Assembly (NCBI GenBank): GCA_002728135.1
Contig: PBVE01000002.1
Location: 122,755 to 186,754, forward strand
From: Rhodospirillaceae bacterium
GTDB taxonomy: Bacteria; Pseudomonadota; Alphaproteobacteria; UBA828
Reading direction: 5' to 3'
DNA: 64,000 nucleotides
Shown: positions 1 to 64,000 of the stretch, piece by piece
Numbering within the stretch: the first letter of the stretch is position 1
Layout of the letters: every line of letters begins with the position of its first letter
Position numbers and translations under genes: made by a program
Notes under the pieces: generated by a model
What the model was told of the DNA's origin: nothing
The model's input: the letters and a program-made list of their open reading frames with translations, nothing else
Database searches by the model: none

Positions 1-60
1 ACTTATTGGCCGTGAAGTTTTACCAAAGATATAGCATATAATAACGGGAAATATTCAAAC

Positions 61-1443
61 ATGCAAAGCCCATGGCTTCAACAAGCCTTACTCTCTGAAA
101 GTGCACATAATATCACTCCCCTAGATAGGGATCTTAAGGTTGATGTAGTGATTGTTGGTGGGGGATATACTGGCCTTTGGACAGCCATTGAATTAAAAAA
201 CCGAGATCCTTCAATGGATGTAGCCATTATAGAAAAAGACATTTGTGGTGCAGGAGCGAGTGCAGCAAATGCAGGCTTTGCACTGCCAATGTGGCTTCAA
301 CTCCCACTTCTTGAAAAAATTAGTAATACATCAAAAGCTATACATATTGGTCGTGCTTCAATAGCTGCTATTGATGATATTAGAGAAATCAGCCTTAGCA
401 ATGATATTGACACACAAATTAGCCACTCGAATACTATTTGGGGTGCAACTTGTGAAAAGCAATCGGGGCATTGGGATAAGATGCTATCTCTTATGGAGGC
501 TTTTCAGGTTCATAGCTATCAAGTGCTAGACAAACACAAAATTCAACAAATGACAGGCTCTGACAGCTTAATAGCTGGTGTAATAGATACTGCTAGTATC
601 ATGATACATCCAGGTAACTTAGTCCGTGGCTTAAGGCGAGTAGCCTTAAATAAAGGTGTAAGAATTTTTGAGAAGACACCTATGACAAAACTTGGACGCA
701 CAACTCCCCCTACTGTTGAAACTACAAAAGGAAAGATAACAGCACGTAAAGTTGTTCTAGCTATGTATGGTTGGTCACTCTCAATACCTGAATTAAGACG
801 TTCAGCCATGGTAATGTTCACGGATGCTGCAATGACTGTTCCTATTCCAGATAAACTCCGTGATATTGGTTTTTATGACGCTCCTGGATTTACTGACTCT
901 AGAACTTTCATAGAATCTATCCGACCGACATCGGATGGACGAGTTATGGTCACTAAATCTGGTGGATGGCTCCCCTTTGGAGACAGACTAGATGCTTGCC
1001 CCGAATATACTTGTCGGTCAGAAAATGAACTACGTAGAGTTTTAGAAAGTTATCACCCCTCCCTAAAAGATGTTGAGATTGAAGGAACTTGGTGCGGTCC
1101 AATAGATAGAACAATGGATGGTCTACCTACATTTGGGAGGCTGCCTACTTGTCCCCATATTGTATTTGGATATGGGTATTCAGGAGCTGGAATAGTTCCA
1201 TCGCGTGTAGGGAGTCATATTCTTGCATCTCTTGTTCAAGACCTCAAAGATGAGTGGACATCTTGCCCATTGGTTCGACCCTTAAAGAAAGACTTTCCTA
1301 ATGAACCCTTTCGCTGGATTGGAGGGCATATAGTTAAAAGTGCGATTGAGCGTAAAGATCGCCTTGATCACGAGGGCCTTGCAGTTGGCCCAATTACAAA
1401 ATTCTGGCTACAATTTACACCAAAAAGCTATAAACCTAGCTAA
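61..1443 (+). CDS. FAD-dependent oxidoreductase, DAO family (amine oxidase-like)
   Basis: A 460-residue flavoprotein of the D-amino-acid-oxidase/glycine oxidase fold, probably oxidising an amine or amino acid to the imine/aldehyde level. The N-terminal dinucleotide site VIVGGGYTGL lies near residues 30-39, followed by the FAD ribose acid (IIEKD) and a GAGASAANAG stretch, the layout of gamma-glutamylputrescine oxidase (PuuB/OrdL) relatives. A C-terminal FGYGYSGAGI segment near residue 375 matches the second FAD-contact region. No signal peptide is seen. A GGGAA sequence about ten bases before the ATG could serve as ribosome site. An aldehyde dehydrogenase follows 163 bases downstream on the same strand, so the pair may turn an amine into an acid. 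The substrate cannot be read from sequence; family placement is secure, PuuB identity is not. Confidence 0.85.
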   Translation: MQSPWLQQALLSESAHNITPLDRDLKVDVVIVGGGYTGLWTAIELKNRDPSMDVAIIEKDICGAGASAANAGFALPMWLQLPLLEKISNTSKAIHIGRASIAAIDDIREISLSNDIDTQISHSNTIWGATCEKQSGHWDKMLSLMEAFQVHSYQVLDKHKIQQMTGSDSLIAGVIDTASIMIHPGNLVRGLRRVALNKGVRIFEKTPMTKLGRTTPPTVETTKGKITARKVVLAMYGWSLSIPELRRSAMVMFTDAAMTVPIPDKLRDIGFYDAPGFTDSRTFIESIRPTSDGRVMVTKSGGWLPFGDRLDACPEYTCRSENELRRVLESYHPSLKDVEIEGTWCGPIDRTMDGLPTFGRLPTCPHIVFGYGYSGAGIVPSRVGSHILASLVQDLKDEWTSCPLVRPLKKDFPNEPFRWIGGHIVKSAIERKDRLDHEGLAVGPITKFWLQFTPKSYKPS

Positions 1444-1606
1444 ATAGCTAGCTTTGCCACAGTAAAATTTATAGCATGTTTATGTATCTGATTTTATAAT
1501 TAAAAATATAGGGATAATATGAATCATTTTCTCTAATCCTTAATCAAAGGTAATTTAAACTCTAACAATATTTTGCGTAAAAAAACACACAACTTGGGAA
1601 CTCATT

Positions 1607-3043
1607 ATGTATTCAGAAAAAATAGAAATGTTAATTAATGGCCAATGGTGCCAAGGGAGTGAAGGAAAAAGCCAGCCTCTACTAAACCCTGCTACGGAAG
1701 AAATAATAGCTGAGGTACCTCATGCTTCCAAAACAGACCTTGATAATGCCCTGCAAGCTAGTGCAGAGGGCTTTAGCGTTTGGAGAAATATTCCACCATT
1801 GCAGCGACAATCTATTATGGAAAAAGCCGCACGTCTTATGGAAGACCGAATAGAGGAAATTGCAAAAAATCTTACTATGGAGATGGGCAAGCCTCTAGCA
1901 GAAGCAAAAGTTGAACTAGGGTTTGTTATTGATGCAACACGCTGGTATGCAGAGGAAGGTAAAAGAGCCTATGGACGTCTTGTGCCATCACGAATACCAG
2001 GTGTTAGGCAAATGGTAACCAAAGAGCCTGTGGGTCCTGCATGTGCTTTTGTTGCTTGGAATTTTCCTGGCACCAACTCAATAAGAAAGATAGCTGGAGC
2101 TCTTGGTGCTGGATGTTCTATGCTCATTAAACCCAGTGAAGAGACCCCTGGAACTGCAATTGCTTTAGCAAGATGTTTTCAGGATGCAGGCTTACCAGAT
2201 GGAGTGCTAAACATTGTTTTTGGTGTACCTGATGATGTTTCAAAACATGTTCTTGGATCATGGATTCCGCGTAAAATGTCTTTCACAGGATCAATTCCTG
2301 TGGGCAAACACTTACAAAAACTCGCTGCAGATACTATGAAACGCTGCACAATGGAATTGGGTGGACATGCCCCTGTCATTGTCTTTGATGACGCGGATAT
2401 AGAAAATGCTCTAAAAGTTACAAGTGGTTTTAAATTCAGAAATGCTGGACAAGTTTGCATATCTCCAACGAGATTTTATATCCATGACAATGTGTATAAA
2501 GATTTTATAGATGGGTTTACAGAAATTACTAAATCCATAAAAGTTGGTAACGGGCTTGATAATGATGTCCAAATGGGTCCATTAATTGATTCTCGGCGTT
2601 TACCAGTAATGGAAGATTTTGTATCAGATGCAAAAGATCATGGAGCCAAAATTCAGACTGGCGGCCATAGAATAGGGAATCAGGGATTCTTTTATGCACC
2701 AACTGTACTATCTGAAGTGCCAGATAAAGCTAAAATTATGGTAGAAGAACCATTTGGCCCCTTGGCTCCAATGACAAATTTTAAGACATTTGATGAAGTT
2801 GTTGAGCGTGCAAACTCTCTTCCTTTTGGTCTTGCAGCCTATGTATTTACTTCAGATGGAGAAAAGGCGTCTAAGATTGAACAAGCACTTGAAACTGGTT
2901 TAGTAGGCGTTAATCATCCTATGGTAGCCACACCTGAAACACCTTTCGGTGGAGTAAATGAATCAGGATATGGATCAGAAGGCGGAATTGAAGGTTTGGA
3001 TGCTTTTTTACGTACTAAATTTGTGACAGAGGTTAGTGTATAA
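1607..3043 (+). CDS. NAD(P)-dependent aldehyde dehydrogenase
   Basis: A 478-residue aldehyde dehydrogenase, full length for the superfamily. Visible catalytic elements are the WNFPG motif with Asn152, the general base Glu250 in MELGG, the nucleophile Cys284 in GQVCISPTRF, and the EEPFGP motif in the C-terminal third. It oxidises an aldehyde to the acid with NAD(P)+. The closest general type is the succinate-semialdehyde/gabD-like group, but the substrate is not determined. It follows the DAO-type flavoprotein, which fits a two-step amine-to-acid route (inference). tRNA-Lys begins 33 bases after its stop. Confidence 0.9.
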   Translation: MYSEKIEMLINGQWCQGSEGKSQPLLNPATEEIIAEVPHASKTDLDNALQASAEGFSVWRNIPPLQRQSIMEKAARLMEDRIEEIAKNLTMEMGKPLAEAKVELGFVIDATRWYAEEGKRAYGRLVPSRIPGVRQMVTKEPVGPACAFVAWNFPGTNSIRKIAGALGAGCSMLIKPSEETPGTAIALARCFQDAGLPDGVLNIVFGVPDDVSKHVLGSWIPRKMSFTGSIPVGKHLQKLAADTMKRCTMELGGHAPVIVFDDADIENALKVTSGFKFRNAGQVCISPTRFYIHDNVYKDFIDGFTEITKSIKVGNGLDNDVQMGPLIDSRRLPVMEDFVSDAKDHGAKIQTGGHRIGNQGFFYAPTVLSEVPDKAKIMVEEPFGPLAPMTNFKTFDEVVERANSLPFGLAAYVFTSDGEKASKIEQALETGLVGVNHPMVATPETPFGGVNESGYGSEGGIEGLDAFLRTKFVTEVSV

Positions 3044-3076
3044 AATCTTAACATATATGTTCAAACTATATAGTGG

Positions 3077-3152
3077 GGGCGCATAGCTCAGTTGGCAGAG
3101 CGGGTGACTCTTAATCACTAGGTCCAAGGTTCGAATCCTTGTGCGCCCACCA
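3077..3152 (+). tRNA. tRNA-Lys (anticodon CUU)
   Basis: A complete cloverleaf can be folded by eye. The 7-bp acceptor stem is GGGCGCA (3077-3083) with TGCGCCC (3142-3148), the discriminator is A3149, and CCA is encoded at 3150-3152. The D arm is GCTC/GAGC. The anticodon stem GGTGA/TCACT (3103-3107/3115-3119, one G-U pair) carries loop CTCTTAA, giving anticodon CUU for Lys AAG codons. The T arm is CAAGG-TTCGAAT-CCTTG. An integrase remnant lies beyond its 3' end, pointing towards it, so this tRNA was probably an integration target. Confidence 0.96.
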
Positions 3153-3208
3153 CTTTACCCTTTATAATCAATGCCTTAGACTCTTTCGAAATTAATGCAA
3201 TCGTGCAT

Positions 3209-3242
3209 GGGTGTTCAATAAAATGAAAGGGTGTACAATAAA
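3209..3242 (+). repeat. Tandem 14-bp direct repeat between tRNA-Lys and integrase remnant
   Basis: GGGTGTTCAATAAA (3209-3222) and GGGTGTACAATAAA (3229-3242) differ at one base and start 20 bp apart, nearly two helical turns. They lie between the tRNA 3' end and the integrase stop codon. Repeats of this kind next to a tyrosine recombinase gene can be arm-type or excisionase sites; that role is an inference. No second copy of the tRNA 3' end (an att duplicate) was noticed in the window. Confidence 0.5.
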
Positions 3243-3244
3243 CG

Positions 3245-3436
3245 TCATTTCGACTCCCCACCATTCACATATTGTTCTACTTTTTTGACAGCTCGAAGAC
3301 TCATTTCCAGTGTATTTTTCTCTCGAGAATAATGCTCGACCATGCTTTTTGATTGATGTCCAGAGAAGGCTTGCACTTCTTCGGGAGTTGAGTGTGCTTC
3401 GACTAGATTAGAAATTGCTGATTTACCCCCCTTCAC
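3245..3436 (-). pseudogene. Tyrosine recombinase (phage-type integrase), C-terminal remnant
   Basis: A 63-codon fragment resembling the last part of a phage-type integrase. It keeps the late catalytic region SGHQSKSMVEHYSREK, with the GH histidine and the MVEHY tyrosine nucleophile, and a typical helical tail (SLRAVKKVEQYV). The N-terminal arm-binding and core domains and the HGLR box are absent. The reading frame begins at a GTG with an in-frame stop three codons upstream, so this is a decayed remnant and not a short gene. It points at the 3' end of tRNA-Lys, the usual layout of tRNA-integrated islands. It marks a past integration whose borders are no longer clear. Confidence 0.75.
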
Positions 3437-3483
3437 CTTAACTCAAATCTCCGCTAACATTTATATACGGGATGGAAGCTGCG

Positions 3484-3876
3484 ATGAAACTAATCTGCGC
3501 CACGTTATTAGTAATAGGTATTTTCTTTAGCACACTTGTAGAGAATACAAGGGAAGGCTGGAGTGGTGATTTGCAAAAGGGGGTAACTGCTGCACAAAAA
3601 GGTAACTTCGAAACCGGTTTGCGTGAATGGACACCCCTTGCCGAACAGGGGTATGCCAAAGCCCAGTACAATCTGGGTGTGATGTACGGATTAGGGAATG
3701 GAGTGATACAGGATAATGTCTATGCCCATATGTGGGGAAATATCGGTGCGTCTAATGGAAATGAGGACGGTGGGAAGGTGCGAGACACCGTTGCCAAAAA
3801 GATGACCCCTGCCCAAATCGCAGAAGCACAAACACTTGCCCGTGAATGCGTCGCTAAGAATTATAAAGGGTGCTGA
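3484..3876 (+). CDS. Secreted Sel1/TPR-like repeat protein
   Basis: A 130-residue protein, using the ATG at 3484 preceded by GGAAG; an ATG four codons upstream is also open. The N-terminus is a hydrophobic signal peptide. Residues about 30-75 form a Sel1-like repeat unit (WTPLAEQGYAKAQYNLGVMY), followed by the QDNVYAHMW segment common in alphaproteobacterial Sel1 proteins. Such proteins are usually periplasmic binding adaptors. It sits four bases before the MORN-protease gene, so the two are probably co-transcribed and may act together in the envelope. The molecular partner is unknown. Confidence 0.8.
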   Translation: MKLICATLLVIGIFFSTLVENTREGWSGDLQKGVTAAQKGNFETGLREWTPLAEQGYAKAQYNLGVMYGLGNGVIQDNVYAHMWGNIGASNGNEDGGKVRDTVAKKMTPAQIAEAQTLARECVAKNYKGC

Positions 3877-3879
3877 TTA

Positions 3880-5883
3880 ATGACCCGTATATTTGCATCA
3901 CTGATAGTCGCACTATTATCACTTGGGATTACCTTTGGAATTTTCAGTGCAAGTGCATCTAATTTGGACCTTTGTCCTGACTCCTACATGTCTAGCTTTG
4001 AAAATTGTTTTGGTTCTCAAGCCTATGAAGATGGGGCTAAATATATAGGTGAATTTAGTAATGGTATTAACCATGGTTGGGGTACGTTAGTCCATGCTGG
4101 AAGTTGGGCTGGAGACAAATATGTGGGTGAAGTAAGATATGGAAAATATAACGGACAAGGAGTCTATACCTTTGCAAATGGCAATGTATTTGTTGGAACC
4201 TTTAAAGATGATCAACCTGATGGCTGGGGTGTAGGTGTAGCTACTGATGAAATATATATGGGAGAATTTAAAGATTGGAGATTAAATGGTCAGGGCACAT
4301 TTATCTTCAATGATGGTGACGTAGTAATTGGAACCTTTCAAGATCATGAACCGGTTGGTCAAGCAGTATATATATATCCTGATGGGAAGATTTTTATAGG
4401 TAAATATGAAGGTTGGGAGAATGCATATGGAACTATCACATATGTAAATGGTTTTACTGATAGAATAATGCTTAAAGACGGAGAAGTGAACGTACTAAAT
4501 AAAGAAAAAAAATATACTCCTACATTAAGCAACATTTCAGCATGTACTGAATCTAATATTTCAGATTGGCATAACTGTTATGGCTTTTATGATTCTGGTT
4601 CAAGTAAATATTCTGGCGAATTTAGAAATGGCTCCCCCAATGGAATGGGCTTTGTGGTATACCCAACAGGTGATTATGCTGGAGATAAATATGTTGGTAC
4701 ATTTAGGAATGACTTTTTTGATGGAACAGGTGCATATATCTTCAACGATGGAGCTATATTAGTTGGAACATTTTTAAATGGATCATTGAATGGATTTGGC
4801 ACCTTCATACCTAGTTCCTCTGGTGAATTTTCTGGAGATAGATATTTTGGGGAGTTTAGGGATGGAATATATAACGGCCAAGGCACTTATATCTACGCAG
4901 ATGGTTCAATAGCAATTGGAGCATTTAAGAACAACTCACCAAGTTGGGTCAATCTTACTTGGAGCTCTGAAACAAAATGGAATGGAGATAAATATGTTGG
5001 TCAAATGAAGGAATGGGCTAGACACGGTCATGGAAAATATATCCATGGTCCCAAATCTGAACTGTATGGGATAGAAATTGAAGGATTCTGGGAGAATGAC
5101 GAGTTTCAATATGTAAAGAAAAGTCCGAACGAACTAGAAAGGGAGCAAGCCAAGCCTGAATTAAAGTATGATGAACGGGAACGCCTACTTAAAGAAAGGG
5201 AGATCTTTTATACTGCTTCTGGTACTGGTTTTGCTGTTTCAAAGGATGGTTATTTAGTTACAAATAACCATGTGATTAACGGATGTCAGCAGGTAAAAGT
5301 TCATTATCAGGGCAAAGTTATACCTGCTATTAAAATTGGTTTTGATCCACAAAATGACCTTGCCATTTTAAAAGCCGATTTCATTCCTCCTGCTGTGCTT
5401 ACCCTTAGTAGAGAAGACCCAGATCTTCTTGAGGATATTTTTGTTGGAGGATATCCCTTTGGGCAACAATTAAGCACTTCAATTAAAGTTACACGTGGAA
5501 TTATAAGTTCCATAACAGGGATTGGGAATAACTACTCCAATATGCAAATTGATGCTGCCTTGCAACCAGGTAATAGTGGTGGGCCAATCCTTAACAGCAA
5601 GGGGCACGTTGTTGGGGTAGCTGTCGCAAAACTTGATTTTCAGAAAATTTTTGAAGAGTGGCAAACTATTCCAGAAAACACGAATTTTGGAATCAAGGCA
5701 AGTATTGTAAGAAATTTGCTAAAGGGTAATGGTATATCTATCCCAGCACCGAATGCTGATGAAATTTCAAAAAAACAACTAGGCAAAATAATCACAAGAG
5801 GAACTTTTTTCTTATCCTGTTGGATGACTCAAGCTCAGATTGAAAAGATGAGCGATCAAAAGGTTATGTTTAAGAGTTTTTAG
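3880..5883 (+). CDS. Exported MORN-repeat protein fused to a trypsin/HtrA-like serine protease
   Basis: A 667-residue protein with an N-terminal signal peptide (about residues 1-27). Two MORN blocks follow, about 55-195 and 245-390. Each is headed by a matched cysteine motif with the same spacing (C32/C43 ending NCFG, C222/C233 ending NCYG), so the N-terminal part looks duplicated. A charged linker (about 415-443) leads to a trypsin-like domain with an intact triad: His464 in NNHVI, Asp493 in NDLAIL and Ser566 in GNSGGP. No PDZ domain is seen; the last 60 residues are unassigned. The MORN part may bind lipid, glycan or a partner while the protease acts in the periplasm (inference). It follows the Sel1-like gene by four bases and ends tail to tail with the next gene, overlapping by four bases. 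Confidence 0.85.
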   Translation: MTRIFASLIVALLSLGITFGIFSASASNLDLCPDSYMSSFENCFGSQAYEDGAKYIGEFSNGINHGWGTLVHAGSWAGDKYVGEVRYGKYNGQGVYTFANGNVFVGTFKDDQPDGWGVGVATDEIYMGEFKDWRLNGQGTFIFNDGDVVIGTFQDHEPVGQAVYIYPDGKIFIGKYEGWENAYGTITYVNGFTDRIMLKDGEVNVLNKEKKYTPTLSNISACTESNISDWHNCYGFYDSGSSKYSGEFRNGSPNGMGFVVYPTGDYAGDKYVGTFRNDFFDGTGAYIFNDGAILVGTFLNGSLNGFGTFIPSSSGEFSGDRYFGEFRDGIYNGQGTYIYADGSIAIGAFKNNSPSWVNLTWSSETKWNGDKYVGQMKEWARHGHGKYIHGPKSELYGIEIEGFWENDEFQYVKKSPNELEREQAKPELKYDERERLLKEREIFYTASGTGFAVSKDGYLVTNNHVINGCQQVKVHYQGKVIPAIKIGFDPQNDLAILKADFIPPAVLTLSREDPDLLEDIFVGGYPFGQQLSTSIKVTRGIISSITGIGNNYSNMQIDAALQPGNSGGPILNSKGHVVGVAVAKLDFQKIFEEWQTIPENTNFGIKASIVRNLLKGNGISIPAPNADEISKKQLGKIITRGTFFLSCWMTQAQIEKMSDQKVMFKSF

Positions 5884-6323
5884 TAGATTGAAGCCAAATT
5901 TATAAGTAAGGCCAAAACCACCATAATGGTGAGAAAAAAACGAGTTTGTTTATACCAATAATAAGACGATGCACTGAAAAACCAGACATCCACCAAGAAA
6001 CTTATAATAAACCCTATTGCCAGAATAATTATGGTCCATGTTGTAGGTAAGGCTAAAGCTAACCAACCAATTAATGAGGGAACAACACCCCAATAAAGGT
6101 GCTTTTGGTGACTAGATCTCTCTCGAAGAATAGGTATACCCCAATGAATACCACCTAAGAATGAAAGTATTACAGCCCCATAAAAAACTTGAAGCTGCGT
6201 TGCAAAATTCGCATAATCATTATTACAGTGAGATACTATCGTTAAGCCCCAAAACGGGATTAAACCTGCCCATCCAAGTAAATATATCGGATTTATTTTT
6301 ATAAGAATTCTTATACTGTCCAT
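5880..6323 (-). CDS. Small polytopic membrane protein, DUF3429-like
   Basis: A 147-residue, strongly hydrophobic protein with about four to five predicted membrane segments. The FYGAVILSFLGGIHWGI stretch is characteristic of the DUF3429 family of inner-membrane proteins, whose function is unknown. It is transcribed towards the MORN-protease gene and the two stops overlap by four bases. Its start faces a 144-base gap shared divergently with the SOUL lipoprotein gene. Family assignment is by remembered pattern only. Confidence 0.7.
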   Translation of the reverse strand: MDSIRILIKINPIYLLGWAGLIPFWGLTIVSHCNNDYANFATQLQVFYGAVILSFLGGIHWGIPILRERSSHQKHLYWGVVPSLIGWLALALPTTWTIIILAIGFIISFLVDVWFFSASSYYWYKQTRFFLTIMVVLALLINLASIY

Positions 6324-6467
6324 TTTAATTTAAACAAATAGTTTTATGTAAACTGAGCTAAAATACTCTATTTATTATCTTGAGATATAAGGTCCTATAA
6401 GAATATTAATTTTATTTTACTTTAGAATGTAAACTAAATACTCATTATATGTGTATAAAGAATCATA

Positions 6468-7106
6468 ATGCTAAGGATTTTATTAATTTTTTTCTCTACA
6501 TCCTTAATAGCTGGATGTTCCGTTGTTGGAATTAGATCTAGCTATGAGCAACCCTCTTTTGACCTTATTGATGAATTGAATAGTTATACATACATACGTC
6601 GAGTTCCTTCATTACTTGTAGCAGAGACAACTGTTGACATAGCTGACTATGACCAATCTCGTAACGTCGCATTTAAACGGCTATTTAAATACATCTCAGG
6701 GTCTAACCGAACTCAATCAGATATTGAGATGACTGTACCAGTTGAGTCTTCATATATATCAGAACAAATATCTATGACCGCACCAGTTGAATCTATTCGA
6801 ACTGCTGAAGGTCAGATGAGAATGAGATTTTTTTTACCCGCTGAATATAGCTATCAAACTGCTCCAAAACCCACGGATCAGAACGTCAATCTGGTTAAAA
6901 TCCCTGCACAATCTCAGGCAGTTTTAAGGTTTAATGGTCAAGCAAATGAATCCATTGTTGAGTCAAAAACTTTGGAACTTCTTAAAATTTTAGATAATTC
7001 AGGATGGGGTATTATTGGCGACCCAAGTGCTTATTTTTATGACCCACCTTGGACAATATCTATCTTTAGACGTAATGAAATAGTAATATCCGTAATTAAA
7101 AAATAA
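6468..7106 (+). CDS. SOUL-family heme-binding lipoprotein
   Basis: A 212-residue protein with a lipoprotein signal: a hydrophobic run ending LIAGC, so Cys17 would be the lipidated residue. The rest matches the SOUL/HBP fold: YTYIRRVPSLLVAET near the start, then FKRLFKYISG, the paired MTVPVES and MTAPVES strands, MRMRFFLPAEY, and the final WTISIFRRNE segment. SOUL proteins bind heme or related tetrapyrroles, but bacterial roles are poorly defined. It would sit at the membrane facing the periplasm. The thioesterase gene follows 45 bases later on the same strand; a functional link is not evident. Confidence 0.85.
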   Translation: MLRILLIFFSTSLIAGCSVVGIRSSYEQPSFDLIDELNSYTYIRRVPSLLVAETTVDIADYDQSRNVAFKRLFKYISGSNRTQSDIEMTVPVESSYISEQISMTAPVESIRTAEGQMRMRFFLPAEYSYQTAPKPTDQNVNLVKIPAQSQAVLRFNGQANESIVESKTLELLKILDNSGWGIIGDPSAYFYDPPWTISIFRRNEIVISVIKK

Positions 7107-7151
7107 GTTTTTATAGCTAAATAGATAATTTATAAAAATTACAGGTAGATA

Positions 7152-7634
7152 ATGTCTAACGATAAAACCTTAAATTTGCACCGTACGAAAGTAAATTCTG
7201 ATTGGATAGATTATAATGGTCATATGAATGTGGCCTATTATGTTATGATCGGAGATCAAGCCACAGACAAATTTTTTAATTTTCTTGGAATGGGAAACCA
7301 ATATATAAAAAAGGAAAGCAGATCTAATTTTGCTCTTGATATGAGGGTAGTTTTTCTTCGTGAACTTCTTGAAGGTGCACCTGTTATCGTGCGCACCCAA
7401 TTACTAGACTACGATACTAAGAGACTTCACTTTCTCCACTATATTGAACATGAAGTTGAAAACTATACAGCGTGCTTAAATGAATCCGTTGGCATTCACA
7501 TAGACATGAATCAACGTGAAGTTTCTTGTTTTTCACCTGACATATTAAGGAAAATTGAATCAATATCTAAGTCACATCTGGAGATTCCAAGACCCAAACA
7601 ATTAATCAGAACAATTGGACTCCATGAAACTTAG
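7152..7634 (+). CDS. Hotdog-fold acyl-CoA thioesterase (betainyl-CoA thioesterase-like)
   Basis: A 160-residue 4HBT-type protein. The N-terminal DWIDYNGHMNVAYY motif (residues 17-30, with Asp20 and His24) is the signature of hotdog thioesterases, and the length fits a single hotdog domain. The wording of this motif resembles the thioesterase partner of carnitine dehydrogenase (betainyl-CoA thioesterase), but no carnitine dehydrogenase is present in the window, so the substrate stays open. It converges with an acyl-CoA ligase gene whose stop lies about 40 bases away on the other strand; the two could act on related acyl-CoAs. Confidence 0.75.
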   Translation: MSNDKTLNLHRTKVNSDWIDYNGHMNVAYYVMIGDQATDKFFNFLGMGNQYIKKESRSNFALDMRVVFLRELLEGAPVIVRTQLLDYDTKRLHFLHYIEHEVENYTACLNESVGIHIDMNQREVSCFSPDILRKIESISKSHLEIPRPKQLIRTIGLHET

Positions 7635-7672
7635 GATAGGAGGTGCACATTAGTTTTAGCAGGGTTAATAAG

Positions 7673-9286
7673 CTAACTATTTTTTTTCTTCCTTGATCTT
7701 AAATCAATACAGCCATCTACCTTGCGAGGATCAACATTTTCGGGAAAAATTTTAACCTTAGTTACTTTCTGAGTATTGGTTATAGGTAAACTATCAACAA
7801 ACAGAAAATATGCTGGTGCTTTAAAATAGGCCATATCAATTAAGCAATGATCTTGAATATCTATTGCTATTTTAGTATCTGCAGTAATACCTTCCATTAA
7901 AATAATACAAGCCATGACCTCTTCTTGTCTCAAGTCGTCTGGAACAGATATTACTGCTGCCTGAGCAATGCGCTCATCAGATTGAAGAAATGCTTCTATC
8001 TCTGCCGCAGCTATGTTCTCCCCGCTTCTTCTTATGATGTTTTTAGATCGATCAACAAATGTAAGCATTCCATCTGCTGATTGAACTACTGTGTCACCGG
8101 TATGGAACCAACCGCCACGCCATGCATGATTGGTAGCATCATCATCTTTTAAATAACCTGAAAACAAACCCTGACGAGGATTTTCACCAGTCATTCGTAT
8201 TGTTAATTCGCCTGGCACTCCCGACGCCAGCTCTTTATCCTGATTATCTACTATACGCACTTCACAGCCTGAGAGAGGTCGCCCAAAAGCACGTGTATCT
8301 ATTAAACGGGGCTCATGACTTGCCCAAGTCGGCATTGCAACTTCGGTCATACCCCAACCTTCTACCAAAGGGAAACCAAAGCGTTTTTCAAATAACTCAT
8401 GGTGTTTAGGATCTATACCTGCACCAGCCCCAAACTTAACACTATGAGAGTTTTCAAAGTGGGTCTGTTTCTGATTGAGTAATAAAGGTGGCATTATTCC
8501 TAAATAATGTATAATAGTCGCTTGAGAATTTATGACATCCTCCCACCATGTTTTGGGGTGGAATCTATCAAGCATTGCAATACACCCTGCAGATGCAAGC
8601 ATACCCATACTTCCTATAGCCATCGCATTTGCATGATACATAGGTAGTGGATTTAACAAACGTTCTTGGCCATATTCTAAGGCCATATATCCTCCAGCTT
8701 CCAAATACCACTTGGCAGAATTTAAAAAATATCTATTTGTTAAAATACACCCCTTAGGTTTACCAGTTGTCCCCGAGGTATAGAGCAGTGCTGCCTCAGA
8801 ATCTAATTCTTCCTGCATTTTGGTAGCCTTTGTTCTTGGAGGCTGTAAAGTTTCATGAAAATTTGTTACATCAATAACTGGAAATTCAAACTCACATCTT
8901 TTTGTGATTTCTCCTAAGTCTGAGAATCTCTCTGGGATTGTGATCAATAGTGAAGACTCTGAATGATTGAGTAAGTAAATAATCTCATCTTCTCTATAAT
9001 CTGGATTTATTGGGACAATACTGGCACCTAAACCGTTTAGAGCTAGCCAATGAAGATGAAACTCAGGTCTATTTTCAAGAAGAGCCGCCACACGGTGGTT
9101 ATTTCCATAACCGTAATTAGTATAGGTTGCCTGAAGATCTTTAACAGTTGAATAAGCAGTTTTATAATTTATTTCAAAACCATCTGGGTAGTAGGCACGA
9201 CCCTTCATAGGAGGTGCACAGAGGCACGCACTTAACGGAGATTTTAGTGTAGAATCCTCAAATAAAGAAAATACATTGGGAAACAT
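7673..9286 (-). CDS. ATP-dependent acyl-CoA ligase (ANL superfamily)
   Basis: A 537-residue adenylate-forming enzyme that activates a carboxylic acid to its CoA thioester. The P-loop LLYTSGTTGKPKG is at residues 168-179, followed by GWGMTEVAMP (A5), GWFHTGD (A7), the hinge around DRSKNIIRRSGENIA (A8) and a C-terminal NTQKVTKVKI segment (A10, with Lys). All core motifs are intact. The VDRSKNIIRRSGENI wording resembles the CaiC (carnitine-CoA ligase) branch, but the substrate is unproven. It is the last gene of a minus-strand run with a small unknown, a crotonase and a hydantoinase, so it likely activates or recaptures an acid from that pathway. Confidence 0.88.
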   Translation of the reverse strand: MFPNVFSLFEDSTLKSPLSACLCAPPMKGRAYYPDGFEINYKTAYSTVKDLQATYTNYGYGNNHRVAALLENRPEFHLHWLALNGLGASIVPINPDYREDEIIYLLNHSESSLLITIPERFSDLGEITKRCEFEFPVIDVTNFHETLQPPRTKATKMQEELDSEAALLYTSGTTGKPKGCILTNRYFLNSAKWYLEAGGYMALEYGQERLLNPLPMYHANAMAIGSMGMLASAGCIAMLDRFHPKTWWEDVINSQATIIHYLGIMPPLLLNQKQTHFENSHSVKFGAGAGIDPKHHELFEKRFGFPLVEGWGMTEVAMPTWASHEPRLIDTRAFGRPLSGCEVRIVDNQDKELASGVPGELTIRMTGENPRQGLFSGYLKDDDATNHAWRGGWFHTGDTVVQSADGMLTFVDRSKNIIRRSGENIAAAEIEAFLQSDERIAQAAVISVPDDLRQEEVMACIILMEGITADTKIAIDIQDHCLIDMAYFKAPAYFLFVDSLPITNTQKVTKVKIFPENVDPRKVDGCIDLRSRKKKNS

Positions 9287-9320
9287 GTAGTTTAATACTC
9301 CTGTTCAATAGGGTGTTGGA

Positions 9321-9575
9321 CTATTTGTTTCTAGTCTTTTCAGTTTGTTCTGCTTCTAAACTTAAAAGTACCTGATTCTTTGCACCACTTATTATCCTCT
9401 CTGCAATGTCTCTATCTGGTGCCAATGCATACGTGGCGTGAAATACAGCATGTAACATCCCATTTAAAACATGTGGGATTTGTCCTTCATCATCCTTAAT
9501 CTCAGGAATTATTTTATTTATGGTATCTACAAATGTTTGATGACCAAGACTAAACCCACTGCTACTTTCATTCAT
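9321..9575 (-). CDS. Small conserved-looking protein of unknown function in a catabolic operon
   Basis: An 84-residue soluble protein with no membrane segment, signal peptide or cysteine cluster. It has three histidines in its central part (HVLNGMLHAVFHATYAL) and a charged C-terminus. I do not recognise a family. It lies 34 bases upstream of the acyl-CoA ligase and 36 bases after the crotonase on the same strand, with no overlapping alternative gene. Position and spacing argue that it is real and works with the neighbouring enzymes, perhaps as a small subunit (inference). Confidence 0.6.
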   Translation of the reverse strand: MNESSSGFSLGHQTFVDTINKIIPEIKDDEGQIPHVLNGMLHAVFHATYALAPDRDIAERIISGAKNQVLLSLEAEQTEKTRNK

Positions 9576-9611
9576 AATTAGTACTCCATACTTAACACGG
9601 TTTTTTATACT

Positions 9612-10349
9612 TTATACTTTAAGTTTAGTTTTCAATTCATCTGTCTTATATGATTCTTTAAAATATGAAACACCTGACTCAATTGCATCATTAATCGTCA
9701 ATTGTTCCCACTGATGCATTAGACTCTTCTGAGCACGAATAGCCGAAGAACTTGCAGAACATATTGATTTTATCCATTCCTCTATAGCACTATCAAGCTC
9801 TGAAGGTCTTGCCAATTTCTCTACCAAACCAAATTTCATAGCCTCTTCAGCAGCAAATGTTTTTCCTGTAAACAAAATCTCTGATGCTTTACCCCAACCT
9901 ACTAGACGCGGTAGTAGGGCAGCCTCAATCACTGACGGGATGCCAACTTGAACTTCTGGCATAGAAAATGTTGATGTATAAGAGGCACACCTTAGATCAC
10001 AGCTAACTGCTAATTCGAGTCCAGCACCTATACATGGCCCATGAACTTTCGCTATAACTGGAACTGGACAGTCTCGAACTGCCTGACAAGCTCCGTGTAA
10101 ATGACGAATAAATATCTCAGCATTTTTATAATTAAGGTTTCTTAATTCATCAATATCAGCTCCGGATGAGAATCCCTTTCCAGCACCCGATACAATAACG
10201 CATCGTAATTTATCTGAGCTAGAAATGTCTCTTATAACTTTCGTAAGGTTAGTAATTAAAAGTTCTGATAGAGCATTATGCTTCTCGGGACGATTAAGTA
10301 TAACTTCAACAACACCATGATTTGATGCTGTCTTTATATATTCTAGCAT
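9612..10349 (-). CDS. Enoyl-CoA hydratase/isomerase (crotonase family)
   Basis: A 245-residue crotonase-fold enzyme. Oxyanion-hole elements are SSGADI (61-66) and CIGAG (106-110). Both acidic residues expected of hydratases appear kept: Glu112 in GLELAVS and Glu132 in MPEVQVG. Hydration of an enoyl-CoA is therefore plausible rather than simple isomerase activity. The gene lies between the hydantoinase and the acyl-CoA ligase in a same-strand series, and probably processes a CoA-bound intermediate formed by the ligase. The chain length and substrate cannot be inferred. Confidence 0.88.
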   Translation of the reverse strand: MLEYIKTASNHGVVEVILNRPEKHNALSELLITNLTKVIRDISSSDKLRCVIVSGAGKGFSSGADIDELRNLNYKNAEIFIRHLHGACQAVRDCPVPVIAKVHGPCIGAGLELAVSCDLRCASYTSTFSMPEVQVGIPSVIEAALLPRLVGWGKASEILFTGKTFAAEEAMKFGLVEKLARPSELDSAIEEWIKSICSASSSAIRAQKSLMHQWEQLTINDAIESGVSYFKESYKTDELKTKLKV

Positions 10350-10415
10350 ACATAGCCCCCGCCCTTAATAATCCTAATAAATTAAATGACAAAAAAATAT
10401 AAAAGACTTAATCGC

Positions 10416-13400
10416 TCATTCTTTGCGGTCTACTTTATATAGTTTTCTTTGGCTCTTAGCTGTTATAAACCTGTCGGCTAGATCGTTTTCTATTAATTGT
10501 TTTTTACGTTTCTTTGGATTTCCATAGCCCCCACCACCAGGTGCGAGAAGTAATAGTTGATCGCCTTGGTTTAAGGTGATGTTGATGAACTTTGTTGGAC
10601 TTACAGTGTTAAATTCATCAACAAAAGAACGAAATTTTGAACTTTTTTGTGTTTTAATTAGAATGGCTGCTGGAGCTCCGGATAAGCCTCCAAGAAGTCC
10701 CCATGGTCCTTCCTCTGTCCTATCTAGTAATGCACTTAAGGTAATACTCGGAGCTGTTACCTCGAATAATCTTCTCACACCCAATCCACCTCTAAATTTT
10801 CCTGCACCACCTGAGTCATTTCTTAGAGAATATTCCAAAACTCGCAAAGGGTATCTAGTTTCAAAAACCTCTGAAGGAGTACTTCTGATCGTCGAGCCGT
10901 GTGGGATACATTGTGCGTTGTTACCATCTCTGTCAGGACGTCCACCCCATCCACCTCCATCAAGTTGATAATGAGCCCAGAAATCACCAGTATCTGGATG
11001 TATCCCACCCATTAAAAGATTACAAGCTGTTCCACCTTCAGCAGCACCCACTTCTCCTGGTAAAGCTTTAGCCATAGCCATTTGAACACAGGAAATAATT
11101 CGTGGCTGACCTTCTGTATTACCAGCAACGCTTGGAGCTGGAAAAATTGGATTTACGATTGTTCCAGGTGGAGCAATAACTTTTATGGGCTTAAATACAC
11201 CTGAGTTTAATGGAACACCCTTAGTTTTGATACTCTGCAATACTGCTGTACAACCTGCTGCCGCAGTAGCGACATACGTAACGTTAATTGGACCAAGCGC
11301 CTGCTTGTCTGACTTCGACAAATCAATCACTATATCCTTATCTGATACATGCACTTCTGAGCGAAAATAATATCTTTTTCTCACTACACCATCATCTTCA
11401 AAATAATCTTGTCCAGTATAAGTTCCATTTGGTATGCGTTTGATCTGGTCGCGCATCCACTTATCTGCATGGTCTATTACAGCATCACAAATTTTTTCAA
11501 ATTGTTGTAACCCATATTTTTTTATAAGACCTTGAAGTCGACTTTCAGCAGTATTTAAAGAACCAAGAATAGCATGAAAATCACCCCAAGTTGCATCAGG
11601 AGTCCGATGATTAGCCATCATAATACGCCAAACTTCTTTGACGTATTCACCCTCAGACATTAATTTTACGGGCGGGATACGAAGCCCTTCTTGGAAAACC
11701 TCAGTAGCTGTAGAGGCAAAAGATCCAATAGCCATACCACCTATTTCACCAATATGTGCTATATTACCTGCGAATCCAACTAGTTCTTTTTCTATAAAAA
11801 CGGGTTTAAGTAACAGATGTTCGGGCATGTGACATTGTCCACGATAGGGGTCATTATGAACAACTACATCCCCAGGAAAAAAATTATCCCTTCCTACTTC
11901 CTCAATACAATGAGGGACAGTATGTAAACCTGCGCACATTATCGCTGGATTCATTTCAGCTTGTCCTATCATTCGGCCAAAACGATCAAACAAAAGACAG
12001 GAAAAATCCCTGGACTCGCTGAATATAGGAGAATAAGCCGTACGGATCATCGCACTACCCATCTCATCACAAATATTTCTTAATGCATTATCAACCACTG
12101 TTAGGGTTACTGGATCTTTATCACTAAAAATATCTTTTCTACGTATTTTATTGCCAACAAAAACTTGTGAGTGGTTTATTAATAGAGATCCATCTGCTCC
12201 AACCTGGAGTGTACAACCGGGATGGACAAGAGTTGTAGAATCCATTTCCTCAATAATAGCTGGTCCTTTTATTTTTTTACCTAAACCGATAGTTTCTCTT
12301 CTATATACAGGTGTATCTATAAAACCTTCAGATTCAAAATATACTTTCCTATTAGAAAACTTTATTAAAGGTTTCTTTTTTGGAGCTGATAATGTGGCCA
12401 CCACAGATTTTCCTCCAAGTAATATGACTCTTAACTCAGTTACCTCAACTACTCGATCCTGCATTGAGTAACCATACAGTTCCATATGTTTTGAATTCAT
12501 ATCATGGATAGCTTTTTTCACAGTACGTTCGTTTATTTTTACGCCCGCAATAGGGATAAGCTCTCCAAAGTTTTGACCCAGATAACGCATGTTCAAATAG
12601 GCGATAGAATCTACATTACCTCTATTGCCATCACGTTTAATTTCATCCTTTGCCTCTTCTACCAATGACGTTAATTGGGATGAAATTTTTTCTAGATTTA
12701 AATTATCAGTCCTATGATAAACCGTTCTAGCTCTATCAACCCTAAGGTCTGTCAAAACAGTACCAAGTGCTGAGCATAAACCAGGATGTGGAGGGATAAT
12801 CACTTTGCTGATATCAAGTACCTTAGCAACTTCTGAGGCGTGCAAAGGGCCTGCACCTCCAAAAGAGATCAGAGAAAAATTCCTTGCATCCAAACCTCTA
12901 TCAACTGTCAGCAACCTGATCGCATCTGCCATGTTTGCTGCAGCAGTGCTAAGAATAGCTAATGCGGTATCATAAACGTTAAGCCCTATTTTACGTCCTA
13001 ATTTTTCAATAGCACGCATAGATAATTCTGGTTCTAGATTAACCTCTCCTCCTAGGAAAAAATTTGGATCTAGTCTTCCAAGAACTACATTAGCATCAGT
13101 TACAGTTGGTTCTCTTCCGCCATGTCCGTAGCAAGCTGGACCTGGGTAAGCACCTGCACTTTCTGGACCAACTTTAAGTAAACCACCGCTATCAATACTT
13201 GCTATTGAACCTCCACCAGCTCCTATAGTTTTATAATCAATAAATAAAGCATTTACTGGCACACCCCATTCAATTTCGTACTCACTAGTTGAACTATAAT
13301 CACCATTCTCTATAAGCCCAACGTCAGCACTTGTCCCACCCATGTCAAGTGTGATGGAGTTTCCGTTTGAATGATCAACTGAAAACCTTTTTCCTGCTAT

Positions 13401-14207
13401 GACTCCGCCAGCTAACCCAGATAGAAGCATCTGCACTGGAACCTCTGAAATTTTATCCGTAGCGGCATGCCCACCATTAGATTTCATTAATGAAAGTGGA
13501 GACTGAAAACCTATCTGTCTTACTTCTTCTTCGATTTCTTTACTAAACTCCCCAATTACCCTTTTGATGAAAGCATCAGTAATAACTGTCGTTGCCCTAT
13601 CATATTCACGCCAAATTGGAGCCACAACATGTGAAATCGATATTGGTATATGAGGAAATCTTTTAGATAAATATTTACCTATTCTCTTTTCATGAACAGG
13701 ATTAAGATAAGAAAAAAGAAAATTTATTGCTAAAGCCCAGTCTTGAGATTTGTCAGAAAGTATAATTTTTTCTACCCAATCACCTACGCGGATTAATTCA
13801 TCTCTAGTTAGTTTTTTTAATACATTACCCTTGTGATCTATTCTTTCCTCTACACCCTTTGTATGTCTACGTAGTACACCAGCATCTGGCTTGAGCCAAG
13901 CAGGGTTAAAGGCTTCTTTCCTGTCAGTTCTTGCAATTAAAGGTACATCTTGATGTCCAGATGTACCTAGATAAATTACAGTCGAACCATGTTTCTGTAA
14001 CCGAGCATTCGTCGCAATAGTTGTCCCTATAACAATACGCTCAACGTTCTTTGGTTTTACTTTTGATTTCTTGAGTGCCACTAAGGGAGCTTCGGATGGA
14101 CGGTCGGGAGTTGATGGCACTTTAATAACTGACAAATTACCGCTCTGAGTATCCAAAGATACCAAATCTGTAAAAGTCCCCCCAGTATCAATCCCTATTA
14201 ATCCCAT
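10416..14207 (-). CDS. Fused hydantoinase A/B (ATP-dependent 5-oxoprolinase-like)
   Basis: A 1263-residue fusion. Residues 1 to about 685 are the HyuA/OxoA part, with the N-terminal phosphate-binding motif GIDTGGTFTD (4-13), a second TLDMGGTSADVG near 286-297, and the GAGGGSIA stretch near 329. From about 697 the HyuB part starts (TVVDNALRNICDEMGSAM) and ends with a Gly-rich LLAPGGGGYGNP. Enzymes of this type use ATP to open lactam or imide rings such as 5-oxoproline, hydantoins or N-methylhydantoin; the exact ring cannot be told here. At about 1260 residues it matches single-chain 5-oxoprolinases. A Cys-rich miniprotein lies 12 bases upstream and a crotonase 66 bases downstream. Confidence 0.9.
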   Translation of the reverse strand: MGLIGIDTGGTFTDLVSLDTQSGNLSVIKVPSTPDRPSEAPLVALKKSKVKPKNVERIVIGTTIATNARLQKHGSTVIYLGTSGHQDVPLIARTDRKEAFNPAWLKPDAGVLRRHTKGVEERIDHKGNVLKKLTRDELIRVGDWVEKIILSDKSQDWALAINFLFSYLNPVHEKRIGKYLSKRFPHIPISISHVVAPIWREYDRATTVITDAFIKRVIGEFSKEIEEEVRQIGFQSPLSLMKSNGGHAATDKISEVPVQMLLSGLAGGVIAGKRFSVDHSNGNSITLDMGGTSADVGLIENGDYSSTSEYEIEWGVPVNALFIDYKTIGAGGGSIASIDSGGLLKVGPESAGAYPGPACYGHGGREPTVTDANVVLGRLDPNFFLGGEVNLEPELSMRAIEKLGRKIGLNVYDTALAILSTAAANMADAIRLLTVDRGLDARNFSLISFGGAGPLHASEVAKVLDISKVIIPPHPGLCSALGTVLTDLRVDRARTVYHRTDNLNLEKISSQLTSLVEEAKDEIKRDGNRGNVDSIAYLNMRYLGQNFGELIPIAGVKINERTVKKAIHDMNSKHMELYGYSMQDRVVEVTELRVILLGGKSVVATLSAPKKKPLIKFSNRKVYFESEGFIDTPVYRRETIGLGKKIKGPAIIEEMDSTTLVHPGCTLQVGADGSLLINHSQVFVGNKIRRKDIFSDKDPVTLTVVDNALRNICDEMGSAMIRTAYSPIFSESRDFSCLLFDRFGRMIGQAEMNPAIMCAGLHTVPHCIEEVGRDNFFPGDVVVHNDPYRGQCHMPEHLLLKPVFIEKELVGFAGNIAHIGEIGGMAIGSFASTATEVFQEGLRIPPVKLMSEGEYVKEVWRIMMANHRTPDATWGDFHAILGSLNTAESRLQGLIKKYGLQQFEKICDAVIDHADKWMRDQIKRIPNGTYTGQDYFEDDGVVRKRYYFRSEVHVSDKDIVIDLSKSDKQALGPINVTYVATAAAGCTAVLQSIKTKGVPLNSGVFKPIKVIAPPGTIVNPIFPAPSVAGNTEGQPRIISCVQMAMAKALPGEVGAAEGGTACNLLMGGIHPDTGDFWAHYQLDGGGWGGRPDRDGNNAQCIPHGSTIRSTPSEVFETRYPLRVLEYSLRNDSGGAGKFRGGLGVRRLFEVTAPSITLSALLDRTEEGPWGLLGGLSGAPAAILIKTQKSSKFRSFVDEFNTVSPTKFINITLNQGDQLLLLAPGGGGYGNPKKRKKQLIENDLADRFITAKSQRKLYKVDRKE

Positions 14208-14219
14208 AATTTAATCCTT

Positions 14220-14417
14220 TTATTTTTTAAGAACATTTTTTTTCTTTCGTGATATCAGATTTTTTTTAGTATTAGCACAGCTTTGCTCACAAAATTTTTG
14301 ATCAGAGAATCGGCTATCTTGCCAATATTGATTGGCTAGAACTTTGCCACAAAACGTGCAGTTTAAGATTTTAGTCTCATACCAAGGAGTATTAATCTTA
14401 CAGTATCCACTTCTCAT
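14220..14417 (-). CDS. Cys-rich zinc-ribbon-like miniprotein
   Basis: A 65-residue basic protein with a probable metal site: Cys20-x2-Cys23 (NCTFCGK) and Cys43-x3-Cys47 (FCEQSCANTKK), plus Cys6. The spacing recalls treble-clef or TRASH/FCS-type zinc ribbons. The C-terminal quarter is Lys-rich. It is placed 12 bases before the hydantoinase fusion and 26 bases after the enolase-superfamily gene, so it is almost certainly in the operon. Acetone carboxylases, which share the hydantoinase fold, have a small zinc-binding gamma subunit; whether this protein has a similar role is speculation. Start: the first ATG (four bases upstream, different frame) meets a stop at once. Confidence 0.6.
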   Translation of the reverse strand: MRSGYCKINTPWYETKILNCTFCGKVLANQYWQDSRFSDQKFCEQSCANTKKNLISRKKKNVLKK

Positions 14418-14443
14418 GACATTTTTTTTAACCTCTTACTCAA

Positions 14444-15643
14444 TTAAATATGACTTACTTTATACCTGATATCACTTCGTTCAAAAATTCCTGGGTTTAA
14501 CTCCGTTCCGAGTCCATAACCTTCGGGTAAAAAAACATAACCATTATCAATACGAGGAAGATCAGTTACTAAGTCCTGATACCAACCACTGATATATGCT
14601 CTTACAACTTCTTGAATAAGTGCATTTGGCAAATTCATAGAGAGGTGAACACCTGAAATATAAGTTAATGGCCCTACACAATCGTGTGGAGCTACGGGAA
14701 GATTATAACACTCAGCCATTGAAGCAATTTTCTTCGCCTCACTTATCCCCCCAGTCCATGTTATGTCTGGCATCACAATATCTACAGCTTTCTTTTCAAA
14801 CATTTCGCGAAACCCCCAACGAGTTCCAACGGTTTCACTTGCACATATAGGAATCGAACATTGTTGTCGCATATCAACAAGAGAATCAATGTTATCCATT
14901 GGAATAGGGTCCTCACACCAAATAGCACCATAATCAGAAACGGCTTTAGCTATTTTTATTGCAGAAGGTAAATTCCAGAGATTGTGTAATTCGAGCGCAA
15001 TATCAATGTCGTCTCCGACACTTTTCCTTATCTTACTAAACGGCTCAAGACCCTCTTTCAGTTCTTCAAGAGATATAAAATTCCCATTATTAGTCTCTGC
15101 ATAACGATCAAAAGGCCATATTTTCATTTGGCGATAACCCTCTGATAATAAGCTCTCTGCTAACTTATCAGCGTGATTCAAAAATGCGTGTAAGTCCTCG
15201 TATGGGCGATTAGCATCTATACCTTGGCCAGTAGCATGGTAGCCAAATCCAGAGTCTCCAACATAATCATATCCTGCACAAGTATTATATACTCGTATTT
15301 TCTCTCTGCATGCACCTCCTAGGAGTTGGTATATAGGTTGTTCCAAATATTTTCCTAATATATCCCAAAGGGCCATATCAATTGCTGATAAGGCCCTAAT
15401 CTCGAGGCTTTTACCAAGAGCCAACCTAGGAGTTTTGTAAAAGTAAGTCCAATGCTTATCAATATCCAAAGCAGACTTACCAATCAAATATTTTGCAACT
15501 TCATTATGCATATAACCTTCAAAAGCTGCTGGCATCTCGTAGGTCTCACCTATTCCGCATATACCGTTATCTGTATGAATGCGGAGGAAAACAAGTTTAG
15601 GCTTATCCGTAAACCAGATTGTCTCTATTTTGCTAATTTTCAT
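14444..15643 (-). CDS. Mandelate racemase/muconate lactonizing enzyme family (sugar acid dehydratase-like)
   Basis: A 399-residue enolase-superfamily enzyme. The N-terminal capping domain runs to about residue 115. Metal-site residues in the barrel read Glu218 with His220 (ALELHN), Glu244 (WCEDP) and Glu270 (CASETVG). Lys174 (QMKIW), Asp293 (MPDITWTGG) and His320 (VAPHDCVGP) are candidate acid/base residues. The E-x-H and APHD patterns resemble the mannonate/galactonate/gluconate dehydratase group, so loss of water from a hydroxy acid is the best guess. It is preceded by a flavin monooxygenase (36-base gap) and followed by the Cys-rich miniprotein and hydantoinase. Confidence 0.85.
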   Translation of the reverse strand: MKISKIETIWFTDKPKLVFLRIHTDNGICGIGETYEMPAAFEGYMHNEVAKYLIGKSALDIDKHWTYFYKTPRLALGKSLEIRALSAIDMALWDILGKYLEQPIYQLLGGACREKIRVYNTCAGYDYVGDSGFGYHATGQGIDANRPYEDLHAFLNHADKLAESLLSEGYRQMKIWPFDRYAETNNGNFISLEELKEGLEPFSKIRKSVGDDIDIALELHNLWNLPSAIKIAKAVSDYGAIWCEDPIPMDNIDSLVDMRQQCSIPICASETVGTRWGFREMFEKKAVDIVMPDITWTGGISEAKKIASMAECYNLPVAPHDCVGPLTYISGVHLSMNLPNALIQEVVRAYISGWYQDLVTDLPRIDNGYVFLPEGYGLGTELNPGIFERSDIRYKVSHI

Positions 15644-15679
15644 CTCGTACCTATACCTAAATATTACGAATTTTGAATT

Positions 15680-16621
15680 TTATTCTTTCTTTTTATTTTG
15701 ATTAAGTTCTTCTACCAGGGGTAAAACTTGCAATATTATTTGACTAGTCTGGTCAAAAATCTCTTCATCACTATTGCCTATAGGGTTCAGTATAAATTTA
15801 GAAGTACCAGCCGCTATAAATTCTCGTATTCTCTGTATTATTTCTTTTGCTCCTCCAACAACAACCCTTGTATCCGGGTCAATACCCAATTTTTTACTAA
15901 AAGTGGAATAGATTTGTTGCACAGCTTTATTATCTTTTGATCCAAAGTGAAAAGGGAAAAATGCTCCATAATGATCTTCTGGTATTTGACGATTTTTTTC
16001 TCGTAAAGCTAATTTTATGGCTTTAATAACAGGCGTCACTTCTTCTGGTGTCTCAAGACCTGCCTGCCAGCCCGTTCCATAATTAGCAGTCCGTTCAATT
16101 GCAGCCTTACTTGACCCTCCAATCCACATTGGTAATTGGTTTTGGACAGGCTTTGGCATTATAGTAGCACCTGTATAGTTAAAATAGTCACCCTCAAAGT
16201 TTATAGCGGTTTCATTCCATAGCCTTGATATAATCTCAAGGGCCTCATTAGTGCGCTTGCCACGTCCCTTTGTGTCAGTATTCGAGGCTTTCCAATCAGC
16301 TGCTTTTATGTTTCCAATTCCAAAACCCGGTAACAGCCTTCCATTACTCAGCATATCAATTGTTGCACATTGTTTTGCTAAAAGTAGAGGATCTCTTAAA
16401 CCGACCGACACTACATTCATACCAAACTTTATCCTTTTAGTGGCACCAGCTATTGCAGCCATAGTACTAACAGACTCAAGAAATGGTTTTTCTGACACTA
16501 ACCTGTCTGTTTGCCACAAAGAGTCAATATGGCCATCCTCACACATCATCACCCATTTCCAATATGAGTCGGCTGAAGAAAATGGAAATTCCATAAAACC
16601 TAATCCCACAGCAATTGTCAT
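15680..16621 (-). CDS. LLM-class flavin-dependent monooxygenase
   Basis: A 313-residue bacterial-luciferase-like TIM-barrel protein. Typical segments are KRIKFGMNVVSVGLRDPLLLAKQCATID, the GRLLPGFGIGN flavin-binding turn, and PMWIGGSSKAAIERTA. Such enzymes use FMNH2 or F420H2 for hydroxylation, C-S or C-N cleavage. It appears to be the first gene of the minus-strand run ending at the acyl-CoA ligase, so it may start the pathway by attacking a heterocycle or side chain (inference). Upstream is a 501-base gap shared with a divergent molybdenum hydroxylase gene. No flavin reductase is nearby. Confidence 0.85.
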   Translation of the reverse strand: MTIAVGLGFMEFPFSSADSYWKWVMMCEDGHIDSLWQTDRLVSEKPFLESVSTMAAIAGATKRIKFGMNVVSVGLRDPLLLAKQCATIDMLSNGRLLPGFGIGNIKAADWKASNTDTKGRGKRTNEALEIISRLWNETAINFEGDYFNYTGATIMPKPVQNQLPMWIGGSSKAAIERTANYGTGWQAGLETPEEVTPVIKAIKLALREKNRQIPEDHYGAFFPFHFGSKDNKAVQQIYSTFSKKLGIDPDTRVVVGGAKEIIQRIREFIAAGTSKFILNPIGNSDEEIFDQTSQIILQVLPLVEELNQNKKKE

Positions 16622-17122
16622 AATAAAACCTCACTATTTTGAAAGCCAAAGGGACAAGACTGTTTGATAATGACCCAATATTTGGGCTGATAATGCATTA
16701 AGTTTTACCTCTAACTGTTTTTATCTAAGACAATATAGAATTCAGTATTACTGCATTATAAATAACGGATTAGCTTAACAAATTAATTATTTTATTAAAC
16801 TCAAAAAAATATTTGTATCAAGTGATCTAAAATAAATACCTAAACGTAAAAGGAATGTAGTTCGAAACACTACGACAATACTTGTGACCTCTAAGCCGTA
16901 GGAGATTATGCAGTCAATTCCTTGCCAAACTGCTTAAACCTCCCTAACCTCTCTCCTGCGGCTTTTCTCCCTGCCTGTATCTAATATTCTAGCCACTTAT
17001 AACTGTCAGGCTGATATTTGAGGTGTCTTCTGTCTTTAACAATGGATAATTATAGAATAGATTCTTCACTTAAAGTATCTTCTAAAATATCATTATTTGA
17101 TTGAAGCCTGTGAGATGAATTT
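16622..17122. other. 501-base intergenic gap between divergent operons
   Basis: No credible coding region is visible. The left third (to about 16850) is AT-rich and probably holds the promoter of the minus-strand operon. The middle, about 16855-16985, is noticeably more GC-rich and carries nested inverted repeats (listed separately). The right part (16985-17122) is again AT-rich and would contain the promoter for the plus-strand operon starting at 17123. No clear -35/-10 pair can be defended. Confidence 0.6.
16893..16964. other. Nested stem-loops, candidate structured RNA or processed leader
   Basis: A 13-bp outer stem pairs 16893-16905 (AAGCCGTAGGAGA) with 16952-16964 (TCTCCTGCGGCTT), with one G-U pair if read on the plus strand. 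Inside it GCAGT (16910-16914) pairs with ACTGC (16929-16933). The segment is richer in GC than its surroundings, and T residues follow the second arm. It lies about 160-230 bases upstream of the plus-strand ATG at 17123, so it could be a leader element, a terminator of a small RNA, or a chance structure. No known riboswitch family was recognised. Confidence 0.35.
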
Positions 17123-19489
17123 ATGGAAAACAAGGTAAAGCCATTACGATTTGGTGATGCAACACAAAGATTTGAAGACGATCGCTTTTTGACTGGCAAT
17201 GGGCAATATGTAACTGATAGTGAAATTGAAAATGTTGCCTATGCTAAAATTGTTCGTTCAAATCATGCCTCTGGACGTATTATTGGTATCGATTTAGCTG
17301 CTGCCAAAAAACTTACAGGTGTGATTGACATACTTACATACGAAGCAGCAAAAAAAGATAATATAGGAAACATCAAGTCCTTTATGAAAAGATTAAAGGC
17401 TGATGGAAGCCCAAATTTTGAGCCAAATTATTCACTACTGGCAGAATCTTCCATACATCATATCGGAGAAGCTATTGCTATGGTAATAGCCGAAGATGAA
17501 TCAATAGCTCAACAAGCATCCGAAATGATCAATGTTGAAGTAGAAGTCACTCCAGCAGTAACTCAAATTAGACAGGCAATAGCACATGACGCCCCACAGG
17601 TTTGGGATGAAGAGCCTACAAATATATGTTTTGTTGAAAGTTTAGGGGACTCGCTATCAACAAATAAAGCCTTTGAAACAGCTGATTATATAATTGAAGA
17701 TGAGTTTACCATCTCTAGGGTTATAGCATCCCCAATGGAGACCAGGTCAGCAATTGGCTTTTTTGATAAAAAAACTGGTAAATATCAATTAAGAACTGGC
17801 ACTCAGGTTCCTCACCTTATCCGTAACGAACTTGCTGTAAATGTGTTAGGAGTTCGGGCAGATGACTTGAGGATCATATCACCAGATATAGGAGGGGGGT
17901 TTGGATTAAAGGCCTCAGTTCAGAGAGAACTCGGCCTCGTTCTTTGGGCGTCAAAACGTCTGAATCGACCCGTACGATGGGTTGCAGACAGGAGTGATTC
18001 TTTTTTAGGGGATCATCATGCTCGCGACAATATAGCACAGGTATCTTTAGCTTTAGACTCAACTGGTCATTTTCTTGGTTTACGAGTCAATATGTATTGT
18101 GCAATAGGAGCTTTCATCGACAGTTTTGCCCTACATATAATGGTTAATAATGTAGGAGGGCTTTCAGGACCATATAATATTGGAAATTATGACGTAAATA
18201 TCAATGGTGTTTTTACAAATACCCAGCCAATTGCACCTTATCGTGGGGCGGGCCGACCAGAAGCAACATATTGTATAGAACGCATAATTGATATTGCATC
18301 AAGAACAGTTGGAATAAGTCCTATAGAACTTAGGCACAGAAATATGGTCGGTTCTGATGCAATGCCTTTCAATACTGGGCTTACATTTGTTTATGATAGT
18401 GGAGATTTTAAAAAAGTAATGGATTCCGCATTATCCTTGGCAAATACAAAAACGTTCCATCTTCGTAAAGAAGAAGCAAAAAAACGGGGGCGATTACTCG
18501 GCCAAGGTATTTCTTATGCTGTTGAGATTGCAAATGGCCCACAGGAAACCCCTGGTCACGAAGTGGCTAAAATTAATTTTACTTCCAATGGTAATGCTAA
18601 AATCACTGTAGGCTCGCATAACCATGGACAAGGCCATGAAACCGCTTTTAGACAGCTAGCAGGTGAGTTCCTCGGCCTTGATCCTGAACGTACAACCATT
18701 GAATTTGGAGACACAGATCTGATCCATGATGCAATTGGCACCTTTGGATCCCGGTCGGCTGCGACCTGCGGAGCAGCTATCCAAACTGCTTCATTAGAAA
18801 TCATCAAAAAAGGAAAAATAATAGCATCAGATGAATTTGAAACTACCATTGATGATATTAACTTCTCTGATGGTAATTTTTTAGTATCGGGTACTGACCT
18901 AAGCATAAATATTCATAATCTGGCCAAAAAAATGGAAAATCAAGAAATTGAAAAAAAACAATTGAATTTGAATGCATTTGCTAAATCATCACCCATTGAC
19001 TGCACCTTTCCAAACGCCTGCCACGTATGTGAGGTTGAAATTGATCCAGAAACAGGATTTGTAGAAATTAAAGCTTACTATCTAGCTGATGACGTGGGTC
19101 ATGTACTTAATCCTCTTATTCTGGAAGGTCAATTTCATGGAGGAATAGCTCAAGGTATTGGGCAAGCACTTTACGAGGAAATAATATTTGATGGTTCTAC
19201 CGGTCAACTCTTAACTGGCTCGTTTATGGACTATTGTTTTCCTCGTGCCGATGATTTTCCACCAATACAAATGATAAATTGCAACATACCAAGCCCCAAC
19301 ACAATATTTGGTTTAAAGGGGGCTGGCGAAGCAGGTACAGTTGGAAGTATAGTAGCTGTTATGAATGCCATATCTGATGCTTTGAAAGAGGCTGGAGCAA
19401 GTCTTCCTGCAATGCCCGTTACCTCAGAGCGTATATGGAAAACTTTAAGAGATACTGGAAATGGGGGTTTAAGTGGTGAGCAAAAATAA
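17123..19489 (+). CDS. Xanthine dehydrogenase/CoxL-family molybdenum hydroxylase large subunit (orphan)
   Basis: A 788-residue molybdopterin-binding subunit of the xanthine oxidase family. Features in order: the N-terminal DDRFLTGNGQYVTD segment typical of CoxL-like chains, GGGFGLKAS near 258, the active-site loop PYRGAGR at 372-378, GSHNHGQGHETAFRQLAGEF near 510, and the catalytic glutamate Glu736 in KGAGEAG. The loop is the AYRGAGR-like form II type and not the AYxCSFR of true CO dehydrogenases, so CO oxidation is unlikely; hydroxylation of an N-heterocycle or aldehyde is more likely. The usual FAD (CoxM) and 2Fe-2S (CoxS) subunit genes are absent on both sides. The next gene overlaps its end by 17 bases. 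Confidence 0.88.
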   Translation: MENKVKPLRFGDATQRFEDDRFLTGNGQYVTDSEIENVAYAKIVRSNHASGRIIGIDLAAAKKLTGVIDILTYEAAKKDNIGNIKSFMKRLKADGSPNFEPNYSLLAESSIHHIGEAIAMVIAEDESIAQQASEMINVEVEVTPAVTQIRQAIAHDAPQVWDEEPTNICFVESLGDSLSTNKAFETADYIIEDEFTISRVIASPMETRSAIGFFDKKTGKYQLRTGTQVPHLIRNELAVNVLGVRADDLRIISPDIGGGFGLKASVQRELGLVLWASKRLNRPVRWVADRSDSFLGDHHARDNIAQVSLALDSTGHFLGLRVNMYCAIGAFIDSFALHIMVNNVGGLSGPYNIGNYDVNINGVFTNTQPIAPYRGAGRPEATYCIERIIDIASRTVGISPIELRHRNMVGSDAMPFNTGLTFVYDSGDFKKVMDSALSLANTKTFHLRKEEAKKRGRLLGQGISYAVEIANGPQETPGHEVAKINFTSNGNAKITVGSHNHGQGHETAFRQLAGEFLGLDPERTTIEFGDTDLIHDAIGTFGSRSAATCGAAIQTASLEIIKKGKIIASDEFETTIDDINFSDGNFLVSGTDLSINIHNLAKKMENQEIEKKQLNLNAFAKSSPIDCTFPNACHVCEVEIDPETGFVEIKAYYLADDVGHVLNPLILEGQFHGGIAQGIGQALYEEIIFDGSTGQLLTGSFMDYCFPRADDFPPIQMINCNIPSPNTIFGLKGAGEAGTVGSIVAVMNAISDALKEAGASLPAMPVTSERIWKTLRDTGNGGLSGEQK

Positions 19490-20609
19490 ACATATCGAAG
19501 GTGATACAGAACCTTATCGTGATGTACCAATCTTTAACAATAACCGCTTTAAACTCGGAGTATTTGGTAGTAACTGTTCAAATGGTTGTACTATAACTCA
19601 TGCCCAAACGACCTTTGAACCTACCTATGATCACAATGTCAAAATTGCCAAACTTGCAGACTCTCTTGGTTTTGAGATGCTTGTACCAGTAGGCAGATGG
19701 CGCCATTTCGGTGGGACTACTAAATTTAACGGAACAAATATGGAGGTTTATACTTGGGCAACTGCTATGGCTTGTAATACAGATAAAATTATGTGTTTTG
19801 CAACATCACATGTTCCAACAGTTCACCCAATCCTAGCCGCCAAGCAAGCTGCCACCATTGACCAAATATCTAACGGAAGATTTGGACTTAATGTTGTTTG
19901 TGGTTGGTTTAAACCTGAGATGGAAATGTTTGGAGTCGAGCAGTTACCACACGATGATCGATATAAAATGGCTAATGAATGGATGGAGGTTGTTGACAGG
20001 CTCTGGGTTGAAGATGACTTCGATTATAACGGAGAATTTTATCGAATCAATCAAGGTTTTCTCTCACCTAAACCTATTCAAAAACCACGCCCTGTAGTTA
20101 TCAATGCGGGATCATCTCCTGCAGGCCGCGATTTCTCAGCACGGCATGCTGATTTTAACTTTTTATCAATAAATACCTTTGAACAGGCAGCAGAGGCGGC
20201 AAATGATATTATTAAAAGAGCGGCAGAATATAACCGTAAATGTGGCACGATGAGCTATGGACTTATATGTTGTCGTGATACAGAGAAAGAAGCTAAACAA
20301 CTTTATCAAAATATCGTAGATAAAGGTGACTGGGGAGCTACAAATACAATAATAGAACTCATGTTGGGCGAAAATTATTCGTATGGAGACAATAAGGCTG
20401 CTATTCAAGCAATGGGTGAACGTTTTATAGCAGGATGGGGCTCATACCCTCTAGTTGGAACACCAGAGCAGATTGTAGATGAAATGATAAAAATATCAAA
20501 CCTCGGGATAGAGGGATATATTGTTTCTTGGCTCGACTATTTAGAAGAAATGGAGTATTTCGGCAAAAAGGTTTTACCTTTAATGCGAGAAGCAGGTCTT
20601 CGTAATTAG
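19473..20609 (+). CDS. RutA/SfnG-like flavin-dependent monooxygenase
   Basis: A 378-residue LLM-class enzyme starting at GTG 19473 (or GTG 19476) inside the end of the preceding gene. It has the RutA-type pattern: FKLGVFGSN near the start, KFNGTNMEVYTWATAMA, the ATIDQISNGRFGLNVVCGW core, INAGSSPAGRDFSARHADFNF, and a C-terminal GYIVSWLDYLEEMEYFGKKV. Relatives include pyrimidine oxygenase RutA, which opens uracil with flavin peroxide, and dimethylsulfone monooxygenase. The 17-base overlap with the molybdenum hydroxylase implies translational coupling, so both may act in turn on one N-heterocycle (inference). No other rut genes are present. Confidence 0.85.
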   Translation: MVSKNKHIEGDTEPYRDVPIFNNNRFKLGVFGSNCSNGCTITHAQTTFEPTYDHNVKIAKLADSLGFEMLVPVGRWRHFGGTTKFNGTNMEVYTWATAMACNTDKIMCFATSHVPTVHPILAAKQAATIDQISNGRFGLNVVCGWFKPEMEMFGVEQLPHDDRYKMANEWMEVVDRLWVEDDFDYNGEFYRINQGFLSPKPIQKPRPVVINAGSSPAGRDFSARHADFNFLSINTFEQAAEAANDIIKRAAEYNRKCGTMSYGLICCRDTEKEAKQLYQNIVDKGDWGATNTIIELMLGENYSYGDNKAAIQAMGERFIAGWGSYPLVGTPEQIVDEMIKISNLGIEGYIVSWLDYLEEMEYFGKKVLPLMREAGLRN

Positions 20610-20675
20610 AACAAAAATGGTTTTTCTATCTTTTTCTCTGAGTAAAATAACATCCAAAAGAGGAACGTCCATAAA

Positions 20676-21257
20676 ATGGATGATAGGCGTTATCAAAGAT
20701 TAAAAAAAGCACTTGAGAAAGGAACCATTTCCATTGGTTTCTATGATAAAGTACTTTTAAAACCAGGGTCTCCGGTATTCAGTTGGCCAGATATTGTAGT
20801 TCCAAGCGGATTAATATTATTAGCTCTTATACTAAACTTTGCGTTTACACCAATTATCATAGCACTTCTTAGCTTAGGTGCGGCTGTCGCTATAATTCTT
20901 TGGGGATATATTAGATGGATCCGTAGACGTGCTAGAAAAAGAGCATGGAAATTAGCTCTTTCTAGTCTTGATAATTGGGAAAAACTTTGGGCTACTGGTG
21001 GCGTGTCCATATGGCTTGCACGTCGGATTGGAATTGGTTGTGATTCCCCAGATGGGGATTGGAAAGAATTTGTCCGATATCAAATTGATAGAGGAAATCC
21101 TTCAATGGGAGCATCACCTTCTCCGGCAGATTTTCGCCGAGCATTGGAAACCAATCAAACTCTTAATTCTGATCAAATTCAACCAAACGAGAAAACAGAT
21201 CAAAGGAAAGTTCAAGATGAGTTAGACAGAGCAGCACGTCAGAGACGCAGCCGCTAA
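20676..21257 (+). CDS. Predicted membrane protein of unknown function, two transmembrane helices
   Basis: A 193-residue protein. A charged N-terminus is followed by two close hydrophobic helices at about residues 38-80 (SGLILLALILNFAF and IIALLSLGAAVAIILWGYI). An Arg-rich stretch (RWIRRRARKRAWK) then anchors a cytoplasmic C-terminal half that is polar and probably partly disordered. No family recognised. Same strand as the RutA-like gene, 66 bases behind it, and 61 bases before the 2OG oxygenase start. It may be the scaffold or regulator of a membrane process, but no function is assigned. Confidence 0.65.
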   Translation: MDDRRYQRLKKALEKGTISIGFYDKVLLKPGSPVFSWPDIVVPSGLILLALILNFAFTPIIIALLSLGAAVAIILWGYIRWIRRRARKRAWKLALSSLDNWEKLWATGGVSIWLARRIGIGCDSPDGDWKEFVRYQIDRGNPSMGASPSPADFRRALETNQTLNSDQIQPNEKTDQRKVQDELDRAARQRRSR

Positions 21258-21318
21258 AATCATTATTAAAATTACCCAATAAAGAGTTTTTATAAATAAT
21301 TTGTTAGGACAAGCTTGG

Positions 21319-21891
21319 ATGAAATGGATACGTGAATATAAAATGCCACAACCCAATCTATGTGACCAGCTTATTGAGGGTTTTAATGATGCTAAAAAAC
21401 TTGGTTTTGCTAGCCCTGGGCGAAGTGCAAGGGGTGTAGATAAAGATTGGAAGGATTCAGAGGACGTTACCTTCGCATGTTTACCCGTCAGTTCATATGC
21501 AAATACTGTTCAAGCCTATCGTGAGCATCTAATGAATTGCCTTCAAGAATACATAAAAGAGTTCCCTATACTTCAGAGTGCGACAGGCAAACTAGGATTT
21601 CTTGAACCACCACAAATTCAACGTTATTCCGCCGGTGCTGCTTTCTTTGGTGAACATTATGAAAGTAGTAGTAGGGATATTTCTCATAGGGCACTAGCTT
21701 TTATGACTTATTTAAATACGATAAAAAAAGGGGGCGGTACCAGATTTGTTTTTCAAGAATTTACCTGCAAACCAAGGAAGGGGAAAACTGTAATTTGGCC
21801 AGGCGGTTTCACTCACACCCACAGAGGGATTGTCGCACCAGATGATGCAAAATTTATAATTACAGGCTGGATAAATCACCTAGGTGATTAG
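21319..21891 (+). CDS. 2OG-Fe(II) dioxygenase, prolyl 4-hydroxylase-like
   Basis: A 190-residue protein using the ATG at 21319, which has AGGA nine to ten bases upstream; a TTG six codons earlier is open but poorly supported. The double-stranded beta-helix iron motif appears as His113-Tyr-Glu115 (GEHYES) with a distal histidine in FTHTHRG (His166 or His168). GGGTRFVFQEFTCKPRKGK between them is the P4H-type middle. HxE instead of the common HxD is notable but known in this superfamily. It would hydroxylate a protein or small molecule using 2-oxoglutarate and O2. The following gene is convergent. Confidence 0.75.
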   Translation: MKWIREYKMPQPNLCDQLIEGFNDAKKLGFASPGRSARGVDKDWKDSEDVTFACLPVSSYANTVQAYREHLMNCLQEYIKEFPILQSATGKLGFLEPPQIQRYSAGAAFFGEHYESSSRDISHRALAFMTYLNTIKKGGGTRFVFQEFTCKPRKGKTVIWPGGFTHTHRGIVAPDDAKFIITGWINHLGD

Positions 21892-21926
21892 GTATAAAAA
21901 GACAAAATTAGGAATAAATTAACACT

Positions 21927-22196
21927 CTATTTTTTATTCTTCATCAATGCACAGACAAGCTTTAATGCAAGAGGTAGGAGTGGCCTAATTACTAATGTCA
22001 TGCAAATCATTGTAACAAAATATATGAATCCTACACCTACGCCACTCTGAAACCCTTCGACTGGTAGCAACTCTACCATCCAAATAAGGGAAATCAGGCA
22101 TATAAGTAAGGAAACAGCCAAACTCATACGTTCATTTGTTGCAGTTACAAAATTGATCGCATTTCTAGGAAATTCTGGCAACCCTTTTCCATCCAT
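21927..22196 (-). CDS. Small membrane protein at the end of the ABC importer operon
   Basis: An 89-residue protein with two predicted transmembrane helices (about residues 24-44 and 54-78) and short charged ends. It starts 17 bases after the stop of the second ABC ATPase, so it is probably co-transcribed with the transporter. Other two-ATPase carbohydrate or glycerol-type importers have a small membrane protein in the operon (GlpU in Rhizobium glycerol transport), but I do not recognise this one as the same family. Role unknown. Confidence 0.65.
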   Translation of the reverse strand: MDGKGLPEFPRNAINFVTATNERMSLAVSLLICLISLIWMVELLPVEGFQSGVGVGFIYFVTMICMTLVIRPLLPLALKLVCALMKNKK

Positions 22197-22213
22197 GATT
22201 CTTTTCTTTCCCT

Positions 22214-23317
22214 TTAAAGTCTACTGCCTGAAGTAGGGTCGAAGTAATGGAGTGCACTAGTATCTATTGCTACGGAAATGGGTGTACCATCTTGATAGTC
22301 TCTCACACCCTCCACTGTAAACACTAAACTCTCGCCTCCGACTTCAATTCCTACAGTTGTATGCATTCCTAATGGCTCTAAATCATTTACAACTCCACTC
22401 ACTTTTGCATACCCAGCGGCAACACTATCGTCACCTTCGAGCAGAGTAATTGCAGTAGGACGCAAGCCTATTTCTACATCTTTTGTAGAAGGAACCTTTG
22501 TTTTATCAGAGTCAGTTAAATCTATTGAAGAACCTCCAATAATAAGTTTTGGGTCACCTGACTCACCAGAAATTTGGGCTGCAACAACATTCATGGCCGG
22601 GTTTCCTACAAACCTGGCAACTTCCTTAGAAGCTGGTTTGTCATACAACTCCTGTGCTGGTGCCATCTGTGCCACCTTACCATCCATTAGAACAACAACT
22701 TGGTCAGCAAGTGCCAAAGCTTCTGTGTAGTCTGGTGTAGCAAAGATGAATGTTCGCCCAAGCTCTTTCTGCAATCTTTTTAACTCTGTCCTAAGATCTA
22801 TGCGTAACATAAAGTCAAGACTACTAAGGGGTTCATCAAGTAGGTAAAAATGTGGTTCTCTAACCATTGCTCTACCTAAAGCAACACGCTGCTTTTCTCC
22901 TCCACTGAATGTTCCCGGAAGACGGTCAAGGATATGCTCAATTTTGAGTAACCCCGCTACCTCGTCAACCTTACTTTTAATCTGATCCTTAGGAGCCTTA
23001 GCAATCCGAAGTGGAGATGCAATATTTTCATATCCGTTCTTATTTGGGTACAAAGCAAGATTATCAAAAATCATTGCTATATCCCGTTGGTTAGGTTGCC
23101 ATTTTGTAACTTCGTCTCCATTGATCAGCACATCACCTGCATCAGGGTTTTCAAGGCCTGCTATACAACGTAACAATGTTGTTTTGCCAGCACCAGCTGG
23201 TCCAAGAAGCACAATAAGAGAACCTTTATCAACTTTGAGATCTATTGAATCCAGAGCCTGGAGATTACCAAATGCCTTAGATATTGAGCGAATTTCTAAT
23301 AGTGGGTCGGTCACCAT
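22214..23317 (-). CDS. ABC importer ATPase subunit with degenerate Q- and H-loops
   Basis: A 367-residue MalK/UgpC-type ATPase with the nucleotide-binding domain in about the first 235 residues and a C-terminal TOBE-like region. Walker A GPAGAGKTT (39-47), signature FSGGE (137-141) and Walker B LLDEP (Asp161, Glu162) are intact. The Q-loop Gln is Asp85 (MIFDN) and the switch His is Pro195 (ATPDYTEA), both key changes. Its own ATP-binding half is therefore probably poor at hydrolysis, while its signature is good. Stop and start of the two ATPase genes overlap (TAATG), with GGAGG before this ATG, so expression is coupled. It most likely forms a heterodimer with the upstream ATPase. Confidence 0.9.
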   Translation of the reverse strand: MVTDPLLEIRSISKAFGNLQALDSIDLKVDKGSLIVLLGPAGAGKTTLLRCIAGLENPDAGDVLINGDEVTKWQPNQRDIAMIFDNLALYPNKNGYENIASPLRIAKAPKDQIKSKVDEVAGLLKIEHILDRLPGTFSGGEKQRVALGRAMVREPHFYLLDEPLSSLDFMLRIDLRTELKRLQKELGRTFIFATPDYTEALALADQVVVLMDGKVAQMAPAQELYDKPASKEVARFVGNPAMNVVAAQISGESGDPKLIIGGSSIDLTDSDKTKVPSTKDVEIGLRPTAITLLEGDDSVAAGYAKVSGVVNDLEPLGMHTTVGIEVGGESLVFTVEGVRDYQDGTPISVAIDTSALHYFDPTSGSRL

Positions 23318-24420
23318 TAACCTCCATGTTTCATAAGGCGCATCCCAGAATCAGGGTCAAACAGCGCCAAGAGATCAAAATTGGGCATTAGATTTAATTT
23401 ATTACCATCAGTAGCACTCTCAGATTCTGAGGGAACGACAACTTTAACCTGTGTATCACCAAACTTTGCAGTAACTACAGACTCTGGCCCTTGAGGCTCT
23501 ACCGCCAAGACCTCTGCAGAAAAGGAAAAATCTTCTTCATTAGATGTAACTGTTAGAGTTTCCGGTCTGAATCCAGCAATGAGTCCAGAATTGTTTTCAA
23601 TTTTTGAGCCAATGTCTGTGGGCACAGGCAAACTAGAATCTCCATTCTGGATAAAGATTCTATCTCCCTCTTTTCGTAGTACACCCTTCACAAAATTCAT
23701 TGGGGGATTTCCGAGAAAACTACCTACGAATTTGTTTTGAGGATGCTGATATACATTTTCCGCTGTATCATACTGCATAAGGTGCCCAAAGTTCATTACG
23801 GCTATCCTATGAGCCAGAGACAGAGCTTCTATCTGGTCATGAGTCACATATATGACTGTCTGCCCAGTTTCTGCTTGGATACTCCTTAATTCCCGTCTCA
23901 TACGATTTCGGTCATCTGCCTCTAAGTTACTCAAAGGCTCGTCAAGCAACAAAATATCTGGGTTTGTTACTAGAGTACGACCAATTGCCACTCTCTGAAG
24001 TTCACTAGCACTCAATTCACTAGGTTTACGGTCAATTTTATCACTTAAACACATAAAATCTGCCACTCTAAGAACTTCACTAGCGATCTTATCTTTAGGC
24101 TCTTTTCTCACCCTTAAACCATAGGCAAGATTTTTCTCTACCGTCATATTTGTAAAAACCGCGTAGTCCTGAAAAACTAATCCGACATTACGCTTGCCCG
24201 ATGGAGTATTGATAACTGATTTACCGTCTATCAAAATATCTCCACTTGTTGGTTGTTCAAGTCCCACAATCATATTAAGTGTTGTAGACTTGCCGCATCC
24301 TGAAGGTCCCAGAAGAGCCATAGTCTCTCCTTGTTCAACACTTAAAGACAGGTCATCAACCGCCACAAGATCTCCATATTCCTTACGAAGATTAATGATT
24401 TCTAGCTTGATGTTAGACAT
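23317..24420 (-). CDS. ABC importer ATPase subunit with degenerate signature motif
   Basis: A 367-residue MalK-type ATPase. Walker A GPSGCGKST (38-46), Q-loop Gln84 (LVFQD), Walker B LLLDEP (Asp160, Glu161) and switch His194 (YVTHDQ) are canonical, but the signature reads LSASE (136-140) instead of LSGGQ. This complements the partner encoded next: together they would form one complete site and one degenerate site. A C-terminal TOBE-like domain follows from about residue 240. The start is seven bases behind the preceding permease stop. It energises import by the two permeases encoded upstream. Confidence 0.9.
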   Translation of the reverse strand: MSNIKLEIINLRKEYGDLVAVDDLSLSVEQGETMALLGPSGCGKSTTLNMIVGLEQPTSGDILIDGKSVINTPSGKRNVGLVFQDYAVFTNMTVEKNLAYGLRVRKEPKDKIASEVLRVADFMCLSDKIDRKPSELSASELQRVAIGRTLVTNPDILLLDEPLSNLEADDRNRMRRELRSIQAETGQTVIYVTHDQIEALSLAHRIAVMNFGHLMQYDTAENVYQHPQNKFVGSFLGNPPMNFVKGVLRKEGDRIFIQNGDSSLPVPTDIGSKIENNSGLIAGFRPETLTVTSNEEDFSFSAEVLAVEPQGPESVVTAKFGDTQVKVVVPSESESATDGNKLNLMPNFDLLALFDPDSGMRLMKHGG

Positions 24421-24427
24421 TCGTCAC

Positions 24428-25372
24428 TTACCTCTTGATAGCGCCCAACGTTAGACCTCTGACTAAATGTTTCTGAATCAAGAAACCAATAATCACTAAT
24501 GGTATAATTGATACAGTAGCGAGTGCTGCTTGCGCACCATACAGCAAGCCCTCTGTTGCAGAGAAATATTTTGCCATCTGAACTGGTATTGATGATACCT
24601 TGTTGTAAGTTAGCACTAATGCAAACAAGAACTCACTCCAGTTTAAAATAAAGATGAAAAGTGTGGTTGCTACCAATCCCCCCTTAATGAGCGGGATAGT
24701 AACAAATAAATGGGCTTTCCACCTCGACATACCATCCATCATTGCCGCCTCTTCAATTTCCTGCGGCAGATCGTCTATAAAACTTTTTAACATCCAAGTT
24801 GCAAATGGAACTGTGACAGCAGCATATACCAGAATCAGCCCCCAATATGTATCACTCGCACCCACATCACTAAACATTATGACAAAAGGTACAGCTATAG
24901 CTGCGGGGGGGAACATTCTAGCAGACAATATGAAAAATGGCGTAAAGTTTCCACCAAACCTATACCGTGCTATCGCAAGTGCTGCCATCAAACTTACTAT
25001 TATTGAAAGGGCAGTTCCACCAGAAGCAAGAATAAGTGATCCGTATATAGATTGCCAAGCTGATTTAGTTAAAAAGTCAGCAATAGCTCCTTGTGCACCA
25101 CCACCGCTGGACTCGTCTGACCTTTGCTTAAGATTTCCATCTTCATCGTATTGGTCCAATCCCCCACGATCCTCAAGAAGCACTTCCGGAGCTAGAACCG
25201 TAAGATAATTATCAATTGTAGGTTTTCCAGACACCCACACGGCTGGCACTTTTACCCACTCGTCAGATGGTTTGAAAGATGTTGACAACATCCACAAGAC
25301 AGGAAAAAGGGCAAAGATAAGGGCCAAAAGAAGCCCGATACCATTGTACCAAGTAAATTTTTGACCAGGCAT
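24428..25372 (-). CDS. ABC importer permease (MalG/UgpE-type)
   Basis: A 314-residue inner-membrane permease with about six helices. The cytoplasmic coupling (EAA) loop is visible as EIEEAAMMDGMSRWKAHLF followed by TIPLIKGG. The N-terminal WMLSTSFKPSDEW segment is typical of the MalG group. Between helices 1 and 2 it has a longer, acidic, Gly/Ser-containing periplasmic loop than usual (about residues 60-95). Its ATG follows the stop of the partner permease directly. It forms the transmembrane pore with that partner; the substrate is probably a carbohydrate, polyol or similar small solute (inference from family). Confidence 0.9.
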   Translation of the reverse strand: MPGQKFTWYNGIGLLLALIFALFPVLWMLSTSFKPSDEWVKVPAVWVSGKPTIDNYLTVLAPEVLLEDRGGLDQYDEDGNLKQRSDESSGGGAQGAIADFLTKSAWQSIYGSLILASGGTALSIIVSLMAALAIARYRFGGNFTPFFILSARMFPPAAIAVPFVIMFSDVGASDTYWGLILVYAAVTVPFATWMLKSFIDDLPQEIEEAAMMDGMSRWKAHLFVTIPLIKGGLVATTLFIFILNWSEFLFALVLTYNKVSSIPVQMAKYFSATEGLLYGAQAALATVSIIPLVIIGFLIQKHLVRGLTLGAIKR

Positions 25373-26359
25373 CTAACGGGCCTCCAATAGCTGATAACGT
25401 ATAGGCTTGAGCATCAAGTTTATTAATACAACAGTAATTATCAAAACTATAAATGCCGCTGCACCCGCATAAGCGATGCGGAAATCAAGAAAAGCTAGTT
25501 TATATAAATATACACTAATAGTTTCCGTTGATGTACCAGGTCCGCCTTTTGTGAGCAAAACAACTTCATCAAATAACTTGATAACTTCCATACCCCTAAT
25601 AACAAAAGCTATAATTATAACACCCTTCATATTCGGAAGCATAATTGTCCAAAATATCTTAGCATTACTAGCACCAAGTACAGTCGCAGCTCTCAAAGGG
25701 TTTGCTGGTATAGAATTAAGTCCCGACAGAAGTATCAAAAAGAACAACGGTGTCCAATGCCAAACCTCTGTTACAACAACAGCAAAGAAAGCAGGGGTCG
25801 CTGAATTCAGCCATTCAACACCGCCACTACCAGCAGCATCACCTGAGATCCAACCGATGACCTGATTGATTGGACCATTGTATTGGAAAAGCATATACCA
25901 AGTATATCCTACGACTACTGGCATAATCATCATGGGGGTTAGCAGTGCTGTAAAAAATATTCTTTTTCCATAAAATGACTTAAGGAAGATTGTAGCCATT
26001 CCTAAGCCAATTAAAAATTCCAAGCATAGAGAAAGCACTGAAATGGACAGAGTCCTACCCAGTGCACTGAGATATCTAGGCTCATCAGTAACCAAATAGT
26101 TATAATTGATGCCCTGGTAAATAGGTTCAGTAAATACTTGGCCGAGAGCCGTCCAGATATCCCCATATATTGGCTGCCATTCCGTCAAACTGACGAAGAA
26201 CTCCAACATAAAAGGAAAAACTAAAAGAACCAGTAACAAAATTTGAATCGGAGTTATTAACAGTGGCCCAATTAAAACTTTGCTGTTTGGATCAAAACGA
26301 CGGTACCTCCCCGGCTTTGAAGCCGGGGAAGTCCCGTTTGTTGTTTGGTAGGAAGACAT
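25373..26359 (-). CDS. ABC importer permease (MalF/UgpA-type)
   Basis: A 328-residue permease with about six helices. The coupling loop reads NPLRAATVLGASNAKIFWT followed by IMLPN, with a Gly in the usual position. MalF/UgpA character is shown by the LLVFPFMLEFFVSLTEW start and KGGPGTSTETISVYLY near residue 280. Codons 11-17 (SPASKPG) lie within a perfect GC-rich palindrome that is unusual for this genome (see separate entry). It sits 58 bases after the binding-protein gene and abuts the second permease. Confidence 0.9.
   Translation of the reverse strand: MSSYQTTNGTSPASKPGRYRRFDPNSKVLIGPLLITPIQILLLVLLVFPFMLEFFVSLTEWQPIYGDIWTALGQVFTEPIYQGINYNYLVTDEPRYLSALGRTLSISVLSLCLEFLIGLGMATIFLKSFYGKRIFFTALLTPMMIMPVVVGYTWYMLFQYNGPINQVIGWISGDAAGSGGVEWLNSATPAFFAVVVTEVWHWTPLFFLILLSGLNSIPANPLRAATVLGASNAKIFWTIMLPNMKGVIIIAFVIRGMEVIKLFDEVVLLTKGGPGTSTETISVYLYKLAFLDFRIAYAGAAAFIVLIITVVLINLMLKPIRYQLLEAR
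26308..26329. repeat. GC-rich perfect palindrome inside the permease start
   Basis: TCCCCGGCT (26308-26316), a TTGA loop and AGCCGGGGA (26321-26329) form a nine-base-pair hairpin in an otherwise AT-rich genome. On the coding strand it encodes the polar N-terminal tail of the permease before the first helix. The shape resembles palindromic ends of IS200/IS605-type elements or other intragenic palindromic repeats; no transposase is nearby. It could also slow ribosomes or mark an mRNA processing point between the abundant binding protein and the permeases. Confidence 0.6.
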
Positions 26360-26417
26360 ATTAATCCATAACCTTTATCAAAATGTATAGATATTAACTA
26401 CTTTATCTCGGTTAGGA

Positions 26418-28022
26418 TTAAGACCAATTCGCTACACCAGCAGCCTTTTGCATAGGCTCTGAGTACATCTTGGCCAAGTTATGCCATGCTTCCTTCTGCT
26501 TATCTTTGCCTAAGCGACGAGTGATCTTATTACACTCTTTAGCAGCGTCCTTCATGGCTTTTTCTGGTGTCTTTTGTCCTGTGTATGCTGCCGACAAATT
26601 TACATCAATAGCATTGTGATACTCAAAACCACCTCTTAAGATGATTTCTGGGCACACGTCTGTCACTGCCTCGTATGAAGTTTTGAGGAAGTCGCCAGGA
26701 TAAGCAGAGAAGAACTCAGCATTAGGCTCTAAGAAATGGTTATTACGCCATGGATCAAAGTAGCCACCCTCGTTTGGTATTGAACGCTGTGACATAGTTG
26801 GTCCACATAGCCACTGGGCATAGAGATAAGATGCTTCAGGAATTTCTGAGTGTGCACTCACTACAAAGTCCCATGCAAATGGCATAATATCAGCTCGGAC
26901 TAATTCTCCGTTAACAACGGTTCCAGGAACCTTGGATATACCCATAGCTGTTGGATTTCCTGTTGAATCACGCTCACCAATTACAGAAGCGGCACCAGCA
27001 ACGTCTGCTGAGTAGCGCCATAGTGATGGCCAACCAAATTCCATGAAACCACGACCCTGCTTATAGTATTGGGCGTAATTATCTGTAAATCCATAGTTGA
27101 AGTTTTCTATAGGAATATAATCTTGAAGAGCAACTAGTTCAGCTACAGTTTCAATACTTTCTGGACTATCTGCCATAGAGTTCATATCTTCATCAAAGTA
27201 AAGAACACCCTTTGATTGGAAACGAGTCATCCAATGGAATTTGTTCCAGAAAGGTGAGCGATACTCTAAAGCACCCCAGAAATCGTTAGCTTTATCAGTG
27301 TATTTTGCTGCTAACTCATCATATTTACCCCAAGTGTCAGCAAGAGATCTTGGTGAATCTATCTTGTCGCCCGCGGCAGCTAATTTATCTGCACGGTAGT
27401 TAAGAAGCCACCAGTCACCATCACAGTAAAGACCATATATCTTTCCGTTATACTTCTGACCAAAGTCAGAAACTGGATAAGATAGTCTATTTGGACCGTC
27501 CATAATTTCTGGGTTATGTTTTTCAAAATAATCGTCTAGTGGTAAGGCTAGACCAGATTCAGCATAATCTGGAAGACTTAAAGGAGCTGGCAACATAAGG
27601 TCATATCGACCAGTCTTCGCGACAGCCTCCTGCATGCCTTTTTGATGAGTCTCGGTCACAGGGACCTGGATTAACTCAACATCAAAACCTGTAAGAGCTT
27701 TCCACTCCTCAGTAAATGGAGCCATGTTACCACCTGATCCAGATGGGTGCATGATACTGATTGTTTTCTTAGATGCACTAGAGTAAAGGGCTTTAGCAGC
27801 TTTTACAGCTCTATCTTCAGCACTATGTCCATCTGCCCAAGCACGTTTTACTCCAAGAGGAGCATTTTTCATTATCATGCCTATTGCAGTAGCACTTAGT
27901 CCAAGCCCAAACATTCCTTTAATTAAATCACGTCTAGACACGTTATGTGTCTTTGACATATGCATGCCCCATAAGCGATAGAGCTCATTTAGTACACGCT
28001 TTCTCTCGTTTTCAACTGACAT
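26418..28022 (-). CDS. ABC importer solute-binding protein with Tat signal
   Basis: A 534-residue family 1 extracellular solute-binding protein. The N-terminus is long: a charged first 25 residues, then a twin-arginine motif SRRDLIKG and a hydrophobic stretch, so export by Tat is predicted. The start at 28022 is supported by AGGGAGG about ten bases upstream; internal ATGs at codons 20 and 22 would shorten the leader without losing the Tat motif. The mature part shows the usual binding-protein features and many Trp/Tyr residues suited to stacking on a sugar or polyol. It is the first gene of a six-gene importer operon, divergent from the UPF0261 gene. Confidence 0.9.
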   Translation of the reverse strand: MSVENERKRVLNELYRLWGMHMSKTHNVSRRDLIKGMFGLGLSATAIGMIMKNAPLGVKRAWADGHSAEDRAVKAAKALYSSASKKTISIMHPSGSGGNMAPFTEEWKALTGFDVELIQVPVTETHQKGMQEAVAKTGRYDLMLPAPLSLPDYAESGLALPLDDYFEKHNPEIMDGPNRLSYPVSDFGQKYNGKIYGLYCDGDWWLLNYRADKLAAAGDKIDSPRSLADTWGKYDELAAKYTDKANDFWGALEYRSPFWNKFHWMTRFQSKGVLYFDEDMNSMADSPESIETVAELVALQDYIPIENFNYGFTDNYAQYYKQGRGFMEFGWPSLWRYSADVAGAASVIGERDSTGNPTAMGISKVPGTVVNGELVRADIMPFAWDFVVSAHSEIPEASYLYAQWLCGPTMSQRSIPNEGGYFDPWRNNHFLEPNAEFFSAYPGDFLKTSYEAVTDVCPEIILRGGFEYHNAIDVNLSAAYTGQKTPEKAMKDAAKECNKITRRLGKDKQKEAWHNLAKMYSEPMQKAAGVANWS

Positions 28023-28082
28023 ATTCGATCTGCCTCCCTAATATTGTGGCAATACGATAAATTATTCCCATCCGGCTGAAAA

Positions 28083-28110
28083 TGTTAGCAATAAATTTCG
28101 TTTGCTAACA
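28083..28110. promoter_or_regulatory. Operator-like inverted repeat in the divergent promoter region
   Basis: TGTTAGCAA (28083-28091) and TTGCTAACA (28102-28110) form a perfect nine-base dyad with a ten-base spacer. It lies about 60-90 bases upstream of the binding-protein ATG and 138-165 bases upstream of the divergent UPF0261 gene. Position and symmetry fit an operator for a dimeric repressor controlling transporter and UPF0261 genes together. It could instead be a 5' UTR hairpin. No regulator gene is adjacent. Confidence 0.5.
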
Positions 28111-28247
28111 AAAGCAACCGGAAACACGAAACGCAACACTATGACGATAGGAAAAATGAATCAAGTATCTTATTTAAATAGTAGTGTTTTTTTTTATAAA
28201 AATGAGAATTTTATGGAAATTAAATTAAAAAAACTGGATAAAAAACT

Positions 28248-29474
28248 ATGGAAAAACAAAAAAACGCATACATAATAGGAACATTTGACACTAAATCCGA
28301 AGAATTATTATATATCACAGATTTATTGATCAAATGTGGAATAGAAACTACTCTCGTTGATGTTTCTACTTCTTCAGATTATCAACCAGAAACAAATATT
28401 ACTGTAAAACCCTCAGATATACTGCAATTTCACCCAAAAAAAGAAAATCTTGATGAGAATTCAAATGACAGAGGTGCTGCAATTGCAATTATGAAAGAAT
28501 CTTTGGTTAACTTTATTAGACAAACAGAAAATATTGATGGTGCCATTGGTGCAGGGGGAAGTGGCAACACAGATCTTGTTAGTGCGGCATTAAGAGAGCT
28601 ACCGATTGGGATACCTAAAGTTATTGTTTCTACTGTTGGGTCAGGGAATATTTCTCCGTATGTTGGCCCTAATGATATTTCAATGGTTTATTCAGTAACT
28701 GATGTAGCTGGCCTAAATTCTATTTCCCGCAAAGTACTTGGGAATGCCGCACATTCATTAGCAGGCATGATAGCTAATGATATTGTTATAAAAAAAGATA
28801 ATACCCCCGCCTTAGGTTTGACTATGTTTGGTGTGACAACACCATGCGTAGATACCTTAAGGGAAAAACTTTCTAAGACTTATGATTGTCTAGTATTTCA
28901 TGCAACAGGCGTTGGCGGCCAGTCCATGGAGAAACTGGCAGAATCTAATCTTCTAGTCGGTGCAATTGATGTAACTACTACCGAAGTTTGTGACTTAATA
29001 GCTGGTGGTGTATTCGCTGCTAATGAAGATAGATTCGAACGGCTAGCTAAATCGGGGCTTCCTTATGTAGGGTCTTGTGGTGCTCTAGACATGGTCAATT
29101 TTGGTGCAATAGAAACTGTTCCTGAACAATATATGAATCGAAACCTTTACGTTCATAATGCTAATGTCACCCTAATGAGAACCAATAACTCTGAATGTCA
29201 GAAAATTGGTGAATTCATTGCGAGAAAATTAAATCTTTTTCATGAACCGTTTAGTTTTCTATTTCCAGAGAAGGGCTTTTCACTTCTTGATGCTGAAGGG
29301 CAAAAATTCTACGACCCTGAAGCTAATAATACCCTACTTGAATCTCTATACGCTAATATCTTACCGACTCACCGACATAGAATAATTTCGTTACCTTTAC
29401 ACATAAACGATCCAGATTTTGCAGAAGCATTAATTGAATCATGGAAAAATATTGTTGGAGAAAAAAATGACTAA
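28248..29474 (+). CDS. UPF0261 / Tm-1-like ATP-binding domain protein
   Basis: A 408-residue protein matching the UPF0261 family: the N-terminal [17 protein letters not shown] motif, [19 protein letters not shown] near residue 100, IVSTVGSGN, and [14 protein letters not shown] in the second half. The fold is shared with the ATP-binding half of the plant Tm-1 resistance protein, and the bacterial role is unclear. Its stop overlaps the start of the PEP-hydrolase-like gene by eight bases, and the two are partners in many genomes and in fused Tm-1 proteins. Divergent from the ABC importer, so it may process the imported compound (inference). Confidence 0.85.
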
Positions 29475-30297
29475 ACTTTCAAGAATAGAGATTTTGGCTC
29501 AATTTAGAAAAATGATAAATGAACGACAACCAATAATTGGTGGAGGAGCTGGAACTGGGCTATCAGCTAAGTGTGAAGAAGAGGGCGGAATTGACCTAAT
29601 AGTTATTTATAACTCTGGAAGGTATAGAATGGCCGGAAGGGGTTCACTTGCTGGGCTATTAGCATATGGAAACGCAAATGAGATAGTTAAAGAAATGGCA
29701 TCTGAAGTTATTCCAGTTATTAAATCCACCCCTGTTCTTGCTGGAGTAAATGGAACTGATCCATTTATGATACCCAAATTGTTGATTCAAGAATTAAAAG
29801 AACTTGGATTCGCAGGGGTTCAAAACTTCCCAACCGTTGGACTTATTGATGGTACTTTTAGAACTAATCTTGAAGAAACAGGAATGGGTTATGACCTTGA
29901 AGTTGATTTCATTGCATTGGCTCACGATGAAGGAATGTTAACTACCCCATATGTTTTCAACACTAACGATGCCATAAAGATGACTAAAGCTGGCGCTGAC
30001 ATTATTGTTGCGCACATGGGGTTAACAACAAGTGGAAAAATTGGAGCACAAACATCTAGGTCATTAAAAGAATGTGTTAAACTCATTAATGAGTGGTCAA
30101 GTGCAGCTAAATCTATCAGAGATAACGTGATTGTACTTTGCCATGGCGGCCCAATAGCAACGCCAGAAGACGCAAATTTTATCTTAAAGAATTGTAAAAA
30201 TGTTCACGGATTTTATGGAGCGTCAAGTATGGAACGTCTGCCAACTGAAATTGCACTTACAAACCAAACTAGAGAATTTAAGAAAATTAAATTTTAG
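29467..30297 (+). CDS. Phosphoenolpyruvate hydrolase-like TIM-barrel protein
   Basis: A 276-residue protein starting at ATG 29467, with GGAG seven bases upstream, overlapping the previous gene by eight bases. It shows the family pattern [19 protein letters not shown] near residue 24, [16 protein letters not shown], the [10 protein letters not shown] loop, and a C-terminal [14 protein letters not shown] phosphate-binding-like segment. Relatives are annotated as PEP hydrolase or TIM-barrel signal proteins and form the C-terminal half of Tm-1-like fusions. A C-C bond lyase or hydrolase activity is plausible. It converges with the MIP18-family gene 55 bases away. Confidence 0.82.
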
Positions 30298-30352
30298 TCT
30301 CATAATGCTAATTATGAAAAAAATTTTTGTCAGAGAGTAAAGCTATAAAGAA

Positions 30353-31075
30353 TTAAACTTTTTCTTCTGTTAACTCGGATTTGTCACGAACTTTTAATAG
30401 GCTTCGACAAACTGATCCCGTGAATTCCATATTTAATCTTGTAGCCCTCAATTTCTCCATTCTGATCTTGAAATTTTCTAGTTTTATTTGTTCTTCATTT
30501 TCATCGATAAATGCAGCACTATTACTAGCAGTTACATTCCCATGTGCTTCTATGTAACGATGCCGATTATTATCTGCCTCATCATTACTATAGTTAAAAC
30601 TTCTCAAATCATTTAGATTCATTGATAAAAGCTCAGAGACTTTAATTCCTTCTTTTAATAAGTCTTTTATCACAAGCTCCTGTCTACGCTGGAAAGCCTT
30701 GATAATAAATTTTTTCTTAACCTCTTCTATATCGCCATTAGCTTCCCCAGCAAAAACTTCTCCAAATGAATTACCTGCAGTGAGGCCTTCATTAATTTTA
30801 TCACCAAAAATATGGTCTCTGAGTATTGGCTGAACATTTTTTACCCAAGGTAAATTACTAATTTCATTCTGTATGCCTGAGGCCATTAACCAAGCAAAAT
30901 TGGGAGAACACCAAGCTGTAGGCAGACGAAACTTAACTTTCACAGACCCTGATTCTGATATAATTACTTCTTCTATAAAATTTAGGTCAGTAATAGGTTC
31001 ATCTAATTCTGGATCACATACACGTGATAGAACCTGCCAAACCTCAGTTGTTTTGGTGCTCTTCATATTAGACAA
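30353..31075 (-). CDS. MIP18/DUF59-family protein (iron-sulfur assembly-like)
   Basis: A 240-residue protein. Residues about 10-95 form a MIP18/DUF59 domain (VCDPELDEPITDLNFIEEV), with Cys at the position near TAWCSPNF seen in SufT/PaaD-type proteins that help mature iron-sulfur enzymes. The rest is a charged, mostly helical extension without known motifs. It starts 18 bases after the amidohydrolase stop. In actinobacterial propane monooxygenase clusters, a DUF59 protein and an amidohydrolase occur together next to a diiron enzyme; here no diiron monooxygenase is found nearby. Confidence 0.75.
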   Translation of the reverse strand: MSNMKSTKTTEVWQVLSRVCDPELDEPITDLNFIEEVIISESGSVKVKFRLPTAWCSPNFAWLMASGIQNEISNLPWVKNVQPILRDHIFGDKINEGLTAGNSFGEVFAGEANGDIEEVKKKFIIKAFQRRQELVIKDLLKEGIKVSELLSMNLNDLRSFNYSNDEADNNRHRYIEAHGNVTASNSAAFIDENEEQIKLENFKIRMEKLRATRLNMEFTGSVCRSLLKVRDKSELTEEKV

Positions 31076-31093
31076 CTTGATGTATTTTACTAA

Positions 31094-32092
31094 TTAAGCA
31101 GCAAATTTCTTTTTTGAATTCGCCACATCTATATCATAAAGACGAGCCGCATTAAGCCCAAGAATTTTTGCCTTAACTTCAGGTGTCAATTTAATGCCTC
31201 TTTCCTTCTCCACTTCTTCAGGGAGTTCAAGAGATACAAATTTTTCGACTAGCCAGTCCGGCGTCCAGATAGCATAATCACTTCCAAAAAGAAGTCTGTC
31301 CTCTCCCAACCAGAATAGGAGTTCACCCAAAACTTCTGCGAAATAACCAGGACGGGCATGCATAAATGGCATCACAACAGCAAGACCACCATAAACATTT
31401 GGTTCCTGAACGGCTATCCAACAAAATTCGTCAAGCCTTGGTAACCCACAATGTTCTATTATGAAATTTAAATTTGGAAAATCTGTTGCAGCATGATCAA
31501 CATCAGCAACATCAAATGAGTCCTTATCAAGCGGGGTAATAGTTGGACCTTTATGAACATGCATGTTCTTTATGCCCAATTTCTCACATAGTTCGAAACA
31601 TTTATAAGCTGCTGGGTCAGAGAGTTTCCAGCCTCGGGAAGCACCATTCCATTCTGCTGTGTATAGTTTGACACCTTTACAATTATATTTTTCTGCAAGG
31701 AAAGAAATATAGTCCAGAGCGGCCTCACCGTCCCTAGGGTCAAATGCACCATTTACAATAAAGCGATCCGGATAAGCCTCAGCTAATTGATAATTTCTTT
31801 CAATAGGATTGAAACCATTTACATAAAAATCCCTAAGATAGGTTGATTGACATATAGCTACATCCACAGGCCCATCAACAAATAAATCATTATAAGTAGT
31901 CTCCACCTCACAAAGGTCGAATCGATCTCTAGTCCAAATTTTCTCTGAGGGGCTGAGGGCAGAGTGGTAGGCGTAAAAACAGTCTATAAATTGTTTTCCA
32001 TGAATATTTTTGTGATTTTCAGCTGTACCGTCCCACATATGCATGTGACTATCGATTACAAAATATTCGTCTCCTGATGCAGATTTATACAT
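31094..32092 (-). CDS. Amidohydrolase family 2 metal-dependent hydrolase
   Basis: A 332-residue TIM-barrel hydrolase, starting at the ATG at 32092, which has a GGGGGAT ribosome site; an ATG 11 codons earlier has no such site. The N-terminal metal motif is DSHMHMW (His16, His18). Further ligands or catalytic residues lie in GVKLY, MHVHKGP, IEHCG and FGSDYAIW (aspartate). The family includes decarboxylases and lactonases. The order amidohydrolase then DUF59 protein recalls propane monooxygenase loci. It lies 228 bases after the 3-hydroxyisobutyrate dehydrogenase-like gene and may have its own promoter. Confidence 0.82.
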   Translation of the reverse strand: MYKSASGDEYFVIDSHMHMWDGTAENHKNIHGKQFIDCFYAYHSALSPSEKIWTRDRFDLCEVETTYNDLFVDGPVDVAICQSTYLRDFYVNGFNPIERNYQLAEAYPDRFIVNGAFDPRDGEAALDYISFLAEKYNCKGVKLYTAEWNGASRGWKLSDPAAYKCFELCEKLGIKNMHVHKGPTITPLDKDSFDVADVDHAATDFPNLNFIIEHCGLPRLDEFCWIAVQEPNVYGGLAVVMPFMHARPGYFAEVLGELLFWLGEDRLLFGSDYAIWTPDWLVEKFVSLELPEEVEKERGIKLTPEVKAKILGLNAARLYDIDVANSKKKFAA

Positions 32093-32320
32093 TGTAATTA
32101 TCCCCCGTTGTGTATGTGTAAACAAATATTAAATGCTGCTATTTGTAACTGCCATAAACATCACTATTCAAATGAATTCTATGCTTAAAAATCATTTGTT
32201 ATTAGACTGCCCGAACATCCCAATATATACAACTCTTATACTTAATACTTTGGTTTTTGGATCTCACATCTTCCCGACAAAAACCATAAGTTAAATAATA
32301 AACCTCAATATAATAACAAA

Positions 32321-33229
32321 TTAAAGTTTTTTTTCTATTTCTAGAAGCCGTTTTATTACTGGGTGATAATGCGTTCCCCAACCTTGAGATATTGCTTGCT
32401 CAAACAAATCAAGGATTCTCTCTGCCCCATCTGCTCTAGATCCATTTTCTGAAGCTATATCTAAAGCATATAACAAATCTTTCTTAGCATAATTTACTGA
32501 GAAAGCCCCCTCTGGAAAACTGTTGGGAATGACTGCCTTTACTCCGTGATTTCTTAAGGCAAAGCTATCTCCAGAACTCTTGGAGATAGCTTCAACTAGT
32601 GAATTCACGGAAACCCCTGCTTTTTCCCCAATTACCAAAGCTTCAGAAAAAGCAGCAATATTCTGAAACAAAACCATGTTGTTTAATATCTTACAAACCT
32701 CACCAGCACCAACTTCCCCACAGTGGATTATATCAGTCGCTATGTATTGTAATATGGGTTTTATTCTTTTCATCACGGACAAATCTGCACCAACCATAAT
32801 TGATAATTTACCATCAATTGCGGCTTGTCTGGTTCTTGCCACAGGTGTGTCGGCAAATAAAACTCCTTTTTTTGTAAATGTTCTATAAATCTCCCTTGAA
32901 AGGGATGGAGGTGTAGTAGATGAGTCGAGAACAATCTGGCCTGATCGTATTATTTCAACTAGGCCTGACTTCCCTAAACATAGATCTCTAACTTCTTTCC
33001 CGCTTGGTAAAGATAGTATAATAAGATCTGAGATAGAAACTATTTCATCAAGAGATTCTACAATTTTTACTCCGCAATCAATGAGCTTTGCGTAATCATT
33101 CTTTTTAATATCAAACCCTATTACTTTACCCCTATGCTTCAGAGCAATATTTTGGCACATAGGTTCACCCATTACACCAAGACCTATAAATCCAATTGTA
33201 TTAATATTTTGCACGGACACTGCCTCCAA
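32321..33229 (-). CDS. 3-hydroxyisobutyrate dehydrogenase-family oxidoreductase
   Basis: A 302-residue beta-hydroxyacid dehydrogenase. The Rossmann motif GLGVMG is at residues 16-21. The substrate-binding segment around residues 127-147 (DTPVARTRQAAIDGKLSIMVG) replaces the usual DAPVSGG wording. The catalytic Lys180 lies in GEVCKILNN, with Asn184. It oxidises a 3-hydroxy acid to a semialdehyde or reduces the reverse. It is six bases downstream of an aldehyde dehydrogenase on the same strand, matching a hydroxy acid to semialdehyde to acid sequence. Confidence 0.87.
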   Translation of the reverse strand: MEAVSVQNINTIGFIGLGVMGEPMCQNIALKHRGKVIGFDIKKNDYAKLIDCGVKIVESLDEIVSISDLIILSLPSGKEVRDLCLGKSGLVEIIRSGQIVLDSSTTPPSLSREIYRTFTKKGVLFADTPVARTRQAAIDGKLSIMVGADLSVMKRIKPILQYIATDIIHCGEVGAGEVCKILNNMVLFQNIAAFSEALVIGEKAGVSVNSLVEAISKSSGDSFALRNHGVKAVIPNSFPEGAFSVNYAKKDLLYALDIASENGSRADGAERILDLFEQAISQGWGTHYHPVIKRLLEIEKKL

Positions 33230-33235
33230 AAATCC

Positions 33236-34660
33236 CTAGATAGAAATAGAAATTGTTTTCTTCGCTTGATAAAGCTCTATCCCTTGACGGCCCTTTTCTT
33301 GCCCTAAACCGCTATCTTTCATACCACCAAAAGGGTTTGCTATGGAAAGCACTTTATATGAGTTTATCCAAACTGTTCCTGCATCAATATTTTTTGCAAT
33401 GCGCCATGCACGTTTAAAATCATTTGTCCAAATACCACACGCGAGGCCATAAACAGAATTGTTTGCAAGTTCAATTAACTCTTCTTCATTATCAAATGAA
33501 GCCACTATCAAAACTGGGCCAAAAATTTCTTCCTTATATGCTCGGGCATTAGGACTTAAATCCTTTATAATTGTGGGAAGATAATAGGCACCTTGATCTA
33601 AACCTTCAGGCCTATTGCCACCTATGAGAATCTCGCCGCCATCAGAGATAGCACTTCTTATATAGTTTTCAACTACGTCGCGATGACTAAACGAAGATAA
33701 AGGGCCAAGCTCTGTTGATTCATCTGCTGGATTTCCTACCGAATAACTTTTAACTATGTTTATCAACTCATGAATTAATGATTCATAAATATCTTTCTGA
33801 ACCAGCAGCCTTGATCCAGCCACACACGATTGACCCATAGACCCAAAAATACCATCTGCTATTGCTCTTGATGCTTGTTCAATATTCGCATCAGCAAAAA
33901 CAATATGTGGTGATTTACCACCTAATTCTAAAGCAACGGGCATTAATTTTTCTGAAGCTGCACGAGCAATAGCTCTACCAGTATTAGTTCCTCCAGTAAA
34001 AGAGACCATACGAACACTTGGGTGAGAAACAATAGGCGATCCTACATCCGTCCCAGAACCATTTAATACATTTATTAGTTCTGGTGGAAAACCTGCTTCT
34101 ACGCAAAGCTTACCAAGTGCAATACCTATTCCTGGTGTAACTTCAGAAGGCTTTAAAATAACACTATTACCCGCCGCAAGAGCAGGGGCAAGTTTCTGTG
34201 CCTCCATAGTCAGTGGAGAATTCCATGGCGTAATTAACCCCACAATACCAAAAGGCTCATTTAATGTCATAGATAAATTATTTGAACGGGGAGTTGTAAC
34301 AACAGTTTCTTGGGTTTCACAAACAGATGCATAATAAAAAAATATTTCTGCACAAGCTTTTGCTTGAGATCTACATTCCTTTATTGTTTTACCATTCTGA
34401 ATCATCTGTAGTTTAGCAAGCTCTTCCTTATCACGCTCAATTAGTTTGCCAACATTTCTCAATAAAACTGCGCGCTTGTGAGGCAAAACTTCTCGCCATG
34501 AAGAGTTTGCTTCAGTTGCAGCATTAATAGCATCATCAAGATCCAAATATGACGCAGTTGAATACTTTACTTTAGACTCTCCATTTGCTGGATTTTGAGA
34601 AAAAAGAGTTGGTCCTCTACCTAAGACCTCTTTTCCTCCGATTAAGATTGGTTCTATCAT
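33236..34660 (-). CDS. NAD(P)-dependent aldehyde dehydrogenase
   Basis: A 474-residue aldehyde dehydrogenase with all catalytic elements: Asn147 in TPWNSP, Glu245 in LELGGKSP, Cys279 in GQSCVAGSR and the late EEIFGPV motif. It resembles the betaine-aldehyde/5-carboxymethyl-2-hydroxymuconic semialdehyde group in wording, but specificity is open. It lies between a TcuA-like flavoprotein (31 bases upstream) and a 3-hydroxyisobutyrate dehydrogenase-like gene (6 bases downstream), so it is part of one catabolic transcript. Confidence 0.9.
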   Translation of the reverse strand: MIEPILIGGKEVLGRGPTLFSQNPANGESKVKYSTASYLDLDDAINAATEANSSWREVLPHKRAVLLRNVGKLIERDKEELAKLQMIQNGKTIKECRSQAKACAEIFFYYASVCETQETVVTTPRSNNLSMTLNEPFGIVGLITPWNSPLTMEAQKLAPALAAGNSVILKPSEVTPGIGIALGKLCVEAGFPPELINVLNGSGTDVGSPIVSHPSVRMVSFTGGTNTGRAIARAASEKLMPVALELGGKSPHIVFADANIEQASRAIADGIFGSMGQSCVAGSRLLVQKDIYESLIHELINIVKSYSVGNPADESTELGPLSSFSHRDVVENYIRSAISDGGEILIGGNRPEGLDQGAYYLPTIIKDLSPNARAYKEEIFGPVLIVASFDNEEELIELANNSVYGLACGIWTNDFKRAWRIAKNIDAGTVWINSYKVLSIANPFGGMKDSGLGQEKGRQGIELYQAKKTISISI

Positions 34661-34691
34661 AATGCTATGGTCCTAGATCTAATACCCATAA

Positions 34692-36200
34692 CTATGCACT
34701 CTTTAAAGATCCGGCATTTGAGCCTGCAATTTTTCCAAAAACAGCTCCAGAAGTAAGACCAGTACCACCTGGGTAATTAAAATAAAAAAGTCCACCTAAT
34801 AACTCACCAGCAGCAAACAGTCCCTCTATAGGGTCACCTGAAACATTCAAAACCCTGCCCTGACCATCAACTTTGAGTCCCCCAAAAGTAAACGTGATTC
34901 CGCAGGTTACCTGAAAAGCTTCAAATGGTGGCTTATCGATAGTATTTGCCCAGTTAGATTTTGGTATTCTGAGACTATTAGTACTCTTTCCATCCTTGAT
35001 ATTTGGATCAAACTTTATATTTCTCTGAACAGCAGAATTAAATTCATTTATTGTTTTTATAAAAGCACCGGCTTCAACCCCATCCATCTTTTCTGCTAAT
35101 TCATTTAAGCTTTGAGCTTGGATCTTCGTAACCTGCTTTATACGATATTCATCCCTTTGTAAGTGTTTAACTTTTGAGTCAAATACTTGCCATGCAAATT
35201 GTCCTGGCTGTTCTAGAATTATCCTTCCATACTTGGCATAAGTATAATTTCTGAAATCTGCCCCCTCGTCTAAGAAACGTTTTCCGTTGGCATTTATCAT
35301 TACAGAAAAAGGATAGCTGTGCTTTTGAAAACCATCCCCAACAGATAAATCACCAAACTCTGGAGCATTTTGATCCCAAGCTACTGAATGACAACCAGAC
35401 CAATTACCATAAGGCATAGCACCAACATCAAGAGCCATCTTGATACCATCACCCATATTGTGTCTTGTGCCTCGCACTTTTGCTAAATCCCAGCCTGGGC
35501 CTAGATAACGTGTTCGCCATTCTGCATTGGACTCAAAACCTCCACATGCAAGAATAACTGCCTTGGCATAAAAATCCTCATAAATTCCATTGTTATTACA
35601 TCTTACCCCAATAACGGCAGCAGTTTTATCATCTCTCAAGAGCGTGACAGCTCTAACCCCATATTTTACATTTATACCTTCTTTCAATGCAGCCTGATGT
35701 AACCCATCAACAAGTCCTGGTCCACCACCCCATGCCTCTACTGCTAGGCCTCCCCAAAACTTAAATTTTTCTTGAACCTTAAAAGCCTGTCGGCCATAAC
35801 TTGGTTGAAATCGAACTCCCTTTTGTCTCATCCATACAAGAGTCTCATGACTTTTTGACACCAAAGTCTCAACCATATCTGGGTCAGCTTTGAATTGCGT
35901 CACTCTAGACATGTCATCAAAATAATTTTCAAAAGTGTATGTTCCAAAGTCAGTTGATAATATTTCTTCTTCTGATAGATCCATTATCTTCTTAAGATCA
36001 TCAATACTATTAAAAACAACTCTCATGGCTCCAGCAGTGTAAGTTGAGTTGCCGCCTCTGTCTTCTATAGAAGCAGCCTCTAAAACTTTAACATCCGCTC
36101 CATTTTCTCTGGCAGCTAAAGCTGAGCACATTGCTGCATTTCCGGCACCTATTACCAAAACATCCGTATTCTTTAATAATTTAGTTTTCTTTCTTTCCAA
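34692..36200 (-). CDS. FAD-dependent dehydrogenase, TcuA (tricarballylate dehydrogenase)-like
   Basis: A 502-residue flavoprotein of the fumarate reductase/succinate dehydrogenase flavoprotein superfamily. The FAD site VLVIGAGNAAMCSALAARE begins at residue 14, followed by GGNSTYTAGAMR. The C-terminal end shows LFAAGELLGGLFYFNYPGGTG, which closes the flavin site. The wording matches TcuA, which oxidises tricarballylate to cis-aconitate, but the iron-sulfur partner TcuB is absent and the true substrate is uncertain. A 129-base gap separates it from the upstream carbonic anhydrase. Confidence 0.82.
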   Translation of the reverse strand: MERKKTKLLKNTDVLVIGAGNAAMCSALAARENGADVKVLEAASIEDRGGNSTYTAGAMRVVFNSIDDLKKIMDLSEEEILSTDFGTYTFENYFDDMSRVTQFKADPDMVETLVSKSHETLVWMRQKGVRFQPSYGRQAFKVQEKFKFWGGLAVEAWGGGPGLVDGLHQAALKEGINVKYGVRAVTLLRDDKTAAVIGVRCNNNGIYEDFYAKAVILACGGFESNAEWRTRYLGPGWDLAKVRGTRHNMGDGIKMALDVGAMPYGNWSGCHSVAWDQNAPEFGDLSVGDGFQKHSYPFSVMINANGKRFLDEGADFRNYTYAKYGRIILEQPGQFAWQVFDSKVKHLQRDEYRIKQVTKIQAQSLNELAEKMDGVEAGAFIKTINEFNSAVQRNIKFDPNIKDGKSTNSLRIPKSNWANTIDKPPFEAFQVTCGITFTFGGLKVDGQGRVLNVSGDPIEGLFAAGELLGGLFYFNYPGGTGLTSGAVFGKIAGSNAGSLKSA

Positions 36201-36329
36201 TACTCGACCTCCATAAGAAAATTAACCTAGTTGGATATTTATAGAAATATTAGTCTATGCTTCAAACAACTTAGAGATACTTTAGAAAGATGTGTCATGG
36301 TTATATTAGGTATTTATTTTTCAAACTTT

Positions 36330-36965
36330 TCATACTTTCTCATATTTTCCAGACTGATTATTCAAAACCAACAGCTCTCCCATAGAAACATCAAAATATG
36401 CACCCTCTAATTTTAATTTTTTTCTTTCAAATTGATCTTTGATAAAAGGGTAAGTATTAAGATTTTTTATACTTTGCTTTATGGACTGTAACTCTAACGC
36501 TCTACAAAGTTTTTCCTTATTAACCTCATTTTCAGTGCATGAAAGTTCATTTTTTGCACTAACTAACAATGAAATCCAAGGACGGATAAATTGGTTATCG
36601 GGTATATTTTGATCATTATTAGCCAGAAAACTAGCCACTCCTCCACATAAAGCATGGCCTAGAACAACAATTAATTTTACCCCTATGACCTCAACCCCAA
36701 ATTGGAGAGCTGCAGCCATACTATCTCTATTATTATGTTCCTCCAAAGGGGGAACAATATTGGCAACGTTTCTCACAATTAAAAGTTCTCCAGGACGTGC
36801 ATTAAAGATTGTTGTAGGGTCAACACGGCTATCTATACATCCAATAATCATTACTTTTGGCGACTGACCATATTTAGCCAGTTTTTTATATGTATCATCA
36901 TGTTTTAGGTAAATTGATGACCGAAATTGATGATACCCACCTATAAGCTGTTTTAAATTCTCCAT
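36330..36965 (-). CDS. Beta-class carbonic anhydrase
   Basis: A 211-residue beta-carbonic anhydrase that interconverts CO2 and bicarbonate. The zinc site is complete: Cys43 with the Asp45-Arg47 dyad (CIDSRVDP) and His104 with Cys107 (GHALCGGV). Length is normal. It starts 14 bases after the stop of a flavin monooxygenase on the same strand, so it seems to be in a catabolic operon, not a house-keeping locus. It may supply bicarbonate or remove CO2 released by the pathway (inference). Confidence 0.93.
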   Translation of the reverse strand: MENLKQLIGGYHQFRSSIYLKHDDTYKKLAKYGQSPKVMIIGCIDSRVDPTTIFNARPGELLIVRNVANIVPPLEEHNNRDSMAAALQFGVEVIGVKLIVVLGHALCGGVASFLANNDQNIPDNQFIRPWISLLVSAKNELSCTENEVNKEKLCRALELQSIKQSIKNLNTYPFIKDQFERKKLKLEGAYFDVSMGELLVLNNQSGKYEKV

Positions 36966-36979
36966 AAAATCGGGCCTTA

Positions 36980-38023
36980 TTAAGATAGGTTTAGTGTTTT
37001 ATCTATCAACGGACGAATAGAGTTTTTAAATGCGTCTATTGTTCTATGTGCCTGTTCTAAAGTTGAATCACCAGTTCGAATATTCAACATAACATGACTA
37101 GCATTGGACGATCGGATATCAGCTATAAGTTTTTCTGCTACTGTTTCAGGCCTTCCTACAGCGAGATTGTCTGCCATTTCATCTAAGGTTGGCTCATTTA
37201 AAATAGGTTGTTCTATCATTAAAGCACCATCCATAACTTCTGCCCTTGCCCTCAGTGAGGCTGCTAATCTAAGCTGATATCGTGCATTTTCTAAATATTT
37301 TATTGTTTCCTCATCGCTTTCAGTAACACACGCGAACCTCAAAATACCGATATTATAACTTTCATGACTCTTACCTTCGGCGGCAAATGATACGTTAATC
37401 CTTTCTCTTTGTTCTGCAAGATATTCAGAACCTCCCCATCTTCCTGTAATAATTGGGGTAAAACCCTTACGAGCAGCTATTCTGTGCGTTTCTTCTGAGT
37501 CTCCAGCTATCCATATTGGTGGGTTTATTTCAGGACGCGTAATTATTGCCGTTTCTGGGATATCTGTAAATTTACCTTGAAAATTGAAAGTTTCATTTCC
37601 AAAAGCTTTTTCCAAAAGATCTATAAACTCAGAAAGCCTATCCTTGGAATCATTTAATGAAGCTCCGAATCTATCAAATTCATATGGCTGGTAACCAGAA
37701 CCAATCCCTAAATTAAGCCTACCCCCACATAATCCCGATACCATCCCAATTTCAGATAGAAGTCGAATAGGATGATAGAGTGGGACTACAACTACAGCTG
37801 GCCCTAGACGAATTTTTTTAGTTTGTGCAGCTATATGGCTTACCATTAGTAATGGAGAGGGGCAAATGCAGTAATTAGAAAAATGGTGCTCGGCAAACCA
37901 AGCACAATCAAAATTAGCCCTCTCTGCGTGTTGTACTAGTTTGACTGTCTCAGAAAGGGTTGAAGCGATTGAATTTTCGCGTTTTCGCTGACCCATTAAA
38001 TTAAAAATACTAAACTCAACCAT
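36980..38023 (-). CDS. LLM-class flavin-dependent monooxygenase
   Basis: A 347-residue luciferase-like protein with the AEHHF motif near residue 45, KKIRLGPAVVVVPLYHPIR, the GGRLNLGIGSGYQPYEFDRFG flavin-binding region, and PPIWIAGDSEETHRIA. This is the alkanal/alkane-type LLM pattern; reduced FMN is the likely cosubstrate. It appears to be the first gene of the minus-strand run down to the MIP18-family gene. A 254-base gap separates it from a divergent LLM gene at 38278. That gap contains a perfect AT-only dyad at 38084-38109 (ten-base arms, six-base loop), which may be a protein-binding site or chance. Confidence 0.85.
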   Translation of the reverse strand: MVEFSIFNLMGQRKRENSIASTLSETVKLVQHAERANFDCAWFAEHHFSNYCICPSPLLMVSHIAAQTKKIRLGPAVVVVPLYHPIRLLSEIGMVSGLCGGRLNLGIGSGYQPYEFDRFGASLNDSKDRLSEFIDLLEKAFGNETFNFQGKFTDIPETAIITRPEINPPIWIAGDSEETHRIAARKGFTPIITGRWGGSEYLAEQRERINVSFAAEGKSHESYNIGILRFACVTESDEETIKYLENARYQLRLAASLRARAEVMDGALMIEQPILNEPTLDEMADNLAVGRPETVAEKLIADIRSSNASHVMLNIRTGDSTLEQAHRTIDAFKNSIRPLIDKTLNLS

Positions 38024-38277
38024 ATTTTATATATACCCCTCTAATGGCTGCACTCCTAGACCCTGATACAATATAAATTCTAGTATTTATTATTTCAAAA
38101 TAATAAATAATTGAGAAATATAAAAAACCTCAAAACAATATCAGAGATTAAAAATAATTGCTTAACCCATTTTTTTTAATTGCCAAATTAGAGAATCGTT
38201 GGATTAAAATTATTTGTATGGCAACCTGATAATATCAAACTAATTATTTAATAAGATTTAATAAGAGGGGGATTTAA

Positions 38278-39309
38278 GTGAAATTCGGATTATTATTTGC
38301 CTATCAAACTCCACCAGAAAGTGGAATTAAGTGGTCTGAACCTTACCAAGATATGATTAAATGCCTCCCAATGGCTGAAAAACTTGGTTTTTCATCTGCT
38401 TTGCAAGCTTCACATCACTCTCAACCTGATGGCTTTTGCCCTTCTCCATTAATTGCAATGGCAGGGGCTGCAGCGGTAACTGAAAAAATGCGAATTGGCA
38501 CAGCAGTACTTTTAGTACCCCTATACTCACCATTAAAACTTGCAGAAGATGTCGCTGTCTTAGATAACTTATCTAATGGACGTTTTGTTCTAGGAGTGGC
38601 ACCTGGCTATGTTACAGAAGAATTTGTTGCACATAATATCCCTCGCGAAGAGAGGGTAACTAGATTTGAAGAAACCTTAGATATCCTTCAACTTGCTTGG
38701 AAGGGAAATATATTTAAATTCTCGGGCAAGCATTTCAAAATACCAGAAGCACGTGTCACACCAGTTCCAGTTCAATCTCCGCATCCTCCTATATGGTATG
38801 GAGTGTCTGCAAAATCAGCACTTAAAAGAGCCGTTCATCGCCGTTGTGTTCAAATTATGTCCCCACGTCATGGTATCAATGAGCTAATTGAACACTATGA
38901 ACCTTATGACAATGAAGCAAAAAAAATTAATTGGAAGCCCCCAGAACGACCAATAATACGTCAAGTTTTCATCGCAGAAACTACTGAAAAAGCAGAAAAT
39001 ATTGCTAGTCCAGCAGTTGATTATCTATATAGGGTTCTTTACGGTGCTGCTTCTGCAGCAGGTGATAGGGTTTTACGTAATGACTCTGGAGCTGTTATAC
39101 ATGACACAAGCGATGTTGCTTATCGCACATTTAAAGAAAGGTATATTATCGGCTCACCAGAGCTTGCCATAAAAAAAATAAAACAATATCAGCAAGCACT
39201 TAATCCCACAGAAATGATATGCTGGATGCATATGCCAGGTATTAGTGGAGCTGATGTTATTAATTCAATGCGGTTATTTGCAAAAGAAGTTATGCCAGCT
39301 TTTTCATAA
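38278..39309 (+). CDS. LLM-class flavin-dependent monooxygenase
   Basis: A 343-residue luciferase-like monooxygenase. It starts at GTG 38278 behind a strong AGAGGGGGAT ribosome site. Key segments are ASHHSQPDGFCPSPL near residue 44, EKMRIGTAVLLVPLYSPLKLAEDVA, GRFVLGVAPGYVTEEF, and PPIWYGVSAKSALKRA. It is related to the divergent neighbour at 36980 by fold but clearly different in sequence, so not a recent duplicate. A VOC protein follows 11 bases after its stop, implying a coupled oxidation and ring-opening or isomerisation step (inference). Confidence 0.85.
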   Translation: MKFGLLFAYQTPPESGIKWSEPYQDMIKCLPMAEKLGFSSALQASHHSQPDGFCPSPLIAMAGAAAVTEKMRIGTAVLLVPLYSPLKLAEDVAVLDNLSNGRFVLGVAPGYVTEEFVAHNIPREERVTRFEETLDILQLAWKGNIFKFSGKHFKIPEARVTPVPVQSPHPPIWYGVSAKSALKRAVHRRCVQIMSPRHGINELIEHYEPYDNEAKKINWKPPERPIIRQVFIAETTEKAENIASPAVDYLYRVLYGAASAAGDRVLRNDSGAVIHDTSDVAYRTFKERYIIGSPELAIKKIKQYQQALNPTEMICWMHMPGISGADVINSMRLFAKEVMPAFS

Positions 39310-39320
39310 AGGAAACTGTC

Positions 39321-39737
39321 ATGCAACCTAAAGCCCTAGACCATTTTACAATTAGACCAAAGAACATTGAAGTAACAAGAGATTTCTATGAGAAAATAGT
39401 TAAGCTTAAAGTCGGCTACAGACCACCTTTTGATTTTCCCGGCTATTGGCTTTACATCGGAGAATCTCCGGTAGTACATTTAGTAGGGGAAGGAGCTCCT
39501 TTAAATGCATATTTTAGTGATCATATGGATTTAGATACAAAATCCGTTTTAGGTGGTGGTGCTGTTGATCACATTGCATTTTTGTGCCCATCAGAAGAAT
39601 TTGAACCAATGAAAAATTTCCTTGAGAAAGATAATATAGATCACCTTCACACATTGGTTCCTGATCTTGGATTAAGGCAAATATTTTTAAAAGATCCTGA
39701 TGGAGTTCGTATTGAGCTAAATTACCCGGCCAGCTAA
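39321..39737 (+). CDS. VOC-family (glyoxalase/extradiol dioxygenase-like) protein
   Basis: A 138-residue single vicinal-oxygen-chelate domain protein. Paired beta-alpha-beta-beta-beta units are seen: LDHFTIRPKNIEVTRDFYEK at the N-terminus and VDHIAFLCP in the second half. Candidate metal ligands are His8, a histidine in VVHLVG, the VDH histidine and the final Glu in VRIELNY. Family members range from glyoxalase I to dioxygenases and fosfomycin-resistance proteins; the wording resembles small catechol-dioxygenase-like chains. It is co-directional with the preceding monooxygenase. Confidence 0.8.
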   Translation: MQPKALDHFTIRPKNIEVTRDFYEKIVKLKVGYRPPFDFPGYWLYIGESPVVHLVGEGAPLNAYFSDHMDLDTKSVLGGGAVDHIAFLCPSEEFEPMKNFLEKDNIDHLHTLVPDLGLRQIFLKDPDGVRIELNYPAS

Positions 39738-39772
39738 TTTTCTTAATCTTGATGTTAATTAGATTACATTCT

Positions 39773-40027
39773 CTAAGCCTCAGAGTCTGGCGGAATAATC
39801 TCCTGCACACAAATGTCTGATATCAAATGCTCACGTCCTATATCATTAAGATGTGAGCGTTTTTGGTCTGCAGACAAAGGGGTTCCAACACCCTGTGTCA
39901 TAGCTAACGTAAGATTACGGTCACTCATATCTAACCAAAAACTTAATCTTACTAACTTTCCTTTATCATCCCTTGCAAAAGGGTTGTCTGGATCTGATCC
40001 AAGATCAGGCTGATAAAAATCTACCAT
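39773..40027 (-). CDS. Small protein of unknown function
   Basis: An 84-residue soluble, acidic protein with an AGAGGT ribosome site eight bases before its ATG. The N-terminal half (DFYQPDLGSDPDNPFARDD) is rich in Asp and Pro; no signal, membrane helix or cysteine cluster beyond one Cys. The family is not recognised. It lies alone on the minus strand between the VOC gene and the MDR gene. The opposite-strand 66-codon frame is judged a shadow because this frame has a ribosome site and balanced composition. Confidence 0.5.
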   Translation of the reverse strand: MVDFYQPDLGSDPDNPFARDDKGKLVRLSFWLDMSDRNLTLAMTQGVGTPLSADQKRSHLNDIGREHLISDICVQEIIPPDSEA

Positions 40028-40099
40028 AATTTTGACCTCTGAGACTTTTTTAAGGGTAAACTATAAATTATTTAATAAAATATCTTATGGAGAAAATGT

Positions 40100-41086
40100 A
40101 TGAAAGCACAAATAATAAACAAATACGGAGATCCCAATGTATTTGAGACTGCTACAGTTGCTAAACCAGAACCTCGTGCGGGGGAAGTACTAGTCCAAAT
40201 AAATGCGACAAGTATAAATCCCGTAGATTGGAAAATACGAAGAAAAGGTCTTCCAATTTCTCCTGACTTACCAGCAATTTTAGGCTGTGATATCGCAGGT
40301 ACAGTAGTCGCTCTTGGTTCAAATGTAAAAAAATTTAATATTGGGGATGAGGTCTTTGGTTGCGGAGGTGGCGTAAAAGGTATGGGCGGAACCTATGCAG
40401 AGTTCATATCCACAGATGAACGTTTACTTGCAAAGAAACCTTCATGCTTAAGTATGCGAGAAGCTGCTGCTCTACCTCTGGTATCGATAACAGCCTGGGA
40501 TGGTCTAAAAAGAGCCGGATTAAAGGTGAATGAAAATATTTTAGTTCATGGAGGTGCAGGCGGGGTTGGACACGTAGCAATCCAGCTGGCGAGATCATTT
40601 GGAGCCAATGTGTTTACAACAGTTTCAAATAATGAAAAATCTGAAATTGCCATTTCATTAGGGGCTAAAGAAACAATAGATTATAATACAATTGAGGTTG
40701 AGGAATATGTACAATCTATAACTAATGGGAAAGGTTTTGATGTTGTTTTTGATGCTACTGGAGGTTCAAATATCTCAAATTCTTTTGCAGCATCAAAGCT
40801 TAATGGGAATGTAGTTTCTATTGTTTCTCAATTTGATGCAGACCTTACACTTATGCAAACAAAGGGACTCTCTCTACATATCGTATTTATGCTAATACCT
40901 ATGCTTCACAACATAAACCGTGATTCCCATGGCAAAATAATGGAGCAAATAGCTTCGTTGGCCGAAGCAAAGAAATTAAAGCCAATTATTAATCAAAATA
41001 TATACACCCTAAATGATATACACTTAGCACATCAGAAACTGGAAAGTGACTCTGTGTCAGGAAAAATTGTAATTGATATTTCATAA
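40100..41086 (+). CDS. Quinone oxidoreductase-like MDR-family NADP-dependent enzyme
   Basis: A 328-residue medium-chain dehydrogenase/reductase. The GroES-like N-terminal domain includes INPVDWKIRRKG and LGCDIAGTVV. The nucleotide motif GGAGGVG is at 151-157, followed by the IQLARSFGANVFTT strand. Structural-zinc cysteines are absent, so it belongs to the zinc-free quinone/enone reductase branch. It reduces a quinone or an activated double bond with NADPH. A ribosome site GGAGAA precedes the ATG. It closes the accessory region before the cell-shape operon. Confidence 0.88.
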   Translation: MKAQIINKYGDPNVFETATVAKPEPRAGEVLVQINATSINPVDWKIRRKGLPISPDLPAILGCDIAGTVVALGSNVKKFNIGDEVFGCGGGVKGMGGTYAEFISTDERLLAKKPSCLSMREAAALPLVSITAWDGLKRAGLKVNENILVHGGAGGVGHVAIQLARSFGANVFTTVSNNEKSEIAISLGAKETIDYNTIEVEEYVQSITNGKGFDVVFDATGGSNISNSFAASKLNGNVVSIVSQFDADLTLMQTKGLSLHIVFMLIPMLHNINRDSHGKIMEQIASLAEAKKLKPIINQNIYTLNDIHLAHQKLESDSVSGKIVIDIS

Positions 41087-41141
41087 TTTATATTATTTCT
41101 CAATTCTATGTATATTAACCTACATTGTTTGAAAAATTTAA

Positions 41142-42305
41142 TTAAATATTTGAGTGCGGCAAAATGCTATTAGGGCGTCTGCCAATTCTAAATTCTCTGT
41201 TTACCCAGACATTTAAAACTAGCCCAAAGCCTAACATTAATGTCAACATAGCCGAACCACCGTATGAAATTAGTGGTAAGGGGACACCAACTACAGGAAG
41301 TATACCCATAACCATTGAGATATTTACAAAGACGTATAAAAAAAATGTTACCATAATACCCATGGCTAATAACTTCCCAAACTGAGTGGAGGATTTTAAC
41401 CCAATAAACATCCCATAACTAATGATTAACATATAAAGGAAAATCACACCCAGTGCTCCCACAAGTCCGAGCTCTTCTGCAAGCATTGTAAATATGAAAT
41501 CAGTCTGCTTTTCTGGCAAAAAATTTAGATGCGTCTGACTTCCTTGCATTAACCCTTTTCCAAAAATACCCCCTGACCCTAAAGCTATTTTAGATTGTAA
41601 AATATGATATCCTGCTCCAAGTGCATCACTCTCAGGATCAAGGAAATTTAAGACACGAACTTTCTGATAATCTCTTAAAAACTGCCATATAACGGGGACA
41701 ATCCCTATAACTAAGCATAAAGCAATAGCCATTTTCCATATTCTTATACCAGCCAAGAAAAAAATTGAAGACCCCGCTAGGATAAGTAGAATTGCTGTTC
41801 CAAGGTCTGGCTGTTTTAGAACTAACCCGGCTGGCAGCAAGATAAGAAAAAAGGGAATTATATAAACTCTAAGTCTTCCAATATCTTCAAAGTTTATTCC
41901 ATGAAAATATTTAGCTAATCCAAGTATTAAGCCAATCTTCATTAATTCTGAGGGTTGCAATTGAACTTGCCCTATAGAAATCCAGCGAGTAGCCCCCATA
42001 GCAGTGTCACCTAAAAGCTCTACTGCAATCAAAAGAATTATCGAAGCACCATAAAACCAATAAGCTAACTTAAGCAAAATCCGAAAGTCTAAAATTGCTA
42101 TACCAAGCATTAAAAAGAATCCGATTCCAAACCGAATCATTTGTGCCTTAGCCCAAGGTTCAATATTTCCGTCAGCAGCAGAGTATAACATCAAAAAGCC
42201 AAGGCTGGCAGGACAACAAATCAAGAAAATAAAAACCCAGTTAATTTTAAAGACACGCTCAATAAAATTTAAATCTCGCTGGATATGTTTGCCTGCCAAG
42301 CTCAT
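41142..42305 (-). CDS. rodA: Rod shape-determining peptidoglycan glycosyltransferase RodA
   Basis: A 387-residue SEDS-family polytopic protein with about ten membrane segments. SEDS landmarks are KQPDLGTAILLILAG near the middle, the long periplasmic loop with DFIFTMLAEELGLVG, and the C-terminal VPLPLISYGGSAMLT. It polymerises lipid II glycan strands in the elongation complex with PBP2. It overlaps the end of mrdA by four bases, the usual coupling. It is the last gene of the mreB-mreC-mreD-mrdA-rodA operon. Confidence 0.96.
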   Translation of the reverse strand: MSLAGKHIQRDLNFIERVFKINWVFIFLICCPASLGFLMLYSAADGNIEPWAKAQMIRFGIGFFLMLGIAILDFRILLKLAYWFYGASIILLIAVELLGDTAMGATRWISIGQVQLQPSELMKIGLILGLAKYFHGINFEDIGRLRVYIIPFFLILLPAGLVLKQPDLGTAILLILAGSSIFFLAGIRIWKMAIALCLVIGIVPVIWQFLRDYQKVRVLNFLDPESDALGAGYHILQSKIALGSGGIFGKGLMQGSQTHLNFLPEKQTDFIFTMLAEELGLVGALGVIFLYMLIISYGMFIGLKSSTQFGKLLAMGIMVTFFLYVFVNISMVMGILPVVGVPLPLISYGGSAMLTLMLGFGLVLNVWVNREFRIGRRPNSILPHSNI

Positions 42306-44245
42306 GATTTTTTTGCTACTGGATAACCGTAACTCTTTTTGATTTCATCTGGCAGAGTTGCAAAAGGCTTTCTGACAGATTCTTTACGAGCTGGATCACG
42401 ACGCTGAACTTCAGTTAGGATATCGCGTGCCATAGGAGCAGCTACAGAAGAACCTGCTCCACCATGCTCTACTACAACAGCGACAGCATAACGAGGAGAA
42501 TCAATGGGTGCATATCCAACAAACAACGCATGATCTCGATCTCTCCAAGGACGATCTTCATTTTTATATCCCCCCTGTTCACGTTCAAGTTCTGAAATTC
42601 TCTTCACCTGAGAACTTCCTGTCTTACCCGCCATAAGATATTTAGAGTTTTGAATCCTAGCCTTGTATGCTGTTCCACCAGGACTATTTGTAACCTGACG
42701 CATCCCCCTTTGAATTATGGCTAAATCTGCTGGAGATATATTCATTGTTTGTGCAGGTTTCTTAGTATGTTCAATAATTTTTCCTGCCCTGTACACTGAT
42801 TGAATTAACCTTGGTGAAATAGCTACACCACCATTTGCTATTCTTGCAACCATTACAGCTAACTGAAGAGGAGTAGCAAGTAAATACCCCTGGCCAATAC
42901 CTGCTATAAGTGTCTCTCCAAGCTGCCATGGTGTACCGTGTACACTTTGCTTCCATTCCTTAGAAGGAACCAATCCGCCTTTCTCACCTGGCAGTTCAAT
43001 TCCAACTGAATTACCTAGCCCAAAACGACGAGCCATTTCACCTATTCTCTCTATACCAATAAGCTTAGCAACTTCATAAAAATATACATCACAAGATTTT
43101 TGAATTGCAGACTCCATTGTTACAGTCCCATGCCCTCCACGCCGCCAACAATGAAATTTTGTATCTCCTAATGTGATATGCCCTTGACAGAAAAATGATG
43201 TATTAGGATTAATAGATTTTGCTTCTAGTGCCGCTAATGCAACCATCATTTTAAATGTTGAACCGGGTGGATATAGTCCTGAGATTGCTTTATTTGTTAA
43301 AGGAAATCTTGGGTGATTTAAAAGTAAATCCCACTGACCTTGGCTAATACCAGTGGTAAACATATTGGGATCATAAGATGGTGAAGAAATTAAAGTTAAA
43401 ATATCACCAGTATGAATATCTAATACTACACAACCTGCACTTTCATCGCCTAAAGTAGACATCGCATATGACTGGAGACCCATATCAATGGTTAGGACAT
43501 GGTCGTCTCCTGGCAAGCCATCATCCCTTGCGAGTTCACGTATGACTCTACCAAAAGCATTTATTTCAACCTGTCTACTACCTGCTTTTCCACGAAGTTT
43601 TGTCTCAAAATGTTTCTCAATTCCATTTTTACCAACCCTAACACTGGGTAGTGATATAATAGGATCTTTTTCTTTATTTATATCTTGCTTTGTTGCTAAA
43701 CCAACATACCCCACCAAATGTACAGCTTGCGAACCAAATTGATAATATCTACTATCTCCGACTTCTATATTTATCCCTGGAAGCTCGGGTGAACTAACTT
43801 CAATTCGGCTTACTTCACGCCATGACAAATTTTCTCGGACAGTTATAGGTAAAAAATTCTTGCTTAACAAAGCTTCTTTCTTAATTTTTTGTTGTTCATA
43901 TTCACTCAGCAATAACAGCCTACTTAGAGCTTTCAATGCGACTTTGATATTTCCAGCTTGTTCAGGAATAATAATCAAACGATAATTTTGTTTATTTTCA
44001 GCTAAAGGTAGACCAAAACGATCAAAAATCCTTCCTCTTAAAGGAGCTACAAGTTGTAAATTTATCCGATTCTCATCTGCTAACATTTTGTATCGATCAG
44101 CATCTAAAACTTGAAGTTGATACAATCTTCCTACAGCACCTGCCAATAAAGCAAATTGAAAGCCACCCACAATAAAGGCACGGCGCGTAACTATTTTATT
44201 AATACTTGTTGCCTTGGACTTAGATTTCATTCCAAGAATTCCCAT
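42302..44245 (-). CDS. mrdA: Penicillin-binding protein 2 (elongation-specific transpeptidase)
   Basis: A 647-residue class B PBP with an N-terminal membrane anchor (about residues 25-42), a pedestal/dimerisation domain, and a transpeptidase domain. Active-site motifs: Ser329-x-x-Lys332 (STFK), Ser384-Cys-Asp386 (SxD variant) and Lys541-Thr-Gly (KTGSSQ). The SxD in place of SxN is known for PBP2. It cross-links lateral wall peptidoglycan with RodA. It starts three bases after mreD ends and overlaps rodA, in one operon. Confidence 0.96.
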   Translation of the reverse strand: MGILGMKSKSKATSINKIVTRRAFIVGGFQFALLAGAVGRLYQLQVLDADRYKMLADENRINLQLVAPLRGRIFDRFGLPLAENKQNYRLIIIPEQAGNIKVALKALSRLLLLSEYEQQKIKKEALLSKNFLPITVRENLSWREVSRIEVSSPELPGINIEVGDSRYYQFGSQAVHLVGYVGLATKQDINKEKDPIISLPSVRVGKNGIEKHFETKLRGKAGSRQVEINAFGRVIRELARDDGLPGDDHVLTIDMGLQSYAMSTLGDESAGCVVLDIHTGDILTLISSPSYDPNMFTTGISQGQWDLLLNHPRFPLTNKAISGLYPPGSTFKMMVALAALEAKSINPNTSFFCQGHITLGDTKFHCWRRGGHGTVTMESAIQKSCDVYFYEVAKLIGIERIGEMARRFGLGNSVGIELPGEKGGLVPSKEWKQSVHGTPWQLGETLIAGIGQGYLLATPLQLAVMVARIANGGVAISPRLIQSVYRAGKIIEHTKKPAQTMNISPADLAIIQRGMRQVTNSPGGTAYKARIQNSKYLMAGKTGSSQVKRISELEREQGGYKNEDRPWRDRDHALFVGYAPIDSPRYAVAVVVEHGGAGSSVAAPMARDILTEVQRRDPARKESVRKPFATLPDEIKKSYGYPVAKKS

Positions 44246-44248
44246 TTC

Positions 44249-44791
44249 TTAAGCCCTAGCTAACATAGTATTATGAATTTTTGTCATCACAAAACCGATG
44301 AAAGGATATAATAAAATAGTTAAAACAACATGCACAATTAATGGTATAGGAGGTACTAATAAACCATAATATATACTGGCAGCGGACCAACCAACCGCAG
44401 CTGCAACAGGAGCTACAATTGAAAAGCCCCACCAAATAACAAGAAATGGTTTCCCATGGAAGAAACTCCGCTGGCTACGAACAACACCATGGACTAAGAC
44501 CAAGACAAGAGCACTCATGCCAATAGGGCCACCAGACAAAATATCCTGTAATAATCCTGCTGTAAACGTAGCAATATAAGGAAGTTTCTCTGGCCGATAT
44601 ATTGCCCAATAATATACCGCCATTAGAGAAAAAGCAGGTGTCACAGGAGCAAGGCCTGGAATATGCCATGGAAGCACACTAGCAATTACAAGGATAAGAA
44701 TTGTCATAAAAGGCATCAAGTTACGTAAATAAATACTACCCCGTTCTACCCATCCTGTTTCCATATCAGCCGTCCTTATTTTCTCAATCAA
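44249..44791 (-). CDS. mreD: Rod shape-determining protein MreD
   Basis: A 180-residue membrane protein with about five helices, poorly conserved in general but identified by position between mreC and mrdA and by the YIATFTAGLLQDILSGGPIG segment typical of MreD. It anchors the MreBCD elongasome in the inner membrane. It overlaps the mreC end by eight bases, indicating coupled translation. Confidence 0.9.
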   Translation of the reverse strand: MIEKIRTADMETGWVERGSIYLRNLMPFMTILILVIASVLPWHIPGLAPVTPAFSLMAVYYWAIYRPEKLPYIATFTAGLLQDILSGGPIGMSALVLVLVHGVVRSQRSFFHGKPFLVIWWGFSIVAPVAAAVGWSAASIYYGLLVPPIPLIVHVVLTILLYPFIGFVMTKIHNTMLARA

Positions 44792-45665
44792 TCATGTAAG
44801 CACGCCCGGCCCGACTGGTAGAAGGCAAGATCCCCGGAATCGCGTAATCTAAAACAGTCACAAACTCTAGTTTGTCCAATTTAACCCATGGCTCAACTAT
44901 AACCATCTCTTCTCTAATCTCCTTAACATAACCAATAGGTATTCCAGGTGGGAATGCTCCTCCCTCACCTGAAGTAACTACCTGATCTCCAATACTGAGA
45001 CTCGAGTCTATTTTTAAGAAATCTATTACAAGGTTATCTGTATTGTTACCCGCAAGAATTCCTTTGAGCCTACTTGCCTCTAAAACAATGGGGATACGAG
45101 AATTTAAGTCAGTGATAAGCAATACTCTTGCACTGCTACGTCCTGCCTCAACCACCCTACCAACAAGCCCATAAGATGCCACAACAGCCTGCCCCTTCTC
45201 AACTCCCTGACTATTTCCAGCAGCAACCAAAAGCGTTCTAACAAATGGGCCACCTGCATCACCTACAACTCTTGCCGTAACATAATCTGAATCAGGGTCT
45301 GGGGCGGTATTTAGCATCTCACGAAGATATTCGTTTTCTTTTTTTAAGCGAGAAAACAATAGTCTATTTTGCAATAAGCGCTCGTTTTCTTTTCTGAGAC
45401 GAGCATTTTCTTCTCGAACTAAAATAACACTATCAATACTATCAGCTACATCTGATACACTTGCCGCTGGGCGAGAAAAAAAACCCAGAACTGGCGTTGC
45501 TAAGTCAGTTACATTGGTCCGACTCTTTTCAAGGAAAACTGGTTCGACCTGAGATATAATCATTAGTGCAACAGCTAGACCAATAAAAAAAATAAAACCT
45601 GAACGCTTCATCAGTCTTCTAAATGATACGACCTGAAGAATTGCTCGACCTCTATTAGGCCTCAA
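44784..45665 (-). CDS. mreC: Rod shape-determining protein MreC
   Basis: A 293-residue bitopic protein: a short N-terminal cytoplasmic tail, one helix near residues 23-41, a coiled coil (about 80-120, LRKENERLLQNRL region) and a periplasmic beta-domain with ARVVGDAGGPFVRTLLVAAG and GLVGRVVEAG. It links MreB filaments to PBP2 in the periplasm. The gene lies 57 bases after mreB and overlaps mreD, in the standard order. Confidence 0.95.
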   Translation of the reverse strand: MRPNRGRAILQVVSFRRLMKRSGFIFFIGLAVALMIISQVEPVFLEKSRTNVTDLATPVLGFFSRPAASVSDVADSIDSVILVREENARLRKENERLLQNRLLFSRLKKENEYLREMLNTAPDPDSDYVTARVVGDAGGPFVRTLLVAAGNSQGVEKGQAVVASYGLVGRVVEAGRSSARVLLITDLNSRIPIVLEASRLKGILAGNNTDNLVIDFLKIDSSLSIGDQVVTSGEGGAFPPGIPIGYVKEIREEMVIVEPWVKLDKLEFVTVLDYAIPGILPSTSRAGRAYMID

Positions 45666-45722
45666 CGAAAATTACCCCCCAATAAGAGATTTATAATGCT
45701 ATTAGTAAACTTATTTAATAAC

Positions 45723-46787
<1,065 letters not shown>

Positions 46788-46843
46788 TTAACAAACTATC
46801 CACTACCCGACATTAAACTCTGTTAAACGAACCCACATAGAAT

Positions 46844-48397
46844 TCATGCTACTGCAGCTGGTGCAGATTTTTCACGCTTTGTTAATAATTTATTAAGTGC
46901 ATGAACATACGCTCTTGCAGAAGATACCATTGTATCAATATCTGACCCTTTTCCGTTTGAGCTACGTCCACTCTCTTCCAATCTCACAGTAACAGTTGCC
47001 TGAGCATCCGTACCTTCTGTTACAGCATGAACTTGATAAAGTTGCAATGTAGCATCATGTGGAAAAATTTGTTTTATTGCATTAAAAGTTGCATCCACAG
47101 GGCCATTACCCGTTGAAATTGCTGTCTCCTCTTTACCGTCAACCTCTAGAACTAATGTTGCTTTCTGCGGGCCACTTGAACCACAAGCTATATCAAGTGA
47201 ACAAAATCTAATTCTTTCACTTTCAGCTGACATTTCATCTGTGACTAAGGCTATAATATCTTCGTCATAAACATCTTTCTTCTTATCCGCCATATCTTTA
47301 AAACGCTCAAAAGCTTCCTGAAAAGCATTATCACCAATTTCATCGTAGCCTAACTCTCTAAGTTTTTCCCTAAATGCGTGTCGCCCCGAATGTTTTCCCA
47401 TAACTAAAGTAGATTTTACCAACCCTACTGACTCTGGAGTCATAATTTCATATGTTTGAGCGTCTTTTAAAACCCCGTCCTGATGAATACCACTCTCGTG
47501 AGCAAAAGCATTGGCACCGACTATTGCCTTATTTGGCTGGATTGCAAAACCTGTAATTTGAGACACTAGTCTTGAAGCTTTTGTTATAACTTTTGAATTA
47601 ATTACCGTACCTATATTATATCTGTCAGAGCGGGTACGTAGTGCCATGACAATTTCCTCCATTGCAGCATTACCGGCACGCTCACCAAGTCCATTTATGG
47701 TACATTCTATTTGGCGAGCCCCAGCACCAACTGCAGCAAGGGAGTTTGCCACAGCAAGTCCAAGATCATTATGACAATGTACGGAAAGTACTGCCCTATC
47801 AATATTTGGAACACGATTAAAGAGCATTGCTATTAAAGATGCAAATTCCTCGGGTTCTGCATAACCAACAGTATCTGGGATATTAATTGTATTAGCGCCT
47901 GCCTTTATTGCACTCTCTACACATCTACATAAAAAATCATGTTCTGTTCGCGAACCATCCTCACAAGACCATTCAACATCGTCAGTAAACCTACGTGCAT
48001 GACTCACGCTTTCCAAAACAGCTTGGTGCACATCTTCTGGTTTCATTTGTAGTTTAACACTCATGTGTAGAGGGCTAGTTGATATAAACGTATGTATTCT
48101 TCCTCTTTTGGCAGGTTTAAGAGCTTCTGCAGCCCTTTCAATATCCTTTTTTCCTGCTCGAGCTAGCCCACAAACTATGCTTTCTTTAACTATCTGAGCA
48201 ACACCATAAACAGCCTCGAAATCTCCATTAGAGGCAATGGGGAAGCCTGCTTCTATTACATCTACTTTTAGCTCTTCCAAAACTTCTGCAATACGTATCT
48301 TTTCCTCTAAATTCATAGAAGCACCTGGAGATTGTTCTCCATCACGTAAAGTAGTATCAAAAATAACTATTTCTTCTTTTTTGGTATCAACGGTCAT
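46844..48397 (-). CDS. leuA: 2-isopropylmalate synthase
   Basis: A 517-residue enzyme that condenses acetyl-CoA and 2-oxoisovalerate in the first committed step of leucine synthesis. The catalytic barrel begins with DTTLRDGEQSPGASM (about residue 14), has the metal motif SVHCHNDLGLAVAN near residue 205, and GERAGNAAMEEI. The C-terminal regulatory domain (about 390-500, MTVDTK-type class I length) would bind leucine for feedback. It is separated from the EamA transporter by a 418-base gap and followed by mreB. Confidence 0.96.
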   Translation of the reverse strand: MTVDTKKEEIVIFDTTLRDGEQSPGASMNLEEKIRIAEVLEELKVDVIEAGFPIASNGDFEAVYGVAQIVKESIVCGLARAGKKDIERAAEALKPAKRGRIHTFISTSPLHMSVKLQMKPEDVHQAVLESVSHARRFTDDVEWSCEDGSRTEHDFLCRCVESAIKAGANTINIPDTVGYAEPEEFASLIAMLFNRVPNIDRAVLSVHCHNDLGLAVANSLAAVGAGARQIECTINGLGERAGNAAMEEIVMALRTRSDRYNIGTVINSKVITKASRLVSQITGFAIQPNKAIVGANAFAHESGIHQDGVLKDAQTYEIMTPESVGLVKSTLVMGKHSGRHAFREKLRELGYDEIGDNAFQEAFERFKDMADKKKDVYDEDIIALVTDEMSAESERIRFCSLDIACGSSGPQKATLVLEVDGKEETAISTGNGPVDATFNAIKQIFPHDATLQLYQVHAVTEGTDAQATVTVRLEESGRSSNGKGSDIDTMVSSARAYVHALNKLLTKREKSAPAAVA

Positions 48398-48815
48398 TGT
48401 TACGACCCCTCATGTTTTTACGGTTTCTATCAACTTTAGTGCACCCAGTTACCATGCATATAATTATGGCCTGGGGGTAATAAGTCGCAGATCCCAAATA
48501 CAGAGATTATGGTTAGCAAATAGAGAGTCAATCTTATAGAAAAAGAAAATTTTCTTTTTAATCTTGATTGCCTTATTAGGCTTTACTCTAAACATCCGGC
48601 CAACCTCATTCTATATAACAAAAACACTAAACATATATCTTTTAGCCCAAAATAAAGGCATAAATAGAGCAAATATATAAACTGCTTTTAAATACTATCC
48701 AATGTAATATTGGTTGATAAAGTTTAGATACGCCTTTTATTGGCTCAAAACAAGTTAAACAAATACAATATGTTAATTGATTTGCTTAAATTTACCATAT
48801 TTTTCTATAAATTCC
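48398..48815. other. 418-base intergenic gap upstream of leuA
   Basis: This gap holds the leuA promoter/leader and the end region of the EamA transporter transcript. It is AT-rich, with a perfect 20-base palindrome at 48540-48559 built of A5GA4/T4CT5 halves, and a small GCCT/AGGC hairpin at 48570-48581. The leader was checked for a leucine-rich attenuator peptide; only an eight-codon frame with two Leu codons (48583-48609, minus strand) was seen, which is not convincing. Right of about 48620 nothing recognisable was found. Confidence 0.55.
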
Positions 48816-49751
48816 CTAAAACAGATTTCTTCCTGAACTCTTTTGAAATACCCCTCCAGAAGCGATAACTACACCCAAAGTAACAAATATAATAGCTATT
48901 ATTTCTATTATTCCTAAAGGTTCTCCTATAGCAAAAAAACCACCTATAGCTGCTATTGCAGGAACCAAAGACGTAAAACCAGCAGCACGAGTGGGACCCA
49001 GTCGTTTTACAGCTATTGAGAATGTGATGAAAGCAATCACTCCAGAAAGCAGGCCTTGAACAAGAATTTGCCACAAGAGTAAATCAGTCTCAATACTTGG
49101 CAAAGAGGATCCAAAAGATAGAGCCAGTATAGCATGCACAATAGCTGACCATACACTTGATACTGCTACAGCTTGTATAGCACTTAATCCCGAACGCACA
49201 AATGCATGTGCATAACATGCCCACATAAATGCAGAAAAAAGAAAAAGTAAGTGACCCCTCCAAGCACCTTCAGTAATAGAATCAAATATTGCTGAAGCAC
49301 CCCCCAGAAGTAGAGCACCAAAAAACATAACCAACAGGCCAAGCAAACGAACACGGTTAAAATGTTCCTTAAATATGAAAAAACCAATGGCTGCTGCCCA
49401 TAATGGGATTGTTCCAGGAACCAAAGCACCAGTATGTGCAGCAGGTGCAAAGGTCATACCGTTTGAAATTGATAACGAAAAAAAAGCTCCAGACCCCGCA
49501 AGTAATGGAAATAAAACACGCTTTGGTACTCCTGATGGAATTAGACCTGATTTGATCCATATAGGGGCTAAGAGTACTGCTGGAGTTCCAAATCTTAATA
49601 AACCAACGTCTAATGGGGATAGATAACTTAACACTGAGTGGCGTGTGTAAACAATCCAACCACCCCAGATGACTACTGCTATTAGTGCACAGCTTATACC
49701 AAAAATTACTGAGACAGAGTGCCCTCTTCGCATACATTTAAAAGCCATCAA
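48816..49751 (-). CDS. EamA/DMT-family membrane transporter
   Basis: A 311-residue protein with about ten hydrophobic segments in two EamA repeats. The first repeat starts FGISCALIAVVIWGGW and ends ALLLGGAS; the second starts LLFLFSAFMWACYAHAFV and closes with IIAIIFVTLGVVIASGG. Members export amino acids or metabolites, or import nucleotide sugars. It lies between ilvC and leuA on the same strand, so export of a branched-chain amino acid or precursor is an attractive guess but unproven. Start could also be the ATG at codon 7. Confidence 0.88.
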   Translation of the reverse strand: MMAFKCMRRGHSVSVIFGISCALIAVVIWGGWIVYTRHSVLSYLSPLDVGLLRFGTPAVLLAPIWIKSGLIPSGVPKRVLFPLLAGSGAFFSLSISNGMTFAPAAHTGALVPGTIPLWAAAIGFFIFKEHFNRVRLLGLLVMFFGALLLGGASAIFDSITEGAWRGHLLFLFSAFMWACYAHAFVRSGLSAIQAVAVSSVWSAIVHAILALSFGSSLPSIETDLLLWQILVQGLLSGVIAFITFSIAVKRLGPTRAAGFTSLVPAIAAIGGFFAIGEPLGIIEIIAIIFVTLGVVIASGGVFQKSSGRNLF

Positions 49752-49800
49752 GTTATCCCTGATGTTTAAAAAACTTATAAATTACCTACCCCTAAAAATA

Positions 49801-50832
<1,032 letters not shown>

Positions 50833-50892
50833 TCATTTAATTTTATCTTATCTAAACATTAAGACCTTCTAATGGGTTGTTCTAATAAATTA

Positions 50893-51399
50893 TCAGAGCG
50901 AACGCTTACCCCGTAACATGGCAGAAACACCTGTACGTGAAATTTCTGTGAGCCCTAAAGGCTCCATTAATCTAACGAATGCATCAATTTTTGATGGCTT
51001 TCCAGTCATTTCAAATACAAAACTATCATTTTCACTGTCAACCACATGTGCACGAAATATATCAGCTATCCGAAGTGACTCGACTCTTTTTTCGCCTATA
51101 GAAACCACCTTTATCAACGCTAATTCTCGCTCCACATAAGAACCTTCGGCAGTAAGGTCAGATACTGTACGAACTGGAACCAAACGATCTAATTGATTTT
51201 TTATTTGCTCTATTATCATAGGTGACCCAGTTGTTACGAGATTAACACGGCTGAGATTTTCCACAACATCAACCTCTGCCACAGTAAGGCTTTCAATATT
51301 GTATCCTCTGCCTGCAAAAAGGCCTATTACTCGTGCGAGAACACCAGGCTCATTTTCAACTAAAACTGACATTGTGTGTCGTTCAATTTTTTCTGACAT
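50893..51399 (-). CDS. ilvH: Acetolactate synthase small (regulatory) subunit
   Basis: A 168-residue protein starting at ATG 51399, which has AGGTGG upstream and gives MSEKIERHTMSVLVEN; an ATG 12 codons earlier has a weaker context. The N-terminal ACT domain reads ENEPGVLARVIGLFAGRGYNIESL, the classic IlvH/IlvN signature, followed by a C-terminal ACT-like domain. It activates IlvB and confers valine feedback. It starts 62 bases after ilvB ends. Confidence 0.96.
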   Translation of the reverse strand: MSEKIERHTMSVLVENEPGVLARVIGLFAGRGYNIESLTVAEVDVVENLSRVNLVTTGSPMIIEQIKNQLDRLVPVRTVSDLTAEGSYVERELALIKVVSIGEKRVESLRIADIFRAHVVDSENDSFVFEMTGKPSKIDAFVRLMEPLGLTEISRTGVSAMLRGKRSL

Positions 51400-51461
51400 C
51401 ACACCACCTATTGCTAAAACAAAATCAAAAAACAATAATTAAATCTTGGGATCATGCTTGT

Positions 51462-53258
51462 TCAAACTGATGCCATTCCACCATCTGCAGATTCTTCCGA
51501 TTCACCATGATCTGGTCCCAGTTTCATTTCATAATGAGCTGCACCTGATGGTATCATAGGATAAACATTAGTTTCCTTATCCACCAAAATATCAGCAATC
51601 ACAGGTCCATCCGTGTCTATCATCTCCAGTATTACTTTATCAACATCAGCAGGCTTTGATGCTCGCAGTCCTCTCGCTCCAAAACTTTCAGCTAATTTGA
51701 CAAAATCTGGGAGCGAATCCATATAGCTCTCAGAGTACCTGCCTCCATGAAACAACTCTTGCCACTGTCGAACCATTCCCATGTATTCATTGTTGAGAAG
51801 AAAAACCTTTACTGGCAATCGATGCTGCATGAGCGTTGACAGCTCTTGAATTACCATCAGTAGTGATGCTTCTCCTGCCACATCAATCACCAAAGAATTA
51901 GGATGTGCTACCTGAACTCCCATTGCTGCAGGGAACCCATAGCCCATAGTTCCAAGGCCGCCTGACGTCATCCAGCGGTTAGGTTCATCAAAACGTAGAT
52001 ACTGAGCAGCCCACATCTGATGTTGGCCAACCTCAGTGGTAAAATATACATCCTTATTCTTTGTCAATTCATGAAGTCTCTGGATGGCATATTGCGGCTT
52101 AATAACCTCATCACTTTGCTTATAATATAAACATTCCCTTGAGCGCCATTTTTCTATTTTCTTCCACCAAGGACTACTTCTACTCATATTTGGTTTGTTA
52201 CCTTGTGTCTTCCAAGCTTCAAGCATAGCACTTATTATCCTGACAGAATCTCCTATTATTGGCACATCAACAGAAACATTTTTATTAATTGAAGACGGAT
52301 CAATATCCGCATGTATCTTATATGACCCTGTTGAAAAGTCAGAAAGTTTACCTGTAACACGATCATCAAAACGAGCTCCAATGCATACCATCACATCGCA
52401 CTCCGCCATTGCCATGTTTGCTTCATATGTGCCGTGCATACCTAACATACCAAGGAATTGAGAATCTGATGCCGGAAAACTACCAAGTCCCATTAGTGTG
52501 TTTGTTATAGGAAAACCTGTTTTGTGTGCTAATTCACGAAGCAAAACTGAAGCTTCTGGTCCTGAATTTATAATACCTCCCCCTGTATAGAGTATTGGGC
52601 GTTCAGCCTTTTGCATTGCTTCTATAGCTCGTGAGATAGCTGAAGGATCAGGCTCGATTTGGGGGTTATAGCTGAGATGTTTGCTATTATTAAAGGAACT
52701 GCCAGCTTTATCATATTTACCCTCGGACATAACAATATCTTTTGGCAGATCAACTACTACAGGACCGGGACGCCCCGCCTTAGCAATATAAAAGGCATCT
52801 TGAATAGTTTTACACAATACATCGACTGACCTGACAAGATAGTTATGTTTAGTACAGGGTCGTGTAATTCCAACAGTATCAGCCTCCTGAAAAGCATCGT
52901 TACCAATCATATGAGTTGGAACCTGTCCTGTTAGACAAACTATTGGCACACTATCCATCATTGCATCTGTAAGTCCTGTGACACTGTTTGTAGCACCGGG
53001 GCCAGAAGTAACTAAGACCACACCTACTTTTCCAGTTGATCGTGCATACCCTTCAGCTGCATGAACAGCACCTTGTTCATGCCTGACTAATATATGTCTT
53101 ACTTGGTTTTGCTTAAATATAGCATCATATATTGGAAGTACAGCCCCTCCTGGATATCCAAACACTGTATCCACACCTAAATCTGCGAGACATTGGACTA
53201 ACATCTCAGCACCTGTCATATTAGATGATTTTGAATTATATTTTGCCTTCCTACTCAC
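51462..53258 (-). CDS. ilvB: Acetolactate synthase large (catalytic) subunit
   Basis: A 598-residue thiamine-diphosphate enzyme that makes acetolactate or acetohydroxybutyrate from pyruvate. GYPGGAVLPIYDA starts near residue 34; the cofactor-activating Glu61 sits in RHEQGAVHAAEGYARS; the FAD/middle domain has GARFDDRVTGK; the ThDP-metal motif is VIDVAGEASLLM, ending LLNNEYMGMVRQWQ. The AGE variant in place of GDG is usual for alphaproteobacteria. First gene of the ilvBHC run; miaA ends 114 bases upstream. Confidence 0.97.
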   Translation of the reverse strand: MSRKAKYNSKSSNMTGAEMLVQCLADLGVDTVFGYPGGAVLPIYDAIFKQNQVRHILVRHEQGAVHAAEGYARSTGKVGVVLVTSGPGATNSVTGLTDAMMDSVPIVCLTGQVPTHMIGNDAFQEADTVGITRPCTKHNYLVRSVDVLCKTIQDAFYIAKAGRPGPVVVDLPKDIVMSEGKYDKAGSSFNNSKHLSYNPQIEPDPSAISRAIEAMQKAERPILYTGGGIINSGPEASVLLRELAHKTGFPITNTLMGLGSFPASDSQFLGMLGMHGTYEANMAMAECDVMVCIGARFDDRVTGKLSDFSTGSYKIHADIDPSSINKNVSVDVPIIGDSVRIISAMLEAWKTQGNKPNMSRSSPWWKKIEKWRSRECLYYKQSDEVIKPQYAIQRLHELTKNKDVYFTTEVGQHQMWAAQYLRFDEPNRWMTSGGLGTMGYGFPAAMGVQVAHPNSLVIDVAGEASLLMVIQELSTLMQHRLPVKVFLLNNEYMGMVRQWQELFHGGRYSESYMDSLPDFVKLAESFGARGLRASKPADVDKVILEMIDTDGPVIADILVDKETNVYPMIPSGAAHYEMKLGPDHGESEESADGGMASV

Positions 53259-53372
53259 AACTATATCCTCATACTATTTGGTGCTCTATAAAAATTTCTA
53301 TTCAATAGATAGTCTTAATGTAATTTTAACAGGTAATGTTACTCTATAAGGCGATGCAAACTAATCCTTTGA

Positions 53373-54347
53373 CTAAATCTGGTCAACCTGATTGCACTTG
53401 TTAATATAATTCAAAGCACTTTCAATGACATCATTTCCAAAGCCATTAAGCCATAAAGCTGAGGGCATTTGATTACGAAACCATGTAAGTTGCCTTTTTG
53501 CAAAATGACGTGTCCTTAGTTGTGATGAAGTAATCGCAGTACACAATTCTATTTTACCATCAAGATAATCGCTAAATTCTTTTACCCCCAGTGCTTTTTG
53601 TGCCTGACTATAGTTATAAACTTTATCTTCCAAAAAAATTTTTAATTCCTCTAATAAACCAATTTCTATCATTTTCTCTAAACGATTATTGATAGCATCA
53701 TATAATTCATTTCTCTCAGGTGATAAAATTAATTTGATTATTTTACCTAGACTATTTTGTTTTTTGTTCGGCTCAAGATTTTGCCACTCCTGCAAGGTTT
53801 TTCCAGTACTAATAACAACTTCGTATAATCTCAGCAACCGTTGGGTATCAGCTATATTAATTCTTTTTATTCCAACTGGGTCAAGTTCTGCTAGGTGTGC
53901 ACAGAAAGCTTCTCTACCCAAGGTTTCGAAAAGAATTCTTGTATCAGAACGTGTTATGTCATCTATTTTTGGTATGGTGGCAAGCCCGTTTAACAAAGCT
54001 CGAAAATATAAACCGGTACCACCAACAAAAATTGGTACTTTACCTAAGTTCCTTGCTTCTTGAGCAACTTCTATAGCCTCAGACAACCAAATGCCAACGG
54101 AAAAGTGATGATTGGGGTCAACAAAGTTATAAAGTTTGTGAGGAACTATATTTTTATCGTTTTTACTAGGACATGAAGTAAGAATTTCTAGACCTCGAAA
54201 TACCTGCATGCTGTCAGCATTTATAATTGTCCCATTTATTTCTTGGGCAATTCTAATTGCCAAAGAAGATTTACCACTACCTGTCGGGCCACAAATAAAT
54301 AGTGTTTGATAAGTTCCAAAATTCTTAGATGAATAATGTTTCGGCAT
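53373..54347 (-). CDS. miaA: tRNA dimethylallyltransferase
   Basis: A 324-residue enzyme that adds a dimethylallyl group to A37 of tRNAs reading UNN codons. The P-loop GPTGSGKS is at residues 20-27. Next come INADSMQVFRGLEILT, the VGGTGLYFRALLNGLA segment, and the C-terminal TRHFAKRQLTWFRNQ tRNA-binding region. Length is normal. It is located between a DUF1015 gene (19-base gap) and ilvB on the same strand. Confidence 0.96.
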   Translation of the reverse strand: MPKHYSSKNFGTYQTLFICGPTGSGKSSLAIRIAQEINGTIINADSMQVFRGLEILTSCPSKNDKNIVPHKLYNFVDPNHHFSVGIWLSEAIEVAQEARNLGKVPIFVGGTGLYFRALLNGLATIPKIDDITRSDTRILFETLGREAFCAHLAELDPVGIKRINIADTQRLLRLYEVVISTGKTLQEWQNLEPNKKQNSLGKIIKLILSPERNELYDAINNRLEKMIEIGLLEELKIFLEDKVYNYSQAQKALGVKEFSDYLDGKIELCTAITSSQLRTRHFAKRQLTWFRNQMPSALWLNGFGNDVIESALNYINKCNQVDQI

Positions 54348-54366
54348 AGCCTAAAAAAATTCTGAA

Positions 54367-55608
54367 TTAGTTAGTAAAATCTAAAGGAAGCGAAATCAGG
54401 CCATCAGCAAGCTTTGGCTCAAACCACGTAGATTTTGGAGGCATGATTTCCCCTGTATCAGCAATATTCATTAGTTCATCAACTGAAGTTGGGTATAATG
54501 CAAATGCAGCTGCCCAATGATTTTCATCTACAAAACTTTTAAGTCCTTCCAAACCTCGTGCACCACCTATGAATTCCACTCTTGGATTAGTTCTGAGGTT
54601 TTCAATACCAAGTAAAGGCTCAAGTATTTTATAATTTAATAAGGACACATCTAAATTATCCGGATGCTCGCCTTTGATTCTAGACTTGTCTCGATAAGAT
54701 AAAGAATACCAATAACCATCCATGTAAAGCGTAAAGTTGCCTCGCAAAAGAGGTTTTGCCGGGGTTTCTAGAACTGATACATTAAAACTTGTGCTTAATT
54801 TGCTCAGAAATTCTCGGGATGATAATCCATTGAGATCCCTCACAACACGATTATAATCTAGAACAAGCAGCTGGTCACTTGGGAAAAGAGCAGCAAGAAA
54901 CCTGCCGTCAGTCATTTTTTTATCTCTTGCTAAACGATAACTCGCAGCAGTTCGATGATGACCGTCAGCGATGTAAGATTTTTTTATTTGATTTAAAGCT
55001 AAACCTAATTCATCAACGTAATTTTCAGAACAAATCCTCCATATTGTATGGCGAACTTTATAAATATCATGAACGTCTATTATTGGTATTCCAAGGGAGA
55101 GTTTGGTAACTAAGTCAGATAAAATAGGGTCCCGTCTGTAAGTAAGAAGTGTTGGCCCCGTTGCGGCAGATAAAGACTCTAGATGTTTCACCCGATCATC
55201 TTCTTTTTCAGGACGAGTATGTTCGTGCCTTATTACTTCGCCTGACTCATAAGCTAATACTGAACATGCAGAAATCACACCCGTTTGAAAATGATCATCC
55301 TTTTGAAGCTTCAATATATAAAAAGCCGCCTTTTCGTCTTCAATAATTGATCTATTATTTATCAATTTTTTGAAATTTTCGGCCGCACGTTCATATACAA
55401 TTTTTTCACTGGCACTCACAGAATCAGGAAAATCAATTTCTGCACGACTAATACGCAAAAAAGAATAAGGATTGTCCTTTGCAAGAATTTTTGCTTCTTC
55501 TCGACTTAGAACATCGTAGGGAGGAGAAATTATTTTGCCAGCAAAATCATGATTTGCTACCAGACCATTAAATGGTGCATAGACATTAAAAAAAATTTTT
55601 TTAGCCAT
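54367..55608 (-). CDS. DUF1015 family protein
   Basis: A 413-residue protein of the DUF1015 family, shown by the N-terminal NVYAPFNGLV and ISPPYDVLSREEAKILAKDNPYSFLRISRAE patterns, the RHEHTRPEKEDDR segment, and the IADGHHRTAASYRLARD motif in the middle. The fold is related to ParB/Srx-type kinases, and some relatives are free-serine kinases (SerK/SbnI-like); this activity cannot be claimed here. It starts about 120 bases after hflC ends and lies 19 bases before miaA. Confidence 0.85.
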   Translation of the reverse strand: MAKKIFFNVYAPFNGLVANHDFAGKIISPPYDVLSREEAKILAKDNPYSFLRISRAEIDFPDSVSASEKIVYERAAENFKKLINNRSIIEDEKAAFYILKLQKDDHFQTGVISACSVLAYESGEVIRHEHTRPEKEDDRVKHLESLSAATGPTLLTYRRDPILSDLVTKLSLGIPIIDVHDIYKVRHTIWRICSENYVDELGLALNQIKKSYIADGHHRTAASYRLARDKKMTDGRFLAALFPSDQLLVLDYNRVVRDLNGLSSREFLSKLSTSFNVSVLETPAKPLLRGNFTLYMDGYWYSLSYRDKSRIKGEHPDNLDVSLLNYKILEPLLGIENLRTNPRVEFIGGARGLEGLKSFVDENHWAAAFALYPTSVDELMNIADTGEIMPPKSTWFEPKLADGLISLPLDFTN

Positions 55609-55730
55609 TTTATTTTATTCTTTGATACGGGCTTAAATGAAAAAGGCAGTAAATATTAGCAAGTGTAAAATGTATTAAGTATTACATTTAGCCAGAAGAA
55701 CTATTATAAATATATAAATATTTGTCTAAT

Positions 55731-56774
55731 TTATTTAGCGTCTTGAGCGTTAGCACTTGCGTCACGTTTTAGCTCTTCTAAATCTAAGTCCAATTCGGTA
55801 GCTTTAATTCCAATTTCACCGATCATTCGCATTATATCGTCAGCATCAAGACCACTAACAGCTTGAGAGTCTGCTGTCTCATCAACACCAATCTCCCCTA
55901 CTGTGCCAAAATATGCAAATAGCTCACTATCAGGAGATAAAACCATTGTTGTGTCAGATTCACCCAAGGCTTCAGTCAATGCCTGCATTGATCTGTAAAA
56001 CGCATAAAACTCTGGATCCCTTCCAACCGCTTGTGCAAATATCCTTGCCGCCAAAGCATCTCCCTGTCCACGAATAATTTCTGAATTACGATTAGCCTCA
56101 GCTAAGATTATAGCTGCTTCACGATCTGCTTGAGATACGATTCGTTTTTTTTCTGCTTCACCCGTCGACCGGAATTCTTGGGCTTGTTGTGCACGTTCGG
56201 CACTCATACGAGCATAAACCGCTTGACTATTTTCATCTGGAAGATCGGCTCGCCTAATTCTTACATCAATAACGTCCATTCCAAATTTAGCTGATTGCCG
56301 ATTTACTTGATCCCGTATTTGAGTCATCAGAGATGCTCTTTCTCCTGATAAGACTGTTACAAGGTCAACTCTTCCCATAACCTCTCTTGTCGCGGCATTT
56401 AATATTGCACCTAGACGACTACGAGCTACACCTTCTGAGCCTACAGTTTGAAAATATTTAAGAGGATCAATTATTCTATATCTAATAAAAGCATCTACTA
56501 CTAATCTCTTCTTATCTCCTAAGATTATCTCCTCGGGTGGTGCGTCATAATCTACAATCCTTTTCTCAAAATACTCAACATTTTGTACAAAGGGTGTTTT
56601 TAGCCTTAATCCAGGCTCATCTTCTCCCCACTGATTTACTACTTTTAGGGGGTCACCAAACTGAAGTAAGATTGTCTGTTCGGTCTCTGATGTTTTATAG
56701 GTTGAAGACAACACAACGATTAGTGCCACAACACAAATTATTCCTACTATAATTAGTTTTGCACGACCACTCAT
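55731..56774 (-). CDS. hflC: FtsH protease modulator HflC
   Basis: A 347-residue SPFH-domain protein with one N-terminal helix (LIIVGIICVVALIVVLSS) and the Band-7 domain behind it. HflC markers are the EQTILLQFGDPLKVV start and the late coiled-coil with RMSAERAQQAQEFRSTGEAEKKRI. The C-terminal tail past residue 290 is acidic and longer than in Escherichia. It forms the HflKC cage around FtsH. Its ATG follows hflK by three bases. Confidence 0.95.
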   Translation of the reverse strand: MSGRAKLIIVGIICVVALIVVLSSTYKTSETEQTILLQFGDPLKVVNQWGEDEPGLRLKTPFVQNVEYFEKRIVDYDAPPEEIILGDKKRLVVDAFIRYRIIDPLKYFQTVGSEGVARSRLGAILNAATREVMGRVDLVTVLSGERASLMTQIRDQVNRQSAKFGMDVIDVRIRRADLPDENSQAVYARMSAERAQQAQEFRSTGEAEKKRIVSQADREAAIILAEANRNSEIIRGQGDALAARIFAQAVGRDPEFYAFYRSMQALTEALGESDTTMVLSPDSELFAYFGTVGEIGVDETADSQAVSGLDADDIMRMIGEIGIKATELDLDLEELKRDASANAQDAK

Positions 56775-56777
56775 ATT

Positions 56778-57905
56778 CTAGCGATTCCCCTGCTCAAGAG
56801 ATTGCTGTTTGTTACTTCTTTGAAGTTCTGGAAGAGGAAGATATGGGATAACTCCTTGCCCACCTGCACCATTTCCAATAACGACTTTATTCATTCCTGA
56901 TAACAAACTTTCCATTGTTTCCAAATATATTCGTCTCTTAGTTACATCTTTTGCTTGTCGATATTCATTATATACAGCTACAAACCTTCTGGCTTGACCG
57001 ATGGCTTGGTTTACTACTTGTGCACGATAAGTTCGGGCTTCCTCCAAGATCGCAGCAGCACGGCCTTGTGCTTCAGGGACTACAGTATTTCTGTGACGTT
57101 CAGCCTCTTCTTTAAGTCTTTCTTGATCAGCTCGAGCTGCCTGAACATCTCTAAATGAGGCAATTACTGCATCAGGTGGGTCGATACTTTGTGGTTCAAC
57201 TTGAGTTATTAATATTCCAGAATCGTACTCATTCAAAATTTGCTGGGTCAATTCATGAGTTGCCTGTGCTAACGGCTGTCTACCCTCAGCTAGAGCTGAT
57301 TGAAGGTTAGTCTTACCAATAACCTCTCGCATTGCACTTTCTGCAATATCTTTTACGGTTCTGTCTGGAGAACGAATATTAAAAAGATATTTTCCAGCAT
57401 CGTCTATTTTCCAAAAAACGGTGAATTTAACATCAATAATATTCTCATCACCAGTAAGCATAAGGCTTTCATTTGCCACACTTCTTGGGAAAGCAGAACC
57501 ACGTGAATCTGATATTGTTCGATATCCTATTTCAGCTCGATTTACACGGGTAACTTTTGGTGTAAAGGCAGTTTCAAACGGAGCAGGTAGATGATAATTT
57601 AAACCTGGTTGAATAGTTTTTATCCATTCACCGAAACGTAAGACTATTCCTTGTTCATCAGGCTGCACTCGATAGAAACCTGTAGCTAGCCAAATTCCTA
57701 TAGCAATTATTACTATGAGAATTATACCACGTGCACCACGGAACTTTGGAGACCAAGATTTAAACTTATCCTGACCACGTCTAATTATTTCTTCTAATTC
57801 TGGTTGAGATCCATTTGAAGATCCGCCACCCTGAGATCCATTAGAATTACCCCGATTACGACCCCAAGGTCCCTGATCTCTTCCATTGTCATCAGACCAA
57901 GGCAT
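56778..57905 (-). CDS. hflK: FtsH protease modulator HflK
   Basis: A 375-residue SPFH protein. The N-terminus is Gly/Asn/Ser-rich and soluble, then one membrane helix (GIILIVIIAIGIWLATGF), then the SPFH domain (GFYRVQPDEQGIVLRFG) and a coiled coil with AAAILEEARTYRAQVVNQAIGQA. AAAGGA eight bases before the ATG supports the start. Partner of HflC in the complex that restrains FtsH. A 196-base AT-rich gap separates it from divergent mrp and must carry both promoters; no sites could be defined. Confidence 0.95.
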   Translation of the reverse strand: MPWSDDNGRDQGPWGRNRGNSNGSQGGGSSNGSQPELEEIIRRGQDKFKSWSPKFRGARGIILIVIIAIGIWLATGFYRVQPDEQGIVLRFGEWIKTIQPGLNYHLPAPFETAFTPKVTRVNRAEIGYRTISDSRGSAFPRSVANESLMLTGDENIIDVKFTVFWKIDDAGKYLFNIRSPDRTVKDIAESAMREVIGKTNLQSALAEGRQPLAQATHELTQQILNEYDSGILITQVEPQSIDPPDAVIASFRDVQAARADQERLKEEAERHRNTVVPEAQGRAAAILEEARTYRAQVVNQAIGQARRFVAVYNEYRQAKDVTKRRIYLETMESLLSGMNKVVIGNGAGGQGVIPYLPLPELQRSNKQQSLEQGNR

Positions 57906-58101
57906 TAAAAATTCCTTTTAGTAATTTATAAATCAATAAGCTAGGGTTTATTTTCATTTTAAACTTTTATGGATTTTATTATTCATCATATATGCCTTAT
58001 ATGTCACCATAGTAGGTAAAGTAAATGTTGTTTTAAAAAATCCTGATTTAGATATGGCATCTACATAACAAGTCTTCAAGAGATTAAAGGTATAAATTAC
58101 T

Positions 58102-59253
58102 ATGACCAATATAACCAAGAACAGTATATTAACTGCCTTAACAAAAATAATTGACCCAGAATTGGGTCAAAACGTTGTCGATTTGGGAATGGTAAAAGGA
58201 TTAGTCATAAAAGATGGAAATGTTGGCTTTACAATTGAAGTAGGCTCAAATCAGGGTTCTGAGAAAGAACCTATACGTAAAGCGTGTGAAAAAGCAGTAA
58301 ATGAAATACCAGGTGTACTTTCTGTAACAGCAGTTCTTACCGCAGAAATCAAAAATAATACCTCACAACGTAATTCTGAGCAAATGAAGCAAAATGGAGA
58401 ACCCGAAAATCAAGGCCAAACAAATTCAAACCAAAAAAAACCTAGGGAAATTCCAGGAATAGAGTCAATAATTGCCGTTGCCTCAGCAAAAGGCGGGGTT
58501 GGTAAATCCACAACTGCTGTAAATCTCGCAATTGCACTTGCCAAGGAAGGTAACAAAGTAGGAATCTTAGATTGTGATATTTATGGACCCTCTGCCCCAA
58601 AATTACTTGGTCTTAATGGCAAGCCAGAAATCATACCACCCAATCGCCTGAAACCTATGGAGGCTTTCGGAATAAAATGCATGTCTATAGGTTTTCTGAT
58701 TGACGAAGAATCACCTATGATATGGCGTGGTCCAATGGTAATGGGTGCGATTGAGCAAATGCTTAAAGATGTTGAATGGGGTAACCTTGACATTTTAGTC
58801 TGCGACCTTCCTCCAGGAACAGGTGATGCTCAGTTAACTCTCTCACAGCGAGTTGCTCTCACTGGTGCTGTCATTGTTTCAACTCCTCAAGACATTGCTC
58901 TTCTTGATGCACGAAGAGGTATAAACATGTTCCATAAAGTAGATGTTCCAGTATTTGGAATAATTGAAAATATGAGTTATTTTACATGCCCCAAGTGTAA
59001 TACTAGGTCAAATATTTTCAATCATGGAGGAGCAAAATCAACCGCCGATGAAATGGGGGTTGAATTTCTCGGTGAAATACCTCTTGATATATTAATAAGA
59101 AAGACCTCTGACGAAGGGATACCAATAACGTATGGCCAACCAGATAGTGAACATTCATTAACATATAGAAGAATTGCAAGTAAAGTTGCCCAGATTGTTG
59201 CATCCGCGACAGCATCTGGGCATCATCAACCACCGCCAATAAAAATTATGTAA
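58102..59253 (+). CDS. mrp: Mrp/ApbC iron-sulfur cluster carrier ATPase
   Basis: A 383-residue protein. An N-terminal MIP18-type domain (about residues 5-82, DPELGQNVVDLGMV) and a Gln/Asn-rich linker lead to the ATPase. The deviant Walker A AKGGVGKST is at 129-137 and the CxxC cluster ligands are Cys296 and Cys299 (FTCPKC). The WRGPMVMGAIEQ and DLPPGTGDAQLT motifs confirm the Mrp/NBP35 family. It transfers [4Fe-4S] clusters to apoproteins. An AAAGG ribosome site is present. It converges with thyX over an 83-base gap. Confidence 0.95.
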   Translation: MTNITKNSILTALTKIIDPELGQNVVDLGMVKGLVIKDGNVGFTIEVGSNQGSEKEPIRKACEKAVNEIPGVLSVTAVLTAEIKNNTSQRNSEQMKQNGEPENQGQTNSNQKKPREIPGIESIIAVASAKGGVGKSTTAVNLAIALAKEGNKVGILDCDIYGPSAPKLLGLNGKPEIIPPNRLKPMEAFGIKCMSIGFLIDEESPMIWRGPMVMGAIEQMLKDVEWGNLDILVCDLPPGTGDAQLTLSQRVALTGAVIVSTPQDIALLDARRGINMFHKVDVPVFGIIENMSYFTCPKCNTRSNIFNHGGAKSTADEMGVEFLGEIPLDILIRKTSDEGIPITYGQPDSEHSLTYRRIASKVAQIVASATASGHHQPPPIKIM

Positions 59254-59336
59254 ATAGACATAAATATTTAAAACTGATTAACATATTTATATAAATAGAT
59301 ACTCAAGATTACATGGCAAATAATTCTTCTTAAGTT

Positions 59337-60281
59337 CTAATCACTTTTATCTTGGTCTAAACCCTCCATTAATTCGCTCCACTCCCTAGCTGAAAGACCA
59401 CTGCTGGATTGATCAACTTCTATTCCTTTCAACATTTTTCTGACTATCTCCAAGCCAGCTGCTGATAGATTCATCCCACCAATACGATAGTCAGAAAATG
59501 CCTCCGCAGCTGTTGGAACCCAACGTTTAACGGTATCAAACATGGCATCCGCATAGACACGAATTTCATATTGAGCATGCGAATCTGCACGTAATGATAA
59601 AAAGTTAAATAGATTGTGCAGGTCTGTTTTCCAATACCATTGTGTGTAATAATTTAGTGTAAGGTTCATTCTTGCAAGTTCTCGTGCCAAACCTGAGTTA
59701 GACTGATCTATAATTTTTCCATCTTGTCCCTCATTTAACATTTCTTCATAGTGGTCGTATACGTTTGATGCATCGGTTGTAAGAATATTTAGAACTTTTT
59801 GAGCCTCAGATCCTGACAAAACCGTTCCGCGCCCCTGTCGATTATCAAAAGATTGAGCAGCTAAATGCTCTGGATCAGGAATATAAAATTCCTTATCAAG
59901 TATGGAATACCTAGCAGAATATTCATTTACATTTGCTGTCCTATGACGAATCCATTGACGTGCTACAAAAATTGGTAATTTGATATGATATTTAATTTCA
60001 CACATTTCAAAAGGAGTTGTGTGGTGGTGACGCATCAAATATCTAATTAACCCACGATCTTCAGAAACCTGCCTTGTACCTTTACCATATGACACCCTTG
60101 CAGCCTGTACAATTGCAGAATCATCACCCATATAATCCACTACTCTTATGAATCCATGATCTAGCAATGGATAGGGTTTATACAATATTTCTTCAACCGC
60201 ACTGACCGATACACGACGAGTTTCTGACGCTTTTGAGCGAAGATTATCTATAGCTTGTTGCTGTTTCGAATCAAGTTTCAT
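59337..60281 (-). CDS. thyX: Flavin-dependent thymidylate synthase
   Basis: A 314-residue ThyX. The family motif [15 protein letters not shown] is at residues 112-126. FAD-binding residues are seen in [19 protein letters not shown], and [30 protein letters not shown] carries the C-terminal substrate-binding part. It methylates dUMP with methylenetetrahydrofolate, FAD and NADPH, replacing ThyA. The N-terminal 30 residues are an extension before the conserved core. Its start faces the tmRNA gene on the other strand. Confidence 0.96.
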
Positions 60282-60387
60282 AAAATATAGTGTAACGTGC
60301 AGTTGCTCTTACTACCAACATTAGTAAAAAAAAATTCATAAATAAACACACTGATGCTTTATTGAATGTTAATTCAGAAGTATATTG

Positions 60388-60680
60388 GGTCTGTCGGATT
60401 TCCGACTATGGCGATAAACACTCCGTGAAATAGGCGTAGCGGACCCGGGGGCAGTGCCCGGCGCCTCCACCAAAAGAACCCTTTAGGGACTGTAAATTAT
60501 GGGGGCGAACCAGGATCGACGTGCGTAGTAAAGACGTAGTTTTTGCCCGGCATGGCACCACTGTTATCGGGCCACATTCGTAGTTGCGAACGATAATGAA
60601 ATCGCAATCGCTGCCTAAATAATTTAGGTAAGCGCGGTTTGGGGGGCACCGGGCAACAGAAGCCCCTCGCTTGATGAATT
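60388..60680 (+). ncRNA. ssrA: Permuted two-piece tmRNA (SsrA)
   Basis: The gene is circularly permuted: the acceptor piece comes first and ends with CGCCTCC-A-CCA (60462-60472). The mRNA-like piece then starts GGGGGCGAACCAGG at 60501. GGGGGCG (60501-60507) pairs with CGCCTCC (60462-60468) to rebuild the tRNA-like acceptor stem. T stem CCGGG/CCCGG encloses GGCAGTG (60450-60456). The 28-base segment 60473-60500 would be removed. The tag frame is at 60586-60618 after TAGTT: codons for ANDNEIAIAA then TAA, with the stop in a CCTAAAT/ATTTAGG hairpin. Outer ends are estimates: 60388 just before the GTCGG/CCGAC hairpin, 60680 after the last stem (AAGCG/CGCTT). Promoter not defined; TATATT at 60381 is a possible -10. 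Confidence 0.93.
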
Positions 60681-60712
60681 TAGAGAACTTTCTATGAATA
60701 GGATTTAAAATC

Positions 60713-61246
60713 GTGATTGAAGATCATATAGGTTATGACAAATTAATGGATGAAGCATTACGTGAAGTAGTAATCAGAACACTTAAAAAAGTTCAGACAG
60801 AAGGACTTATTAGCCATCATCATTTGTATATAACTTTTCTAACCAAGTTTAAGGGCGTAGAAATTCCAGAAAATCTAGCCCAGAGTTATCCAGAGGAACT
60901 GACTATAGTTATTCAACACCAATTCTGGGGTTTAGAAGTTCATAAAGATTATTTCTCGATAATTTTAAGTTTTAATAAAAAGCGTGAAAAACTAACGGTA
61001 CCTTTTTCTGCCCTTACACGATTTGCTGATCCTGGAGTTAAATTTGGTCTTCAGTTTACTAATCATGAATTAGAAAAAACATCAAAAGACATACCAGACC
61101 ACAATGAAATAAACAAAAAAATTGATGAGGACACTAATACTAAGAAAGACGAGGACATAAATGAAGAGAAAATTCAAGAAGAAGAAAATGAAACACCTTC
61201 AGATATAAATCGTGTTGTAAGCTTGGATTCTTTTAGAAAAAAGTAA
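60713..61246 (+). CDS. sspB: ClpXP adaptor SspB, alpha type
   Basis: A 177-residue SspB. The folded tag-binding domain covers about residues 1-118 (LYITFLTKFKGVEIP, LTIVIQHQFWGLEV, FSIILSFNKKREKLTVPFSALTRFADPGV). An acidic, Lys/Glu-rich flexible linker follows (119-165). The tail RVVSLDSFRKK fits the ClpX-binding (XB) motif. SspB tethers SsrA-tagged proteins to ClpXP. The GTG start at 60713 has AGGA upstream. It is directly downstream of the tmRNA gene on the same strand, so tag and adaptor are encoded side by side. It is five bases before the LysE gene. Confidence 0.9.
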   Translation: MIEDHIGYDKLMDEALREVVIRTLKKVQTEGLISHHHLYITFLTKFKGVEIPENLAQSYPEELTIVIQHQFWGLEVHKDYFSIILSFNKKREKLTVPFSALTRFADPGVKFGLQFTNHELEKTSKDIPDHNEINKKIDEDTNTKKDEDINEEKIQEEENETPSDINRVVSLDSFRKK

Positions 61247-61251
61247 CCCTT

Positions 61252-61890
61252 ATGCCAATTGAAATTGGGCTTTATTTTAGTTTCATTATCTTAGCCACCA
61301 TTGCTATTTTATCACCTGGGCCAGATACTCTTATAATTGTCAGGTATACTCTCGGATCCGGTTATAAAGTTGGACTTGCCGCTACAATTGGTGTTCAACT
61401 AGGACTAGTTCTCCACGGTATATTTGCAGTTCTTGGTCTATCTATAATTATTGAGAAAATTCCTATTGCCCTTCAAATAATTACTGTTTTAGGTGCACTC
61501 TACCTATTAATCTTAGCGGCCCAAGAAGTAAAAAATATCTTCAATAAAAAATCTACCAATAATTTGTCTCCTAGCAACTCGGGAATTTATTATAGAAATG
61601 CTGCTGTTAGTGCAATTTTAACAAATATACTAAATCCTAAGGTCATTTTGCTCTTCATTGCAATAATGCCTGGATTCATAGCTCTAGACAAAGGCCCAAT
61701 TTATTCACAATTTGCGATTTTTGCTGCAACAATGATTTTCATAAATTCTGTTTTTCAGGTTTCAATAATATTTTTAGCTGACTACTTCCGTAAATTTCTA
61801 ATTCAGCCTCAGGTACAAAAATTTTTATCTATAATAACTGCATTAATTTTTGTCATTTTTGCTGTAATAATAACTCTAGATCATTTCTAA
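61252..61890 (+). CDS. LysE/RhtB-family amino acid exporter
   Basis: A 212-residue membrane protein with about six helices. The LysE signature SPGPDTLIIVRYTLGSGYKVGL lies near residues 24-45, with AVSAILTNILNPKVILLFIAIMPGF in the middle. Members export Lys, Arg, Thr or homoserine lactones; the substrate is not evident. It follows sspB by five bases, so the two share a transcript. The short gap to fumC (about 148 bases) is AT-rich. Confidence 0.88.
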   Translation: MPIEIGLYFSFIILATIAILSPGPDTLIIVRYTLGSGYKVGLAATIGVQLGLVLHGIFAVLGLSIIIEKIPIALQIITVLGALYLLILAAQEVKNIFNKKSTNNLSPSNSGIYYRNAAVSAILTNILNPKVILLFIAIMPGFIALDKGPIYSQFAIFAATMIFINSVFQVSIIFLADYFRKFLIQPQVQKFLSIITALIFVIFAVIITLDHF

Positions 61891-62038
61891 ACATTGATGC
61901 ATATAGAAACAAGTAAATAGAAAAACCATTTTTTATAGCAAGCAGGGTTAACTAAAAGTTAAAACTTAAAAACTTTCCAAAACTTTGGGTCTAAAATATT
62001 ATATTGGTGGGCGTGAAAAAATCTTAAGGGTATATAAA

Positions 62039-63487
62039 ATGACAAAAAATATTAAAAACAATAAATCTCCTAAAGCTACAAGAAAGAACATGCCTTTAAA
62101 GCGAGTTGAAACAGACTCTTTGGGAAAAATAAATGTTTTAGCAGACCGTTATTGGGGGGCTCAAACACAACGAAGTATCAAAAATTTTAAAATTGGCGAT
62201 GAGAGAATGCCTGAGCAGATGATTCGTGCTCTTGGAATAGTAAAAAGGGCAGCAGCTAAGGTAAATATAGATAATGGTTATTTAGATCCAAAAATTGGAA
62301 AAGCTATTTTAAAAGCAGCTGATGAGGTAATCTCTGGAAAGTTGAGTGATCACTTCCCTTTAGTAGTTTGGCAAACAGGTTCTGGAACTCAATCAAACAT
62401 GAACGCAAATGAAGTCATTGCAAATAGAGCCTGTGAGATATTGGGACACCCCTTAGGCAGCAAAGAAATCGTTCACCCAAATGATCACGTTAATAGAGGT
62501 CAATCTTCCAATGACACCTTTCCAACTGCAATGCATATTGCTGCTGCTAATCAAATAGTTAATGAACTAATTCCATCACTAGAAAATATGAAAACAATAC
62601 TTGAAATGAAAAGTAAGGAATGGAAGACAATTATTAAAATTGGGAGAACGCATTTACAGGACGCAACCCCCTTAAGTTTAGGACAGGAGTTCTCAGCATA
62701 TGCCACCCAAATAAAATATGGCATCCAGCGTATAAAAAATGCCTTACCACGTTTACTTCAGTTGGCTCAGGGGGGCACGGCAGTTGGAACCGGATTAAAT
62801 ACAAAGATAGGTTTTGATAAAGATTTTACTAACGAAGTAAAAAATATTACAAAAATTAACTTTAAAACTGCTGAAAATAAATTTGAAGCTTTGGCTGCAC
62901 ATGATGCCCTTGTAGAAACATCTGGGGCTCTAAATGTTCTAGCTACTAGTCTTATGAAAATTGCAAATGATATCCGCTTGTTAGGATCAGGCCCCCGATG
63001 TGGTATTGGAGAGTTAAACCTACCAATAAATGAACCCGGCTCATCAATAATGCCGGGGAAAGTTAACCCTACTCAATCCGAGGCACTTACCATGGTTTGC
63101 ACTCAGGTATTTGGAAATCATACGGCAATAACTATTGCTGGTGCTAGCGGACATTTTGAACTGAATGTATTTAAGCCAGTGATGATATTTAATTTACTCC
63201 AATCAATAACATTACTTACTGATGGTTCTAGAAGCTTTACTGAGAACTGTATTAATGGAATAGAACCAAATTATGATAGGATTGATGATTTATTATATGG
63301 ATCTTTAATGCTTGTGACTGCTTTAAATCCACGTATTGGCTATGATAATGCAGCACAAGTTGCAAAAAAGGCTTTTAAAGATGGGACTACTTTGAAAGAA
63401 GCAGCATCAATTTTAGGTTATCTCTCAGAGGATGAATTTGACCAATTAGTAAATCCTAAGAAAATGGTTGGTCCCTCTAATAGTTAG
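62039..63487 (+). CDS. fumC: Class II fumarate hydratase
   Basis: Fumarase C of the TCA cycle (fumarate plus water to malate). Family motifs: [20 protein letters not shown] at the start, [33 protein letters not shown] and the catalytic loop [15 protein letters not shown]. The start is uncertain: ATG 62039 has AAGGG upstream and gives 482 residues with a Lys-rich extra N-terminus. ATG 62093 would give 464 residues, the usual length. A TTG at 61985 is unlikely. The small RHH gene begins directly behind it. Confidence 0.94.
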
Positions 63488-63497
63488 ATATATTAAA

Positions 63498-63707
63498 ATG
63501 ATTAATGGAATAAAGAAATTTTCGGTTTTAATTGATGGTCATAAAACTTCAGTCTCTTTAGAGCCAATATTCTGGTATAAATTGAAGGAAATAGCTGAAA
63601 AAGAGAATACAAAAGTAAGCAATTTAATCTCTAATATAGATCAAAACTCTCGTGGCAACTTGTCGTCAGCAATCCGTGTTTTTGTTGTTCGCCAACTTTG
63701 TGACTAA
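63498..63707 (+). CDS. Ribbon-helix-helix domain protein
   Basis: A 69-residue protein from ATG 63498; a start ten codons earlier would lie inside fumC. The RHH fold is seen as a strand (KTSVSLEPIFW), helix (YKLKEIAEKENTKVSNLISNI) and second helix (NLSSAIRVFVVRQL), the RHH_4 type found next to fumC in many alphaproteobacteria. It may be a small DNA-binding regulator, but the target is unknown. It is the only regulator-like protein noticed in the window. Confidence 0.8.
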   Translation: MINGIKKFSVLIDGHKTSVSLEPIFWYKLKEIAEKENTKVSNLISNIDQNSRGNLSSAIRVFVVRQLCD

Positions 63708-63713
63708 TTTATA

Positions 63714-63974
63714 CTAAATTGCAACTAATACTGCTATACCATAGGCAAATGTTAATGCTGTAAGACCATGGTGATAAAATGGATTTGAAGTTTTCAGAAA
63801 TAACCTATTACCTACGAGCAGAAAAATAGCACCTGCTGCTAACGCAATTGGCAAATTATTTAGCAACTCTTCTCCTTGTTCAAACAAAATAACAAGCAGT
63901 AATATCTGGATGATGACAAAAGCTAGGTAATAATGGGCGACCGTTCGTCGAACATCCTCTTTATCTTTGTGCAC
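63714..63974 (-). CDS. Small membrane protein, possibly extending past the window
   Basis: At least 86 residues from a GTG at 63974, with about three hydrophobic helices (FVIIQILLLVILF, LPIALAAGAIFLLVG, LTALTFAYGIAVLVAI). The frame stays open to the window end, so the real start may lie outside. Family not recognised. It converges with the RHH gene (six bases between stops). No function is assigned. Confidence 0.55.
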   Translation of the reverse strand: MHKDKEDVRRTVAHYYLAFVIIQILLLVILFEQGEELLNNLPIALAAGAIFLLVGNRLFLKTSNPFYHHGLTALTFAYGIAVLVAI

Positions 63975-64000
63975 ATTACTTGCTAAAATGGTTAATAATG

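Follow-up and report, generated by a model that had tools for sequence, protein, structure and literature searches.

Two MalK-type ATPases with complementary degenerate motifs in the operon of a predicted type I ABC importer

Does the ABC importer encoded in the window (the whole stretch of 64,000 nucleotides analysed here) have two equal ATP sites, or one consensus and one degenerate site? The question is posed by a minus-strand operon of five genes (28022-22214) that encodes a solute-binding protein (SBP), two permeases (PM1 and PM2) and two ATPases (A1 and A2). A sequence-only reading had ascribed Gln84, His194 and the signature LSASE to the first ATPase; to the second it gave the signature FSGGE, but an Asp (Asp85) in the Q-loop and a Pro (Pro195) in place of the switch His. 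It had proposed a complementary split into one complete and one dead site. The open reading frames and the codon check agreed with this description of both ATPases.

The operon and the motifs of its two ATPases

The features on which the argument rests are as follows, in the direction of transcription.

26418..28022, minus strand: SBP, extracellular solute-binding protein (SBP_bac_1)
25373..26359, minus strand: PM1, UgpA/GlcT-like permease; EAA loop RAATVLGA, with Arg223
24428..25372, minus strand: PM2, MalG/UgpE-like permease; EAA loop EEAAMMDG, with Glu208
23317..24420, minus strand: A1, MalK/UgpC-type ATPase, 367 aa
24274..24276, minus strand: A1 Asn49, equivalent of MalK Arg47
24171-24169, minus strand: A1 Q84, canonical Q-loop Gln (codon verified)
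24015-24001, minus strand: A1 signature LSASE, residues 136-140, degenerate (codons verified)
23920..23931, minus strand: A1 D-loop SNLE, degenerate
23841-23839, minus strand: A1 H194, canonical switch His (codon verified)
23317, minus strand: stop/start overlap of A1 and A2, one shared base, TAATG
22214..23317, minus strand: A2, MalK/UgpC-type ATPase, 367 aa
23065-23063, minus strand: A2 D85, replacing the Q-loop Gln (codon verified)
22909-22895, minus strand: A2 signature FSGGE, residues 137-141, canonical (codons verified)
22735-22733, minus strand: A2 P195, replacing the switch His (codon verified)

Two BPD_transp_1 permeases and an SBP_bac_1 protein in one operon identify the system as a type I (CUT1-like) importer. 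The nearest families of PM1 are GlcT and UgpA and those of PM2 are GlcU, MalG and UgpE; SBP gave low-score matches, to general sugar-binding relatives only. UgpC is the top NCBIfam family for both ATPases (333.7 bits for A1 and 331.5 for A2, under the curated cut-off of 432), and the C-terminal domains, OB_MalK in A1 and TOBE_2 in A2, mark both as MalK-type nucleotide-binding domains (NBDs). The two are only about 36% identical to each other and have diverged with complementary motifs, so that the arrangement is not that of MalFGK2 proper with its single homodimeric ATPase. The AF2 model of A2 has an intact MalK fold (pLDDT 88). It is plausible that the TAATG overlap couples translation of A1 and A2 and would thereby give equal production of the two.

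A1 has a canonical Walker A (GPSGCGKST) and an intact catalytic Walker B glutamate (E161, in DE161). The Walker A of A2 (GPAGAGKTT) was scored as canonical, its catalytic glutamate is likewise intact (E162, in DE162), its D-loop SSLD is canonical and it keeps an arginine (Arg50) at the position of MalK Arg47. In a head-to-tail dimer all departures from consensus map to one composite site, as the sequence-only reading had supposed. Site 1, in which the A1 core faces the signature and D-loop of A2, is complete. In site 2, where the A2 core faces the A1 signature, the Q-loop, the switch His, signature position 4 and the D-loop are altered. Two features go beyond that reading: the D-loops follow the same complementary rule (SNLE in A1, SSLD in A2), and the permeases are asymmetric in step with the ATPases. 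The confinement of non-consensus residues to one composite site is the pattern of a degenerate-site transporter, but loss of the Walker B catalytic glutamate, which is usual though not universal in such exporters, is not seen here. As the defects are complementary, neither homodimer would hold a complete site.

The surroundings of the operon differ by branch, with an oxygenase in nearer relatives versus an amidotransferase and amidase set in the rhizobial and Roseibium branch. In the window a 2OG-Fe(II) oxygenase gene (21301-21891), possibly linked to substrate metabolism, adjoins the operon, and such a gene also lies beside it in five other loci (L026, L027, L034, L035 and L038). Genes for UPF0261 and PEP_hydrolase-like proteins (window 28248-30297), divergent from SBP, are kept in L026 only. 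In the Bradyrhizobium/Roseibium branch (L045 9243-12872, L041 12034-15770) the importer lies by a class I glutamine amidotransferase, a glutamine synthetase-like protein, an amidase and a GntR-aminotransferase regulator, which suggests an amine-type substrate in that branch. Directly upstream of SBP, three loci (L030 2256-3089, L032 54-887 and L033) have an additional gene for a PM2-like permease, at about 48% identity.

Conservation of the paired changes

Orthologues were gathered from partly overlapping sets, a genome search and a species scan. Eight A1 orthologues (63-86%) came from genomes of the same family, the window's own being excluded. The species scan yielded 39 candidate loci, and these together with three plasmid records gave 32 loci with both ATPases, spanning Rhodobacterales, rhizobia, Desulfovibrionia and others. 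The A1 and A2 genes are adjacent, and in the tree each forms a clade with 100% support.

Among A1 orthologues the Q-loop Gln, the switch His and SNLE were each found in 33/33, and signature position 4 was Ser in 33/33 (LSASE, LGASE, LGGSE, LGGSQ, MGGSQ or LSGSE). All 34 A2 orthologues have Pro at the switch position, the signature [FM]SGGE and the D-loop SS[LV]D, with E162 and Walker A invariant. At the Q-loop 32 of them carry Asp and two carry Glu, counts to be read with the bias of a scan whose seed includes the Asp; the Glu variant was seen in Phaeobacter and Alisedimentitalea. Searches seeded with PM1, and so blind to the ATPase motifs (plasmids; 385 and 399 genomes), returned orthologues with degenerate pairs only. 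The alignment that the sequence-only reading had called for thus has the changes fixed together in pairs, in all 32 loci with both ATPases and with divergence down to about 45% identity, and canonical residues at these sites were found in none of the A1 or A2 orthologues examined. Being fixed in every one of these loci, the pattern is more than chance.

Relative to the closest relative dN/dS was about 0.03 for A1 and about 0.045 for A2, rough figures since dS is near saturation; judged by these ratios, both genes are under purifying selection. The switch His was lost in seven of the 62 further MalK-type ATPases sampled from related genomes, and all seven come from another two-ATPase operon class.

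Permease charge, predicted docking and the choice between mechanisms

In MalFGK2 structures MalK Arg47 contacts the glutamate of the permease EAA loop. Both sides of this contact are asymmetric in the present system: the EAA-loop Glu is replaced by Arg in PM1 (30/30 loci) and retained in PM2 (32/32), and the Arg47 position is occupied by Asn in A1 (32/33) and still by Arg in A2. Elsewhere, of 68 EAA-loop matches near R47-type ATPases 62 carry an acidic residue, and two apparently homodimeric Asn47 ATPases (L105 and L116, which are alike in sequence motifs) are accompanied by Lys in both permeases, with KAA replacing EAA. Where a paired system has a single Asn47 subunit, one of its permeases is non-acidic at the EAA position (R, K, T, M, Q or L), and the x/y pair (below), with two Arg, has two acidic permeases. 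The association of residue 47 with EAA charge gave a Fisher p of 0.0002, on rows that are not independent. The combinations PM1 Arg/A1 Asn and PM2 Glu/A2 Arg, together with this association elsewhere, lead us to predict that A1 is the docking partner of PM1 and A2 that of PM2. Counting against this, maltose uptake was little affected when one of the corresponding glutamates, E401 of MalF or E190 of MalG, was changed to alanine (PMC5730181).

From these residues we infer a MalFGK2-like, five-gene type I importer whose NBDs would form an obligate head-to-tail A1/A2 heterodimer. In site 1 the Walker A and B motifs, Q84 and H194 of A1, facing the signature and D-loop of A2, would hydrolyse ATP. 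Site 2 would combine Walker A and B, D85 and P195 of A2 with LSASE and SNLE of A1; it retains the ATP-binding residues and the catalytic Glu, and with three parts of the gamma-phosphate machinery lost it would bind ATP, mostly unhydrolysed, as a clamp. The charge swap at the coupling helices would set PM1 on A1 and PM2 on A2, and so couple one defined permease to the catalytic NBD. We regard this scheme of a hydrolytic site 1, a largely non-hydrolytic site 2 and fixed PM1-A1 and PM2-A2 docking as very probable, although Glu162 of A2 is intact and may allow site 2 a slow turnover of ATP.

That glutamate is also the basis for supposing that both sites hydrolyse ATP, with Glu162 still supporting turnover and D85 and P195 altering its rate or regulation. 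E162 and Walker A of A2 are indeed invariant, whereas typical degenerate exporter sites have a changed Walker B Glu (PMC7756269), and a Q-loop Glu is found in other MalK-type ATPases with intact His and signature. Against this stands the alteration of Q-loop, switch His and signature position 4 within one site in every orthologue, and we consider two hydrolytic sites unlikely. (The MalK-type ATPases with a Q-loop Glu, VFENY, and canonical signature and His were seen at L103, L108, L109, L118, L121, L125, L126 and L143.)

MalK-type ATPases are often homodimeric, and A2 is without two catalytic residues, so A1 might be the working homodimer and A2 a regulatory or decaying subunit. LSASE would then sit in both sites, however, and A2 is conserved, under apparent purifying selection and invariant in its signature, while PM2 retains the Glu that matches A2 Arg50; an A1 homodimer is accordingly very improbable. 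Few residues are involved, as would be expected had functionless drift in one lineage placed the changes in one site by chance, but they are fixed down to the identity levels given above, and complementarity recurs in the three further pairs described below, which leaves drift with hardly any credibility. The asymmetric heterodimer with one hydrolytic site is the reading we carry forward.

Related pairs and known systems

Three other pairs of MalK-type ATPases were found, and in all four (A1/A2, c1/c2, GlpS/GlpT and x/y) the defects of the two chains converge on one composite site. In the pair c1/c2, c1 is sister to A1 (99/92) and c2 more weakly sister to A2 (75/86); c1 has the signature LSVNE or LSVNI and Asn47, and c2 keeps the Q-loop and switch residues, has a GPPSCGKT-like Walker A and in two members has Asp for the catalytic Glu. 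GlpS and GlpT belong to the Rhizobium leguminosarum operon glpR-D-S-T-P-Q-U-V-K and its kin. GlpT has the signature LTADQ and Asn47 with Q-loop and switch His intact, GlpS has the signature LSGGQ, Thr at the switch position, Walker A GPTLSGKT and its Q-loop Gln, and the permease GlpP has Gln for the EAA Glu. The complementary motifs of this pair were read in the rhizobial glycerol operon at L090 5912-8071. In the last pair x has the signature LAEGE, and y has LSGGE with Pro at the switch position (ATPDQ) and Walker A GPSAAGKT; the two genes lie at opposite ends of their operon, flanking the binding protein and permeases (L157-L162, L164).

In the tree x falls among canonical ATPases (98/95), which suggested an independent origin of x/y; by the AU test, however, a single clade uniting A1, c1 and x is not rejected (p 0.09), and neither is a grouping of A2 with y (p 0.35). 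Two neighbouring ATPase open reading frames (L155 and L156; GPSGISKT with TFESY/ASGGQ in one and AFENY/LSGGQ in the other) are possibly another asymmetric pair.

We also considered whether the window system is itself a member of GlpSTPQUV. Like A1/A2, GlpSTPQ(U)V of R. leguminosarum (glpVSTPQ in Ruegeria pomeroyi) has two different, complementary MalK-type ATPases (PMC10130141, PMC7912956), and its glycerol role has been verified by mutants (PMC10130141). It differs in which residues are degenerate, the Q-loop Gln of GlpS being kept, and in an extra small membrane gene and flanking glpD/glpK. Membership was rejected: A1 groups with c1, A2 weakly with c2, GlpS and GlpT form separate deep clades, and the neighbours of the window operon are the oxygenase, UPF0261 and PEP_hydrolase-like genes and not glpD, glpK or glpU.

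MalFGK2 and UgpABCE share with the window system the domain layout (NBD with OB/TOBE), operon make-up and fold of CUT1-like importers, but have one homodimeric ATPase with two equal sites in place of two diverged ATPases and one charge-reversed EAA loop. The heterodimeric exporters TAP, TM287/288, TmrAB and BmrCD (PMC7756269) likewise pair a consensus with a degenerate composite site, with the signature defect in one subunit and the catalytic defect in the other. The window system in contrast is an importer with a binding protein and separate subunits, and its defects lie at Q-loop, switch His, signature and D-loop with the Walker B Glu kept, the residue that is changed in most degenerate exporter sites (PMC7756269). 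RbsA and NupO also are importers with one degenerate ATP site, but their NBDs are fused, belong to another importer class that is not MalK-type, and have lost the Walker A Lys or Walker B (PMC11466899). The earlier statement that such asymmetry is less known in MalK-type importers therefore stands in part: in a literature search limited to open-access papers, MalK-type pairs with complementary degenerate motifs were nowhere described, and RbsA/NupO (PMC11466899) and GlpS/GlpT qualify it. The principle of asymmetric sites is known, and what is apparently new, in that no description was found, is its systematic presence in separate-subunit MalK-type importers.

On balance we favour the view that MalK-type importers include a general class of asymmetric heterodimers, with at least four paired subfamilies whose defects lie in one site, at partly different residues and perhaps of independent origin, and in which an Arg47:Glu versus Asn47:Arg/Lys code would set the permease for the catalytic NBD. 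The EAA-loop charge rule would be a simple predictor of NBD-permease partners. Such importers would match TAP and TM287/288 on the import side, and with them the part played by a non-hydrolysing site may be tested apart from that played by the two coupling helices, in a binding-protein system. GlpS/GlpT of the known glycerol importer share the scheme, which brings a genetic test within reach in tractable laboratory bacteria.
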